Assembly: GCA_021783235.1 (NCBI GenBank) | Contig: JAJXUD010000034.1 | Span: 1-47,295, forward strand | Direction of reading: 5' to 3' | Length of the DNA: 47,295 nt | From: Myxococcales bacterium | Lineage (GTDB): Bacteria > Myxococcota > Myxococcia > Myxococcales > JAKAPL01 | Part shown: one piece after another, positions 1 to 47,295 of the stretch | Position numbering within the stretch: position 1 is the stretch's first letter | How the letters are laid out: each line of letters opens with the position of its first letter | Position numbers and translations under genes: made by a program | Notes under the pieces: generated by a model | What the model saw: the letters and a program-made list of their open reading frames with translations, nothing else | Told to the model about the DNA's origin: nothing | Databases searched by the model: none

Positions 1-16
1 GCAGGACAAAGGAGAC

Positions 17-66
17 GATCCCCCTCGGGCGGCTTGCATCAAGCTTTCTGAGGGGGATTTCTCTTT
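17..66 (+). terminator. Hairpin with T-rich tail at the left edge
   Basis: Arms 17-26 and 50-59 pair over 10 bp (GATCCCCCTC with GAGGGGGATT, one G-U pair). A second small hairpin, GCTTG-CAT-CAAGC, sits inside the loop at 32-44. A T-rich run (TTTCTCTTT) follows on the plus strand. It would terminate a plus-strand gene lying left of the window and insulate it from the convergent gene remnant at 124-420. Confidence 0.6.
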
Positions 67-123
67 CCCATCACCGACCGTGCTCAGGATCGCCGCGATC
101 TCCATCACGCAGCGAGCGCACTC

Positions 124-420
124 TCACTCCTCGTCCTCGCCGAAGAGGTCCTTGCGGCGCTCGACCCGGTAGAACTCGTCATACCAGGAGGTCGTACCGA
201 GGAGCTTGTCGAGGCATGCCCGCCACGGCGAGGGGATGTCGCCAGATTTGGTGAGTAGGCGCGTCACGGCCATCCAGAGCGGGAACAGCAGCCACATGTC
301 GATGGCTTTCGTGTTCGCGACGGCCTGGATGGTCTCCCACTCGACCTGCATGCCGTAGGGGTCGAGGAACAGCACGGCTCTATGCCTCTTCCAGCTCCGC
401 GTGCAGAGCGCGCGGATCTT
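124..420 (-). pseudogene. Remnant of a three-Cys-motif partner (TcmP) gene
   Basis: The frame encodes about 99 residues that resemble the middle of TcmP proteins, including RAVLFLDPYGMQVEWETI, IDMWLLFP and a later SWYDEFYR-type block. Resemblance begins near residue pair AK (about 420). Upstream the same frame is Ala/Pro-rich filler and meets a stop at 478-480, which is the stop codon of the neighbouring collagen-like gene. The frame ends with LFGEDEE, about where family members, as I remember them, continue for roughly another 100 residues. Family members are normally 300-400 residues, so both ends are missing. A GTG at 375 would give an 83-residue product without a ribosome site. I read this as a decaying fragment left by a deletion or rearrangement. 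TcmP has been linked to defence-type loci, but its three-Cys partner is not seen here. Confidence 0.6.
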
Positions 421-477
421 CGCGCTGTCCGCGCGAGCGGATCTCGGGGCCTCGCTGTCTGCGGGCGCTGCCGCCGC

Positions 478-1884
478 TCAGCGGACGAAGAGGCGGTAGT
501 TCCAGGACGGCGAGTAGGGCGGCTGCGCGGAGGCTTGGCAGGTCCCGCACGAGCTGCCGCACCAGGAGTCGGTGCCGAGCAAGATGTAGGTCCCCGGCCC
601 GGTGGGCGTCGAGCACCAGCGGTCCGCGCCGGTGTCCAGCTGCAGCTCGACGTCCGAGTGCCGGTACTGGTCTGGCATGCTCCCCTGGTTCATTCCCGTG
701 CCGAGGCCGGGCTCGTTGTCGTCCGCGGTGAAGGGCGGATTCGTGACGCCGAGGCGGGTGCAGTCGCCGTTCGGATTGAAGATTCGGTTGGCGATGAGGT
801 TCGTGCCCTGCTGGAGCAGCGGCTCCCAGGCGTAGACGTTGGCGATACTCTGGCTCTTCGGCGAACTCGTCACGACGAAGTTGTTCGAGCCGGTGAAGAA
901 GTCGTTCAGGCGGTGGGCCGGCATCACCCAGTCGCGCCAGCCGATGAGGCTGCCGTCGACGGGGTCCGTGATCTCGATGAGGACGTTCGTGCCGACGACC
1001 AGGCTGGCGGCGGGCGACTTGTAGTCGCCGACGAAGCGATTCTCGAACGTGCCGTACTCGTTCGGGCCCAGCCAGAAGGCGAGGTTCGTCCAGTCGACGA
1101 TGTCACCGTCGGTGGGGACCACGCCCATCACGAAGGTCCAGCCGCCGCTGTCGGTGGTCATGTCGCAGTGGGCCTGGAAGGGCGCGCTGGCGCCCGTGGG
1201 GTCGATCCAGAAGACGCCGTCCTGCCCCGCGCAGGCTGGCGACGCGGCCAGGATCGCCGAGCAGGAGGCGCCGGCGGGGGCGCTCGCGGTGCCCGGGCTG
1301 CACGGCGGCGCGAAGGTGCCGGTGAGGAGCAGCTCGGCGCTGCCGCCCGTGGACGTCGCGAAGGCGATTCCCGAGCGCGGCCCCGGATCGCCCGAGGCGG
1401 GCAGGGTGAAGGTGACCGTGCAGCTCGCCCCGCCGGCGAGGCTGCTGCCGCAGGTCGTCGACCCGACGGCGAAGCCGGCCGGCGCGGTGACGGTGGGGTT
1501 GTTCGCGGGCTGGTCGCCCACGTTCGCGAGGGTCGCGGTCTGCGAGCCGTCGGTCGTGGTCACGCTCCCGAACGACAGCGAGGCCTCCTGCCACTCGAGC
1601 AGCGACGCGACTGGCCCGGTCGCGCCGGTCGGTCCCTGGCCGCCAGTGGCGCCCGTCGCGCCGGTCGATCCCTGGCTGCCGGCGGCCCCCGTCGCGCCGG
1701 TCGGTCCCTGGCTGCCCGCGGCTCCCGTGGCCCCGGTCGGTCCCCGGCTGCCGGCGGATCCGGTGGCGCCCGTCGCGCCGTCGGGACCGGTGGCCCCGGT
1801 CGCGCCTTGCGGGCCGGTGGCGCCGGCGCAGGCGACGCAGAGGCAGAGTGACAGGCTGAGAAGGCTGGTTCGGCGTCCGAGCAT
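478..1884 (-). CDS. Secreted lipoprotein: collagen-like stalk, choice-of-anchor D domain, fibrinogen-like head
   Basis: This 468-residue product starts at an ATG preceded by GAAAGAGG. A signal peptide ends in a lipobox-like VAC at Cys19, although Cys at -3 is unusual. Directly after it come 24 uninterrupted Gly-X-Y triplets (residues 21-92), then an Ig-like choice-of-anchor D/HYDIN-type domain (about 95-192, motif [22 protein letters not shown]). The C-terminal half resembles a fibrinogen C-terminal domain (about 205-468), with [23 protein letters not shown] and paired cysteines near the end. The architecture is a lipid-anchored rigid stalk presenting a ligand-binding head, so an adhesion or recognition role at the cell surface is inferred. 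The triplets rarely contain Pro, and stability would depend on Thr/Ala/Gln-rich positions, as in other bacterial collagens. It is followed immediately by the TcmP remnant. Confidence 0.85.
1609..1824 (-). repeat. Collagen-coding tandem repeat, 36-bp higher-order unit
   Basis: The 72-codon Gly-X-Y stretch is built partly from a 12-residue (36-bp) unit of the type [12 protein letters not shown]. About four copies of it run from residue 46 to residue 92, with small variations. Such in-frame repeats can change copy number by slippage or recombination, so stalk length may differ between strains. Confidence 0.85.
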
Positions 1885-2051
1885 GGCGGCCTCTTTCGGA
1901 GAAAAAAACGTCGGCTCTCTTACCTTCGTGGTCCGGCCCTTGGCAAGCGACCGCCCGCTCGGCGCAGAGCCTCGGCGCACGTCGACCCGAGCCGGCGCGA
2001 AGGCCGGTCCCAGCTGGTCGCCGCGCTCGCCCCCCCCGCCCCGCGAGGGCC

Positions 2052-4598
2052 TTACGGCAGGTACATCCGCATCAGCGCGTGGCCGCCGGTGGCGCCCGAG
2101 GGGGTCGGCTGGACGATGCCGCCCACGGTGGCGCCCGTGGCCCAGGTGCCGTCGACGAAGTCGGTGCGGCTCGGGAAGCCGAGGCCGACGAGGACGGTGG
2201 CGGGCAGGTCCGCCATCTCGCCGGGCTCGCTCGTCACGATGTTCTGGCGGACGTTCGGGCCGAGGGCGATGAGCGGCACGTGGCGGGAGCTGGTGGGGCC
2301 GTAGAAGTCGGCGCCGGGATCGTCGATCTCGGTGGCGCCGCGGCTCGTGACGAGCACGAGGTTGCCGGCGGCGGCGGCGACGACCTGCCGGAGCGTCTGG
2401 CCGAGGGCGGCGAGCTCGCCCACCGCCGCGGGGCTGTCCCGGTTGGCGGTCCGCTTCCCGCCGAAGGAGACCACGGCGAGCGAGCGGCCGTGGCCCGAGA
2501 GGAAGGCGCCGAGCGCCGAGGCGATGCCGCTCTGATCCGGCTGGGCGTTCACGTCGATGGACGACGGGTCGACGTGGAGGAGCTGGTAGTCGGGCTGGCC
2601 GATGAAGGCCGTCGAGAAGCCCTGGGCCTTGGCGGCGTCGAAGATCGACGGCACGCCGAACGAGCCGGCGTTGCGCCACGCCTGGTAGCCGGCCTGATCG
2701 GAGACGAAGCCCGGGGGCGGCGGCATGGCGAGGAAGCCGAAGCCGGGGGCGGCCTCCTGGGTCGGGTCGTCCTCGGCGAAGGGGACCCAGTCGAGCGAGA
2801 CGGGGTAGCCGCCCGTCAGCAGCTCGTACTCGTTCACCGGCACGTCGCGGTAACGGTTCCAGAAGTGGTCGTAGACGGTCCCCTGCGCCATCAGGTCGAG
2901 GAACGGCTGCGCCGCCTCGCGCATCCCGCCGGTCCGGTCGTTGAAGATCTCGTCGTAGTAGAGCCCGTCGATGTCGACGATCACCGCGGAGTTCGCGGGC
3001 GCGACGTTCGGGCTGCCGTCCCAGCCGGAGCTCGCGAGGACGGTCGGCTGGCTCGTCGTCATGTCGCTGGGCTGCGGGATGGTCTCGCCCGGCTGCCCGG
3101 CGAAGGCCGCCATCACCGGCGCCCCCTCCTGGGTGGTCAGGTAGCCCGCGCCGAGCGCCCACATGGCGGTGGCGGCGACGTCGGCCTGCTGGACGGCGTG
3201 GGGCAGCATGACGCCCTTCTTGAAGGCGGGGCCCGAGAAGATGACCGGGACGTAGAGCTCCTCCTCGGAGAGGCCGCCGTGCCGGCCGTAGGGGTTGCCG
3301 GCGTGCTCCTTGAAGGGGCCGGGCTGCGTGTTCTTCCCGTCCACCTGGTTCAAGGTCCAGTTCGGGGCGGCGAAGACGAGGATGTCGGCCTGGTGGGGGC
3401 CGTCGATCCGGTAGTCGTGGAAGCGGCGGGTGCCCATGGCGCCGTCGAAGGTGACGGTGCGGGTGGGGTCGACGCCTTGCAGCTGGCCCGACTGGACGAC
3501 CTCGAGGAGCGCGTGGGTGACCTGCTGTTGCTGGGAGGCGCCCGCCGCGGTGCCGGCGCCCGGCGTGTGGGCGAAGATCGGCGTGTCGCCGTCGTCCTGG
3601 AGGATCACGTAGGAGTTGCCGTCGATGCCGAGCGAGGGGCCCAGCTTGGCGACGAGCGCGCCCATCTGGCCGTCGGCGGGCGTGGCGTCGCCTCCGTTCG
3701 CCGGGTGGCTGCCCAGCACGGCCTGGTCGTAGCTGTTGGTCTTGCCGTGATCGAGCGTGAAGACGAAGTTGGTCCGGTCGAGGAGCCCCTTCGAGTCGAG
3801 CGCCTGGATGACGTCGCCGATGGCGTCGTCGTAGTCCTCGATGACCTTGACCACCTCGGCGCCGATCTCGCCCGTGGGGTTGTTGTCCACGGCGGGGAAG
3901 TCCCAGAAGTACATGTAGCGCGGGATCTGGTCGACCGAGTGGGCCTGGATGAAGAGCGCCGCGTCGCGGATGGTGAAGTGCGTGGTGGTCTCGCCGGGAT
4001 TGCCCGGGCCGTCGAGCTGGTAGCTGCCTCCGTTGACGAGGGCGTCGGGGTACTGGAGCAGCCCGATGAGCATCGCCGAGCCGACGTCCCAGTTGACCTG
4101 GATGCCGTAGAGCGTCGCGCCGCCAATGGTGAAGTGGACGTCGTCGGCGCCGAGCTCGAAGGGCGGAAGCTGGCCGAAGTACGAGGGGTGGATGCCGAGC
4201 CGATGCGCGGCCTGGTAGACGCAGTCGCCGCGGGTCCGCAGCGGGTTGTCCGGGTAGAGCGCGTAGTCGCCGAGGCCGAGGCTGCCGAAGCTGACGGCGC
4301 TCGTGAGCTTCGGCCGGTCGACGCGGGCGTTGCCGGGGACGCCGCTGCCCTCGGGGAACTGGGCGGTCAGGGTCGCGTAGTTGCCCTGGTTCGAGTGGGT
4401 GGGCACCTGCACGCGCGAGTAGCCGAAGACGCCGTGGGCGATGAGCGACTTGATGTTGGGGGCATTCGCCTCCCAGAGCCCTTGCAGGCCGTGGTCGTCG
4501 ATCTCGATCTGGATGACGTTCTGCGGCGGCGGCGGCGGGGCCGAGCCGATGCAGGCGGTGGAGAGCAGGAAGAGCGAGAGGGCGAGGTGACGGCGCAT
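2052..4598 (-). CDS. Lipoprotein with two tandem alkaline-phosphatase-superfamily domains
   Basis: The start is set at an internal ATG with GGAGG five bases upstream; the product has 848 residues. A signal peptide ends at STAC (Cys16), followed by a proline run. Domain one (about 27-500) has the layout of type I phosphodiesterase/nucleotide pyrophosphatases. It shows an early acidic pair (D34-D35), PTHSN at 66-70 as the nucleophile region, DHG at 283-285 and [14 protein letters not shown] from 439, the usual metal ligands. Domain two (about 538-835) begins again with [10 protein letters not shown] but lacks the PTHS equivalent and has SRGATEID where DHG is expected. It keeps a C-terminal [13 protein letters not shown] infer one catalytic and one degenerate domain acting on phospho- or sulfo-esters outside the inner membrane. 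The substrate cannot be told. Confidence 0.85.
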
Positions 4599-4683
4599 CG
4601 GGGCCTCCAGGGAGGAGCGCATCATAACCGAACGGCCCCCGAGCCCAAGGGGGGAGTGCGGCCCGAGCCCCTCGAGCGCGAGG

Positions 4684-5553
4684 CTACTCCCTCGGATCGG
4701 GCGCGAGCTCGGCGAGGAAGACGTCGCGCTCGCCCGGCGCGGCGGCGTTCCGCTCGCTGACCCAGGCGATCGACCTGCCGTCCGGCGAGAGGGCGGGGGC
4801 GAGGTCGGCGCCGGGGGTGAAGGTGAGCCGCTCGATGCCCGCGCCGTCGCGGTCGGCCTCGAACAGATCCCAGTCGCGGCCGGCGGCGTCGTCCATGGTG
4901 GAGGCGAAGAGGAGCCGCTGATCGCCCGGGAGCCAGGCCGGCTGCGCGGCCCGCGTCTCCTCCGGGGAGACGGCGGCGGGGGTGGCGCCGGAGATCGGGG
5001 CGACGAAGAGGCGGGAGCTCTCCTCGCCCCCCTCGATCCAGGCGAGCCAGGCCCCGTCCGGCGAGGGGGTGAGTTCGCGGGCGCCCGGGGGCGCGGGAAC
5101 CCGCAGGGGGCTGGGCGCGCGGCAGACGCCCGCGCCGACCGGGCGCGTCTCGGCCGGCCGGCAGGGGGAGGCGTCGGGACAGTCGAGCTGGACGGCCGTG
5201 CCGCAGAGGCCGGTGGGGCCGAACCAGATCCGCGCCCAGCGCTCGCCGGGGGGGAGATCGGCGGGGACGGGAACGGCCTTGCCCGCCGGGAGGTCGACGG
5301 TCTCGACCGCGGCGCCGGGGAGCGACAGGTCGAAGAAGGCGAGCCGCTTGCCGTCGGCCGAGAAGACGGGGCCGTCGGCCCGCCCGCTCGTCGAGAGCTG
5401 GCGGACGTGGGAGAGCCGGATCTCGCGCGGATCGCGCAGCGGATCGCTCGGATCGTCGACGGTCGAGGGGGGCAGCGGGGGGGAGGGCACGGGCGCCGGC
5501 CGCTGCGGACAGGCGGCCAGGGCGAGGAGCAGGGCCGAGGCGTAAAGGCGCAT
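4684..5553 (-). CDS. TolB/WD40-like beta-propeller lipoprotein
   Basis: The 289-residue product starts at an ATG that gives a short lipoprotein signal (LLLALAAC, Cys15) and a Pro-rich spacer. The body has repeated PD40-type blades with the signature SxDGxxLAF: GPVFSADGKRLAFF, SPDGAWLAWI, LPGDQRLLFAS and SPDGRSIAWVSE. Such repeats fold as a propeller and usually bind peptides or other proteins in the periplasm or at the outer membrane. An extra Cys-containing segment (about residues 110-150, with LCGTAV, DCPDASPC and GVCRAP) interrupts the repeats and may form disulfides. The frame is open further upstream, but that part is Arg/Pro-rich and would bury the signal peptide. No clear ribosome site is present. 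A TAGGGT box eight bases before the start fits a short leader. Confidence 0.8.
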   Translation of the reverse strand: MRLYASALLLALAACPQRPAPVPSPPLPPSTVDDPSDPLRDPREIRLSHVRQLSTSGRADGPVFSADGKRLAFFDLSLPGAAVETVDLPAGKAVPVPADLPPGERWARIWFGPTGLCGTAVQLDCPDASPCRPAETRPVGAGVCRAPSPLRVPAPPGARELTPSPDGAWLAWIEGGEESSRLFVAPISGATPAAVSPEETRAAQPAWLPGDQRLLFASTMDDAAGRDWDLFEADRDGAGIERLTFTPGADLAPALSPDGRSIAWVSERNAAAPGERDVFLAELAPDPRE

Positions 5554-5685
5554 TCGGCCGCACCCTAGCAAAGCGGCCGGCGCCGGCGAAGGGGCGGTCC
5601 CCGCCGAGCCGTCATCCCGGGGGCGATGCCGCCGGCGAGAAGGTCGGTCGCCGCGGGCCCCGTTCGGCTCTTTGGTCAGGCCGCG

Positions 5686-5714
5686 TGGAAACCTTCCCCG
5701 CGGCCTGTTATCCT
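5686..5714 (+). promoter_or_regulatory. Possible promoter of the TPR-zincin lipoprotein gene
   Basis: TGGAAA and TATCCT are separated by 17 bp, and each matches four of six positions of the sigma70 consensus. The -10 box ends 11 bases before the proposed GTG start, leaving a leader of only a few bases. No Shine-Dalgarno sequence is present. Confidence 0.4.
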
Positions 5715-5725
5715 CGCGGCTGGCC

Positions 5726-6985
5726 GTGAGACTCCTGCGCACACTCGCCCCCGGCTGCCTGGCCGTCCTCGCGCTCGGCTGCACGAGGCCGGCCCCCGCC
5801 GCTCGCGGTGGGGCCCTCGAGGCGCGGGCCCCATCGGGCGCGTCGAACGCCCCGCGGGTCTCGCTCGCCGGATCGCCTCCCAAGCCGGCGCCGAAGGCCG
5901 CGCCGTCGGGTCGGGTCGAGCCGGGCACGCCAGCCTGCCAGGCCAAGGGCGATCTGCTCGAGGCCTCGGAGCGGGCCTTCGACGAGAAGAAGTACGACCT
6001 CGCGCTCGGCTGCGCGGAGGAGGCGCTGCTCGACGACCCCGAGAACGCGGCCGCCGAGCACGAGCGGGCGGCGGCGCTGGTGGCCCTCTCGCGCTTCGAC
6101 GACGCGCGGGTCGCCTACGCCCACGCGCTCGCCCTCGACCCCGACGACCCCGAGATCCTGGTCGGCGCCGCCGACCTCTTCCTCTCTCACGGCGGCGGCC
6201 ACGAGGCGGACGAGATCGCCCTCGCGTACGCGCGCCGGGGCGAGAAGCGGGCCCGTCGCCGCCGGCCCGACCTGGTCGAGCAGCTCGAGCTGCTCCAGGG
6301 GATGGCGCTGAACGACCTCGGCCGCTCCGCCGAGGCGCTCGAGAAGCTCGATTCGGCGCTCGAGCGCGAGCCGAAGGATCTGGACGCCCGCTACGAGCGC
6401 GGCTCGGCGCTCTTCGAGCTCTGCCGCTTCGCGGAGGCGAAGGTCGAGCTCTCGAAGGTGGTCCACGAGCTCCCCGACGACGCCTTCGCCCAGCACGAGC
6501 TCGGCCTCGTCCTCGAGCGGCTCGGCGAGGCGCGCGAGGCCCACGGGCACCTCGCGCGGGCGACCCAGCTCGACCCCAAGGGTTTTCCGCCGCCGGTGGC
6601 GGTGGACCGGGCGGAGTTCGAGCGGATGGTGCGGGCGGAGATCGCCGCGCTGCCCTCGGAGCTGCGGCGCGATCTCGGGGCGGTGCCGGTGACCGTCCAG
6701 GAGACGCCGGAGCTCTCGGACCTCACCGTCGACGACCCGCCGCTCTCGCCGACCATCCTCGGCCTCTTCCGGGGCGACCCGATCCCCTCGGCCTGCTCCG
6801 CGGCGACGGGGGCCGCCGACGGCGGCGAGGAGCAGCGGGCCATCGTGATCTACCGCACGAACCTCCTCCGGGTGGTGCAGAGCAAGGACGAGCTCGAGAA
6901 GCAGGTCCGCATCACGCTGCTCCACGAGCTCGGCCACCTGCGGGGAGCCGACGACGACGAGCTGCGGCTCGAGGGGCTCGAGTAG
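5726..6985 (+). CDS. Lipoprotein with TPR repeats and a C-terminal minimal zincin (Zincin_1-like) domain
   Basis: I chose the GTG that places a clean lipoprotein signal at the N-terminus (LAVLALGC, Cys19), giving 419 residues. Longer in-frame starts only add sequence ahead of the signal. Residues about 70-290 are Ala/Glu-rich helical pairs of TPR type, such as ALDPDDPEILVGAADL and ALEREPKDLDARYERG. The last 120 residues match the pattern of the small Zincin_1 metallopeptidase family: FERMVRAEIAALPSELR, then LGLFRG, IVIYR, and VRITLLHELGHLRGADDDEL with the HExxH motif at 400-404. Free-standing family members are about 120 residues, so this is a fusion to a TPR scaffold. Protease activity is inferred from the motif only. 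The domain ends very soon after HELGH, as is usual for this family. Confidence 0.8.
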   Translation: MRLLRTLAPGCLAVLALGCTRPAPAARGGALEARAPSGASNAPRVSLAGSPPKPAPKAAPSGRVEPGTPACQAKGDLLEASERAFDEKKYDLALGCAEEALLDDPENAAAEHERAAALVALSRFDDARVAYAHALALDPDDPEILVGAADLFLSHGGGHEADEIALAYARRGEKRARRRRPDLVEQLELLQGMALNDLGRSAEALEKLDSALEREPKDLDARYERGSALFELCRFAEAKVELSKVVHELPDDAFAQHELGLVLERLGEAREAHGHLARATQLDPKGFPPPVAVDRAEFERMVRAEIAALPSELRRDLGAVPVTVQETPELSDLTVDDPPLSPTILGLFRGDPIPSACSAATGAADGGEEQRAIVIYRTNLLRVVQSKDELEKQVRITLLHELGHLRGADDDELRLEGLE

Positions 6986-7043
6986 GATCGATTGTCGCTT
7001 TCTCCGACTGCTCCGAAAGCGGACGTCGTGGTATAGGAGAGTC

Positions 7044-7619
7044 GTGCGGCGCCTCGCGCACCTCTTCTTCGTCTCACTCGTCTCCCTCGCCCAGGGCTGC
7101 GGCCGGGACACGGGGCGCTGGAACGGCGTCGTGCGGGCGGGCGCCGCGCGGACGACGCCCCAGGGCGACGTCCTCTCCGACAGCGCGCTCAAGCGCTACC
7201 TGCCCGCCACGGTGCTCGGCCGGCCGGGCGAGGCGCCGCAGGGGAGCGTCACCCGCATCGGGTCGCGCTCGCTCGCCGAGGCCACCCGCAGCTACCGGGC
7301 GCCGGGGGCCGACCTCGAGGCCGAGATCAAGCTCGCCGACGCCCGCTACGAGCCGCGCGCCACCGAGGCGATCCGATCGCTCGCCGGGGCCGACGAGCCG
7401 GACGACGACGATGCCGCCGAGCGGCTCGTGCTCCCGGGCGCCATCGGCTACGCGCGCTTCGATCAGGGCGAGCGGACGGCCCAGGCGCAGGTGGTCATCG
7501 GCGGCCGGTTCATCGCGAGCGCGACGGTTCAGCCGGCCAAGGGGGCCGAGGAGGCGGTCGCGGCCCTCCGCTCCATCGACACGCTCGCCATCTCGCGGCT
7601 CGCGGCCCAGTCGGACTGA
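7044..7619 (+). CDS. Small lipoprotein of unknown function
   Basis: This 191-residue product starts at a GTG with GGAGAG just upstream. The signal peptide ends in LAQGC (Cys19). The mature part is charged and has no motif I recognise. A conserved-looking core (AIGYARFDQGERTAQAQVVI followed by GGRFIAS) suggests a compact alpha/beta domain, and an acidic run (DEPDDDDAAE) precedes it. The stop codon overlaps the next start by one base (TGATG), so this protein and the Cys-array protein are almost certainly co-translated and may act together. Confidence 0.75.
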   Translation: MRRLAHLFFVSLVSLAQGCGRDTGRWNGVVRAGAARTTPQGDVLSDSALKRYLPATVLGRPGEAPQGSVTRIGSRSLAEATRSYRAPGADLEAEIKLADARYEPRATEAIRSLAGADEPDDDDAAERLVLPGAIGYARFDQGERTAQAQVVIGGRFIASATVQPAKGAEEAVAALRSIDTLAISRLAAQSD

Positions 7620-8116
7620 TGGCGGTCCAGCGGCGAGAGGCAGAGGTCTCGGAGGAGCGGGGCTCCGCCGGCCGGCGGCTCGAGGCGTCGGGCCGCGGCG
7701 CCCGGTCGGCGCGCGAGTTCCAGCTCGCGCTCGAGGCGCTGACGCGCGAGTACTCCGAGGGCGAGAGCACGCACGGCTGCCACGGCTGCAAGGGCTGCGA
7801 GCGCTGCGCCTCGTGCATGTTCTGCGAGGGCTGCGAGTCCTGCTACCGCTGCACCCACTGCCGCGGCTGCCGCGAGTGCAGCCACTGCTCGCATTGCCGG
7901 GACTGCGTCTCGTGCCACGGGTCGGCCTACTGCGAGCAGTCCGAGCTCTGCTCGGGGTCGAGCTACCTCGTCCTCTGCCAGAGCTGCTCCGACTGCACCT
8001 ACTGCTTCGGCTGCGTCGGTCTCGTCCGCAAGGACTTCCACATCCTGAACCAGCCCTACAGCCGGCAGGAGTACTTCGAGATCGTCGCGCGGCTTCGCCG
8101 CGAGCTGGGCCTCTGA
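7619..8116 (+). CDS. Cysteine-array protein, 23 Cys in strict triplet register
   Basis: The product has 165 residues. After a charged helical N-terminus (1-50), Cys occurs at residue 54 and then every third residue for 16 positions to residue 99. It occurs again at 105, 111, 120, 123, 126, 129 and 132, all in the same modulo-3 register. Gly, Ser, His and Arg fill the gaps. The C-terminus holds VGLVRKDFHILNQPYSRQEY, a segment I recall at the end of other bacterial Cys-rich proteins, some of them carrying misleading CaiB/BaiF-type names. No signal peptide is seen, so it is probably cytoplasmic unless exported with its neighbour. The pattern suits multi-metal (Zn, Cu or Fe-S) binding or a narrow disulfide-stacked solenoid; the sequence cannot distinguish these. 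Translational coupling to the upstream lipoprotein gene is evident. Confidence 0.8.
   Translation: MAVQRREAEVSEERGSAGRRLEASGRGARSAREFQLALEALTREYSEGESTHGCHGCKGCERCASCMFCEGCESCYRCTHCRGCRECSHCSHCRDCVSCHGSAYCEQSELCSGSSYLVLCQSCSDCTYCFGCVGLVRKDFHILNQPYSRQEYFEIVARLRRELGL
7778..8014 (+). repeat. Nine-base periodic TGC array encoding CxxCxxC
   Basis: TGC codons recur every nine bases from 7778 through the sixteenth Cys at 7913-7915. Further in-register TGC codons continue to 8014. All 23 cysteines use TGC. Intervening codons vary, so this is a protein-level periodicity and not a recent DNA duplication. Confidence 0.85.
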
Positions 8117-8250
8117 CGGCTCTCCGGGGCGGCGGCTGGGGCGCGACGCCGCCCCGCCGCGCCGAGCCGACCAAAAACGGCTGGCCGCCGGGCGCGCGCT
8201 GCGGCAACCTGGGGTTTCGATTGGCCGGCTGACGCCGGGAGGAGAGGTCG

Positions 8251-8709
8251 ATGCTCGTCGCGGAGAGCCACCGGGGACGCACGCTGCTCTTGCGGCTCGA
8301 CCGCAAAGACCTCCTCCACGACCGGATCCTCGCCGTCTGCCGCGAGCGCGGCGTCCGCTGCGCCCGGGTGACCGGCCTCGGCGCCTTCGAGGAGGCCGAG
8401 CTCGTCGAGTACGACCAGGCGAAGAAGGTCTACAAGCCGGCGCAGAGCTTTCGCGCGGCGATGGAGCTCTTGTCGCTGCAGGGGAACGTGAGCGAGAAGG
8501 ACGGGCAGCCGTTCATCCACCTGCACGCCGCGGTCTCGCGCGAGCGCGAGGATCAGGCGCGGCGCGTCGAGGTGCTGGGCGGGCACCTGAACCGGGCGGT
8601 CGTCTTCGCGGCGGAGATCACGCTCGACTGCTACGACGATCTGCGGCTCCACCGGCTGCCCGACGAGCCCACCGGCCTCTCGCTCTGGGGGAGGTGCGAG
8701 GAGGGGTAG
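8251..8709 (+). CDS. PPC/DUF296 domain protein
   Basis: The 152-residue product starts at an ATG preceded by GGAGGAGAGG. It matches the PPC (DUF296, PD1-like) fold: an N-terminal strand-rich half with RVTGLGAFEEAELVEY, then FIHLHAAVSRE, GGHLNRAVVFAAEI and a short basic tail. The HLHA histidines and the GGHL turn are family hallmarks and often bind a metal in bacterial members. In plants the domain is joined to AT-hooks; here it stands alone, and its bacterial role is not known. It is followed 80 bp downstream by the helicase gene but with separate start signals. Confidence 0.85.
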   Translation: MLVAESHRGRTLLLRLDRKDLLHDRILAVCRERGVRCARVTGLGAFEEAELVEYDQAKKVYKPAQSFRAAMELLSLQGNVSEKDGQPFIHLHAAVSREREDQARRVEVLGGHLNRAVVFAAEITLDCYDDLRLHRLPDEPTGLSLWGRCEEG

Positions 8710-8789
8710 GGGCGACGGGGGCCCCGGGGGCTCTTTCTGAAAGCGCAAGCTGGTCTCTCTTCGCGGCGGCGTGGTACCCGTCTCGGGAG

Positions 8790-10811
8790 ATGGCGCGCCT
8801 CGACCTCGGCAAGCTGAATCCACCGCAGCGCGAGGCGGTGCTGCACGGCGAGGGGCCGGTCCTGGTCCTCGCCGGGGCGGGCAGCGGCAAGACGCGCGTG
8901 ATCTCGTACCGGATCGCCCGGCTGCTCGGGGCCGGCGTCCCCCCGGACGCGATCCTCGCGATGACCTTCACGAACAAGGCCGCCGGCGAGATGCGCGAGC
9001 GGGTGGCGGGGCTCGTCGGACCGCGCTCGAAGGGGCTGCCGCGCATCGGGACCTTCCACGCCTTCGGCCTCACGCTCGTGCGAGAGCAGTCGCGCCGGCT
9101 CGGCTTCCCGGGCCGGGTCGCCATCGCCGATGGCTCGGACCAGTCGCAGATCGTGCGGCGGGCGCTGCGCGACGTCCGGATCGACGACCGCAAGTTCGAC
9201 CTCTGGCGCGTCCTCTCGGTGATCTCGCGCGCGAAGGGCGAGGGGCGCGCGCCGCAGCCGAAGCCGGAGGGGCTCGGGGACGACTACGACCTCATCGCGA
9301 GCCTCGTCTTCGAGCGCTACGAGCGGGCGCTGCGCGCCATGGGAATGGTGGACTTCGACGACCTCATCGGGCTGCCGGTGAAGCTGCTCGGGGAGGATCC
9401 GGGGCTGCTCGCCGCGACGAAGCGCCGCTTCCGCCACGTCCTCGTCGACGAGTTCCAGGACACGAGCGCCGCGCAGCTTCGGCTGCTGCGGCTCGTCTCC
9501 CCCGATTCGGGGAACGTCTGCGCGGTGGGCGACGACGACCAGTCGATCTACGGCTGGCGAGGGGCCGAGATCTCGAACATCCTCGAGTTCGAGCGCCACT
9601 TCCCCGGCGCGGTGGCGATCCGGCTCACGCAGAACTACCGCTCGACGGGCGCGATCCTCGCCTGCGCCAACGCCGTCATCCGCGAGAACCAGGCGCGCCG
9701 GCCGAAGGAGCTCTGGACCGACCGCGGCGCGGGCGAGCCCGTGCAGCTCGTGACCTTGCCGGGCGAGGAGGAGGAGGCGCGCTTCGTCGCCGAGCGGATC
9801 GACGAGCTGCGCGGCCAGGGGCGGGCCCTCGACGACCTCGCGATCCTCTTCCGCACGAACGCGCAGAGCCGCCCCCTCGAGGAGGCGCTGCGCGAGCGGG
9901 CCATCCCCTACGACGTCGTCGGCGGCCCCGCCTTCTTCGACCGCAAGGACGTGCGCGACCTCGTCGCCTTCCTGAAGCTCGTCGCGAACCCGGAGGACGA
10001 GGTCTCGCTCCTTCGGATCGTCAACGTGCCCGCCCGCGGCATCGGCGAGGCCTCCGTGGAGAAGCTCTCGGCCTTCGCGCTCGAGCGGGGGCTTCCGGTG
10101 GGCGAGGCCTTCCGCCGGGCCCGCGAGGTCGAGGGGCTCGGCCCCGCCGCCGCCCGGGTCGAGGGCTTCCTCGCGCTGCTCGAGGAGCTGCGGGGCCTCT
10201 TCGGGAGCCACGGGCTCGGCGCCGCCGCCCGTGCGCTCGTCGACCGCGTCGGCCTCCGCGCGCCCGCGGAGGAGGGACCGGCCCTGGCGAAGGCGGGGGA
10301 GGGGGCGGGCCCCCGGGCCGACGCCCTCGAGGCCGTCTGCCAGAGCCTCGACAACTACGCCCGCGCGGCCCGCGCTCCCTCGCTCTCCGAGTGGCTCGCC
10401 CGCCTCGCCCTCGACGGCCGCGGCGAGGAGGCCGCTCCCGGCGAGGGCGGCCGCGCGATCCTCATGACGCTCCACGCGGCGAAGGGGCTCGAGTTCCCGG
10501 TCGTCTTCCTCGTGGGCATGGAGGAGGATCTGCTCCCCCACGGCGGCATGCAGGGGCAGCCGCGCGATCTCGACGAGGAACGGCGGCTCTGTTACGTGGG
10601 GATCACCCGGGCCCGCGACCGGCTCTACCTGACGCGCGCCGCCGCGCGGCAGAAGCGCGGCCAGCGAATTCCGCGCACGCCCTCGCGCTTTCTGGCGCCG
10701 CTGCCCGCCGAGCACGTGCAGATCGTCGACCTCGCCGCCCGCGCGACCCCGGACGCCGCCTCCTCGAAGTTCTGGGAGCTCGTCGGGATGTCTCCCGACC
10801 CCGAGGCCTGA
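8790..10811 (+). CDS. UvrD/Rep-family superfamily 1A DNA helicase
   Basis: The 673-residue start is placed at MARLDLGKLNPPQREAV, which begins exactly where Rep/PcrA proteins do. The in-frame upstream sequence lies inside the previous gene. All SF1A motifs are present: Q-motif and Walker A (LAGAGSGKT, 28-35), Ia (TFTNKAAGEM), II (VLVDEFQDT), III (GDDDQSIYGWRGAE), IV (LTQNYRST), V (TLHAAKGLEFPVVFL) and VI (CYVGITRARDRLYLT). The length equals that of E. coli Rep and is shorter than PcrA/UvrD because little follows motif VI. It translocates 3' to 5' on single-stranded DNA and acts in repair or replication restart; Rep versus UvrD cannot be settled here. A small palindrome, CTTTC-T-GAAAG, lies at 8733-8743. 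Confidence 0.95.
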   Translation: MARLDLGKLNPPQREAVLHGEGPVLVLAGAGSGKTRVISYRIARLLGAGVPPDAILAMTFTNKAAGEMRERVAGLVGPRSKGLPRIGTFHAFGLTLVREQSRRLGFPGRVAIADGSDQSQIVRRALRDVRIDDRKFDLWRVLSVISRAKGEGRAPQPKPEGLGDDYDLIASLVFERYERALRAMGMVDFDDLIGLPVKLLGEDPGLLAATKRRFRHVLVDEFQDTSAAQLRLLRLVSPDSGNVCAVGDDDQSIYGWRGAEISNILEFERHFPGAVAIRLTQNYRSTGAILACANAVIRENQARRPKELWTDRGAGEPVQLVTLPGEEEEARFVAERIDELRGQGRALDDLAILFRTNAQSRPLEEALRERAIPYDVVGGPAFFDRKDVRDLVAFLKLVANPEDEVSLLRIVNVPARGIGEASVEKLSAFALERGLPVGEAFRRAREVEGLGPAAARVEGFLALLEELRGLFGSHGLGAAARALVDRVGLRAPAEEGPALAKAGEGAGPRADALEAVCQSLDNYARAARAPSLSEWLARLALDGRGEEAAPGEGGRAILMTLHAAKGLEFPVVFLVGMEEDLLPHGGMQGQPRDLDEERRLCYVGITRARDRLYLTRAAARQKRGQRIPRTPSRFLAPLPAEHVQIVDLAARATPDAASSKFWELVGMSPDPEA

Positions 10812-10814
10812 GGG

Positions 10815-10835
10815 CCGCGGGCGATCAACCCGCGG
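10815..10835. other. GC-rich hairpin between convergent genes
   Basis: CCGCGGG (10815-10821) and CCCGCGG (10829-10835) form a 7-bp perfect stem with a 7-base loop. It spans the 13-bp gap between the helicase and proC and reaches into the end of proC. No T-tract follows on either strand, so it may slow polymerase in both directions but is not a typical intrinsic terminator. Confidence 0.35.
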
Positions 10836-11664
10836 GCGGCTCGCGGAGCCTCTCGCCGCCGAGCTCCTTCGCCCGGCGGGTCGCCGCCTCGACCGCGTCG
10901 ATGAGGGTGGTCCGCAGGCCGCCCGCCTCGAGGGTGTGGAGGCCGGCGATGGCCGTTCCGCCGGGGGAGGTCACCATGTCCTTGAGCTGTCCGGGGTGCA
11001 TCTTGGTCTCGAGCAGGAGCTTCGCCGAGCCGAGGACGGTCTGGGCGGCGAGATCCTGGGCGATGTGGCGCGAGAGGCCGACCTTCACGCCCGCGTCGGA
11101 GAGCGCCTCGATGATGAGGAAGATGTAGGCGGGGCCGCTCCCCGACAGGCCGGTGACCGCGTCGAGCAGCGACTCCTCGACCACCGCGGTCGTGCCGACG
11201 GCGCGGAAGAGCTGGACGGCGAGATCGAGATCCGCCGGGGTGGCGTGGCCTCCGGCGGCGATGCCGGTGGCCCCGGCGCCCACGAGCGCCGCGACGTTCG
11301 GCATGGCGCGGACGACCCGCGCCGGGGGGCGCAGCCGGCGCTCGAGCAGCCGGAGCGGGACGCCGGCGGCGATCGAGATGGCGAGCTTGCCGGCCTCGAT
11401 CTGCGGGCCGACCTCCTCGAGGACGCCCTCGAGGATCTGCGGCTTGACGGCGAGGAGGATCACGTCGGCCGCCTGGGCGACCGCCCGGTTGTCGCGATCG
11501 ACGTGGATGCCGTAGCGCCCGTGCAGCTCGTCGAGACGCCCCCGGTGGGGCCCGCTCGCCCAGAGGTCGTCGGGCGTGGTGACGCCCGCCTCGAGCCACC
11601 CCTTGAGGAGCGCCTCACCCATGTTGCCGCAGCCGATGATGCCGAGCTTCGTGCCGGTGGCCAT
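10825..11664 (-). CDS. proC: Pyrroline-5-carboxylate reductase
   Basis: This 279-residue protein has the full ProC layout. The N-terminal NAD(P)-binding Rossmann segment reads LGIIGCGNMGEALLKGWL. It is followed by ILLAVKPQ, ISIAAGVPL, VRAMPNVAALVGAGATGI and the signature region VTGLSGSGPAYIFLIIEAL...DAGVKVGL. The family C-terminal motif HPGQLKDMVTSPGGTAIAGL is intact. It reduces delta-1-pyrroline-5-carboxylate to L-proline in the cytoplasm. The start is an ATG with no ribosome site but a good promoter ending six bases before it, which suggests a leaderless message. The next gene upstream is an FAD amine oxidase subunit, and an ALDH for the same intermediate lies about 15 kb away, so proline turnover genes are scattered through the window. 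Confidence 0.97.
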   Translation of the reverse strand: MATGTKLGIIGCGNMGEALLKGWLEAGVTTPDDLWASGPHRGRLDELHGRYGIHVDRDNRAVAQAADVILLAVKPQILEGVLEEVGPQIEAGKLAISIAAGVPLRLLERRLRPPARVVRAMPNVAALVGAGATGIAAGGHATPADLDLAVQLFRAVGTTAVVEESLLDAVTGLSGSGPAYIFLIIEALSDAGVKVGLSRHIAQDLAAQTVLGSAKLLLETKMHPGQLKDMVTSPGGTAIAGLHTLEAGGLRTTLIDAVEAATRRAKELGGERLREPPAG

Positions 11665-11670
11665 GCGCGG

Positions 11671-11699
11671 AATGTCGGTGGCGCGCGCGCGCCTGTCAA
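11671..11699 (-). promoter_or_regulatory. Promoter of proC, leaderless geometry
   Basis: On the minus strand a perfect TTGACA (11699-11694) is followed by a 17-bp spacer and GACATT (11676-11671). Six bases then lead to the proC ATG. This spacing would put the transcription start at or within a base or two of the initiation codon. Confidence 0.65.
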
Positions 11700-11764
11700 C
11701 TCGGGCGCGGCTCGAGGCGCGCCGGCCGATCCCCGGGCGACGGGGAGGGGCGGCCCGCGGCCGT

Positions 11765-13252
11765 TCAGCCGATGATGAAGTCCTCGCGCTCGAGCCGACC
11801 CTCGGCGAAGCGCGAGAGCGTGAAGCGGTCGAAGATCTCGTCCCGCTCGCCGCCCGCCATCCAGCTGGCCATCAGCTCGGCGACAGCGGGCGCCATCATG
11901 AAGCCGTGGCCCACGAAGCCGCTCATCTGGAGGAAGCCTGCGACCCCCGGCGTCTCCCCGAGGATCGGAGAGTTGTCGGGCGTCACGTCGTAGCAGCCGG
12001 CCCACTGCCGGATGACCTGCAAGGCGCCGAGGCCCGGCAGGGTCCGCAAGAAGGCCCGAGAGAACCGGGCGAGGAAGCGAAGCGTCGCGCCCGATTCCAG
12101 CCCGGCGGGATCCTTCGGGTCGCCCATCCCGCCGACGATCTCTCCGCGCATCGACTGCGAGAAGTAGAGGCCGTCGTCGAGGACGGAGACGAGTGGGCCG
12201 AGGAACGGCTTGAGCGGCTCGCTGACGAGGATCTCGTGGCGGTGGGGCTCGTTCGGCAGACGAACGCCGGCGAGCGAGGCGACCTTCGGGCTCCAGGCGC
12301 CGGCGGCGTTCACCAGCACGTCGCAGGCGAGCCGCCCGCGGTCGGTCACGACCGCGCGGACGCGGCCGCGCTCCACCTCGATGCCGACCGCGCGCGTGAA
12401 CGTCTCGACGCGGACCCCCCGTTCCGCGGCGCCCTTCGCGTAGCCCCAGAGGAACGGCCAGGGAAAGACGACGGCGTCCTTCGGGTTGAAGGCGGCGAGG
12501 AGAAAGGGGGCCGCGTCCAGCTCTGGGACGATCTCCCTCGCGCCGTCCGGGGTGAGCAGCCGCGTCGGCACGTCGTGGCGCCGCTGCAGCTCGGCGCTTC
12601 GCTCGAGCCTTCGCGCCACCTCCGGGCTCGCGGCGAGGAAGAGGTAGCCTCCCTGCCGCAGCCAGACGTTGATCCCGAGCTCGGCGGCGAACCCGCGGCA
12701 GATCTCGAGGCTGCGCCGCGCGAGCCGGATGTTCGTGGGGGTGCCCCACTGCATCCGGACGCCCCCGCCGTTGCGGCCGGAGGCGCCCGCGCAGAGGTAG
12801 CCCGCTTCGAGCACCACGACGTCGCGCTGGCCGCGCTTCGCGAGCTCGTAGGCGAGGGCGAGCCCCATGATGCCGCCGCCGACGATGGCGACCCGGCAGC
12901 GCTCCGGAAACGGGCCGTCCGGGCGAACGGGCGCGGCTGGCAGCTCCTCCCTCGGCGGGACGCCCGGTCCCGGCGGCCCGAGCGCCTCCGGATCGAGCGC
13001 CGCGAAGGAGGCGAAGGCGGTCGGCGCGACGGGCGGCCGAGGCGTGAAGGGGGCGAGCCCCTCACGCGGCTGCCCGCCCTCCCGCTCGAGCCAGTGAGCG
13101 ATCCCGGCGAGGCAGCTCTTGCCCTGGCAGAAGCCGGTGCCGAAGCCCGTGTAGCGCTTGGCCGACTCCACGTCGCGAAAGCCGTGGCGGACGGCCTCCG
13201 CGAGGTCTTGCTCGGAGACGTCCTCGCAGGCGCAGACGATTCGTTTGCCCAT
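11765..13252 (-). CDS. FAD amine oxidase subunit (DadA/SoxB/HcnC type) with N-terminal BFD-like [2Fe-2S] domain
   Basis: Residues 1-55 form a BFD-like iron-sulfur domain: Cys7 and Cys9 (CAC), then Cys42 and Cys47 in GTGFCQGKSC. After a Pro-rich linker, a DAO-fold flavoprotein begins at about 118 with VAIVGGGIMGLALAYELA. It continues with GASGRNGGGVRMQWG, DVLVNAAGAWSP and the C-terminal GFVGHGFMMAPAVAELMA. This is the beta-type subunit of sarcosine oxidase, HCN synthase, opine oxidase and dye-linked L-proline or hydroxyproline dehydrogenases. In those systems the BFD-like domain usually sits at the C-terminus of the alpha subunit. Here it has moved to this subunit, and the alpha-like protein encoded at 25196-26476 lacks it. 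The substrate is inferred to be proline-like from nearby proC and the ALDH next to the alpha-like gene. Confidence 0.85.
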   Translation of the reverse strand: MGKRIVCACEDVSEQDLAEAVRHGFRDVESAKRYTGFGTGFCQGKSCLAGIAHWLEREGGQPREGLAPFTPRPPVAPTAFASFAALDPEALGPPGPGVPPREELPAAPVRPDGPFPERCRVAIVGGGIMGLALAYELAKRGQRDVVVLEAGYLCAGASGRNGGGVRMQWGTPTNIRLARRSLEICRGFAAELGINVWLRQGGYLFLAASPEVARRLERSAELQRRHDVPTRLLTPDGAREIVPELDAAPFLLAAFNPKDAVVFPWPFLWGYAKGAAERGVRVETFTRAVGIEVERGRVRAVVTDRGRLACDVLVNAAGAWSPKVASLAGVRLPNEPHRHEILVSEPLKPFLGPLVSVLDDGLYFSQSMRGEIVGGMGDPKDPAGLESGATLRFLARFSRAFLRTLPGLGALQVIRQWAGCYDVTPDNSPILGETPGVAGFLQMSGFVGHGFMMAPAVAELMASWMAGGERDEIFDRFTLSRFAEGRLEREDFIIG

Positions 13253-13322
13253 CGGCGCCGCGTCTTACCCCGCCTTCCGGATGCCGTCGAGGCCCTCGGA
13301 CCCCGCCGAGACGCATTCGTGC

Positions 13323-13351
13323 TTGACACCATCTCGATGTCCGAACATATT
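13323..13351 (+). promoter_or_regulatory. Promoter of the MarR-ABC export operon
   Basis: A perfect TTGACA (13323-13328), a 17-bp spacer and CATATT (13346-13351) lie 28 bases before the MarR start in an unusually AT-rich patch. Around and after the -10 box, CGAAC occurs twice (13342-13346 and 13354-13358). An ATTG...CAAT inverted pair spans about 13349-13367. These are candidate sites for autoregulation by the MarR protein. Confidence 0.65.
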
Positions 13352-13379
13352 GGCGAACGAAACAATTTGGAGATCTGAT

Positions 13380-13871
13380 ATGACGGCGGCCGCCTCGCTG
13401 ACGGCGCTCTTCACGGAGTTGAACACGCTGCTCAACCGGCGATCGGCCGGCCGGGCGCTCGCGCTCATGAACGACGTCGGCCTCACCATGGCCCAGATGG
13501 TCTCCCTCTTCATCCTCGACGCGCAGGGCCCCCAGGCCGTCGGAGCGATCGCCCAGAAGGTGAAGCTCTCGCCCGCGGCCGCGAGCCAGATGATCGATCA
13601 TCTGGTCCGCGGCGGGCTCGTCTCGCGCACCGAGGACCCGACGGATCGGCGCTCCAAGCTGGTCTCGCTCGCGGAGAGGGGGAGGACGCTCATTCGGCGG
13701 ATCGAGCAGGAGCGCCAGCGCGAGCTCGCCGAGGTGCTGGGGCAGCTCGGGGAGACGGTTGGACGCAAGCTCGGAGAGGCGCTGCGGCTCGCGGTGGACG
13801 AGCTTCGGATCGGCACGGAGGCGGCGCCCGTCGGCGCGCCTTCCAGGAAGGCAGGTCAGGGCAAGCGATGA
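13380..13871 (+). CDS. MarR-family transcriptional regulator
   Basis: This 163-residue protein starts at an ATG with TGGAGA seven bases upstream. It contains the MarR winged helix: LTMAQMVSLFIL, VGAIAQKVKLSPAAASQMID as the recognition region, then LVRGGLVSRTEDPTDRRSK with the conserved wing DxRxRR-like turn and SLAERGRTLI. Long flanking helices would form the dimer interface. It is the first gene of the export operon and overlaps the ATPase gene by four bases (ATGA), so it most likely controls the whole unit in response to a small lipophilic ligand, as MarR proteins commonly do. The ligand is unknown. Confidence 0.9.
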   Translation: MTAAASLTALFTELNTLLNRRSAGRALALMNDVGLTMAQMVSLFILDAQGPQAVGAIAQKVKLSPAAASQMIDHLVRGGLVSRTEDPTDRRSKLVSLAERGRTLIRRIEQERQRELAEVLGQLGETVGRKLGEALRLAVDELRIGTEAAPVGAPSRKAGQGKR

Positions 13872-14581
13872 GCGCGATCGTCTCGGTGCGGGGCGCGGTG
13901 AAGGAGTACGCCCTCGGGGCCGTCAAGGTGCAGGCGCTGCGCGGGGTGGACCTGGAGGTCGGAGAGGGCGAGTTCCTCTCGATCGCGGGCCCATCGGGGA
14001 GCGGCAAGACGACGCTCCTGAACCTCATCGGCTGCGTCGACACGGCGACCTCGGGGGTCGTCCAGGTCGCCGGCAAGGACACCGCGAGCCTCTCGGAGCG
14101 GCAGCTCACCGAGCTGCGGCTGAACACGATCGGCTTCATCTTTCAGAGCTTCAACCTGGTCTCGGTCCTCTCGGTGTTGCAGAACGTCGAGCTGCCGCTC
14201 CTCTTGCAGCGCCGCTTCTCGGGCAAGGAGCGGCACGACCGCGTCCTTGACCTGCTCGGCCGCGTGGGGCTCGCGGATCACGCGAAGCACCGCCCGAGCG
14301 AGCTCTCCGGCGGCCAGCGACAGCGCGTCGCGATCGCCCGGGCGCTCGTCACGCGGCCGCAGATAGTCCTCGCCGACGAGCCGACGGCGAACCTCGACTC
14401 GGTGACCGGCGAGAACATCCTCGCGCTGATGCGGGAGCTCAATCGGACCGAGCGGACGACCTTCATCTTCTCGACCCACGACGCCAAGGTGATGGCGCAC
14501 GCGAGCGCCGTCGTCCGGATCGCGGACGGCCGCGTCCTCGGTCGCGAGGCCCCTGCGGCGGCGCAGGCCGAGGGGCACTGA
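13868..14581 (+). CDS. ABC transporter ATPase, LolD/MacB type
   Basis: This 237-residue ATPase has Walker A GPSGSGKT (41-48), Q-loop FIFQSFNLVSVLSVLQNVELP, signature LSGGQRQRVAIARAL, Walker B IVLADEPTANLDS and the switch histidine in FSTHD. The Q-loop block and overall length are typical of the LolD/MacB/FtsE class. Members of this class drive FtsX-type permeases by mechanotransmission, not by moving substrate through the membrane channel. The start overlaps the MarR stop, and the first permease follows six bases after the stop, so the subunits are made together. Confidence 0.93.
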   Translation: MSAIVSVRGAVKEYALGAVKVQALRGVDLEVGEGEFLSIAGPSGSGKTTLLNLIGCVDTATSGVVQVAGKDTASLSERQLTELRLNTIGFIFQSFNLVSVLSVLQNVELPLLLQRRFSGKERHDRVLDLLGRVGLADHAKHRPSELSGGQRQRVAIARALVTRPQIVLADEPTANLDSVTGENILALMRELNRTERTTFIFSTHDAKVMAHASAVVRIADGRVLGREAPAAAQAEGH

Positions 14582-14587
14582 GCGGCC

Positions 14588-16717
14588 ATGTTCTCGACCC
14601 TGCGGGTGCTCGTCCAGATCGCCTTTCGTAACCTCTTCGCGTCACGGCTGAAGACGGCGATCGTCGGCGGGATCGTCTTCTTCGGCGCGCTCCTCGTCAC
14701 GGTCGGCGGCTCCTTGCTCGGCAGCGTGACGGGCGGCATGGCGCGATCGATTACGGGCACCCTCGCCGGCGACGTGCAGGTCTATGGCGCGAGCTCCAAG
14801 GACGATCTCGCGATCTTCGGCGGCTTCGGCGACCAGAACCTCGCCCAGATCGACTCGTTCGAGACGCTGAAGGCCGTCGTCGAGAAGGTCCCGAACGTCG
14901 CCCGGGTGGTCCCGATGGGGATCTCGGGAGCGCTCGTCACGAGCGGGAACACCATCGACCTCGTGCTCGAGAAGCTGCGCAACGCGGTGCGCAAGGAGAC
15001 CCAGGGCGATCGCTCGCCCGCGCTGCTCGCCGAGATCGAGGCCCAGAAGGAGCACGTCCGGCAGATGGTCCAGGTGCTCGAGGGCGAGCAGAAGAACCTC
15101 GTGGCGCTCGTCGACGCGACCAAGCTGACGCAAGAGGATCGAGACAACGCCATGGCGCTCGCTCGGGCGGCGAGCCCCCAGTTCTGGGCCGACTTCGACC
15201 GCGACCCGCTGAACGCCCTCGAGTTCCTCGAGAACAAGATCGCGCCGCAGTCCACGGACGCGGACATGCTGATGCTGCGCTACGTCGGGACGGACCTGTC
15301 GGCCTTCGGCCGCTCGTTCGACCGGTTCCGCATCGTGGACGGCAAGCCCGTGCCTCCCGGCAAGCGAGGGTTTCTCTTCGCGAAGTACTTCTACGAGGAC
15401 CGGATCAAGCTTCGGACGGCCCGGCGGCTGGACAAGATTCGCGAGGCCCTGTCGGTGAAGGGGCAGACCATCGCCTCGGATCCCGACCTGCAGCGGATGG
15501 TCCACGAGAACGAGCGGCAGACGCGCGAGATCCTGCTGCAGCTCGATCCGACCTCCACCCGGAACATGACGAAGCTGCTCCGGGACGAGCTCGGTTCGAA
15601 GGAGACGGATCTCGGCAGGCTGCTCGCTTCGTTCTTCGCGATGGACGACGCGAGCTTCGAGCGGCGCTACCACTTCTTCTACGACCGGCTCGCGCCGATG
15701 CTCGAACTCTATCGGATCCGGGTGGGCGACACCCTCACCATCAAGGCCTTCACGAAGACCGGCTACTCCCGGTCGATCAATCTGAAGGTTTACGGCACGT
15801 TCGAGTTTCAGGGGCTCGAGAAGTCGCCGCTCGCGGGCTCCGTGAACCTGATGGACCTCGTCTCCTTCCGGGATCTCTACGGCTTCCTCACGCCCGACAA
15901 CCAGAAGGAGGTGGCGCGCATCGAGCAGGCGGCGGGAGAGAGGGCGATCGACCGCGCCCACGCCGACGACGAGCTCTTCGGCGGGGACTCGAAGGCGGAC
16001 GCGGCCCAGGCGCCTCCGGCTCCGCCCCCGATGCCAAAGGAGGCGATGCCGGCCGTCTCCGCGCCCCTCGAGAAGCTCCACCGCGACGACCGCGCCGCGC
16101 GGGATTACGATCCCGCGGAGCTCGAGAAGGGGGTCGTCCTCGACGCCGCGGTGGTGCTGCGCGACCACTCCAAGGTCGACCAGGCGATCCGAGACATCGG
16201 GGCCGCGACGAAGCGGGCGGGACTCGACGTCAAGGCGGTGAGCTGGCAGGACGCCGCCGGCATCATCGGCAAGCTCGTGATGACCTTTCGGCTCGTCCTC
16301 TACCTCGCCTTCCTCGTCATCTTCCTCGTGGCCCTCGTCATCATCAACAACGCGCTCGTGATGGCGACGCTCGAGCGGGTGCGCGAGATCGGCACCTTGC
16401 GGGCGGTGGGCGCGCAGAAGACCTTCGTGCTCGGCATGCTGGTGGTCGAGGCCGCGACGCTCGGCGGAGTCTTCGGGGGTCTCGGCGCGGGCGTTGGGGC
16501 GCTCGTCGTCGCGCTGCTCGGGGCCCAAGGCATCCCCGCCACCTCCGACGTCATGAACTTCTTCTTCTCGGGGCCGAGGCTCTACCCCTCCCTGGCGCCC
16601 GCGACGGTCGCCTTGGCGATCGCCATCGTGCTCGTGGTGGCGACCCTCTCGTCCTTCTACCCGGCCTGGTTGGCCATGCGCGTCTCACCCCGTGAGGCGA
16701 TGGCCTCGGACGAATGA
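14588..16717 (+). CDS. FtsX-like permease with a very large periplasmic domain
   Basis: The 709-residue protein has the MacB/LolC topology: one N-terminal membrane helix (about 21-48), a large periplasmic region, then three helices near 567-588, 613-645 and 672-693. The coupling segment LERVREIGTLRAVGAQ lies between the second and third helices. The periplasmic part is about 500 residues, roughly twice the usual size. It includes a charged coiled-coil-like region (about 115-175 and 280-345), a strand-rich block resembling the MacB core domain (LYRIRVGDTLTIKAF, VYGTFEFQGLE), and an Ala/Pro-rich hinge (about 470-500). Its extra bulk may reach toward the LolA-like and barrel partners. It forms a heterodimer with the next gene product by inference. 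Confidence 0.88.
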   Translation: MFSTLRVLVQIAFRNLFASRLKTAIVGGIVFFGALLVTVGGSLLGSVTGGMARSITGTLAGDVQVYGASSKDDLAIFGGFGDQNLAQIDSFETLKAVVEKVPNVARVVPMGISGALVTSGNTIDLVLEKLRNAVRKETQGDRSPALLAEIEAQKEHVRQMVQVLEGEQKNLVALVDATKLTQEDRDNAMALARAASPQFWADFDRDPLNALEFLENKIAPQSTDADMLMLRYVGTDLSAFGRSFDRFRIVDGKPVPPGKRGFLFAKYFYEDRIKLRTARRLDKIREALSVKGQTIASDPDLQRMVHENERQTREILLQLDPTSTRNMTKLLRDELGSKETDLGRLLASFFAMDDASFERRYHFFYDRLAPMLELYRIRVGDTLTIKAFTKTGYSRSINLKVYGTFEFQGLEKSPLAGSVNLMDLVSFRDLYGFLTPDNQKEVARIEQAAGERAIDRAHADDELFGGDSKADAAQAPPAPPPMPKEAMPAVSAPLEKLHRDDRAARDYDPAELEKGVVLDAAVVLRDHSKVDQAIRDIGAATKRAGLDVKAVSWQDAAGIIGKLVMTFRLVLYLAFLVIFLVALVIINNALVMATLERVREIGTLRAVGAQKTFVLGMLVVEAATLGGVFGGLGAGVGALVVALLGAQGIPATSDVMNFFFSGPRLYPSLAPATVALAIAIVLVVATLSSFYPAWLAMRVSPREAMASDE

Positions 16718-16728
16718 GGAGCGTCTAG

Positions 16729-18117
16729 ATGAAATGGGTCCTGCTCTCGGCCGCTGGCGCGCTCGCGCTGGGGCTCTTCGCCTGGCTCTGGCGCGTCTTC
16801 GGCGGAACCTCGCGGGTCGACCTCCTCGTGGCGTTCCGCAACCTCGTTCAGCACCGCCGCCGCTCGGCCTTCCTCGGCGGCGCCATCGCGGCGGTGACCG
16901 CCTTCCTCGTGCTCCTGTCGGGGCTCTCGGCCGGAGTTCGGGAGACGATGCTGCGGACCGCCACGACCCTGATGACCGGCCACATCAACGTGGCCGGCTT
17001 CTACAAGGTCACCGAGGGGATGTCCGCCCCGGTCGTCGCCGACTACGAGAAGGTGCTCGCGGTCGTCCACGAGGCGGTCCCGGAGATGCGCTACGCCGTG
17101 GCGCGCGGCCGCGGCTATGCGAAGGTCGTCTCCGACTCGGGCTCGATGCAGCTCGGCATCAACGGCATCGACGTCCGCGCCGAGCCCGCCTTCGCCGAGG
17201 TGGTCCAGCTCGCCTCGGGGAACCTCGGCGACCTCGCGAAGCCGAACACCCTCCTGCTCTTCGAGAGCCAGGCGAAGAAGCTCGACGTCAAGGTCGGCGA
17301 CATGCTGACCCTCTCGGCGCCCACCACGCGGGGCATCAACAACACGCTCGACGTCCGCCTGATCGGCATCGCCCACGACCTCGGGCTGCTCTCGACCTGG
17401 AACTGCTACATGCCCGCGGAGTCGCTACGGGAGCTCTACCGGCTGAACCCGGGCAGCACCGGGGCCATCCAGCTCCTCCTGCGCGACGACGCGCTCCCGA
17501 ACACCCCCGCGATCATGGCGCGGCTGCGAAAGGCGCTGGAGGCGCGCGGTTACCGGCTGCTCGACCCCGACCCCGAGCCGTTCTTCGTGAAGTTCGACAA
17601 GGTGAACCGCGAGGACTGGACGGGCCAGAAGCTCGACGTCACGAGCTGGGAGGACGAGCTCTCGTTCTTCTCCTGGACGCTCAAGGCGCTGGACGGCCTC
17701 TCCGCGACCCTGCTCGCCATCCTCCTCGCGATCGTCGTCATCGGCATCATGAACACGATGTGGATCGCGATCCGCGAGCGGACGCGGGAGATCGGCACCC
17801 TGCGCGCCATCGGCATGCAGCGCGAGCAGGTGGTCCGGCAGTTCCTCCTCGAGGCGCTGATGCTCGGCCTCGTCGCCACGGTCGCCGGCGTCGTCCTCGG
17901 CGCCGTCGCGGCGGCGGGGCTGAACGCCGCGCGGATCCCCGTGCCCATCGGGGCGCAGATCTTCCTGCTCTCGAACCACCTGTTCTTCGCGGTCCACGCC
18001 GGGACGCTCGCCTCGGCGGTGGCGGCGATCACGCTCGTGACCGGCCTCGCGGCCCTCTACCCCTCGCTGCGAGCGGCGAAGCTGCGCCCCGTCAGCGCCA
18101 TGCAGCACTTCGGCTAG
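16729..18117 (+). CDS. FtsX-like permease, second subunit
   Basis: This 462-residue permease has an ATG with GAGGAG seven bases upstream. It carries an additional hydrophobic helix at residues 2-22 before the standard four-helix FtsX layout (about 45-68, then 320-345, 375-405 and 425-450). The coupling region IRERTREIGTLRAIGMQREQVVRQFL is textbook, and the C-terminus LYPSLRAAKLRPVSAMQHFG is typical of LolE/MacB relatives. The periplasmic domain is of normal length, in contrast with the first permease. It is expected to pair with the first permease and the ATPase in an inner-membrane extraction or efflux complex. Confidence 0.9.
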   Translation: MKWVLLSAAGALALGLFAWLWRVFGGTSRVDLLVAFRNLVQHRRRSAFLGGAIAAVTAFLVLLSGLSAGVRETMLRTATTLMTGHINVAGFYKVTEGMSAPVVADYEKVLAVVHEAVPEMRYAVARGRGYAKVVSDSGSMQLGINGIDVRAEPAFAEVVQLASGNLGDLAKPNTLLLFESQAKKLDVKVGDMLTLSAPTTRGINNTLDVRLIGIAHDLGLLSTWNCYMPAESLRELYRLNPGSTGAIQLLLRDDALPNTPAIMARLRKALEARGYRLLDPDPEPFFVKFDKVNREDWTGQKLDVTSWEDELSFFSWTLKALDGLSATLLAILLAIVVIGIMNTMWIAIRERTREIGTLRAIGMQREQVVRQFLLEALMLGLVATVAGVVLGAVAAAGLNAARIPVPIGAQIFLLSNHLFFAVHAGTLASAVAAITLVTGLAALYPSLRAAKLRPVSAMQHFG

Positions 18118-18126
18118 GAGCCCCCC

Positions 18127-18912
18127 GTGCGAATCCTCCCAACAGCGCTTCTCGCGGTCTCGCTCTTCGGCCCGGGCGCCTCCGCCCTCGCCGAAGGGCC
18201 GCTCACGCAGGCGCAGATGGTCGATCTGCTCCGCCGCGTGGACGAGCGGCAGAACAGCCAGGGCGATTACCGATCGATCGCCTACATGGTGCAGAAGGAG
18301 AAGGACAAGGTCGACGTCGCCTACCAGCTCGAGATCCTGCGCCGGAGCCAGGACCAGAAGTTCGTCCTCCTCTTTCTCCAGCCGAAGACCTCCGAGGGGC
18401 AAGGTTACCTTCGGGTGGATTCGAACCTCTGGTTCTACGACCCGTCCGTCGGCCGCTGGGAGCGGCGGACGGAGCGCGAGCGGATCGGCGGCACCAACTC
18501 CCGCCGGTCCGACTTCGACGAGTCGCGTCTCGCCCAGGAGTACGATCCGAAGTGGGTCGGCGAGGCGAAGCTCGGGAAGTACGACGCGATCGTCCTGGAG
18601 CTCCACGGCAAGGAGGGCATCGACCTCGCCTTCCCGGTGGTCAAGATCTGGATCGACCGCGACAACGAGAACGTGCTCAAGCGGCAGGAGTTCGCCCTGT
18701 CGGGCCGGCTGATGCGGACGAGCTACTACCCCAAGTGGGCGAAGGCGTGGTCGGAGAGCAAGCACGCCGAGGTCTGGTTCGCGCAGGAGATCCGCTTTTA
18801 CGACGAGATCGAGAAGGAGAACTCCACCTACATCGCCATCCAGTCGGTCGATCTGAAGCCGCTGCCCCCGAACGTCTTCACCAAGGCCTGGCTCGAAGAG
18901 AAGAGCCGCTGA
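18127..18912 (+). CDS. LolA-like periplasmic protein (outer membrane lipoprotein-sorting family)
   Basis: This 261-residue protein starts at a GTG with GGAG six bases upstream and has a cleavable signal (about 1-22, ending SALAE). The mature part fits the LolA-like family with an open beta-sheet: IAYMVQKEKDKVDVAYQLEILRR, FLQPKTSEGQGYLRVDSNLWFYDPSVGRWER, DFDESRLAQEY, and repeated strand blocks to the end. These proteins carry a hydrophobic ligand, a lipid or lipidated protein, across the periplasm. Placed between permeases and an outer-membrane barrel, it is the natural shuttle of the system. It is distinct from housekeeping LolA in being longer and operon-bound. Confidence 0.88.
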   Translation: MRILPTALLAVSLFGPGASALAEGPLTQAQMVDLLRRVDERQNSQGDYRSIAYMVQKEKDKVDVAYQLEILRRSQDQKFVLLFLQPKTSEGQGYLRVDSNLWFYDPSVGRWERRTERERIGGTNSRRSDFDESRLAQEYDPKWVGEAKLGKYDAIVLELHGKEGIDLAFPVVKIWIDRDNENVLKRQEFALSGRLMRTSYYPKWAKAWSESKHAEVWFAQEIRFYDEIEKENSTYIAIQSVDLKPLPPNVFTKAWLEEKSR

Positions 18913-18930
18913 GGCGGCGGAGGAGGGGTC

Positions 18931-20460
18931 GTGATCGGACCGCTGTTCGCCTTGGCCGTCGCCCTGTCGCCTCCGGCGCCGGGCGCCGACGCCGGTACGC
19001 CCGACCGTCCCAGCGAAGAGGATCTCTTCGGGACGTCGGGGCCGCCCGACCAGTCGCCGGAGCCGCTGCCAGGCGACGGCGGCCTCGAGCCGCGACCCGG
19101 CGAACAGGAGATCTTCGGCGTGCCCGTGGCGGGCCCGGCGGCGGACGCGGGGGTGGAGTCGAGCGAGAAGGCCCGCGATCAGGCGATCCTCGTGGACAAG
19201 CTCCCCTACGAGGCCGAGGATCTGGCGCCCTCGAACCCGCTCACGGTCGGCGGACTGCTCTACCTCCGCACGCAGCTCTCGGCTTCCCAGGGGCAGCCTC
19301 CGAGCCAGTACTACCTCTCGGCGCCGTCGCTGATGGACACCTACCTCGACGCGCGGCCGAACGACCGGGTGCGCGGCTTCGTCCTCGTCCGCACCCTCTT
19401 CGATCCCACCTTCAACCCGAATCAGCCGACTCCGGCGGGCCTCGTGCCGCCGTCGGTCGCGAACCCCGACTTCCTCCTCGACCAGATGTGGATCAAGTTC
19501 GACGTGGCCCACGAGGTCTTCGTCACCGCGGGCCGCCAGCACGTCAAGTGGGGCGCCGCCCACTTCTGGTTTCCGAACGACCTCCTGAACCCCGTGCGCC
19601 TCCAGCCGCTCGCCGTCTTCGACCAGCGGACCGGCGTCACGATGATCAAGGCGAACCTGCCGCTCTCCGACGAGCACCTGAACGTCTACGGCATGGGGCT
19701 CTTCGAGGGCTACCAGCCCGCCGATCAGCTCGGCGCCCTCGGCGGCGCGGCGCGGGTCGAGTACGTCCTCGGTGCGGCGGAGGTCGGGGTCGACATGGTC
19801 GGGAGCGAGGGGATGCACAACCGCTACGGCGGCGACCTCTCCTTCGGCATCCTGGACGTCGACCTCTATGCCGAGTGGGCCTTCACCGACGGCATCGACG
19901 TCCCGCTCTGGAAGCTCCAGCCGTTGCCGCCGGGCTTTCCGCCGGGGCTCTCCCCGCTGCCCGGAATCCCCGAGGAGGTCGCCTCGCCCGGCTACCGGCC
20001 GCAGGTCGCGACGGGCGCGAACTACTCGCTCCGCTACGGGAACAACCGAGTGCTCACCTTCGGCGCGGAGTATTTCTACAACGGCTTCGGCTACACCGAT
20101 CCGTCCATCTACCCGCTGCTCTTCCTCACGGGCGACGCGACGTTCTTCTACCTCGGCCAGCAGTACCTCGGGCTCTACCTCCTCGCCGACAAGCCGGGCT
20201 CCTGGTACAATTCGACGATCAACCTCTCGACCATCGGCAACCTCTCGGACCACAGCTGGATCAGCCGGATCGACTTCTTCCAGATGGTGCTCACGCACCT
20301 GCGGGTCGAGGCGTTCGCCCAGGTTCACTACGGTGGCGACGGAGAGTTTCACCTGAGCCTGAACCTGCCGGCCTCGTCGTTCGGGGGCGTCTCGATCCCC
20401 GCCATCCAGGTCGGCGCGCCCGTCTTCGACACCGGCCTCGCGCTCCGGATGGCCTTCTGA
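18931..20460 (+). CDS. Outer-membrane beta-barrel protein with acidic FG motifs
   Basis: This 509-residue protein starts at a GTG after a strong purine-rich ribosome site (GGAGGAGGGG). A signal peptide is followed by a disordered acidic Pro-rich stretch with two similar short motifs, SEEDLFG (28-34) and GEQEIFG (57-63). From about residue 85 the sequence alternates hydrophobic and polar residues with many aromatics and ends in phenylalanine (LALRMAF), as Bam-inserted barrels do. Blocks such as ITAGRQHVKWG-like text (VTAGRQHVKWGAAHFWFPND) recall DUF1302-type or porin-like barrels. It closes the operon and is inferred to be the outer-membrane receiver or exit for cargo brought by the LolA-like protein. 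The FG motifs may dock a periplasmic partner. Confidence 0.75.
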   Translation: MIGPLFALAVALSPPAPGADAGTPDRPSEEDLFGTSGPPDQSPEPLPGDGGLEPRPGEQEIFGVPVAGPAADAGVESSEKARDQAILVDKLPYEAEDLAPSNPLTVGGLLYLRTQLSASQGQPPSQYYLSAPSLMDTYLDARPNDRVRGFVLVRTLFDPTFNPNQPTPAGLVPPSVANPDFLLDQMWIKFDVAHEVFVTAGRQHVKWGAAHFWFPNDLLNPVRLQPLAVFDQRTGVTMIKANLPLSDEHLNVYGMGLFEGYQPADQLGALGGAARVEYVLGAAEVGVDMVGSEGMHNRYGGDLSFGILDVDLYAEWAFTDGIDVPLWKLQPLPPGFPPGLSPLPGIPEEVASPGYRPQVATGANYSLRYGNNRVLTFGAEYFYNGFGYTDPSIYPLLFLTGDATFFYLGQQYLGLYLLADKPGSWYNSTINLSTIGNLSDHSWISRIDFFQMVLTHLRVEAFAQVHYGGDGEFHLSLNLPASSFGGVSIPAIQVGAPVFDTGLALRMAF

Positions 20461-20580
20461 GCCTCGCCCAGCTCGTGCCGCGCCTCGGGCGGCGCCCATC
20501 TCCAGCCGCGCGCGGACGGAGCCATGGACGTCGTCCACGACCGTGGTGGGCCGCTCGATTGACAGCGGCCGGGCGCTCGG

Positions 20581-22773
20581 GTGAACGTCTGCCGCGTGAC
20601 TCGTCGAATCGTCGCCCTCGCCGCGCTCGGGGCCGTTCTCTCCTGCGGCCCCGAGAACCCGGCGCACCCGGGGATCGGGCAGTTCGAGAGCGAGGGGCAG
20701 GCGGCGACGGTCTGCGCGTCGGGATCGACGGTCGAGGGGGTCGACGTCTCCGACTACCAGGGCACGATCGATTGGGCCTCGGTCGCCTCCTCGGGCCGGA
20801 AGTTCGGCTTCGCGAAGGCGACCCAGGGGACTTACTTCCAGGCGACGACGACCTTCCCCGCCAACTGGTCGGGGATGAAGGCCGCGGGGATGTACCGCGG
20901 CGCCTACCACTGGCTCGACGGCTCCAACGGCGGCGCGGCCCAGGCCGACTACTACCTCGCCTACGTGGGCCAGCTGGGGGCCGCGGGGGATCTGCCGCCC
21001 ACGATCGACTGGGAGTGCAACGACACGAGCTGCGGCAACGCCGCCGCCGCCTCGACGGCGCAGGACATCCAGGTGGCGCAGGACTTCATCGCGGAGATCA
21101 AGGCGAAGACCGGCCTGCCCACCATCATCTACACGGACCCGGGCTTCTGGAACGGCATCGGCGCGCCGAGCGGCTTTGGCAACGCCATCCTCTGGATCGC
21201 GAACATCGGGGTCGGCTGCCCGGACGTCCCTTCGCCCTGGTCGAGCTGGAGCTTCTGGCAGTACAGCTGGACCGGGGCCGTCCCCGGGATCACGAGCGGC
21301 AGCTGCGATCTCGATCAGTTCAACGGGACGGAGAGCCAGCTCGGGCAGCTCGGCGGTGACGGTGGGACGCCCCCGTCCGGGCAGGGCGGCGGTGATGGTG
21401 GGACGCCCCCGCCCCAGGCCGGGCCGCTCGCCCAGCTGGATGGAAACGATGCGATCACCCTGGTCAACTGGCCCGACCAGCACGTCGAGGCCTTCGTCCA
21501 GACGCCCGCGGGGGACGAGGAGCACCTCTGGACCAGCGGAACCGGAGACTCCTGGATGGGGCCCGACAAGCTCGACTCGGGCGCGACGTGCGGCTCGGCC
21601 GCGGCGTTCTGGGGCTCCCCCTGGAGCTACCCCGAGCTGTTCAGCCCCCTCGCGAGCGGATCCACGGGGTCCCTCTGGTGGACGAGCAGCAGCAGCTCCT
21701 GGAACGGCTACCAGCCGTTCGGCGGCCCGGGTCTCTCCCACCTGTCCACGCTGGTCTGGCTCGACGGCCACACCGAGGTCTTCGGGCTCGATCCGGCTGG
21801 CGCCGTCCAGTACCAAGACTGGGACGTCGCGACGGGCGCCTGGTCCGGCTGGCAGAGCCTGGGCGGCTCGCTGATGACCGGGGTGGGACCGATCGTCTGG
21901 ACCAAGGGCACCGGCGAGATCTTCGGCACGGCGCCGGACGGCACCGTCCATCACGTCTGGTCCGGCACCGGCGCGGGCTACACGAACGGCTGGTCGGCCT
22001 GGCAGCAGCTCGGCACGGGGACCATGACCTCCCGGCCGGTTCCGGTCCGCTGGCCGGACGGCCACGTCGAGGTCTTCGCGACGGGGGGCGACGGCCAGCT
22101 CTACCACGAGGCCTTCAGCTTCAGCAGCGGCTGGCCGACCAGCTTTCAGCCGCTGAGCCCCGGCTTCACCATCATCGGCGAGCCGTCGGCCATCATGGGC
22201 CCGAACGGCGCCGAGCTGTTCGCCCGCGACGCGCAGGGCTACGTCGTCCAGCTCTCGTACGGCAGCGGCGGCTGGGGCTCCTTCTCGCGAATCGGCAGCC
22301 AGACGTCGCAGTCCGATCCCTTCGGCTGGATTCGGGGCGACGGGAACGCCGAGGTCTTCGCCATCGATGCCTCCGGAGCGCTCGTGGCGGCGCTGCGGAC
22401 CGGAACGACCTGGGGAAACTGGTCGACCCTCTCGACGGGCGTCGATCCGTGCGCCGCCGTCATCCACAGCGTCGGCGGCTCGAGCGGCGGATCCAGCGGC
22501 GGCGGCTCGACGACCGGCGGCGGCAGCAGCTCTGGCGGCGCCACCTCTGGAGGTTCGACGGGCTCGAACGCCGGCGGAGGGACCAGCGGGACTGGGACGA
22601 CCGGCGGCACGTCGCCCGGAGTGTCGGGCGCGGGCACGACCGGCGGGGCGCCCGGGCCGACGGCCATCCGGTCGGCGGCTGGTTGCGGCTGCAGCTCGGA
22701 GCCGGGTGGAGCCTTCTCGGCGCTCTTGCTCCTCGGCCTCTGGTCGATCCGGCGTCGCCGGCTCGCGCGTTAG
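20581..22773 (+). CDS. GH25 muramidase joined to a lectin-like beta-propeller, MYXO-CTERM tail
   Basis: The 730-residue frame opens at GTG; a second GTG five codons later is equally possible. A lipoprotein-like signal ends at Cys22 (VLSC). Residues about 51-255 are a GH25 lysozyme: VEGVDVSDYQGTIDW with Asp55/Asp58, and TIDWE with Asp143/Glu145. A Gly/Pro linker leads to six or so related blades (about 280-620), such as VLVWPDGHVEVFA-like repeats (LVWLDGHTEVFGLD, VRWPDGHVEVFATG), resembling PLL/fucose-lectin propellers. A Gly/Ser/Thr-rich wall-spanning stretch precedes SAAGCGCSS, a hydrophobic helix and RRRR, the MYXO-CTERM sorting signal. It is inferred to be a surface-displayed enzyme that binds glycans and cleaves peptidoglycan, possibly of prey. 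Having both a lipobox and a C-terminal sorting signal is odd. Confidence 0.85.
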   Translation: MNVCRVTRRIVALAALGAVLSCGPENPAHPGIGQFESEGQAATVCASGSTVEGVDVSDYQGTIDWASVASSGRKFGFAKATQGTYFQATTTFPANWSGMKAAGMYRGAYHWLDGSNGGAAQADYYLAYVGQLGAAGDLPPTIDWECNDTSCGNAAAASTAQDIQVAQDFIAEIKAKTGLPTIIYTDPGFWNGIGAPSGFGNAILWIANIGVGCPDVPSPWSSWSFWQYSWTGAVPGITSGSCDLDQFNGTESQLGQLGGDGGTPPSGQGGGDGGTPPPQAGPLAQLDGNDAITLVNWPDQHVEAFVQTPAGDEEHLWTSGTGDSWMGPDKLDSGATCGSAAAFWGSPWSYPELFSPLASGSTGSLWWTSSSSSWNGYQPFGGPGLSHLSTLVWLDGHTEVFGLDPAGAVQYQDWDVATGAWSGWQSLGGSLMTGVGPIVWTKGTGEIFGTAPDGTVHHVWSGTGAGYTNGWSAWQQLGTGTMTSRPVPVRWPDGHVEVFATGGDGQLYHEAFSFSSGWPTSFQPLSPGFTIIGEPSAIMGPNGAELFARDAQGYVVQLSYGSGGWGSFSRIGSQTSQSDPFGWIRGDGNAEVFAIDASGALVAALRTGTTWGNWSTLSTGVDPCAAVIHSVGGSSGGSSGGGSTTGGGSSSGGATSGGSTGSNAGGGTSGTGTTGGTSPGVSGAGTTGGAPGPTAIRSAAGCGCSSEPGGAFSALLLLGLWSIRRRRLAR

Positions 22774-24746
22774 CCGAGCGCGGCGAGCTGCTCGCTCGCC
22801 TCCGTCCAGCGGGCGACGAGCCCATCGAGCTCCAGCTGCGCGGCCCGGTGGGCGTCGAGCAGCGGCCGCGCCCGGGCGAAATCGGCGTAGACCGCGGGGT
22901 CGGCGAGCTGTTGCTCGGCCGCCTTCTTCTCCGCTTCGAGCTCGGTGATCCGCGCCTCCAGCCTCGCGATCTCGGTCCGCAGCGGTCGTTCGCGCGCGCT
23001 GCGCGCCTGCCTCGCCTCCGCCTCGTCCCGCCGTCGCTCGCGCTCGGCCCGCTTCGCCGCCGGAGGGGCCGGGGCGACCTCGGGCGCGCTCCGGCGCCGC
23101 GCGAGCTCGAGGTACTCGTCCAGGTTCCCGGGCCAGGCGTCGAGGCCCCCGGTGCCCACCTCCCAGACGTGCGTCGCGAGCTGGTTCGCGAAGCTCTTGT
23201 TGTGCGAGACGAAGAGAAGCGTCCCGTCATAGCCGCGGAGCGCCTCGATGAGGGCTTCGGACGAGGTGATGTCGAGGTGGTTCGTCGGCTCGTCGAGGAG
23301 GAGGAAATTGGTCGGGAGGAGCAGGAGCTTCGCGAGCGCGACTCGGGCCCGCTCGCCGCCCGAGAGCACCCGGACCGGCTTCTCGACGTCGTCGCCGCTG
23401 AAGAGGAAGAGGCCCGCGAGGCTTCGGATGTGGCTCTCGGAGCGATCGGGCGAGACCTCCCAGAGCGTCTCGAGGATCGTCTTCGCGGGGTCGAGCGTGC
23501 CCGTCCGCGCGTTGCCTCGGGGCGCGGTGGGGAGCTCCCCCTGCGCGAAGTGGTGCTGAGCGAAGTAGGCCGCGAGGACTCCCGGGCCGATCCTGATCTC
23601 GCCCGCGTCGGCCGGCAGCTCTCCCGCGACGAGGCGCAGCAGCGTGCTCTTGCCCGCCCCGTTGGCGCCCACCACCGCGACCCGCTGGCCGCGGAGGATC
23701 TGGCCGGTCGCCTCGCGGTAGACGACCTTCTCCCCGAAGGCCTTGCGCACCCCGCCCAGCGAGACGACCTCCTTCCCCGACCGCGGGACCTCGCCGAAGC
23801 GGAAGGAGAGGGTCTTGCGGTGCTCGCGCACCTCGATCGCGTCCATCCGCTCGAGCATCTTGCGGCGGCTCTGCGCCTGGCTGGCCTTGGTCGCCTTGGC
23901 GCCGAAGCGGTCGATGAACGACTGGAGCTCCTCGCGGCGCTTCTCCTGCCTCGTGGCCTCGGCGATGAGCCGCTCCTCCTCCTCGGCGCGGGCCGCGAGG
24001 TAGTCGCGGTACTTGCCCGGGTAGCTTCGCAGCCCCTCGATCTCGAGGGAGGCGATGCGATCGATCTGCCGATCGAGGAACTCTCGGTCGTGGCAGACGA
24101 GGACGAGCGCCTTCCGGCTCTCCCGCAGGAAGGCGTCGAACCATTCGACGGTCGGGACGTCCAGGTGGTTCGTCGGTTCGTCGAGCAGCAAGAGCTCGGG
24201 ATCCTGGAGGAGCAGCCCAGCGAGCGCGGCGCGCATCCGCCAGCCGCCGGAGAGCCGGTCGGTCGGTCGGTCGAGGTCGGCGCGGTCGAAGCCCAGCCCG
24301 ATGAGGATCCGCTCGGCTCGATGGCGCCCGAAGCGTTCGTCGAACTGCTCGAGCTCGGCGTGCAGATCGGCGAGCTCCTGGGCGAGGGCGAGCTGGTCGG
24401 CCTCCGAGGCGTCCTCGCGGCCGAGCTCGTCCTCGACCGCGCGCAGCCGCTCCTCGAGCCGGCCGCGGCCGGGCACCGAGGCCAGGACCGTCTGGACGAG
24501 TGGCCCGGTTGGGAGCTGGACGAGATCCTGCGAGAGGTGGCCGATTCGGGCGCCGCGCGCGACCTGGACCGCCCCCGAGTCGGCCGTTGCCTCCCCCGCG
24601 AGGATTCGAAGCAGGGTCGACTTTCCGGTGCCGTTGGGGCCGATGAGGCCGATCCGCTCGCCAGGGGAGATGGCGAGATTCGCCCGCTCGAAGAGGACGC
24701 GGGGGCCGAACGAGAGCGAGAGATCGCGGGCGACGAGGAGGCTCAT
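22770..24746 (-). CDS. ABC-F family ATPase (Uup/EttA-like)
   Basis: The 658-residue start at MSLLVARDLSLSFGPRVLF matches where ABC-F proteins begin. Two ATPase halves are present: Walker A GPNGTGKS (36-43) with signature LSGGWRMRAALAGLLL and LLLDEPTNHLD, then GANGAGKS with LSGGERARVALAKLLL and again LLLDEPTNHLD. Between them lies the ABC-F linker (RLIAEATRQEKRREELQSFI), which inserts at the ribosomal E site. A C-terminal charged coiled coil of about 100 residues favours the Uup-type subgroup. It is a soluble translation factor or ribosome-protection protein, not a transporter. The stop codon overlaps that of the convergent GH25 gene by four bases. Confidence 0.92.
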   Translation of the reverse strand: MSLLVARDLSLSFGPRVLFERANLAISPGERIGLIGPNGTGKSTLLRILAGEATADSGAVQVARGARIGHLSQDLVQLPTGPLVQTVLASVPGRGRLEERLRAVEDELGREDASEADQLALAQELADLHAELEQFDERFGRHRAERILIGLGFDRADLDRPTDRLSGGWRMRAALAGLLLQDPELLLLDEPTNHLDVPTVEWFDAFLRESRKALVLVCHDREFLDRQIDRIASLEIEGLRSYPGKYRDYLAARAEEEERLIAEATRQEKRREELQSFIDRFGAKATKASQAQSRRKMLERMDAIEVREHRKTLSFRFGEVPRSGKEVVSLGGVRKAFGEKVVYREATGQILRGQRVAVVGANGAGKSTLLRLVAGELPADAGEIRIGPGVLAAYFAQHHFAQGELPTAPRGNARTGTLDPAKTILETLWEVSPDRSESHIRSLAGLFLFSGDDVEKPVRVLSGGERARVALAKLLLLPTNFLLLDEPTNHLDITSSEALIEALRGYDGTLLFVSHNKSFANQLATHVWEVGTGGLDAWPGNLDEYLELARRRSAPEVAPAPPAAKRAERERRRDEAEARQARSARERPLRTEIARLEARITELEAEKKAAEQQLADPAVYADFARARPLLDAHRAAQLELDGLVARWTEASEQLAALG

Positions 24747-24851
24747 GGGGAGCCGCTTGTCATAGTCGGCGCCGCCCCCCTTCCTCAAGCCCCGCCGCGG
24801 GCAGCCAGGGACCGGGGAGGCGACCGGACCCTGGCTGCGCGGCGATTCGAG

Positions 24852-25058
24852 CTACTTCTGGACGGGCGCGGCCGGCCGAGCCGACGGCCGGACGTGGCGG
24901 ACCGCCGGGCGGCTGCTCTTCTGGGTCTTCTGGGGCCGGACGCGGCGGCTCTCGGCGCGGACGGTCTTCTGCGCGGCCACCGGGCTCGCGAAGGCGGTGC
25001 CGGTGAGGCCGATGAGGGGGAGGGCGAGCGTGGCGGCGAGGGCGATCTTCTTGAACAT
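24852..25058 (-). CDS. Small secreted basic peptide
   Basis: This 68-residue product starts at an ATG with a good GGAGA ribosome site. It has a clear Sec signal peptide (KKIALAATLALPLIGLTG then TAFA-SPVA). The mature part is about 43 residues, rich in Arg, Lys, Pro and Ser with no acidic run and one Glu. It has repeated short motifs (RRVRP, RHVRP, SARP, SRPA), suggesting a disordered polycationic peptide. Possible roles are envelope polyanion binding, nucleic acid binding or an antimicrobial action; nothing in the sequence decides. It stands alone between the ABC-F gene and the dehydrogenase unit. Confidence 0.65.
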   Translation of the reverse strand: MFKKIALAATLALPLIGLTGTAFASPVAAQKTVRAESRRVRPQKTQKSSRPAVRHVRPSARPAAPVQK

Positions 25059-25195
25059 GGCGTTCTCCGTCTGTTGGGCGGCTCTTTCGGGGCCGCGCGT
25101 CTGTCAGGGGGTTCAGCATCGGGCGTGCCAGCGCCGACGGCCGTCGCGACGGGGGGTTGCGGGCTCTCCGCGAAGCGGCGGCGGGGAGAAGCGCC

Positions 25196-26476
25196 TCAGC
25201 CCGCCCCGTTTGTCCCCAGCGGCGCGGCGATCCGCTCGGCCTGCTCGTCCAGCGACAGCGCCGAGGTCGTGCACGAGCCCGCGGCAGAGAGCCAGGGAAT
25301 GTTCGTCCGACCCCGGTCGTCCACCTCGATGGGGAAGCCTCGCGCGCCCTGAGCGATGACGCGCGCGCCCGCCTGCGCGCCGAGCTCGAAGGCCGACGCC
25401 CTGGGGCCCGCGGCGACGATGAGCTCTCCCTTCCAGCGGAGCTGGCCAGGACGCGCGCCCGGCTCCAAGGCCGGGGTGGCGTCGACTGGCGCGCCGGACG
25501 GCTGCGCGTCTTCCAGGATCGCGCCGCGCACTCGCCGCCCGCCGATGGCGCGAACGATCGAGCGGCCGCTGGAGCCATCGCCGACCCGCGTGACCTGGGC
25601 GCCGGCGGCCGCGAGCGCCTTCGCGGCGGGCCCGGACTCGGGACCCTCGCCGACGACGAGCGCCGACCGCGCGGGGAGAAGCCCGTGGCGCTCGACCAGT
25701 CGCCTCGCCGCGCGGCCGCCCACGACGCCGGGCAGGTCGTTCCCCTCGAACGACGGCGGCTGGTCGCGACTCCCGGTGCAGAGGACGATCCGATCGGGCC
25801 GCACCCGGACGATCTGCTCGCCCCGCCGAACCGCGAGCAGCGGCCGTCCCCCGTCGAGGTAGAGCCCCAGGGCCAGCGAGCCCGGCCAGCCTTCCGCGCC
25901 CCCCGGCTCGGCGAACGGGTCGCCCTCGAACGCGAGAAACGGGACCGCGCGGTCCGCGAGCGCGCTCGCCACCCGCCGGCCGGCCCGCCCCTGGCCGACC
26001 AGCGCGACGGGCGTTCGGATCTCGGGCACGGTCGGCTCGAGCTCCCGCGCCGCGCCGGGGAGCTCGCCGAGGCCGGCGAGCCGCCGCGCCACCGCCGCCA
26101 TGACGTCCTGCGCGATCGGGATTCCCGTCAGCATCTCGTGCGGGTTCATCCCGTGCGGAAAGGCCCAGTCGATCGCCCGGAGCAGGTCGCGCTCGGCGCT
26201 CGGGAGCGCGTTCTGGGTCGAGATCTCGAGCCCCTCCTCGGCCGGGATCCGACAGGCGAGCCGGTCGGGCTCGCCATTGGCCCGCACGAGGCAGTTGCCG
26301 CAGTGGCCCGCGAGGCAGAAGAGGCCGCGGGGCCGGTGGTACTTGACGCTGCGGGCGAGCGTCCAGATCCCTGCTCGCAAGAGGGCGACGCCGACGGGCT
26401 CGCCGCGCTCGGCCGCGATCGGTCGACCGTCGAAGTCGAAGGTGATCGGCGGCGTCTTCGGAGGGGCTGTGCCCAT
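25196..26476 (-). CDS. Ferredoxin-FAD oxidoreductase, alpha-type subunit of an amine (proline-like) dehydrogenase
   Basis: This 426-residue protein begins with a plant-type [2Fe-2S] domain: Cys54, Cys59, Cys62 and Cys75 in FCLAGHCGNC...LAC, the C-x4-C-x2-C-x12-C pattern of SoxA/HcnA. It continues into a two-dinucleotide-fold oxidoreductase: VALVGQGRAGRRVA (about 157-170) for FAD and LVVGEGPESGPAAKALAAAG for the second fold. It also has the usual RIVLCTGSRDQPPSFEGNDLPGV-type middle block. It ends after the flavin domain, without the C-terminal BFD-like [2Fe-2S] domain common in this family. That domain is instead on the protein encoded at 11765-13252. It lies 20 bp after the ALDH gene and is clearly co-transcribed with it. 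I infer that the two flavoproteins form one enzyme whose imine product is handed to the ALDH. Confidence 0.8.
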   Translation of the reverse strand: MGTAPPKTPPITFDFDGRPIAAERGEPVGVALLRAGIWTLARSVKYHRPRGLFCLAGHCGNCLVRANGEPDRLACRIPAEEGLEISTQNALPSAERDLLRAIDWAFPHGMNPHEMLTGIPIAQDVMAAVARRLAGLGELPGAARELEPTVPEIRTPVALVGQGRAGRRVASALADRAVPFLAFEGDPFAEPGGAEGWPGSLALGLYLDGGRPLLAVRRGEQIVRVRPDRIVLCTGSRDQPPSFEGNDLPGVVGGRAARRLVERHGLLPARSALVVGEGPESGPAAKALAAAGAQVTRVGDGSSGRSIVRAIGGRRVRGAILEDAQPSGAPVDATPALEPGARPGQLRWKGELIVAAGPRASAFELGAQAGARVIAQGARGFPIEVDDRGRTNIPWLSAAGSCTTSALSLDEQAERIAAPLGTNGAG

Positions 26477-26496
26477 CGGGGGCCGAACGGCCTCGC

Positions 26497-28218
26497 CTAG
26501 AACTCGAAGTGCCGGCCCTTTTGCCGGCGGCAGAAGATCGAGAGCGTGGCCTGCGCCTCGCCGACCCCCATGTTGCCCGACTCGCCGATCGTCGACGCGC
26601 CGAACTCCTCCCACTCGAGGGCGCTGTCCGTGCCGTCGTTCTCCTTGATCATTCCGCCGAGGACGCGCCGCGCCCGCTGCAGCTTGTGGTCGTCTCGCGA
26701 GTAGATCGAGGTCGCGAGGTCGTGGGGGTTCGTGAGGAGCGAGAAGCGGACGAACTCGTCGAAGCCCGGCAGCTCCATGGCCACGAGGACGGGCATGAAG
26801 AGCTCCTCGGTCGCGAGGTGGAACTGGCGCTCGCCCTTGCCGTCCCAGTCGACGCGCACCGCGGTCTCGGGGCGGACGCCGGCGATGATCGCCGGCTTCA
26901 TCGCCTGGCTGTGGGCGCCGTAGTCGCCGTCCACCCGGGCCCCCTCGCGCACGATTCGGCAACCCGCCCGGCGCGCGGCCGCCACGAGATCGAGCATCGT
27001 CTGCGCCTTGTGGACCATCAGCGGCGAGATCACCTTGTCGTCGCCCGGCCCGGCATCGCGCGGATCCTCCGCTCGCCAGCGGTCCATCTCGGCGGAGATC
27101 GCCGGCAGCAGCCGCGCCATCGTCGCCGGGGTCGCGGCGATCCCGTGGAGCCCCGTGCACTTGTGGCTGCCGAGGCCGAGCTTCGAATAGGTGAGCCGGG
27201 CCGCGATTCGGCCGACCTCCTCGTCCGAGTAGCCGTCGTCGACGAAGGCCCAGTTGCAGCCGCCGCCCTCGAAACGGACGCGGCGCAGGCCGCGCCCTTC
27301 CTGAATCTTGCGGGCGGTGTCCGCCGAGCCGGTGACCGAGACGACGGCGATGCGCGGATCGGTGGCCAGGGTCGAGACGCCCGGCCCGAATCCCTCGACC
27401 TTCTGGAAGAAGGCCGGGTCGGCGCCGGCGGCGAGCAGCAGCTTCGCGAGCGTCGTGTTGGTCGCGGCGGCGAAGGGGTGGCCCTTGAAGACGAACGGGC
27501 AGCCCGACAGGTACGCGCCGACGATCTGGATGCCGGGGATCCCGTAGATGAAGTTCATCGGCGTGATGACGACCGCGGGCCCCGCCGGCAGCCAGGAGTC
27601 GCGCCAGTAGACCTGCCCGGGGACGATGGGAGGCACGATCTCCCCTCGCAGCGCCACCTCGGCCGAGCCCTCGAGGTGATCGGCCGCGCGCTTCGCCTCC
27701 CAGAAGTCCTTCTGCGCCTCGAGGTGAGTCTTCGGGATCTGCTCTCGGATCTCGCGCAGGCACTCGGGCTCGAAGTGCTCGAGGAGCCGCGAGAGGTTCT
27801 TCACCACCCACTTTCGGTAAGCGAGCCCCTCCTCGGCCCAGCGAAGCGAGCCCCAGGCCCGATCGGCGGCCTCGACGGCTCGGTCGCAGTCCTCCTTGGT
27901 CGAGGCGGCGACGTGGAAGATCGTGACCCGGTCGTCCGCCGGCGAGCGCATCGCCGCGTACTCGCCCCGGGCCGGCGCGCGCCACTCGCCGTCGACGAAG
28001 TTGTGGACCCGGGGCGCCGTCTCGCCCGCCCGGCGCGGCAGCTTCTGGGGGAAGAGGTAGGGGCGCAGGGCCTCGCAGTCCGCGTCGGTCATGTGCCTCA
28101 CGAAGAGGCCGTGCGCGCGGCGCCGCTCCCCGTAGAGGGCGGCCACCGGATCCGGTCCGAGCCCCCCGCGCTCGGCGAACTCGCGCAGCTTCGGGGAGAG
28201 GGCGGCGAAGTCGGTCAT
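26497..28218 (-). CDS. Delta-1-pyrroline-5-carboxylate dehydrogenase-like aldehyde dehydrogenase
   Basis: This 573-residue protein starts at an ATG with AAAGGAG six bases upstream. It is an ALDH-fold enzyme: Asn222 in TPMNF, Lys245 in FVFKGHP, VTGS at 295-298, the general-base Glu317 in RFEGGGC and the catalytic Cys354 in GSHKCTGLHG. The length, the N-terminal extension (1-75) and the C-terminal STIGESGNMGVGEAQAT segment point to the P5C dehydrogenase branch. This branch oxidises L-glutamate gamma-semialdehyde to glutamate with NAD. Close relatives can take other semialdehydes, so the substrate stays inferred. The gene heads a two-gene unit with the ferredoxin-FAD subunit, which fits oxidation of proline, hydroxyproline or a related cyclic amine. 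Confidence 0.85.
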   Translation of the reverse strand: MTDFAALSPKLREFAERGGLGPDPVAALYGERRRAHGLFVRHMTDADCEALRPYLFPQKLPRRAGETAPRVHNFVDGEWRAPARGEYAAMRSPADDRVTIFHVAASTKEDCDRAVEAADRAWGSLRWAEEGLAYRKWVVKNLSRLLEHFEPECLREIREQIPKTHLEAQKDFWEAKRAADHLEGSAEVALRGEIVPPIVPGQVYWRDSWLPAGPAVVITPMNFIYGIPGIQIVGAYLSGCPFVFKGHPFAAATNTTLAKLLLAAGADPAFFQKVEGFGPGVSTLATDPRIAVVSVTGSADTARKIQEGRGLRRVRFEGGGCNWAFVDDGYSDEEVGRIAARLTYSKLGLGSHKCTGLHGIAATPATMARLLPAISAEMDRWRAEDPRDAGPGDDKVISPLMVHKAQTMLDLVAAARRAGCRIVREGARVDGDYGAHSQAMKPAIIAGVRPETAVRVDWDGKGERQFHLATEELFMPVLVAMELPGFDEFVRFSLLTNPHDLATSIYSRDDHKLQRARRVLGGMIKENDGTDSALEWEEFGASTIGESGNMGVGEAQATLSIFCRRQKGRHFEF

Positions 28219-28285
28219 GGAGGGCTCCTTTGGCGGGCGGTATAGGCCGCTCGTGACGGGCTGTCCAGCGCCGCCGAGCCGTGGG

Positions 28286-28315
28286 TTGACCGGCTCTCCC
28301 CTGGAGGGCTAGCGT
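28286..28315 (+). promoter_or_regulatory. Possible promoter of the knottin-headed lipoprotein gene
   Basis: TTGACC (five of six consensus positions) is followed by an 18-bp spacer and TAGCGT. The start codon of the lipoprotein gene lies 25 bases further on, behind a GGAGG ribosome site. The -10 match is weak, so this rests mainly on the -35 box and position. Confidence 0.35.
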
Positions 28316-28340
28316 CCCGGCTCCCCTCCGGAGGCCCTCC

Positions 28341-29840
28341 ATGGCTCGCGCGCGCTTCGCCCTTCTCTTCGCCGCCTCGATCTCTGCCGCCGGCTGCTTC
28401 CAGGCGGAGGGCCAGACCGGCTCCACCGGAGGGGGCGCGGGCTGCCAGATGTCCCACGGCGCCTGCAAGGCGAACTCCGACTGCTGCAGCGGCTTTTCCT
28501 GCGTCGCGGAGCTCTGCGTCTTCGAGGCGGCGAGCCAGGCCGACGGCGGCAGCTCCGGCGGAAGCAGCAGCTCGGGCGGAAGCGGCGGCACCAGCGGAAG
28601 CAGCGGCTCCAGCGGGGGCACCACGTCCGGGGGGGGGACGAGCGGAGGCTTCACGCCGGCGCCCCACCCGCCGTTCCCGCAGCTCCTACAGCAGGGCGGT
28701 CCGGTGCTCGCGAACCCGGTCGTGGTTCCGCTCGTCTTTGCCGGCGACCCGCTCGCCCCGCAGCTCCAGGAGTTCGCCACGGCTCTCGGGAGCTCCACCT
28801 ACTGGACGAGCGCGCTCGCGGAGTACGGCGTCGGCGCCGCCACGGCGGAGGTCCCCTCGTCGCCGGCGCCCGCGCCGACCACGACGACGATGGGCGACGC
28901 CGACGTTCGCAACGCCGTCAGCCAGTACGTCCAGCAGGCGGGGACGGGCTTCCAGTCGGCCGGCAAGGTCGTGGTCGTCTTCATGCCACCCGGCGTGACG
29001 TACTCCGATGCCACGCTCTTCGGCACGAGCGCCGACCCCTGCTCGATGTACGCTGGCGGCTACCACTCGTTCATGGTGCTGCCCGACGGCAGCAACCTCC
29101 CCTATGCGGTCATCCTGCGCTGTTCGAGCGTCCCCAACGGGTCGATTGGCCAGGCGTCGGGGACCTCCATCTCCGGGATCGACGCGGCGACGAGCTTCGC
29201 GAGCCACGAGATCGCCGAGGCGGCGACCGACCCGTTCGCCCAGGACGTGAACAGCAGCGACAACGCGGCCCCGAACCCGGGCTGGTTCCTCACGAGCGAC
29301 CTCTCGCTGATGGCGCTCTCCGAGACCGAGGTCGCGGATCTCTGCGAGAACACGAGCACGCCGTTCTACCGGCCGGCGGGCTTCCCCTTCATGGTCCAGC
29401 ACCTCTGGTCGAACCAGGTGGCCAAGGCCGGCGTGCAGGACCCCTGCGGCGAGCTCGAAGGCAGTCCGCCGTTCTTCGATTCGGTGCCCGTGCTCTCGAC
29501 GATCCAGATCCAGGCGAACGGTCAGACGGTCTCGAACCCGGGCCTCTCGATCCCGGTGGGGAGCAGTCAGACCGTCGAGCTCGACCTCTTCAGCGACGGA
29601 CCCACGCAGAACTGGCAGGTGCAGGCCCTCGACCTGACGAGCATGCTCGACCCGAACCGCGCGCAGTACCTCTCTTTCAGCCTCGATCGCTCGAGCGGCG
29701 GCAACGGCGACAAGCTCCACCTGACGGTGACGGTGCAGCAAGCCGGGACCTTCCACGGCATCTCGAACGTCGAGGTGCTGCTCATCACCTCGACGCAGGG
29801 CGGCTTCGCGAACCTCTGGCCGGTCTTCGTGCAGAACTAG
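28341..29840 (+). CDS. Lipoprotein with six-Cys knottin-like head and HEIAEAATDP domain
   Basis: This 499-residue protein starts at an ATG with GGAGG upstream. A signal peptide ends at SAAGC (Cys19). Cys35, 42, 48, 49, 54 and 59 follow the spacing C-x6-C-x5-CC-x4-C-x4-C, the arrangement of inhibitor-cystine-knot and dickkopf-like modules. A Ser/Gly/Thr linker (about 68-105) leads to a domain of about 390 residues with VVVVFMPPGVTYSD, YHSFMVLPDG and ASHEIAEAATDP (288-298). I recall the last motif from EXORDIUM/PHI-1-like and related secreted proteins. HExxE resembles a metal site but is not the full HExxH zincin motif. The C-terminal 130 residues look like an Ig-type strand domain. A surface or secreted role is likely; enzymatic activity is open. 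Confidence 0.75.
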   Translation: MARARFALLFAASISAAGCFQAEGQTGSTGGGAGCQMSHGACKANSDCCSGFSCVAELCVFEAASQADGGSSGGSSSSGGSGGTSGSSGSSGGTTSGGGTSGGFTPAPHPPFPQLLQQGGPVLANPVVVPLVFAGDPLAPQLQEFATALGSSTYWTSALAEYGVGAATAEVPSSPAPAPTTTTMGDADVRNAVSQYVQQAGTGFQSAGKVVVVFMPPGVTYSDATLFGTSADPCSMYAGGYHSFMVLPDGSNLPYAVILRCSSVPNGSIGQASGTSISGIDAATSFASHEIAEAATDPFAQDVNSSDNAAPNPGWFLTSDLSLMALSETEVADLCENTSTPFYRPAGFPFMVQHLWSNQVAKAGVQDPCGELEGSPPFFDSVPVLSTIQIQANGQTVSNPGLSIPVGSSQTVELDLFSDGPTQNWQVQALDLTSMLDPNRAQYLSFSLDRSSGGNGDKLHLTVTVQQAGTFHGISNVEVLLITSTQGGFANLWPVFVQN

Positions 29841-29849
29841 CCATACGGG

Positions 29850-30740
29850 CTAACCCTCTCCGGGACCGCCCGCGACGATGGCCTCGTGGAACTTCGTGTA
29901 GTCGACCTGCCAGCGGCCGTCCGGCAGCCGGGCGAGGACGTCGACGAAGTTGCCTCCCCAGACGAGATCCGAAGGGACGTACGAGTAACGGGCGTGGATC
30001 GGCTGGGAGAAGGTCTCGTCGACGCCGGTCACGAGGACGATGATCTCGGCGCCCTCCTGCTCGAGCTCGTCGAGCGACTTGCCGAAGAGCGGGCTCCCCT
30101 CGTGGAGCGGGTGGATCACCGTCCAGGTGAGGCTGAAGAAGGCGGCCCACGAGCGGGTGAGGTCGAGCTCGTGGAAACGGCGCACCCGCTCGCCCTCGGC
30201 GGTCTTCTCCATGCGGGCGAGCACCACGCGGATGTTCGCGTCGACGATCTGGTTCGCCCGCTCGTTGGCCATTCGGAACATCAGTGATGGCACGCGGTCC
30301 CGCAACGCGATCACGGCGATGCGGCTGAAGAGCACGCGCGCCGTCGGCCGGGCGAGCTTCGCGAAGACGAGACCCGTCACCACCGAGAAGCCGAGGAGCC
30401 CCACGAGCGCCTCGAAGGAGACGAGCACGTTCCCGCCGATGCCCTTCGGCGCCATCTTGCCGTAGCCGATGGTCGCCATCGTCTGGACGCTGAAGAAGAA
30501 GGCGTCCGAGAACGAGCCGGGCCGTGCGTTCTCGATGGCGTCGCCGAGCGCGAGGTAGCCCCCCGCGAAGGTGGCGTTCGCTCCACCGAACAGGGCGAGG
30601 ACGAGGCCGACGAGGGCGGGCCAGGGGGTGACGAGCCAGAAGTGATAGAAGTCCCGCAGCGGCTGGCGGTGACCCCCGAGGCGCACGATCCGACGCTGGT
30701 TCGCGGTCGCCCGCGGCGGCCTGGGAGCTGGCTCCGGCAT
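29850..30740 (-). CDS. KirBac-type inward-rectifier potassium channel
   Basis: I start at the ATG with GAGGG five bases upstream (296 residues) instead of the GTG two codons earlier. An amphipathic slide helix precedes TM1 (about 37-58). The pore helix and selectivity filter read SVQTMATIGYGKMAPKG with TIGYG at 90-94. TM2 follows (about 103-128). The cytoplasmic part is the Kir immunoglobulin-like domain: LMFRMANERANQIVDANIRVVLARMEKTAEGE, WTVIHPLHEGSPL, and GVDETFSQPIHARYSY. These blocks are diagnostic for KirBac. It conducts potassium across the inner membrane and is probably gated by lipids and ligands, as known homologues are. It converges on the knottin lipoprotein gene with 9 bp between. 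Confidence 0.95.
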   Translation of the reverse strand: MPEPAPRPPRATANQRRIVRLGGHRQPLRDFYHFWLVTPWPALVGLVLALFGGANATFAGGYLALGDAIENARPGSFSDAFFFSVQTMATIGYGKMAPKGIGGNVLVSFEALVGLLGFSVVTGLVFAKLARPTARVLFSRIAVIALRDRVPSLMFRMANERANQIVDANIRVVLARMEKTAEGERVRRFHELDLTRSWAAFFSLTWTVIHPLHEGSPLFGKSLDELEQEGAEIIVLVTGVDETFSQPIHARYSYVPSDLVWGGNFVDVLARLPDGRWQVDYTKFHEAIVAGGPGEG

Positions 30741-30837
30741 CGGCACCCTCTACCCGACCCTCGGCCGCCCGGGCAAGCCGTCGATTCGCTCCCGCCCCCG
30801 CCGCGACGAAGGCTCCAAGGGGCCGCGGCGGGCTCAG

Positions 30838-30867
30838 TTGGCGGCCGGTGCGGCCGCCAGGTATCAT
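30838..30867 (+). promoter_or_regulatory. Possible promoter of the GGDEF-like gene
   Basis: TTGGCG and TATCAT (five of six -10 positions) are separated by 18 bp. The -10 box ends 11 bases before the ATG, with no Shine-Dalgarno sequence between. This is nearly the same geometry as upstream of the TPR-zincin gene. Confidence 0.45.
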
Positions 30868-30878
30868 GCGCGGGAACG

Positions 30879-31967
30879 ATGGCCGAGACCGCCGACATCG
30901 CCCAGGGCCAGCTCCTCGAGCTCCTGCGCCAGTCCTGCTCGCTGGCGCGCTCGCTGCTCTCCGCCGACTCGTCCACCGAGCTCTCCCGGCTCGCCTGCGC
31001 GGCCGGCGGCCTGCTCGGCGGGGGCGCCTCGCTCTTGCTCGGCATCGATCCCGCGACCGGCGAGCTCTGCGTCGAGGAATCGGAGGGGCTCGCCGACGAG
31101 GCCGCCCGTCGCTTCCGCTTCGCGCCGACGGAGAGCTTTTCGAAGGAGGCCTTCGAGCTCGCGGCGCGGGGCGACGAGCCGCCGCTGCTCTGCCAGGCCC
31201 TCCAGGGCGAGCTCGGCCTTCGCCGTCCGCTGGTTCAACCGCTCGGCTGGCCCGGCCCGTTGCGCGGGCTCTGGGTGGTGGACGCCTCGCCCCGCGGGCT
31301 GCCGGCGGAGCTGCGCGTCGCCTGCCTCCGCCAGTTCGGCTCTTCGGTGGCGGCGGCCCACGCCGCGCTCTTGGCCCGGGAGCCGGCCCGGCGCACGGGC
31401 AGCGTCGACGCGCTCACGAGTCTCCCCGACCGGCTGTCCGCCGAGCACCAGCTCCGCCGCGAGCTCGCCCGCGCGAAACGGTACCGCGAGCCGCTCTCGC
31501 TCGTCCTCTTCGACCTCGACCGCTTCGACGAGGTCAACGAGCGGCACGGCTGCGCCTGTGGCGATCGGATGCTGCGCGAGATCGCCCGCCTCCTCGTGGG
31601 TTTCCCGAACGCGGGGCGGGAGCTCTCCGGGCTCGCGCTCTGCTTCCGGGAGACCGATCTCGCCACCCGCTTCGGCCCCGACTCCTTCCTCGTCGTCCTG
31701 CCGGCCACCGCGCAGGAGGGGGCGTTCCAGGCCGCCGAGCGCTTCCTCGCGGGGTTGCGCCAGCACCGGTTCAGCGCGAGCTCGGGCGGTGCGCCGGTGG
31801 CGAGCGTCACCGCCTCGGCCGCGGTCGTGACCTTCCCGGACGATGCCCCGAGCCTCGAGGGGCTCCTCGAGCGGGCCGAGGCGCTCGTCGCCGCCACCGC
31901 CCAGTCGGGAGGCGATCGCGCCGTCCGCGCCGGCCCCGGGCTGCGCGAGGCGAAGGCCAGCGCATGA
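30879..31967 (+). CDS. GAF-like plus degenerate GGDEF domain protein
   Basis: This 362-residue protein has an N-terminal half (about 1-165) with the helix-strand pattern of a GAF sensor (ASLLLGIDPATGELCVEESEG, LRGLWVVDASP). A diguanylate-cyclase fold follows from about 174: SVDALTSLPDRLSAEHQL, then VLFDLDRFDEVNERHG with the metal-binding Asp. The signature is GPDSF at 266-270 in place of GG(D/E)EF, so the second Gly and the catalytic Glu are lost. About 20 extra residues sit just before it (GFPNAGRELSGLALCF). Cyclase activity is therefore unlikely, and the domain may bind GTP or a partner. The gene overlaps the thioesterase gene by four bases (ATGA). Confidence 0.82.
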   Translation: MAETADIAQGQLLELLRQSCSLARSLLSADSSTELSRLACAAGGLLGGGASLLLGIDPATGELCVEESEGLADEAARRFRFAPTESFSKEAFELAARGDEPPLLCQALQGELGLRRPLVQPLGWPGPLRGLWVVDASPRGLPAELRVACLRQFGSSVAAAHAALLAREPARRTGSVDALTSLPDRLSAEHQLRRELARAKRYREPLSLVLFDLDRFDEVNERHGCACGDRMLREIARLLVGFPNAGRELSGLALCFRETDLATRFGPDSFLVVLPATAQEGAFQAAERFLAGLRQHRFSASSGGAPVASVTASAAVVTFPDDAPSLEGLLERAEALVAATAQSGGDRAVRAGPGLREAKASA

Positions 31968-32440
31968 CGGGCAAGGCCGCGCGCGAGAGCGCCGTCGAGA
32001 TGGCGGAGACCGTCCTCCCCCAGGACGCGAACACCCACGGCACCGCCTTCGGCGGCAAGATCGTCCAGTGGATCGACCTCTGCGCCGGCATGGTCGCCGG
32101 GCGCCACTGCCGGCTGCCCGTCGTCACCGTCTCGATGGACGACCTCCACTTTCACGAGCCGATCAAGATCGGCGACTTCGCGCTGCTCTCGGGGCGTCTC
32201 ACCGCCGTCTTCCGCAGCTCGATGGAGATCTCGGTGCGGGTGATGGCCGAGAACCCGCTCAGCGGCGAACGGCGCCTCTGCACGAGCGCCTACCTCACCT
32301 TCGTCGCACTCAGCACGGACGGTCGCCCCGTCGAGGTGCCGCCGCTCGTGCTCGAGACCCCCGAGGAGCAGGACGCCTTCGAGCGCGCCAAGGAGCGGCG
32401 CGAGCGGCGGCTGCAGCGCGCGAGCGCGCGCCGCGGCTGA
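31964..32440 (+). CDS. Hotdog-fold acyl-CoA thioesterase (YciA/BFIT-like)
   Basis: This 158-residue protein opens with MAETVLPQDANTHGTAFGGKIVQWID, the classical acyl-CoA hydrolase block with the catalytic Asp38 and the N-x-x-G turn. It continues through VTVSMDDLHFHEPIKIGD and RVMAENPLSGERRLCTSAYLTFVAL, and ends in a charged helix. It hydrolyses acyl-CoA thioesters in the cytoplasm; chain-length preference is not visible. Translation is coupled to the GAF/GGDEF-like gene through an ATGA overlap, an uncommon partnership that suggests a shared regulon more than a shared pathway. Confidence 0.9.
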   Translation: MTGKAARESAVEMAETVLPQDANTHGTAFGGKIVQWIDLCAGMVAGRHCRLPVVTVSMDDLHFHEPIKIGDFALLSGRLTAVFRSSMEISVRVMAENPLSGERRLCTSAYLTFVALSTDGRPVEVPPLVLETPEEQDAFERAKERRERRLQRASARRG

Positions 32441-32473
32441 GAGCCGCTGAACCAGCCCCCCCTGCGCGTCGCC

Positions 32474-33346
32474 TCAGGCCGCCTCGAGATCGAGGCAGCA
32501 CCAGGCGGGGAAGAGCCGGAGTCCCGCCCAGCGGCCGCGCAGGTAGCGGGCAGAGAGCTCGGCCGCGTCCGCCCGGTCGGCAATCCCGAAGCCGCGCGCC
32601 TCGAAGAAGGACTGGACCTCCGATGGCGCGAGGGTGGTCCGGACGGGTTCGCCCACGAGCGCCGCGGCGGCGATTCCAGCCCGCCAGGCCAGCCGATAGG
32701 GAAGCGAGAGCGCGGGCGGCTCGACGAAGCAGTCGAGCCAGAGCGAGCCGCCGGGCGCGAGGAGCCGGCGGATGGCGTCCAGGACCGCCGCCGCCCGCGG
32801 CCGATCGAGGTAGTAGATGACACCCTCCCAGAGGAAGGCGCTCCGCCTCGACGGGTCGAAGCCGGCCGTGAGCAGCGGCTCCTCGAACGGCTGGCGCGAC
32901 AGATCGATGGGCAGGTAGACGACGCCGGGGACCGGCGGCCGCATCCGCAGCTTGCGCGCCTGCGTCGCGGGAAAGTCGAGTTCGAAGACCCGGACTCCCC
33001 GAAGCGTCCCCGCGAGCCGCTCGGCCCGGCTGTCGTAGCCCGCGCCGAGCAGGACCAGCTGATCGAGGCCGCGGGAGGCGGCGCGAAGCAGCGCTTCGTC
33101 GATGAAGGCCGTCCGCGCCGGCACGAAGAGCTCCGGCCCGCCCCACTCGAGCAGCCGGTAGGCGAGCCGCCAGGCCGCCCGGGCGGCTCGCGGCGAGAGC
33201 GCGAGCGCCGTCGCCCGCGCGGCCGGACCGAGGTAGGCGAGGGCGATGGGGTCGTCGCAGATCCGGTCGGCCGGCGCTTCGGCCGTCGCGAGCGCCCGGG
33301 TGAGCGCCACCTGCTCGGCGGTCTGGCTCGGCCGCCCCTCCTTCAC
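32474..33346 (-). CDS. SAM-dependent methyltransferase, LCM/PPM family
   Basis: This 290-residue protein starts at a GTG that overlaps the upstream oxidoreductase stop (GTGA). It has the layout of the leucine carboxyl methyltransferase-like family: PSQTAEQVALTRALAT, DPIALAYLG, FIDEALLRA, the SAM motif LVLLGAGYDSRAERL, VFELDFPATQARK, and LWEGVIYYLD. These are family hallmarks of bacterial O-methyltransferases of natural products and unknown substrates. Gene overlap with the MDR oxidoreductase indicates an operon, perhaps a reduce-and-methylate pair. Confidence 0.9.
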   Translation of the reverse strand: MKEGRPSQTAEQVALTRALATAEAPADRICDDPIALAYLGPAARATALALSPRAARAAWRLAYRLLEWGGPELFVPARTAFIDEALLRAASRGLDQLVLLGAGYDSRAERLAGTLRGVRVFELDFPATQARKLRMRPPVPGVVYLPIDLSRQPFEEPLLTAGFDPSRRSAFLWEGVIYYLDRPRAAAVLDAIRRLLAPGGSLWLDCFVEPPALSLPYRLAWRAGIAAAALVGEPVRTTLAPSEVQSFFEARGFGIADRADAAELSARYLRGRWAGLRLFPAWCCLDLEAA

Positions 33347-34371
33347 GGGACCAGCACGACCTTCCCGAACTGCTCGCGTCGGTCGAGCAGCGCCTGCGCC
33401 TCGATGGCCTTCTCGAGCGGCAGCGTCCGGTCGAGTACCGGCCGCAGGCGCCCTGCCTCGACGTGCCGGAGGACCTCGAGGAGCGCGCCCTTGCTCCCCA
33501 TCGTCGAGCCGAGCACCGAGAGCTTTCGGAAGAAGAGGAAGCGCAGGTCGATCGCGGCGTCGTGACCCGTCGTCGCTCCGCAGGTGACGAGCCGACCGCC
33601 CGGCACGAGCGAGGCGAGGCTTCCCTTCCAGGTCTTCTGTCCGACGTGCTCGAAGACGACGTCGACGCCCGCTCCGCCGGTGAGCCGCTTCGCCGCCTTG
33701 GCGAAATCCTCCCGCTCGTAGTTCACCGTCTCGTCCGCGCCGAGCTCGCGGGCACGCCGCAGCTTCTCGTCGCTGCCGGCGGTCGCGATGACCCGGGCGC
33801 CGAGGAGCTTCGCGATCTGGACGGCGGCGACCCCGACGCCGCTGCCGGCCGCGTGGACGAGCACCGTCTCGCCGGCGCGGAGCGCGGCCCGTTCGACGAG
33901 CATGGTCCAGGCGGTGAGGAAGGTGAGCGGGAGGCAGGCCGCCTCCTCGAACGAGAGCCGCGCGGGCTTTGGGGCGAGGTTCTGCGGCGGCACGTCGAGG
34001 AGCTCGGCGTAGCCGCCGCGCGTCTGCTCGCCGAGGATCTCGTACTCGCGGCAGAACGGATCTCGCCCCGACAGGCAGGCCTGGCAACGGCCGCAGGAGA
34101 GGCCGGGGTTGACCACCACCTCGGCCCCCACCTTCACGCCGGTGACGTCCGAGCCGACCTCCTCGACGACCCCTGCGACGTCGCTGCCGAGGACGTGCGG
34201 CATCTCGAGGGTGAGCCCCGGCCAGCCTTCCCGCACCCAGAGGTCGAGGTGATTGAGGGCGACGGCGCGGACCCGCACCCTCACCAGGGACGGACGCAGG
34301 GGACCCAGCGGGAGGTCCCGCAGCGCGAGGACCTCCGGACCGCCGTGCCGCTCGATGACGACGGCTCTCAT
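33343..34371 (-). CDS. MDR-superfamily oxidoreductase with structural zinc only
   Basis: This 342-residue protein starts at an ATG with GGAGGAG five bases upstream. It follows the quinone-oxidoreductase/zinc-ADH plan: MRAVVIERHGGPEVL, VLGSDVAGVVEEVG, the structural zinc loop CGRCQACLSGRDPFC, and the NADPH fold VLVHAAGSGVGVAAVQIAK. The catalytic zinc ligands are absent, because NHLDLW replaces the usual Cys site and GSDVAG replaces GHE. It most likely reduces an enone, aldehyde or quinone with NADPH without an active-site metal. The methyltransferase is translationally coupled downstream. Confidence 0.88.
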   Translation of the reverse strand: MRAVVIERHGGPEVLALRDLPLGPLRPSLVRVRVRAVALNHLDLWVREGWPGLTLEMPHVLGSDVAGVVEEVGSDVTGVKVGAEVVVNPGLSCGRCQACLSGRDPFCREYEILGEQTRGGYAELLDVPPQNLAPKPARLSFEEAACLPLTFLTAWTMLVERAALRAGETVLVHAAGSGVGVAAVQIAKLLGARVIATAGSDEKLRRARELGADETVNYEREDFAKAAKRLTGGAGVDVVFEHVGQKTWKGSLASLVPGGRLVTCGATTGHDAAIDLRFLFFRKLSVLGSTMGSKGALLEVLRHVEAGRLRPVLDRTLPLEKAIEAQALLDRREQFGKVVLVP

Positions 34372-34518
34372 GGCTGCTCCTCCGGCGGGCGCTTCGCCCG
34401 ATTCGCCGCCGGGATTCGCCCCCCGGCCGCGACCGGCTCGATCTAGCACATCCGCTAGGGTCCCCCGTCACAATCAGCGAAACGATCGAATGCCGAAACG
34501 TGCAGGCGGCGGGGCGGG

Positions 34519-36792
34519 CTAGCGGACCAGCGGGCGGCGGTAGTGCTCCCGCTCGAAGGCGAGCCGCCGGCCCAGCTCCTCTCGCATGAGCTCCTCCACC
34601 GGCGGCCGACCCGACGCCGCCAGCCGGTCGAGATCCCTCGAGGCGTCTTCCCAGCGGCCGAGGTCGATCTCCGCGGAGACCGACGTCCGCAGCGCCTGGG
34701 CGGCGACGTCCGGCGGGAGGGCGAGCGCGAGAGCCCGCGCCAGATCGGCGAGCCCGTCCGGACGGCGGCCCCGCTGGCAGCGCCGGAGGCCGAGCAGGTA
34801 GAAATTGCCCGCGACCAGCGGCTCCCGCTGCTGCGCCTCGAGCAGGCCGAGGAGCGAGAGGTCGGAGTCGGGGGCGTCGAAGTAGGCGCGCAGGGCCGCC
34901 TCCGAGGCAGGGTGGCCGACCGCGGCGAGCCGCAGCTCGATGGAGCGGACGGCGACGGGATCGGTCGCCCGCCCGAGGGCCCGCTGAAAACGCGCCGTGG
35001 CCGAGGCGGCCTCGCCGGCCTCCCAGGCGTCGTCGCCCGCGGCGACGTCGAGCTCGACGGCGACGACCGGATCGAGCTCCGGCAGCGCGCGGAGGCGCCG
35101 CTCGTCGGCGGCGGCCGCCTCTCGATGGCCGGCGCGCCGCTCGGTCCGCCAGAGCGCCGCGAGGATCGTCGGGTCGCCGGGGTCGATCTCGCGGCAGCGG
35201 CCGAGCAGCGACGCGGCGAGGGGCTCGTTTTGGGCGGCCTCGGCGGACCGGGCCTCGCCCCGGAGCGCGGCGAGCTCGCGGGCGCACGGGCGGCCGAAGA
35301 GGGCCGGGCGGCGGAAGCGGTCGCGCGCCGCGCCGCGCGCCCGCGCCTCGAGCGGCACCGTGTCGAGAAAGCGCTCCCAGTCGGCGGCGAGGGCGTCGAG
35401 CGACCTCCCGTACGCGCCCTGGAAGTCGCCCGATCGGTAGAGGCGGGCGAGCCGCTCCCGGCCGTGGCGGTCGAGGAGAAAGCGGAGGAAGGAGCCGGCG
35501 ATCGTGTAGGCGCGCTCCTGCGCCTGCATCGCGAAGCCGAGCGGTCCGACGAGGTCGCGGACGTTCGGTGCGAGGCCGGCCTCGCGCATGGCGCGGCTCC
35601 ACTGGTGGACGGTCAGCTCGTCCGCCGGCCAGTCCACGGCGACCGCGAGCCCCTCGACGATGCCGGGCTGCACGCCGAGGCCGCCGAGGGTGGCGCAGAC
35701 GTCGAAGGGTGCTCGGCCCCACGCGGCGGCGACCGCGTGGACGAGCTCATGGCGAAGCACCCGGTCCAGCTCTCCGAGCTGGGTGTGGATCTGGCCGAGC
35801 CACGGCTTCGTGAAGTGGGTCTGCGACGCGCCCGTCAGCCGGCCCTTCTCCGAGGCGCTCCGGTAGACGAAGACGTCGATGGGCCGCGGCGCTTCGGTGC
35901 CGAGCGCCCGCTCGACCTCGTCGAGGTCGAGCGCGGCCGTCCGTTCGAGCCTCTCCTCGTCCTCGGCTCGCAGCTCCCGGGGGAAGTGCAGGACGAGGCC
36001 GGGCAGCTCCTTCCGCCCGCCGAGCGCGCGATCGATGTCCTCGACCGAGCTGGTGGCGCCGAAGCGATGCTCGGCCGCGACGCCGGCCACGAACGCGGCG
36101 CCGAGCGAGATCGAGAGCGCGAGCTCGCGAAGCGGGCGCCTCGTCGAGAGGGCGGCGAGGAGCGCGAGCGTCGCGCCCGTCGCCGCGAGCGTGAGCCCCC
36201 GGTAGATCCAGAGCGCGTCCGGAAGCGCCAGCGCCTCGTCGTAGAGCGGCCCGGGGAACCAGCCGAAGATCGGGTTGAAGGCGAAGACCTGGGGCCCGAG
36301 GAAGATGGGGGCGGCCGTGGCGACGAGCGTCCCGAGCGCGAGCGTGGCGTAGGCGAGTCCGGCCAGCCACGTCCGCTCGAAGAGGCGTCCGGCGAGCGCC
36401 CCCAGGGCCGGCGCCAGGAAGGCGGTGGGGAGCGGGAGGAGGAGGACGAACGGCAGGCCGCGCCAGGGGTCGCAGCGGCCCCGCGCGAGGGCCACCACGA
36501 GGACGAACGCCACCGCGGCCAGAGCCCCGAGCGCGAGCGCGACTCCCGTCCGGAGCGCCGCTCGGGCGGGGCGCTGCCGCCCGGGGGGCCGGCGCGTCGC
36601 CGCGAGGCCGGCCGCGCCGCCGAAGAGCCCGAGGACGAGGGTGAGCGACTGGGACAGCTCGTAGCCCGGAACGCCGAGCAGCGGCACGAGCGGGGCCGCG
36701 AGCGCCAGGAGCCCGATCGCTCCCAACGCGAGCCCGAGGCTCGATCGGAGCGGAACTCGGAATCTGATCGAGTTGGTGCTATCCTCGATCAT
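34519..36792 (-). CDS. Polytopic membrane gluzincin-like peptidase with repeat-rich C-terminus
   Basis: I start at MIEDST (757 residues). About seven hydrophobic segments occur in the first 240 residues (roughly 20-40, 50-66, 82-103, 112-138, 145-165, 195-215, 222-240). A soluble domain follows with VLRHELVHAVAA (HExxH at 348-352) and GIVEGLAVAVDW, giving Glu380 28 residues later, the HExxH-E pattern of gluzincins (peptidase-MA-like). From about 480 to the end it is helical and TPR-like (LGRCREIDPGDPTILAALWR, ARFQRALGRATDP). No signal peptide is evident. The catalytic domain most likely faces the periplasm, but the topology needs testing. I know no named protein with this architecture. It diverges from the PilZ gene with only 32 bp between starts. 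Confidence 0.75.
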   Translation of the reverse strand: MIEDSTNSIRFRVPLRSSLGLALGAIGLLALAAPLVPLLGVPGYELSQSLTLVLGLFGGAAGLAATRRPPGRQRPARAALRTGVALALGALAAVAFVLVVALARGRCDPWRGLPFVLLLPLPTAFLAPALGALAGRLFERTWLAGLAYATLALGTLVATAAPIFLGPQVFAFNPIFGWFPGPLYDEALALPDALWIYRGLTLAATGATLALLAALSTRRPLRELALSISLGAAFVAGVAAEHRFGATSSVEDIDRALGGRKELPGLVLHFPRELRAEDEERLERTAALDLDEVERALGTEAPRPIDVFVYRSASEKGRLTGASQTHFTKPWLGQIHTQLGELDRVLRHELVHAVAAAWGRAPFDVCATLGGLGVQPGIVEGLAVAVDWPADELTVHQWSRAMREAGLAPNVRDLVGPLGFAMQAQERAYTIAGSFLRFLLDRHGRERLARLYRSGDFQGAYGRSLDALAADWERFLDTVPLEARARGAARDRFRRPALFGRPCARELAALRGEARSAEAAQNEPLAASLLGRCREIDPGDPTILAALWRTERRAGHREAAAADERRLRALPELDPVVAVELDVAAGDDAWEAGEAASATARFQRALGRATDPVAVRSIELRLAAVGHPASEAALRAYFDAPDSDLSLLGLLEAQQREPLVAGNFYLLGLRRCQRGRRPDGLADLARALALALPPDVAAQALRTSVSAEIDLGRWEDASRDLDRLAASGRPPVEELMREELGRRLAFEREHYRRPLVR

Positions 36793-36824
36793 CGTCCAAC
36801 CCGGGGGGGCGGCGAGGGGACCAG

Positions 36825-37211
36825 ATGATCGCGAAGTCGACATACGAAGGGCAGGAAAAGCGGGCCTCCCCTCGGGCGCCCATCGAGCTTCGGGTCGACT
36901 ACAAGCGGCTGAACAGCTTCTTCGCCGACTACACCCGCAACATCGGCCGCGGCGGGACGTTCATCGCGACCCAGAAGCCGCTGCCCCTCGGCACCGTCTT
37001 CGAGTTTCACATCACGATCCCGAAGCTGCAGAGCCCAATCGAGCTTCGCGGCGAGGTGAGCTGGGTTCGGGGCGACGGACCGGAGGCCGGAATGGGCATC
37101 CGCTTCGTCTTCGAGGACGAGGCGCGGCGCCGGGCGTTCGAGGCGACGGTCGAGCAGCTGATGGTCGAGAGCCTCGGGCCGGTCCTCTCGAAGAAGATCC
37201 TCGGCCGCTAG
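36825..37211 (+). CDS. PilZ-domain protein (Myxococcus-type paralogous family)
   Basis: This 128-residue protein is a single PilZ domain. The c-di-GMP-binding RxxxR appears as RASPR near residue 13, followed by IELRVDY. The second motif is NIGRGGTFI where (D/N)xSxxG is expected, so the Ser is Gly. The rest (LPLGTVFEFHITIP, ELRGEVSWVR, GMGIRFVF) matches the TIGR02266-like group that is expanded in myxobacteria. It probably senses c-di-GMP weakly or binds a motility partner. Its start faces that of the membrane peptidase, and GTTGG...CCAAC (36772-36776 and 36796-36800) brackets the peptidase start side of the gap. Confidence 0.88.
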   Translation: MIAKSTYEGQEKRASPRAPIELRVDYKRLNSFFADYTRNIGRGGTFIATQKPLPLGTVFEFHITIPKLQSPIELRGEVSWVRGDGPEAGMGIRFVFEDEARRRAFEATVEQLMVESLGPVLSKKILGR

Positions 37212-37252
37212 CCGAAGGCGAGGCCCGTCCCGGCGGGAGGCGTCGGGATCGC

Positions 37253-37741
37253 TCACCGGACGCCTGGCACCTCGTCGAAGGCGACGCGGTCCCCCCTGCG
37301 CCAGCCACGGGCAAAGGCGGTCCCGCCCGCCACCTCGAGCACGTAACGGGACGGAGCGCCCACGGTGCGCGGCGTCAGCGTCCGCGGCTCGGCGTTCTCG
37401 ACGATGCCGACGATCCGGTGGTCCTCGCCGATGAAGACCATGTCGAGCGGGACGAGGGTGTTCTTCATCCAGAAGCGCTGCTCGGAGCTCTCCGGGAAGA
37501 CGAAGAGCATGCCCTCGTCGGCCCCGAGCGAGCGGCGGAACATGAGGCCGCGCTCGCGCTCGGCCCCGTCGCGGGCGATCTCGGCCTGGACGACGCTCGC
37601 TCCGCTGGACGACTGGATCACGACCTGCAAGCGCGCCGCCTCTTTCGGCGCGCTCGGAGCAGCGGCCGGTCGGGTCGGCGGCGAGGAGAGCGCCGTCCGC
37701 TCGCAGGCGAGCAGCGCGAAGACGAGCCAGGCGGCGCGCAC
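37253..37741 (-). CDS. DUF192 lipoprotein
   Basis: The GTG start is chosen because it directly follows a promoter by six bases and gives a compact lipoprotein signal (VFALLAC, Cys13), for 162 residues. A GTG ten codons earlier would lie within the -35 box. The mature domain is DUF192: EIARDGAERERGLMFRRSLGADEGMLFVF, FWMKNTLVPLDMVFIG and VLEVAGGTA. DUF192 proteins are small periplasmic or extracytoplasmic beta proteins of unknown function, often lipoproteins in bacteria. It converges with the PilZ gene. Confidence 0.85.
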   Translation of the reverse strand: MRAAWLVFALLACERTALSSPPTRPAAAPSAPKEAARLQVVIQSSSGASVVQAEIARDGAERERGLMFRRSLGADEGMLFVFPESSEQRFWMKNTLVPLDMVFIGEDHRIVGIVENAEPRTLTPRTVGAPSRYVLEVAGGTAFARGWRRGDRVAFDEVPGVR

Positions 37742-37747
37742 CCCGGC

Positions 37748-37776
37748 GTCGTATCCCCGTCTGGCTCGCACGTCAA
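37748..37776 (-). promoter_or_regulatory. Promoter of the DUF192 gene, leaderless geometry
   Basis: TTGACG (37776-37771) and TACGAC (37753-37748) are separated by 17 bp on the minus strand. Six bases follow before the GTG at 37741. The arrangement copies that of proC and argues for initiation on a leaderless transcript. Confidence 0.5.
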
Positions 37777-37831
37777 CCGGGACGGCTCACGGCTTCCGGG
37801 CCACCGCCCTTTCCTGATAGGCTGCCCCGCG

Positions 37832-38965
37832 ATGGCGGCTTCGGCGGCGGATCTCGTGACGGCGCTGCCCCTCCCCCTCAGGGAGGTCTTGGCGGAGATC
37901 CGCGACGAGGGCTTCCGCGACCGGCTCGAGAGGGTCTTCAGCGCCTCCGCGCAGGTCATCGGCAAGCTGCGGAGCTTCGATCTCATCCGCTTCGAGAGCG
38001 AGACCGCCGATACGGGCATGGACCTGGGGCTCCTCGAGCAGGTGGCGCCCGTGCTGATGGAGACGGTCGGCCAGATCAACGGCGTGGTCGAGGCCATCGA
38101 CGGCAGCTTCGCCTCTGGCTGGACGCCTTCGGGCTCCCCGGGGGAGGCCCAAAAGGCCGGACGGACCATCGAGATCCTCCGGGAGCGGAGCCAGGCGCTC
38201 CGCGCGGACGTCCTCAGGCTCGGCTCGCAGCTTCGGACGCCCCAGATGGCCGGGGACCGCTGGAATCTCCTCGACAGCCTGCAGGGCGCGCGGGGCAAGC
38301 TGCGGGCCGGCATCGGCGAGATGATCGTCGACGCGATGAACGTGTTCGCGGACGTCTCGCGCTCCGACGTCGTGCCCGAGTTCGACGTCGACATCGAGCA
38401 CGCGCTTCTCTTGCGGCGCACGCTCGCGAAGCTCCTCGTGGCGCTCCGGGCCCACCACGAGCGGATCCTCGCCGCGCCGGAGGGCGAGGTGGCGGTCCTG
38501 ATCGATCGGCTCTGCGAGGTGTTCACGAAGCTCACGAAGACGCAGGCCTGGTTCGAGCTGCGCGCCCCCGACAAGCGGGAGTTCATCCGTTTCCGGGAGG
38601 CGCTCGCGGAGCTGCTCATCGCCGGCGCCCCGCGGCGGGACGCGGCGGCCGCCGTCGAAGGCTTCCTGCGCTTCATCGAGCTTCTGACCCCCACGGTCAG
38701 CCAGCGGGAGGCGCTCAAGAGTCACGACCGGGCCTGCCTCGCCGAGCTGACCGCGCAGCTCGAGCGGGCGGAGGCGCAGCTTCCGGCCTCGGTCGAGGCC
38801 GCCGCGAAGGGGGTCGGCCAGGCGGCCGAGACCTGCGAGCGGCTCTACGGTCGCGACGAGGAGCTCGATCGGTTCGTCGCGGGGCTCAAGAAGAACGGGC
38901 CGCCACCGGCGGAGTGCATCGAGTCGCTTCGCGGGCACGCCCTGCGGCTGCTCGTGCTGGTCTAG
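37832..38965 (+). CDS. Helical protein of unknown function
   Basis: I do not recognise this 377-residue protein. No signal peptide, membrane segment or catalytic motif is visible. It is predicted to be almost wholly alpha-helical, with long Leu/Ala/Glu/Arg heptad-like stretches (FIRFREALAELLIAGAPRR, LAELTAQLERAEAQLPAS). A more variable Gly/Ser/Pro segment near residues 93-110 follows a helix with an INGVVEAIDGS block. It resembles cytoplasmic scaffold or coiled-coil proteins. A GATAGGCT sequence eight bases ahead of the ATG may be the -10 region, with no ribosome site. Neighbouring genes give no shared theme. Confidence 0.7.
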   Translation: MAASAADLVTALPLPLREVLAEIRDEGFRDRLERVFSASAQVIGKLRSFDLIRFESETADTGMDLGLLEQVAPVLMETVGQINGVVEAIDGSFASGWTPSGSPGEAQKAGRTIEILRERSQALRADVLRLGSQLRTPQMAGDRWNLLDSLQGARGKLRAGIGEMIVDAMNVFADVSRSDVVPEFDVDIEHALLLRRTLAKLLVALRAHHERILAAPEGEVAVLIDRLCEVFTKLTKTQAWFELRAPDKREFIRFREALAELLIAGAPRRDAAAAVEGFLRFIELLTPTVSQREALKSHDRACLAELTAQLERAEAQLPASVEAAAKGVGQAAETCERLYGRDEELDRFVAGLKKNGPPPAECIESLRGHALRLLVLV

Positions 38966-39004
38966 CCCGGGGGGGGGGGCGCCCCGCCGCGCGCTCGGGG
39001 CGAC

Positions 39005-39481
39005 CTACGGCGTTGTGGGCGTCGTGCAGTACTCGGCGTTCGGGCCGCCGAGGTACTCGTTCAGCAAGGCCTGCCCCCCGTCCTGCTGCTCGATCGTCTG
39101 GATCATCGACGGGTCCAGGGTGATCGTGCGGCAGACGTAGCCGGAGCTCGCGCCGCCGCAATCCTCGGAGGGGCTGTTCGGGCTCGACGGGTTCGACGGC
39201 GTGCAGATGTTGCTGCAGAGGCCGTAGCCCGCGTCGAGCGGGGAGGCGGCCGGGCGCAGGCAGACGAGGTTCTGGCACTGCGGCGAGCCCTGGTAGAGAA
39301 AGTCGTCGCTCTGCGACTGCGCCGAGAGCCAGACCCCTCCGTCCCTCTGGCGCAAGAGGCAAGGCTGCCCGATGTCCGAGGGCGGGCTGCAGGCGGCGGC
39401 GAGGGCGAAGAAGAGGACGAGTCCGAGGCGGATCGACCCGCGAAGAGGCGTCCCGGACCGCGCGTCGAGCGGACTCTCCAT
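39005..39481 (-). CDS. Cys-rich lipoprotein
   Basis: This 158-residue protein has an extended positively charged n-region and a hydrophobic segment ending ALAAAC (Cys31). The mature part carries eight further cysteines in a pattern with GQPCLLR, PQCQNLVCLRP, GLCSNICTP, SEDCGG, YVCRT and AEYCTT. These should form disulfides in the periplasm or at the surface. The Asn/Ser/Pro-rich centre (TPSNPSSPNSPSED) may be an exposed loop. Small Cys-rich lipoproteins of this kind occur in myxobacteria, including among gliding-motility lipoproteins, but I cannot assign it to one. Confidence 0.7.
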   Translation of the reverse strand: MESPLDARSGTPLRGSIRLGLVLFFALAAACSPPSDIGQPCLLRQRDGGVWLSAQSQSDDFLYQGSPQCQNLVCLRPAASPLDAGYGLCSNICTPSNPSSPNSPSEDCGGASSGYVCRTITLDPSMIQTIEQQDGGQALLNEYLGGPNAEYCTTPTTP

Positions 39482-39514
39482 GGTCGTCTTTTAGCACTCT
39501 TCGCGGCCGGCTGG

Positions 39515-40888
39515 CTACGCGGTCGGAAGGGTGAACGAGAAGGTGGCGCCGGCGCCGGGGGTCGACTCCACCGAGGGCTCGTCCCCGTGGAGCTCGGCGA
39601 TCCGGCGGACGAGCGAGAGCCCGAGCCCGGCGCCCCCGTCGCCGTCGCCCTCGCGCGAGCGGGAGACGTCCGGCCGGTAGAACGGCTCGAAGATCCGCGG
39701 CAGCTCCTCCGGCGGCAGCCCGGGCCCCGCGTCGCGCACGAACAGCCGCACCCGATTCCCCTCGCGAAGCGCACCGACGGCGACGCTGGTTCCCGGCGGC
39801 GTGTGCTTTCGGGCGTTGTCGAGCAGGTTCTGGAGCGCGTGGGCGCACAGCTCGCGGTCGGCGTCGACCTCGGGCAGATCGGGGGCGACCTCCCGGCGGA
39901 GCCGCGAGGGCTCGAACCCTCCCGCGACCAGCCGATCCGCCGCGCCGAAGACGAGCTCCTCGGGCGGGAAGGTCGTGCGCCGCACCGAATCGGGCCGCAG
40001 CTCGAGGCGCGAGGCGGCGAGGCAGTCGTCGACGAGGTGCGCGAGCTCCGCGGCGTCGCGCGCGATCTCGTCGAGCGGCCCCGAGGAGGCCCCTCGCTCT
40101 CTCGCCAGCTCGAGCGCCACCTGGATTCGGGCGAGCGGGCTGCGCAGCTCGTGGCTCACGTTCGCGAGCAGCTCGCGCTGGGTGTGGATCATCGCCGAGA
40201 GCCGCTCGGCCATCTCGTTCATCGCCGCGGCCAGCTTGCCGATCTCGTCCTCGCCCCGGACGGGCGCCCGGTGGCCGAACTCGCCGCGGCCGAAGCGCCG
40301 GGCCGACTCGGTGAGCCGCTCGAGCGGTCGCGTGACGTTGCGGGTGGCGGGCACCATCAGCGCGGCGACGAGCAAGAGCACGAGCGCGAACATCCCGGCC
40401 AGCCGCCAGCCGCTGCGCGGCTCGTCTCGGTGGGACAGCGCCCCCTCGAGGTAGCCGGCGATGGCTCCGCCGCGGCGGATCGGGACCAGCACGAAGTGGC
40501 CGCGCGTCCCGGCGAAGCCGCTCGCGAAGCCGCGCTCGCGGGCGCGGCCGAGCTGCTCGGGGCCCGGGGCGGGGAGGGCGGGCCCCGCCTGGGCGAGAAG
40601 CTGGCCCGAAGGATCGTAGACCGCGAGCCGACCGTCGAAGCCATGGGCGAGCCCGTCGAGATCCCCGGCGAGCTTGCGAGGGTCGCCGAGGTCTGGGGAG
40701 AGCCGATCGGCGAGGATCGCGCCGAGGCTCTCGCCCACGCGGGCGAAGCGCTCGGCGAAGTGGTGGGGGCGGAACGTCCAGACGAGCGCGAAGCAGAGCG
40801 AGATCGACGCGACCACGACGAAGAGGGCGTGGAGGTAGAGCTGCTGGTAGAGCGTCGGGGGCCTCCGCCGGCCGTCGTGCCCGAGCAC
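39515..40888 (-). CDS. Sensor histidine kinase, CpxA/EnvZ type
   Basis: This 457-residue protein starts at a GTG one base after the regulator's stop. TM1 (about 18-38) and TM2 (about 162-181) enclose a periplasmic sensor of about 120 residues. HAMP follows (TRPLERLTESARRF to MNEMAERL). The H-box is LLANVSHELRSPLARIQ with His246. The ATP-binding part has LQNLLDNARKHTP, DAGPGLPPEELPRIFEPFYR and AGLGLSLVRRIAELHG. All catalytic motifs are intact. It forms a two-component pair with the adjacent OmpR-type regulator, and the CpxP-like gene ahead of both suggests envelope-stress sensing. Confidence 0.95.
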   Translation of the reverse strand: MLGHDGRRRPPTLYQQLYLHALFVVVASISLCFALVWTFRPHHFAERFARVGESLGAILADRLSPDLGDPRKLAGDLDGLAHGFDGRLAVYDPSGQLLAQAGPALPAPGPEQLGRARERGFASGFAGTRGHFVLVPIRRGGAIAGYLEGALSHRDEPRSGWRLAGMFALVLLLVAALMVPATRNVTRPLERLTESARRFGRGEFGHRAPVRGEDEIGKLAAAMNEMAERLSAMIHTQRELLANVSHELRSPLARIQVALELARERGASSGPLDEIARDAAELAHLVDDCLAASRLELRPDSVRRTTFPPEELVFGAADRLVAGGFEPSRLRREVAPDLPEVDADRELCAHALQNLLDNARKHTPPGTSVAVGALREGNRVRLFVRDAGPGLPPEELPRIFEPFYRPDVSRSREGDGDGGAGLGLSLVRRIAELHGDEPSVESTPGAGATFSFTLPTA

Positions 40889-40889
40889 G

Positions 40890-41585
40890 TCAGCCCCCCT
40901 CGGCGGCGAGCAGGTAGCCGACGCCGCGAACGGTCTTGATGAGCCGCGGCTCCTTCGGGTCGCGCTCGAGCTTCTGGCGCAGCCTCGAGACGTGGACGTC
41001 GATGCTCCGGTCGAAGCTCTCGAACTCCGCCCCCTTGAGCCGGTCGAGGATCCGGTCGCGCGACATCACCCGGCCCGCCTCGAGCATCAGCAGCCGCAGG
41101 AGCTCGAACTCGTAGGTCGTCACCCGGACTGGCTCGCCGCGGAGCGTCACCTCTCGCGTCCGGGGATCGAGGACGAGCTCGCCCCGCCGCACGGGCTCTC
41201 CGGGCTCCTGGGACGGCTGGCTGCGCCTCATCAGGGCGCGCAGTCGCGCGAGGAGCTCGCGCGGGCTGAAGGGCTTCGGAAGGTAGTCGTCGGCGCCGAG
41301 CTCGAGCCCGACGACACGGTCGGTCTCTTCGCCCCGGGCGGTCAGCATGATCACCGGGACGCGGCTGCCGTCGGCGCGCAGCTTCCTGCAGACGGAGAGG
41401 CCGTCGAGGCCAGGCAGCATGAGGTCGAGCAGGATCGCATCGAACCCCAGGGGGCCTTCCGCGAGCGTCAGCCCGCGCCGGCCGTCGCTCGCGTGGGTGA
41501 CCTCGAAGCCTTGTCCGCCCAGGTACTCCGTCAGCAGCCGGGCGAGCTTCTGGTCGTCGTCGATGAGCAAGAGCCGCGAAGTCAT
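40890..41585 (-). CDS. OmpR-family response regulator, CpxR-like
   Basis: The 231-residue protein has a receiver (LLLIDDDQKLARLL, phospho-acceptor Asp54 in ILLDLMLPGLDG, Thr in IMLTARG, Lys in YLPKPFSP). A winged-helix effector follows with VTTYEFELLRLLMLEAGRVMSR, FDRSIDVHVSRLRQKLE and IKTVRGVGYLL. It is a DNA-binding regulator activated by the kinase encoded one base downstream. The gene order CpxP-like, regulator, kinase mirrors the enterobacterial cpxP-cpxRA cluster, except that all three here point the same way. A direct-repeat GTAAA site lies upstream of the first gene. Confidence 0.95.
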   Translation of the reverse strand: MTSRLLLIDDDQKLARLLTEYLGGQGFEVTHASDGRRGLTLAEGPLGFDAILLDLMLPGLDGLSVCRKLRADGSRVPVIMLTARGEETDRVVGLELGADDYLPKPFSPRELLARLRALMRRSQPSQEPGEPVRRGELVLDPRTREVTLRGEPVRVTTYEFELLRLLMLEAGRVMSRDRILDRLKGAEFESFDRSIDVHVSRLRQKLERDPKEPRLIKTVRGVGYLLAAEGG

Positions 41586-41651
41586 GTCAGCAGTCTAACC
41601 CGGGAGACGGGAAGGGCCCCCCCCGAGACAGACCCTTCCCGTCGGCCCCGC

Positions 41652-42125
41652 CTACTTCTGGTCGCAGCGCCCCGTCTCTTCCTTGATCAGGTCGGCGAGC
41701 TTCTGGCGCTGCTTCGGCGTCAGGATGGCGTGCACGTCCTGCACGGCCTGCCGCAGATCCTGGTGGAGCTTCTCCATGGCCTGCTTCTGGGGCTCCGACG
41801 CCTGGTCGATCGCCTGCATGTCCAGCCGCTCGTTCGGGAGCTGCAGGACGAGCTGATCGACGAGACCGCGGTGGCTCTCGCGCATCGCCTTCATGTCGCC
41901 GAGGAGCCGCTCCTCGACGGTGGCGACCTGCTGCCGCTGGGTCGGGTTCGCGTCGAGCTTGTCGAGCAGCTCCTCGACGCGGGCGTCGACCATGCGCCGG
42001 AAGAACTTCTGGCCGTGGCAATGGCCGTGGAATCCGAAACCGGCGAGGCCGACGACCGCCCCGGCGAGGGCGAGCCCGACGGCGGCGATCCGGACGGTTC
42101 GGTGAAGGGTGGACTTCGTCTGCAT
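41652..42125 (-). CDS. CpxP/Spy-family periplasmic stress protein
   Basis: This 157-residue protein starts at an ATG with AAGGAG upstream. An N-terminal hydrophobic segment (about 11-31) acts as a signal peptide or anchor. It is followed by a His/Cys cluster HGHCHG (33-38) that could bind metal, and then the all-helical Spy/CpxP body. The second LTxxQ motif is clear (LTPKQ, 135-139). The first is degraded to NPTQRQQ near residue 60. Relatives are periplasmic chaperones or inhibitors of the sensor kinase and respond to misfolding or metals. It lies 66 bp ahead of the regulator gene, so co-expression is likely. Confidence 0.85.
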   Translation of the reverse strand: MQTKSTLHRTVRIAAVGLALAGAVVGLAGFGFHGHCHGQKFFRRMVDARVEELLDKLDANPTQRQQVATVEERLLGDMKAMRESHRGLVDQLVLQLPNERLDMQAIDQASEPQKQAMEKLHQDLRQAVQDVHAILTPKQRQKLADLIKEETGRCDQK

Positions 42126-42210
42126 GGCTGCTCCTTGTTCGGGGCGGGAGACTGGCCCGCGTCACGTCCATGAGAATGCGTGGCGCGCGTTTCCGGCGCA
42201 TCTCCCGCTC

Positions 42211-42225
42211 GTAAAGCAACGTAAA
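42211..42225 (+). promoter_or_regulatory. CpxR-box-like direct repeat GTAAA-N5-GTAAA
   Basis: The site reads GTAAAGCAACGTAAA, an exact match to the CpxR consensus as established in enterobacteria. It lies 86 bases upstream of the CpxP/Spy-like start. Its right half runs into the A/T tract of the terminator of the preceding gene, so part of the match could be shared with that function. Regulation of the operon by its own regulator is inferred. Confidence 0.6.
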
Positions 42226-42258
42226 AAAAGGGCCCCGACCGTTCGGTCGAGGCCCTTT
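42223..42258 (-). terminator. Intrinsic terminator of the triple DsbA-like gene
   Basis: On the minus strand AAAGGGCCTCGACC and GGTCGGGGCCCTTT form a 14-bp stem with one mismatch around a four-base loop. A run of T residues follows. It begins 28 bases after the stop codon of the gene at 42286-44562. Confidence 0.9.
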
Positions 42259-42285
42259 CGGGAGACGGGAGGCTCGCGCTGCGCG

Positions 42286-44562
42286 CTAGCCGTTGCGGCG
42301 GTGCATCGCCTTCGCGGCCACGGGCTTCTGCGCGCCCTTGAGCTCGTCGTCGATGATCGCCTTGAACTGGTCGACCGGCTGCGCGCCCACGAGCTGGCGG
42401 CCGTCGATGAAGAAGTTCGGCGTGCCGTTCGCGCCGAGCGCCGCCCCTTCCTTCATGTCGGCCTGGATCTCGTCGGCGATCTTCTGCGAGGCCATGTCCG
42501 CCTTGAACTTGTCCATGTTCAGGCCGAGCTGCTGGGCCCACTTCTCGTAGCTCGCCTCACCGAGATCGCGCTGGTTCTGGAAGAGCAGATCGTGCATCTC
42601 CCAGAACTTGCCCTGCTCTTTCGCCGCCATCGCGGCCTTGGCGGCCGGCATGGCGTTCGGGTGGAACGGGAGCGGCTGGTTCTTCCAGACCACCTTCACC
42701 TTGCCGGGGTAGTCCTGCTCGATCTGCTTGATCGTCGGCTCGACGCGGCTGCAGAACGGGCACTGGAAGTCCGACCACTCGACGATCGTGACCGGCGCGC
42801 GGGACGAGCCCAGGACGGGCGCGTCGCCGACGGAGACGGTCTTGCGCTCGGCGGGCGAGGGCGGGCCCCCGGCGGCGGGCGCCTGGGGCTGGGCCTTCAG
42901 GTTCTCCTCGAGCTCGGTCTCGTAGAGCTTCGCCGGCTGGACGCCCTTCTTCAGCAGGGCGTCCGCCTTCTTGATCTCCTCGTCGATGATCGACTTGAAC
43001 TGCTCGAACGGCTGCGCGCCCACGAGCTGGCGCCCGTCGATGAAGAAGTTGGGCGTGCCCGAGGCGCCGACGCTCTGCGCGTACTTGTTGTCGGCGTCGA
43101 TCTTGTCCTTGAAGCGGTTCGCGGCGACGTCGGCCTTGAACTTGCCCATGTTCAGCCCGAGCTGCTCGGCCCACTTCTCGTAGTTCGCGGGCGAGAGATC
43201 GCGCTGGCCCTGGAAGAGCAGGTCGTGCATCTGCCAGAACTTGCCCTGCGCCCCGGCGGCCTCCGCGGCCTCCGCGGCCGGCATGGCGTTCGGGTGGAAG
43301 GGGAGCGGCTCGTGCCGCCAGACGAGGCGGACGTCCTTGCCGTAGGTCTGCTCGATCTGCTTGAGGGTCGGTTCGACGCGGCCGCAGAACGGGCACTGGA
43401 AGTCGGAGAACTCGACGATGGTGACCTTCGCGTCCTTCGCGCCCTTCACCCAGCCGTCGCCCACCTCGACCTTGCGGACCTGCGAGGCCGGCCGGGCGTC
43501 GTTCTTCGCCTGCTGGGCCGGCGGCGGCGAGGTGCGGGCGTTCTTCATGATCTCGGCGTAGAGCTGGTCGGGCCTGACGCCGTGCGAGACCAGGTCGGTC
43601 GCGTGCTGGATCTCGGCGTCGACGACCTTCTCGAACGCCTCGAGCGGCTGGGCGCCGACGAGCTTCTTGCCGTTGATGAAGAAGGCGGGCGTCCCCGAGG
43701 CGCCGAGCGCGCTGCCCTCGCGCATGTCGGCCTGGATCTCGGCGTCGACGGCGGGCGAGGCCATGTCGGCCTTCCACTTCGCCATGTCGACGCCCGAGGC
43801 CTGGGCCCACTTCTCGTAGTTCGCGGGCGACAGCTCGCGCTGGTTCTCGAAGAGCAGGTCGTGCATCTTCCAGAACTTGTCGTTGCCCTGCGCGTAGGCC
43901 GCCATCGCGGCCTTGGCGGCCGGCATGGCGTTCGGGTGGAACGGCAGCGGCTGGTTCCGCCAGACGATCCGGAGCTGGTCGCCGTACTTGTCCACGAGCT
44001 GCTTGAGCGTGGGCTCGACGCGGCCGCAGAACGGGCACTGGAAGTCGGACCACTCGACGATGGTCACCTTGGCGTCGGCCGGGCCGCGCGCCGGGGAGTG
44101 GCCCACGTTCGCGCGGTAGACGACGTTGCTGTCGTCGGCCGGGGGAGCGTTGCCGCCCTTGCTCGGGCCGCCGAAGGCCGCCTCGATCTCCATCGCCGAC
44201 TTGCCCTGGCGAGCCAGGGCGATGGCCTGGTCGATCAGCTTGGGCGAGGTCGTGCAGGTGGGGTCGTTCTTGCGGCACTTGGCGATGGTGTCGTTGCTGC
44301 AGCCGCAGGTGCAGGGCTTCTCGTTGATGGCCTTGAGGACGCTGTACTTCTGCTGGTCGCTCAGCCCCGTGAGAAGGCCGGAGGGGAGGTCCGCCTCCTT
44401 GAGGTAGCCCGAGGGCAGGTCGTTCGGGCTCTTCCCGCGGTCGCCGCCCGCCATGGCCACGCTGCCGTTCGTGCTCGCCCCGGGCCGATTGACCGCCTGG
44501 CCCACGACGAACCCGATGGCGGCGCCGACGATCAGGGCGACGATCCAGTTCGCGTTTTTCAC
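42286..44562 (-). CDS. Membrane-anchored protein with three tandem DsbA-like thioredoxin domains
   Basis: This 758-residue protein starts at a GTG with GGAGAA three bases upstream. A membrane anchor (about 5-22) precedes a Cys cluster at 84, 86, 88, 96 and 103 (PCTCGCS...AKC...PTC). Three homologous DsbA/Thioredoxin_4 domains follow at about 162-335, 376-548 and 586-745. Each has DFQCPFC (CPFC at 176-179, 390-393 and 601-604), LPFHPNAMPAA, a KFW-MHDLLF helix and a cis-Pro GTP loop (292, 503, 714) followed by FFI(N/D)G. All three are catalytically intact by motif. It is a periplasm-facing thiol-disulfide oxidoreductase or isomerase. The Cys cluster may bind copper or relay electrons. Three active domains in one chain is unusual. 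The STAS gene diverges from it. Confidence 0.9.
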   Translation of the reverse strand: MKNANWIVALIVGAAIGFVVGQAVNRPGASTNGSVAMAGGDRGKSPNDLPSGYLKEADLPSGLLTGLSDQQKYSVLKAINEKPCTCGCSNDTIAKCRKNDPTCTTSPKLIDQAIALARQGKSAMEIEAAFGGPSKGGNAPPADDSNVVYRANVGHSPARGPADAKVTIVEWSDFQCPFCGRVEPTLKQLVDKYGDQLRIVWRNQPLPFHPNAMPAAKAAMAAYAQGNDKFWKMHDLLFENQRELSPANYEKWAQASGVDMAKWKADMASPAVDAEIQADMREGSALGASGTPAFFINGKKLVGAQPLEAFEKVVDAEIQHATDLVSHGVRPDQLYAEIMKNARTSPPPAQQAKNDARPASQVRKVEVGDGWVKGAKDAKVTIVEFSDFQCPFCGRVEPTLKQIEQTYGKDVRLVWRHEPLPFHPNAMPAAEAAEAAGAQGKFWQMHDLLFQGQRDLSPANYEKWAEQLGLNMGKFKADVAANRFKDKIDADNKYAQSVGASGTPNFFIDGRQLVGAQPFEQFKSIIDEEIKKADALLKKGVQPAKLYETELEENLKAQPQAPAAGGPPSPAERKTVSVGDAPVLGSSRAPVTIVEWSDFQCPFCSRVEPTIKQIEQDYPGKVKVVWKNQPLPFHPNAMPAAKAAMAAKEQGKFWEMHDLLFQNQRDLGEASYEKWAQQLGLNMDKFKADMASQKIADEIQADMKEGAALGANGTPNFFIDGRQLVGAQPVDQFKAIIDDELKGAQKPVAAKAMHRRNG
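42328..44079 (-). repeat. Threefold internal repeat encoding DsbA-like domains
   Basis: The repeats lie at about 43558-44079, 42919-43437 and 42328-42807. Short stretches are almost identical at the DNA level in all three, for example the segment coding HPNAMPAA (near 42650, 43280 and 43925) and the region coding (I/F)FI(N/D)G. This suggests duplication kept similar by selection or gene conversion, and it is a possible recombination hot spot. Confidence 0.8.
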
Positions 44563-44765
44563 CGGTTCTCCTTTCGATGCTTCACAAGTGAGTGGGTCCC
44601 CCGTCGAACGTTCTGCTCGCTCAGAGGGCTCCGGGGCGCCTTCCGCGTCCCGGCCGCGTCCTTCGGAGCCTCGGAGAGGAGCCGTTGCAAGACGCGCAGC
44701 GGGCTAGGCTTTTAGCAAAGCGTGCCGAGGGTTGCAACCCGATGGGCTCGCTTTGGGGAGGACGG
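44563..44765. other. Divergent regulatory region between the triple DsbA-like gene and the STAS gene
   Basis: The region contains a perfect 12-base palindrome, GGGTTGCAACCC (44729-44740), and a second TTGCAA at 44685-44690. A patch with lower GC content (TAGGCTTTTAGCAAAG, 44705-44720) probably holds promoter elements. The palindrome lies 25 bases before the STAS start and could act as an operator for either gene. I could not place a confident -35/-10 pair. Confidence 0.45.
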
Positions 44766-45191
44766 ATGCTTACCCTCCTGGCGAAGCCGTCGGATGGCGG
44801 CCGATCTGGGAGAGCCACGAGCATGCGCGAGCCGATCGACGGCGAGATCGTTCGTACTTTGTCCAACTCGAGCCGCGTCGACCTCATCGAGGAGGCCGAG
44901 CTGGTGCGCCTCTCGGGCGAGTTCGACGCGACGAGCGCCCGGCAGCTCGGCTGCTCCCTCTCGGAGCGGGCGCCCGGCTCCGAGGTCCACCTCGACTTCA
45001 GCCGGGTCAGCGGCTTCTCCGACCGGGGGGTCGCGGCCCTCGCCGCCATCCTGGCCGGGCTGCACCGGGGCCCGCAGGTGGTCTTCCACGGCCTGAGGCA
45101 GCACCAGATCCGGCTCTTCCGCTACTTTGGGCTCGACGTCGAGCGGCCCATCGTGCCGCAGGATCTCGGCCGGACCGTCCTGCTCCAGTAG
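44766..45191 (+). CDS. STAS-domain protein with altered phospho-site
   Basis: The ATG with GGGGAGG four bases upstream gives 141 residues; a later in-frame ATG (44823) would give 122. The fold matches anti-sigma-factor antagonists: ELVRLSGEFDATSARQL, VHLDFSRVSGFSDRGVAALAAIL, and QIRLFRYFGLD near the end. Where SpoIIAA-like proteins have DSSG with the phosphorylated Ser, this has SDRG. The phospho-Ser position is therefore Asp, a possible permanent phospho-mimic. It might act as a constitutive partner or in a non-kinase role such as lipid binding. No anti-sigma factor or kinase lies next to it. Confidence 0.8.
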   Translation: MLTLLAKPSDGGRSGRATSMREPIDGEIVRTLSNSSRVDLIEEAELVRLSGEFDATSARQLGCSLSERAPGSEVHLDFSRVSGFSDRGVAALAAILAGLHRGPQVVFHGLRQHQIRLFRYFGLDVERPIVPQDLGRTVLLQ

Positions 45192-45229
45192 CCTCCTCGC
45201 GCCTCCGGCGAACGGCGGCCCCCCCTCTC

Positions 45230-45259
45230 TTGCCTTCGGGCGCGGGCCGGGAGTATGCC
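45230..45259 (+). promoter_or_regulatory. Possible promoter of the metallophosphoesterase gene
   Basis: TTGCCT and TATGCC are separated by 18 bp and followed by eight bases to the ATG. The nearest GGGAG lies too far upstream (13 bases) to be a normal ribosome site. The element matches the short-leader layout seen elsewhere in the window, but both boxes are imperfect. Confidence 0.35.
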
Positions 45260-45267
45260 GAAAAGTC

Positions 45268-46386
45268 ATGAAGACCTGCCGCTCGCTCCCCTTTGCCCTC
45301 CTCTGCCTGTCGATCGGCTGCGGCGGGACCCTCGTGACCACCGGATCGACCGACGGCGGCGGCGAGGGCGGAAGCGGCGACGGGGGCACGGGGGGCGGCG
45401 GTACCACGAGCGGCGGTACCACCAGCGGTGGCGGAGACGACGGCGGCGTCCACCTCGGCCCCGCCGTCGACGGCGGCTGCTCCCCCGAGGCGCCGCTCTC
45501 GGGGCTGCCGGCCCACGTCATCGACGGCGGCCAGCTCGCCTCGCTCGACTTCGGGGTGGTCGGCGACACGCGGCCCGTCATCTATGACGACACCCCGAAC
45601 TACCCGACCCAGGTCATCACGACGATCTTCCAGGACCTCGACGCGCTCTCGCCGCCCGTCGCCTTCGTCGCCGCCACGGGCGACTACATGTTCGCCGACC
45701 CGCTCCTCGGGTTGGAGCAGACGCCCCAGGCGAAGCTCTTCGTCGGCGCCGCGAAGAAGTTCACCGTCGGCCAGGTCTACACGGCCATGGGCAATCACGA
45801 GTGCGACTGGGCCACGAGCAACGACAACTGCACCGGCAACGACTCGAACCCGAACTACCAGTCGTTCCTCCACGACATCCTGGGCGGCCTCGGGCTGCCG
45901 AACGCCACCCCCTACTTCGCCGTCACCTACTCGTCGTCCGACTGCACCCGGCCCTGGACCGCGAAGATGATCTACATGGCGGCGAACTCGTGGGACGGCA
46001 GCCAGAACAGCTGGCTCACCCAGATCCTCGCCGTGCCCACGACCTACACCTTCCTCTTCCGCCACGAGCCGTCGAGCGACTCGGGCGGCGCCCCCGGCGT
46101 CGCCCCCTCGGACTCGCTCCTGCAGACCTACCCGTTCACCTTGAAGCTCACCGGCCACTCCCACAGCTACAGCTACGATCCCAAGAACCGCGAGGTCGTG
46201 AACGGCCTCGCCGGCGCGCCGCTCAACGCGGGCTACTCGGGCACCTTCGGCTACGTCGTCTGCCGGCAGCGCAGCGACGGCGCCGTCCAGTGCTCGCTCT
46301 ACGACTACGAGAGCAACGCCCTCTCCAGTCAGCCGAGCGCCACGATCGCCGTGAGCCCCGACGGCTCGGCCGTGCAGCCGCAGTAG
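45268..46386 (+). CDS. Calcineurin-like metallophosphoesterase lipoprotein
   Basis: This 372-residue protein has a lipoprotein signal ending LSIGC (Cys18), followed by a Gly/Ser/Thr/Asp linker with GGTTSGGTTSGG. The catalytic domain shows the calcineurin metal sites in order: FGVVGDTRP (Asp100; the His of DxH is Arg), ATGDY (Asp139), GNHE (176-178) and TGHSHSYSY near residue 305. An FRHEP motif precedes the last. The GDTR variant occurs in several bacterial extracellular phosphoesterases. Cys residues in CSPEAP, HECDW, NDNCTG and SDCTRP could form disulfides. The substrate is unknown; a surface phosphomonoesterase or phosphodiesterase is inferred. The linker style resembles that of the GH25 protein. 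Confidence 0.88.
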   Translation: MKTCRSLPFALLCLSIGCGGTLVTTGSTDGGGEGGSGDGGTGGGGTTSGGTTSGGGDDGGVHLGPAVDGGCSPEAPLSGLPAHVIDGGQLASLDFGVVGDTRPVIYDDTPNYPTQVITTIFQDLDALSPPVAFVAATGDYMFADPLLGLEQTPQAKLFVGAAKKFTVGQVYTAMGNHECDWATSNDNCTGNDSNPNYQSFLHDILGGLGLPNATPYFAVTYSSSDCTRPWTAKMIYMAANSWDGSQNSWLTQILAVPTTYTFLFRHEPSSDSGGAPGVAPSDSLLQTYPFTLKLTGHSHSYSYDPKNREVVNGLAGAPLNAGYSGTFGYVVCRQRSDGAVQCSLYDYESNALSSQPSATIAVSPDGSAVQPQ

Positions 46387-46723
46387 CGCCCCTCGGGCCC
46401 GAGCCAGCACGGCTTCGCGGCCATTTGCCCGCCTCTGCCTGACTCTGCCTCACCTCCCGTTCCTGTGCGTCGGCCCGTGGTTTCGCTCCCCGCTTCCCCC
46501 GGTCGGTCGCCCTTCGCAGTTGCGCTTCGCTTCGCTCCACGAGAGGGCTTCCACCCCCAAGCTGAGGCAGCGCTTATGCTGGGCGCCCCGCAAAGAAGCC
46601 CCGGGGATCTCTTCGATCCCCGGGGCTCCCGCCGTCCTCGGCCGCGGTCGCCGTCGCGAGAGAGGCCGCTCTCGCACGGCCCCGGGAGGAGACGGCCCCG
46701 GGGTGCCGGCTTTCACGCCTCGC
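46387..46723. other. Intergenic region with terminator hairpins, no gene seen
   Basis: Apart from the hairpin at 46597-46627, I see CGAGAG-AGGCCG-CTCTCG near 46655-46672 and two GGCCCCGGG-type repeats (about 46678-46702). The frames present are short, Arg/Pro-rich and lack start signals. No tRNA or known RNA motif was recognised. Confidence 0.5.
46591..46627 (-). terminator. Terminator hairpin downstream of the right-edge gene
   Basis: AGCCCCGGGGATC (46597-46609) and GATCCCCGGGGCT (46615-46627) form a perfect 13-bp stem with a five-base loop. On the minus strand the stem is followed by TCTTTGC, a weak T-tract. It lies about 100 bases beyond the stop of the gene at 46724. Confidence 0.6.
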
Positions 46724-47263
46724 CTACTTCTGCGAGGGCGTGCTGGACGAAGCGCCGGTGTCGCCACCGGCGGCGGGGGCCGTGGGGCCCACGATCGTGG
46801 CGCCGGACGGCGCGACCGCCGTCTGGACCACGACCTGACCGGTGAACTTCTTCAGCGCCAACTGGCGCTTGCCACCGGTCCCGCGCTGCTCGCGCGTCAG
46901 CTTCGCCTTCTCCTGCCGAGCGAGCTTCTGCTCGGTCGTGAGCTGGCGACGCTTCGGCGCGATCCCGAAGGACTCGAGGACAGGGTTGCCCTTGCCGAAG
47001 AGCCCGACGAGAACCGCCTTGAGGTTCACCACGAACTGGTGAGCCCCAGGCAGCGCCGCCTGGAGGGCCAGCCGCTTCTGCTTCAGCGCCTGGGCGCCGG
47101 TGTCGACCTCCTCGAAGAGCGCGAGGATCCCGTTCAGGAAGTCCTCGAGGCCCTGCTTGGTGATCGACTGACCGGCCACCACGAAGGTGGGGGCACCGGG
47201 AATCTTCTTCCCGATGGCGTCCACCAGCGTCGTGACCTCGCCGCGGAAGTCGTACTTCGGCAC
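46724..47263 (-). CDS. Hypothetical protein, FGxGNPVLxxFG family; start uncertain at window edge
   Basis: The GTG shown gives 179 residues, but the frame stays open to the window edge (a further 10 codons, PPSGAIPATV), so the true start may lie outside. An N-terminal helical half (about 5-95) includes VTTLVDAIGKKI and FVVNLKAVLVGLFG. Then comes GKGNPVLESFGIAPKRRQ, followed by a Lys/Arg-rich segment TTEQKLARQEKAKLTREQRG and an Ala/Pro/Thr tail. I recall this arrangement from hypothetical proteins that are often multi-copy in soil bacteria. Its function is unknown. The basic segment after the conserved core could bind nucleic acid. A terminator hairpin follows. Confidence 0.6.
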   Translation of the reverse strand: MPKYDFRGEVTTLVDAIGKKIPGAPTFVVAGQSITKQGLEDFLNGILALFEEVDTGAQALKQKRLALQAALPGAHQFVVNLKAVLVGLFGKGNPVLESFGIAPKRRQLTTEQKLARQEKAKLTREQRGTGGKRQLALKKFTGQVVVQTAVAPSGATIVGPTAPAAGGDTGASSSTPSQK

Positions 47264-47295
47264 GACGGTCGCCGGGATCGCTCCCGACGGCGGCG

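Follow-up and report, generated by a model that had tools for sequence, protein, structure and literature searches.

A conserved cysteine-array protein of the myxobacterial phylum, predicted to form a thiol-lined beta-solenoid of 12-residue coils

The 47,295-nucleotide stretch of DNA analyzed here (the window) carries a gene for a cysteine-array protein, directly preceded by a gene for a putative lipoprotein (Table 1). A one-base overlap of the two genes had been described in a first-pass annotation, and the junction reads TGATG as expected, the lipoprotein stop codon TGA (7617-7619) sharing one base with the array ATG (7619-7621). Through this TGATG, the lipoprotein gene is translationally coupled to the array gene. 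A TPR protein with a C-terminal zincin-like peptidase domain (PF06262) is encoded at 5672-6985, just upstream of the lipoprotein gene, and a PCC-domain protein (PF03479) at 8251-8709, directly downstream of the array gene; among the loci compared, the PCC-domain gene adjoins the array gene only in the window and in a sister genome. A UvrD/Rep-like helicase gene (8694-10811 in the window) also lies close to the array gene elsewhere, across several families of the order, in differing orientations and with other neighbors changing. On the minus strand, within 478-3162, a predicted protein contains collagen-like repeats.

Table 1. Genes of the pair and elements of the array protein, in window coordinates
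Feature	Position	Strand	Basis
Putative lipoprotein gene, 191 aa, GTG start	7044..7619	+	ORF, profile matches; without Pfam match
Cys-array protein gene, 165 aa, ATG start	7619..8116 (stop included)	+	ORF and homologues
N-terminal amphipathic helix, residues 31-46	7709..7756	+	AF2 helix 31-45/46; conserved F34, L41
Cys array, residues 54-132; predicted 12-residue solenoid coils, every third residue inward	7778..8014	+	Alignment, AF2, period-12 statistics
Six predicted edge strands, residues 68-70, 80-82, 92-94, 104-106, 116-118, 128-130	7820..8008	+	AF2, period-12 statistics
C-terminal cap and helix, residues 133-165 (VGLxxKDFHILNxxxxRxEYF...)	8015..8113	+	Conservation; AF2 confidence low here

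The translated array protein contains 23 Cys in 165 residues. As the annotation had stated, all 23 share a single modulo-3 register, at positions divisible by three, an arrangement whose chance probability is ~3^-22, of the order of 3e-11. Sixteen Cys follow in succession from residue 54 to residue 99; this length of the run had been reported correctly, but it comprises 15 CxxC steps and not 16. Further Cys occupy positions 105, 111, 120, 123, 126, 129, and 132, and the remaining in-register residues are Ser (102, 108, and 114) or Leu (117).

We aligned 98 homologues, each with at least eight Cys upstream of a [FYL][HYF][IVLC][LF]N motif, a filter to which three loci were lost. Some genomes are represented twice in this set (e.g. 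L061 and L093), and the members share ancestry, so that the counts given below are not independent events. Identity to the window protein was about 40-65% where measured. Drift of Cys out of register among homologues, which the annotation had itself named as evidence that would count against it, did not occur: 0 of the 1945 array Cys are off register. Because the close homologues all keep the pattern, in an ungapped array, we conclude that it is under selection. The in-register residues of the 98 sequences are C 1945, S 443, L 196, V 25, M 10, A 10, G 8, T 6, and I 3, showing that Cys is substituted mainly by Ser or Leu, which it is at many columns and in many homologues. The number of array Cys is not fixed and ranges from 13 to 24 per homologue. 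The block that follows the array is a separate conserved element, as had been proposed. Five of its positions (V133, G134, L143, N144, and F153) are identical in 98 of 98 sequences, and D139 (94/98), F140 (97/98), H141 (93/98), and R149 (96/98) are nearly so.

Homologues of the array gene were found in 127 of the 195 searched genomes of the phylum, distant families included, with one per genome, and in 29 of 60 near relatives. Named organisms that carry one include Myxococcus xanthus, Corallococcus, Archangium, and Anaeromyxobacter. The gene is single copy in the window's genome, and each of 24 further-checked genomes gave one full match, accompanied in one case by a weak fragment. Several complete genomes of the phylum lack the gene, which is therefore not essential to the phylum. 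Neither the array protein nor the lipoprotein has a family in Pfam or NCBIfam; over 57 array-family members, these databases returned just two weak zf_RING-like matches (best E 0.067), and they recognized no zinc ribbon or ferredoxin domain in the array protein. No relatives were detected when IMG/VR was scanned with the family profile, and a literature search found no description of this family. A further lead, that proteins of Patescibacteria may finish in a comparable FGCVGLxNKxY block, gained no support from a DNA-pattern test in viral contigs. Together, these data establish the array proteins as a real family of the myxobacterial phylum that is conserved, unannotated, and single copy.

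The outward-facing columns of the array repeat with a period longer than three. With the in-register columns left out, the correlation between outward-column profiles of the 98 homologues was 0.286 at an offset of 12 residues, 0.259 at 24, and 0.167 at 36, and close to zero at 3, 6, 9, 15, and 18. The offset-12 value was reached by 0 of 2000 permutations of the triplet order. The recurring unit is an outward [M/T/S/A]-[F/H/Y] element before an inward residue (MF, TH, SH, AY, SY, and TY), and its second member forms a row, F68, H80, H92, Y104, Y116, and Y128, that opens each of the predicted strands. This F/H/H/Y/Y/Y row is the most conserved outward position of the coil, with a mean entropy of 0.80 bits, compared with 1.3 bits for the neighboring T/S/A and 1.9-2.8 for the rest.

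Structure prediction, which the first-pass annotation had recommended, returned a solenoid. An AF2 model built with 57 natural sequences gave block-mean pLDDT values of 90-98 over residues 61-130 and strands exactly 12 residues apart (pLDDT 93-98); it superseded a first model from 12 sequences that was mixed in quality (five models, 74 to 42). AF2 is known to produce confident but unreal beta-solenoids on near-perfect repeats (PMC11795689), whereas the array is an imperfect repeat that was modeled with a natural alignment. In addition, the period-12 statistic is independent of AlphaFold. Inward residues fall at coil positions 2, 5, 8, and 11 and are Cys, less often Ser or Leu. The same layout, a 12-residue coil with positions 2, 5, 8, and 11 inward, is known from the beetle antifreeze protein (AFP) TmAFP (PMC8038014), which was the top PDB sequence match of the family profile (1ezg/1l1i, E 0.0085), a match largely driven by Cys content. 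Among the Foldseek matches listed, 1l1i had the highest probability (prob 0.66, TMt 0.49, E 0.44), at E-values that were all above 0.08 and thus not significant for any structural match. Leu, which occurs in inward columns 117, 123, 90, and 99, is large for a core of TmAFP width. Based on the period-12 repeat, the model, and the published orientation of TmAFP, the array very probably adopts a beetle-AFP-like beta-solenoid of 12-residue coils. The triplet register would then arise because such a coil points every third residue inward, and the register alone does not point to the metal store or sensor that had been tentatively suggested.

The shared coil and inward register raise the question of ice binding by a bacterial relative of beetle AFP, and a Vibrio phage array is indeed annotated as "insect antifreeze protein." The window protein has no match at the PF02420 gathering cut-off, however, and 0 of 58 genomes contain one above it. 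The T-x-T face is missing, position 1 being F, H, or Y and position 3 variable, and a search of the N terminus for a signal-like hydrophobic stretch found none. We therefore did not file the protein as an AFP, given that it lacks the TxT motif, a Pfam AFP score, and a signal peptide, and we rejected the antifreeze function as extremely unlikely.

A second question is the state of the thiols. In a redox switch or a disulfide-stapled solenoid, coil positions 2 and 8 would be bonded, either constitutively or on oxidation, and the array does share the register of TmAFP and DhbAFP, which are stapled by such 2-8 disulfides (PMC8038014). The homologues fit this poorly. The number of array Cys is odd in 53 of the 98 and even in 45, and would-be partners do not tend to lose Cys together (mean phi 0.02 for the 2-8 pairs, -0.06 for the 5-11 pairs). 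Moreover, no sequence has Cys at residue 117, which is always Leu or Val, yet 42 have Cys at residue 123, and there is no export signal. The odd and even counts, the lack of co-loss, and the absence of a signal-like stretch make obligatory disulfides unlikely, and we regard the stapled or switching solenoid as improbable.

The core thiols would normally be reduced, which would let the core pack compactly and might make it responsive to redox state or metals, a step that we propose with low confidence. The main rival of a scaffold function is a store or sensor for soft metals (Cu(I), Zn, Cd) or sulfane sulfur, in which the inward thiols would bind their ligand inside the solenoid and the lipoprotein would be the envelope partner. 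Several features are consistent with this. Thiols are preferred over plain fillers, with Cys in 1945 of 2646 inward cells and Ala in 10 of 2646; the near absence from the core of Ala, the obvious small filler, suggests that the thiols were selected for more than packing. His-80 and His-92 of the outward row are conserved, a cytoplasmic setting without a signal would keep the thiols reduced, and the lipoprotein is linked to the array gene. On the other hand, Cys is replaced by Ser or Leu at many columns, and the range of 13-24 array Cys makes a fixed metal cluster unlikely. Metallothionein models of Pfam and NCBIfam matched none of the proteins, and among the few neighbors examined no metal-transport or metal-sensor gene was recognized. 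On balance, we judge a store or sensor unlikely, if still a serious competitor. A bolder version, to which we give rather little credence, is a protein-encased thiolate wire, in which the four inward Cys of each coil, stacked on one another, would bind a linear string of soft metal ions, such as Cu(I), or persulfide sulfur. If true, this would be a tubular, ordered store of metal or sulfur, distinct from metallothionein, on which the lipoprotein reports, or which it serves, in some lineages.

We assessed the lipoprotein with its own profile. The profile matched 76 times in the 195 genomes, and in 72 cases the match immediately precedes the array gene, in the same orientation. The exceptions are two copies in one genome (G001), one in another (G076), and a remote second copy in the genome of the window; G001 keeps the lipoprotein though it has no array-gene match. 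Conversely, a lipoprotein match is missing from 55 of the 127 genomes that carry the array gene. The two-component unit that had been suggested thus holds as a genuine neighborhood but not as an obligate pair, and, given both counts, the lipoprotein depends on the array gene much more strongly than the array gene depends on it. The lipobox of the window protein (LAQGC) is weak, and some homologues have better ones (ALGC, LAGC). The array protein and the lipoprotein are predicted to lie in different compartments; as the array protein has no signal-like stretch, it is not obvious that it would meet an exported lipoprotein directly. Distant lipoprotein paralogues (G000 contig C101:34947-35420 (L181), L180, and L182) contain a domain of the LPxxPAGW...D...VGxR type, for which there is no Pfam family.

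In one genus of the order, two loci have a gene of another kind immediately before the array gene, raising the possibility that the array protein is a precursor modified by a radical SAM enzyme into a thioether-type peptide. At one of them (L065:3701-5176, + strand), a radical SAM/SPASM gene was recognized (Pfam SPASM, E 2.9e-7), and the other (L064) has a similar reading frame by sequence. Other loci have unrelated neighbors, and the array protein is long, with conserved caps and without a leader-core layout. Because the neighbor is confined to those two loci, we rejected radical SAM modification as a general explanation; it is very unlikely.

Overall, the data are best explained by a beta-solenoid of the myxobacterial phylum that is cytoplasmic and encoded once per genome, a reading that we consider somewhat better than an even bet. 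The model and the example of TmAFP suggest that the Cys point to the inside and make up a thiol core, that the solenoid is capped by its N-terminal helix and by the C-terminal VGLxxKDFHILN...EYF block, and that the aromatic/His row provides a flat binding face. The specific function that we favor, that of a rigid binding scaffold acting through this conserved face, is put forward tentatively, at rather less than even odds. In part of the phylum, a putative lipoprotein would be expressed together with the array protein, on which it depends genetically without being needed by it. This account offers a structural reason for the Cys-every-third-residue pattern, which phage and plasmid proteins also show, and the presence of the family in Myxococcus xanthus makes it testable there.

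Cys-triplet arrays also occur in Campylobacter, Vibrio, and Flavobacterium phages and in a Campylobacter fetus plasmid. Those of the Campylobacter phages, the C. fetus plasmid, and the Flavobacterium phage (L214, L212, L083, L080, and L082) are long and have N-terminal segments of their own, and array lengths vary among the phage and plasmid proteins as if arrays expand and contract. The window protein matched phrog_15341 with E 5.8e-9, and this match pairs only the two arrays, across residues 50-132. PHROG 15341-type arrays resemble it in their long runs with Cys every third residue and differ in having another N-terminal segment and longer, variable arrays. The KDFHILN...EYF block of the myxobacterial protein is absent from the phage and plasmid arrays read. 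The apparent homology may be compositional, and these arrays may be analogues.

Pentapeptide repeat proteins (e.g. MfpA and AlbG) are likewise narrow right-handed beta-solenoids; the Foldseek matches to them are weak, and the array protein has no match to the family in Pfam. Their repeat is five residues, A(D/N)LXX, in a 20-residue coil, whereas the array has an inward period of 3 and an overall period of 12. A 2026 "Knotted Solenoid" paper (PMC13123833) describes proteins of Brevundimonas that have pentapeptide repeats as their closest relatives without a knot, and we set these proteins aside as a different family. Metallothioneins share the very high Cys density and the cytoplasmic location. 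The array protein differs from them in its strict triplet register, its predicted ordered solenoid, its variable Cys number, and the lack of any sequence match.

The closest comparison is with TmAFP and DhbAFP (PF02420). Unlike these proteins, the array protein can have Cys at every one of the four inward positions, carries additional caps at both termini, and has no signal peptide, and the T-x-T (T-C-T) ice face is replaced by F/H/H/Y/Y/Y at position 1 and variable residues at position 3. The beetle proteins are secreted and 2-8 disulfide-bonded, in contrast to the lack of a signal-like stretch, odd Cys counts, and lack of 2-8 co-loss seen here. By prediction, the two have in common the 12-residue coils, the inward 2/5/8/11 positions, the Cys-rich core, and a stack of short strands, one from each coil. 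The known protein with such a coil is secreted and stapled by disulfides, which would make a thiol-lined solenoid in the reducing cytoplasm an unusual case.
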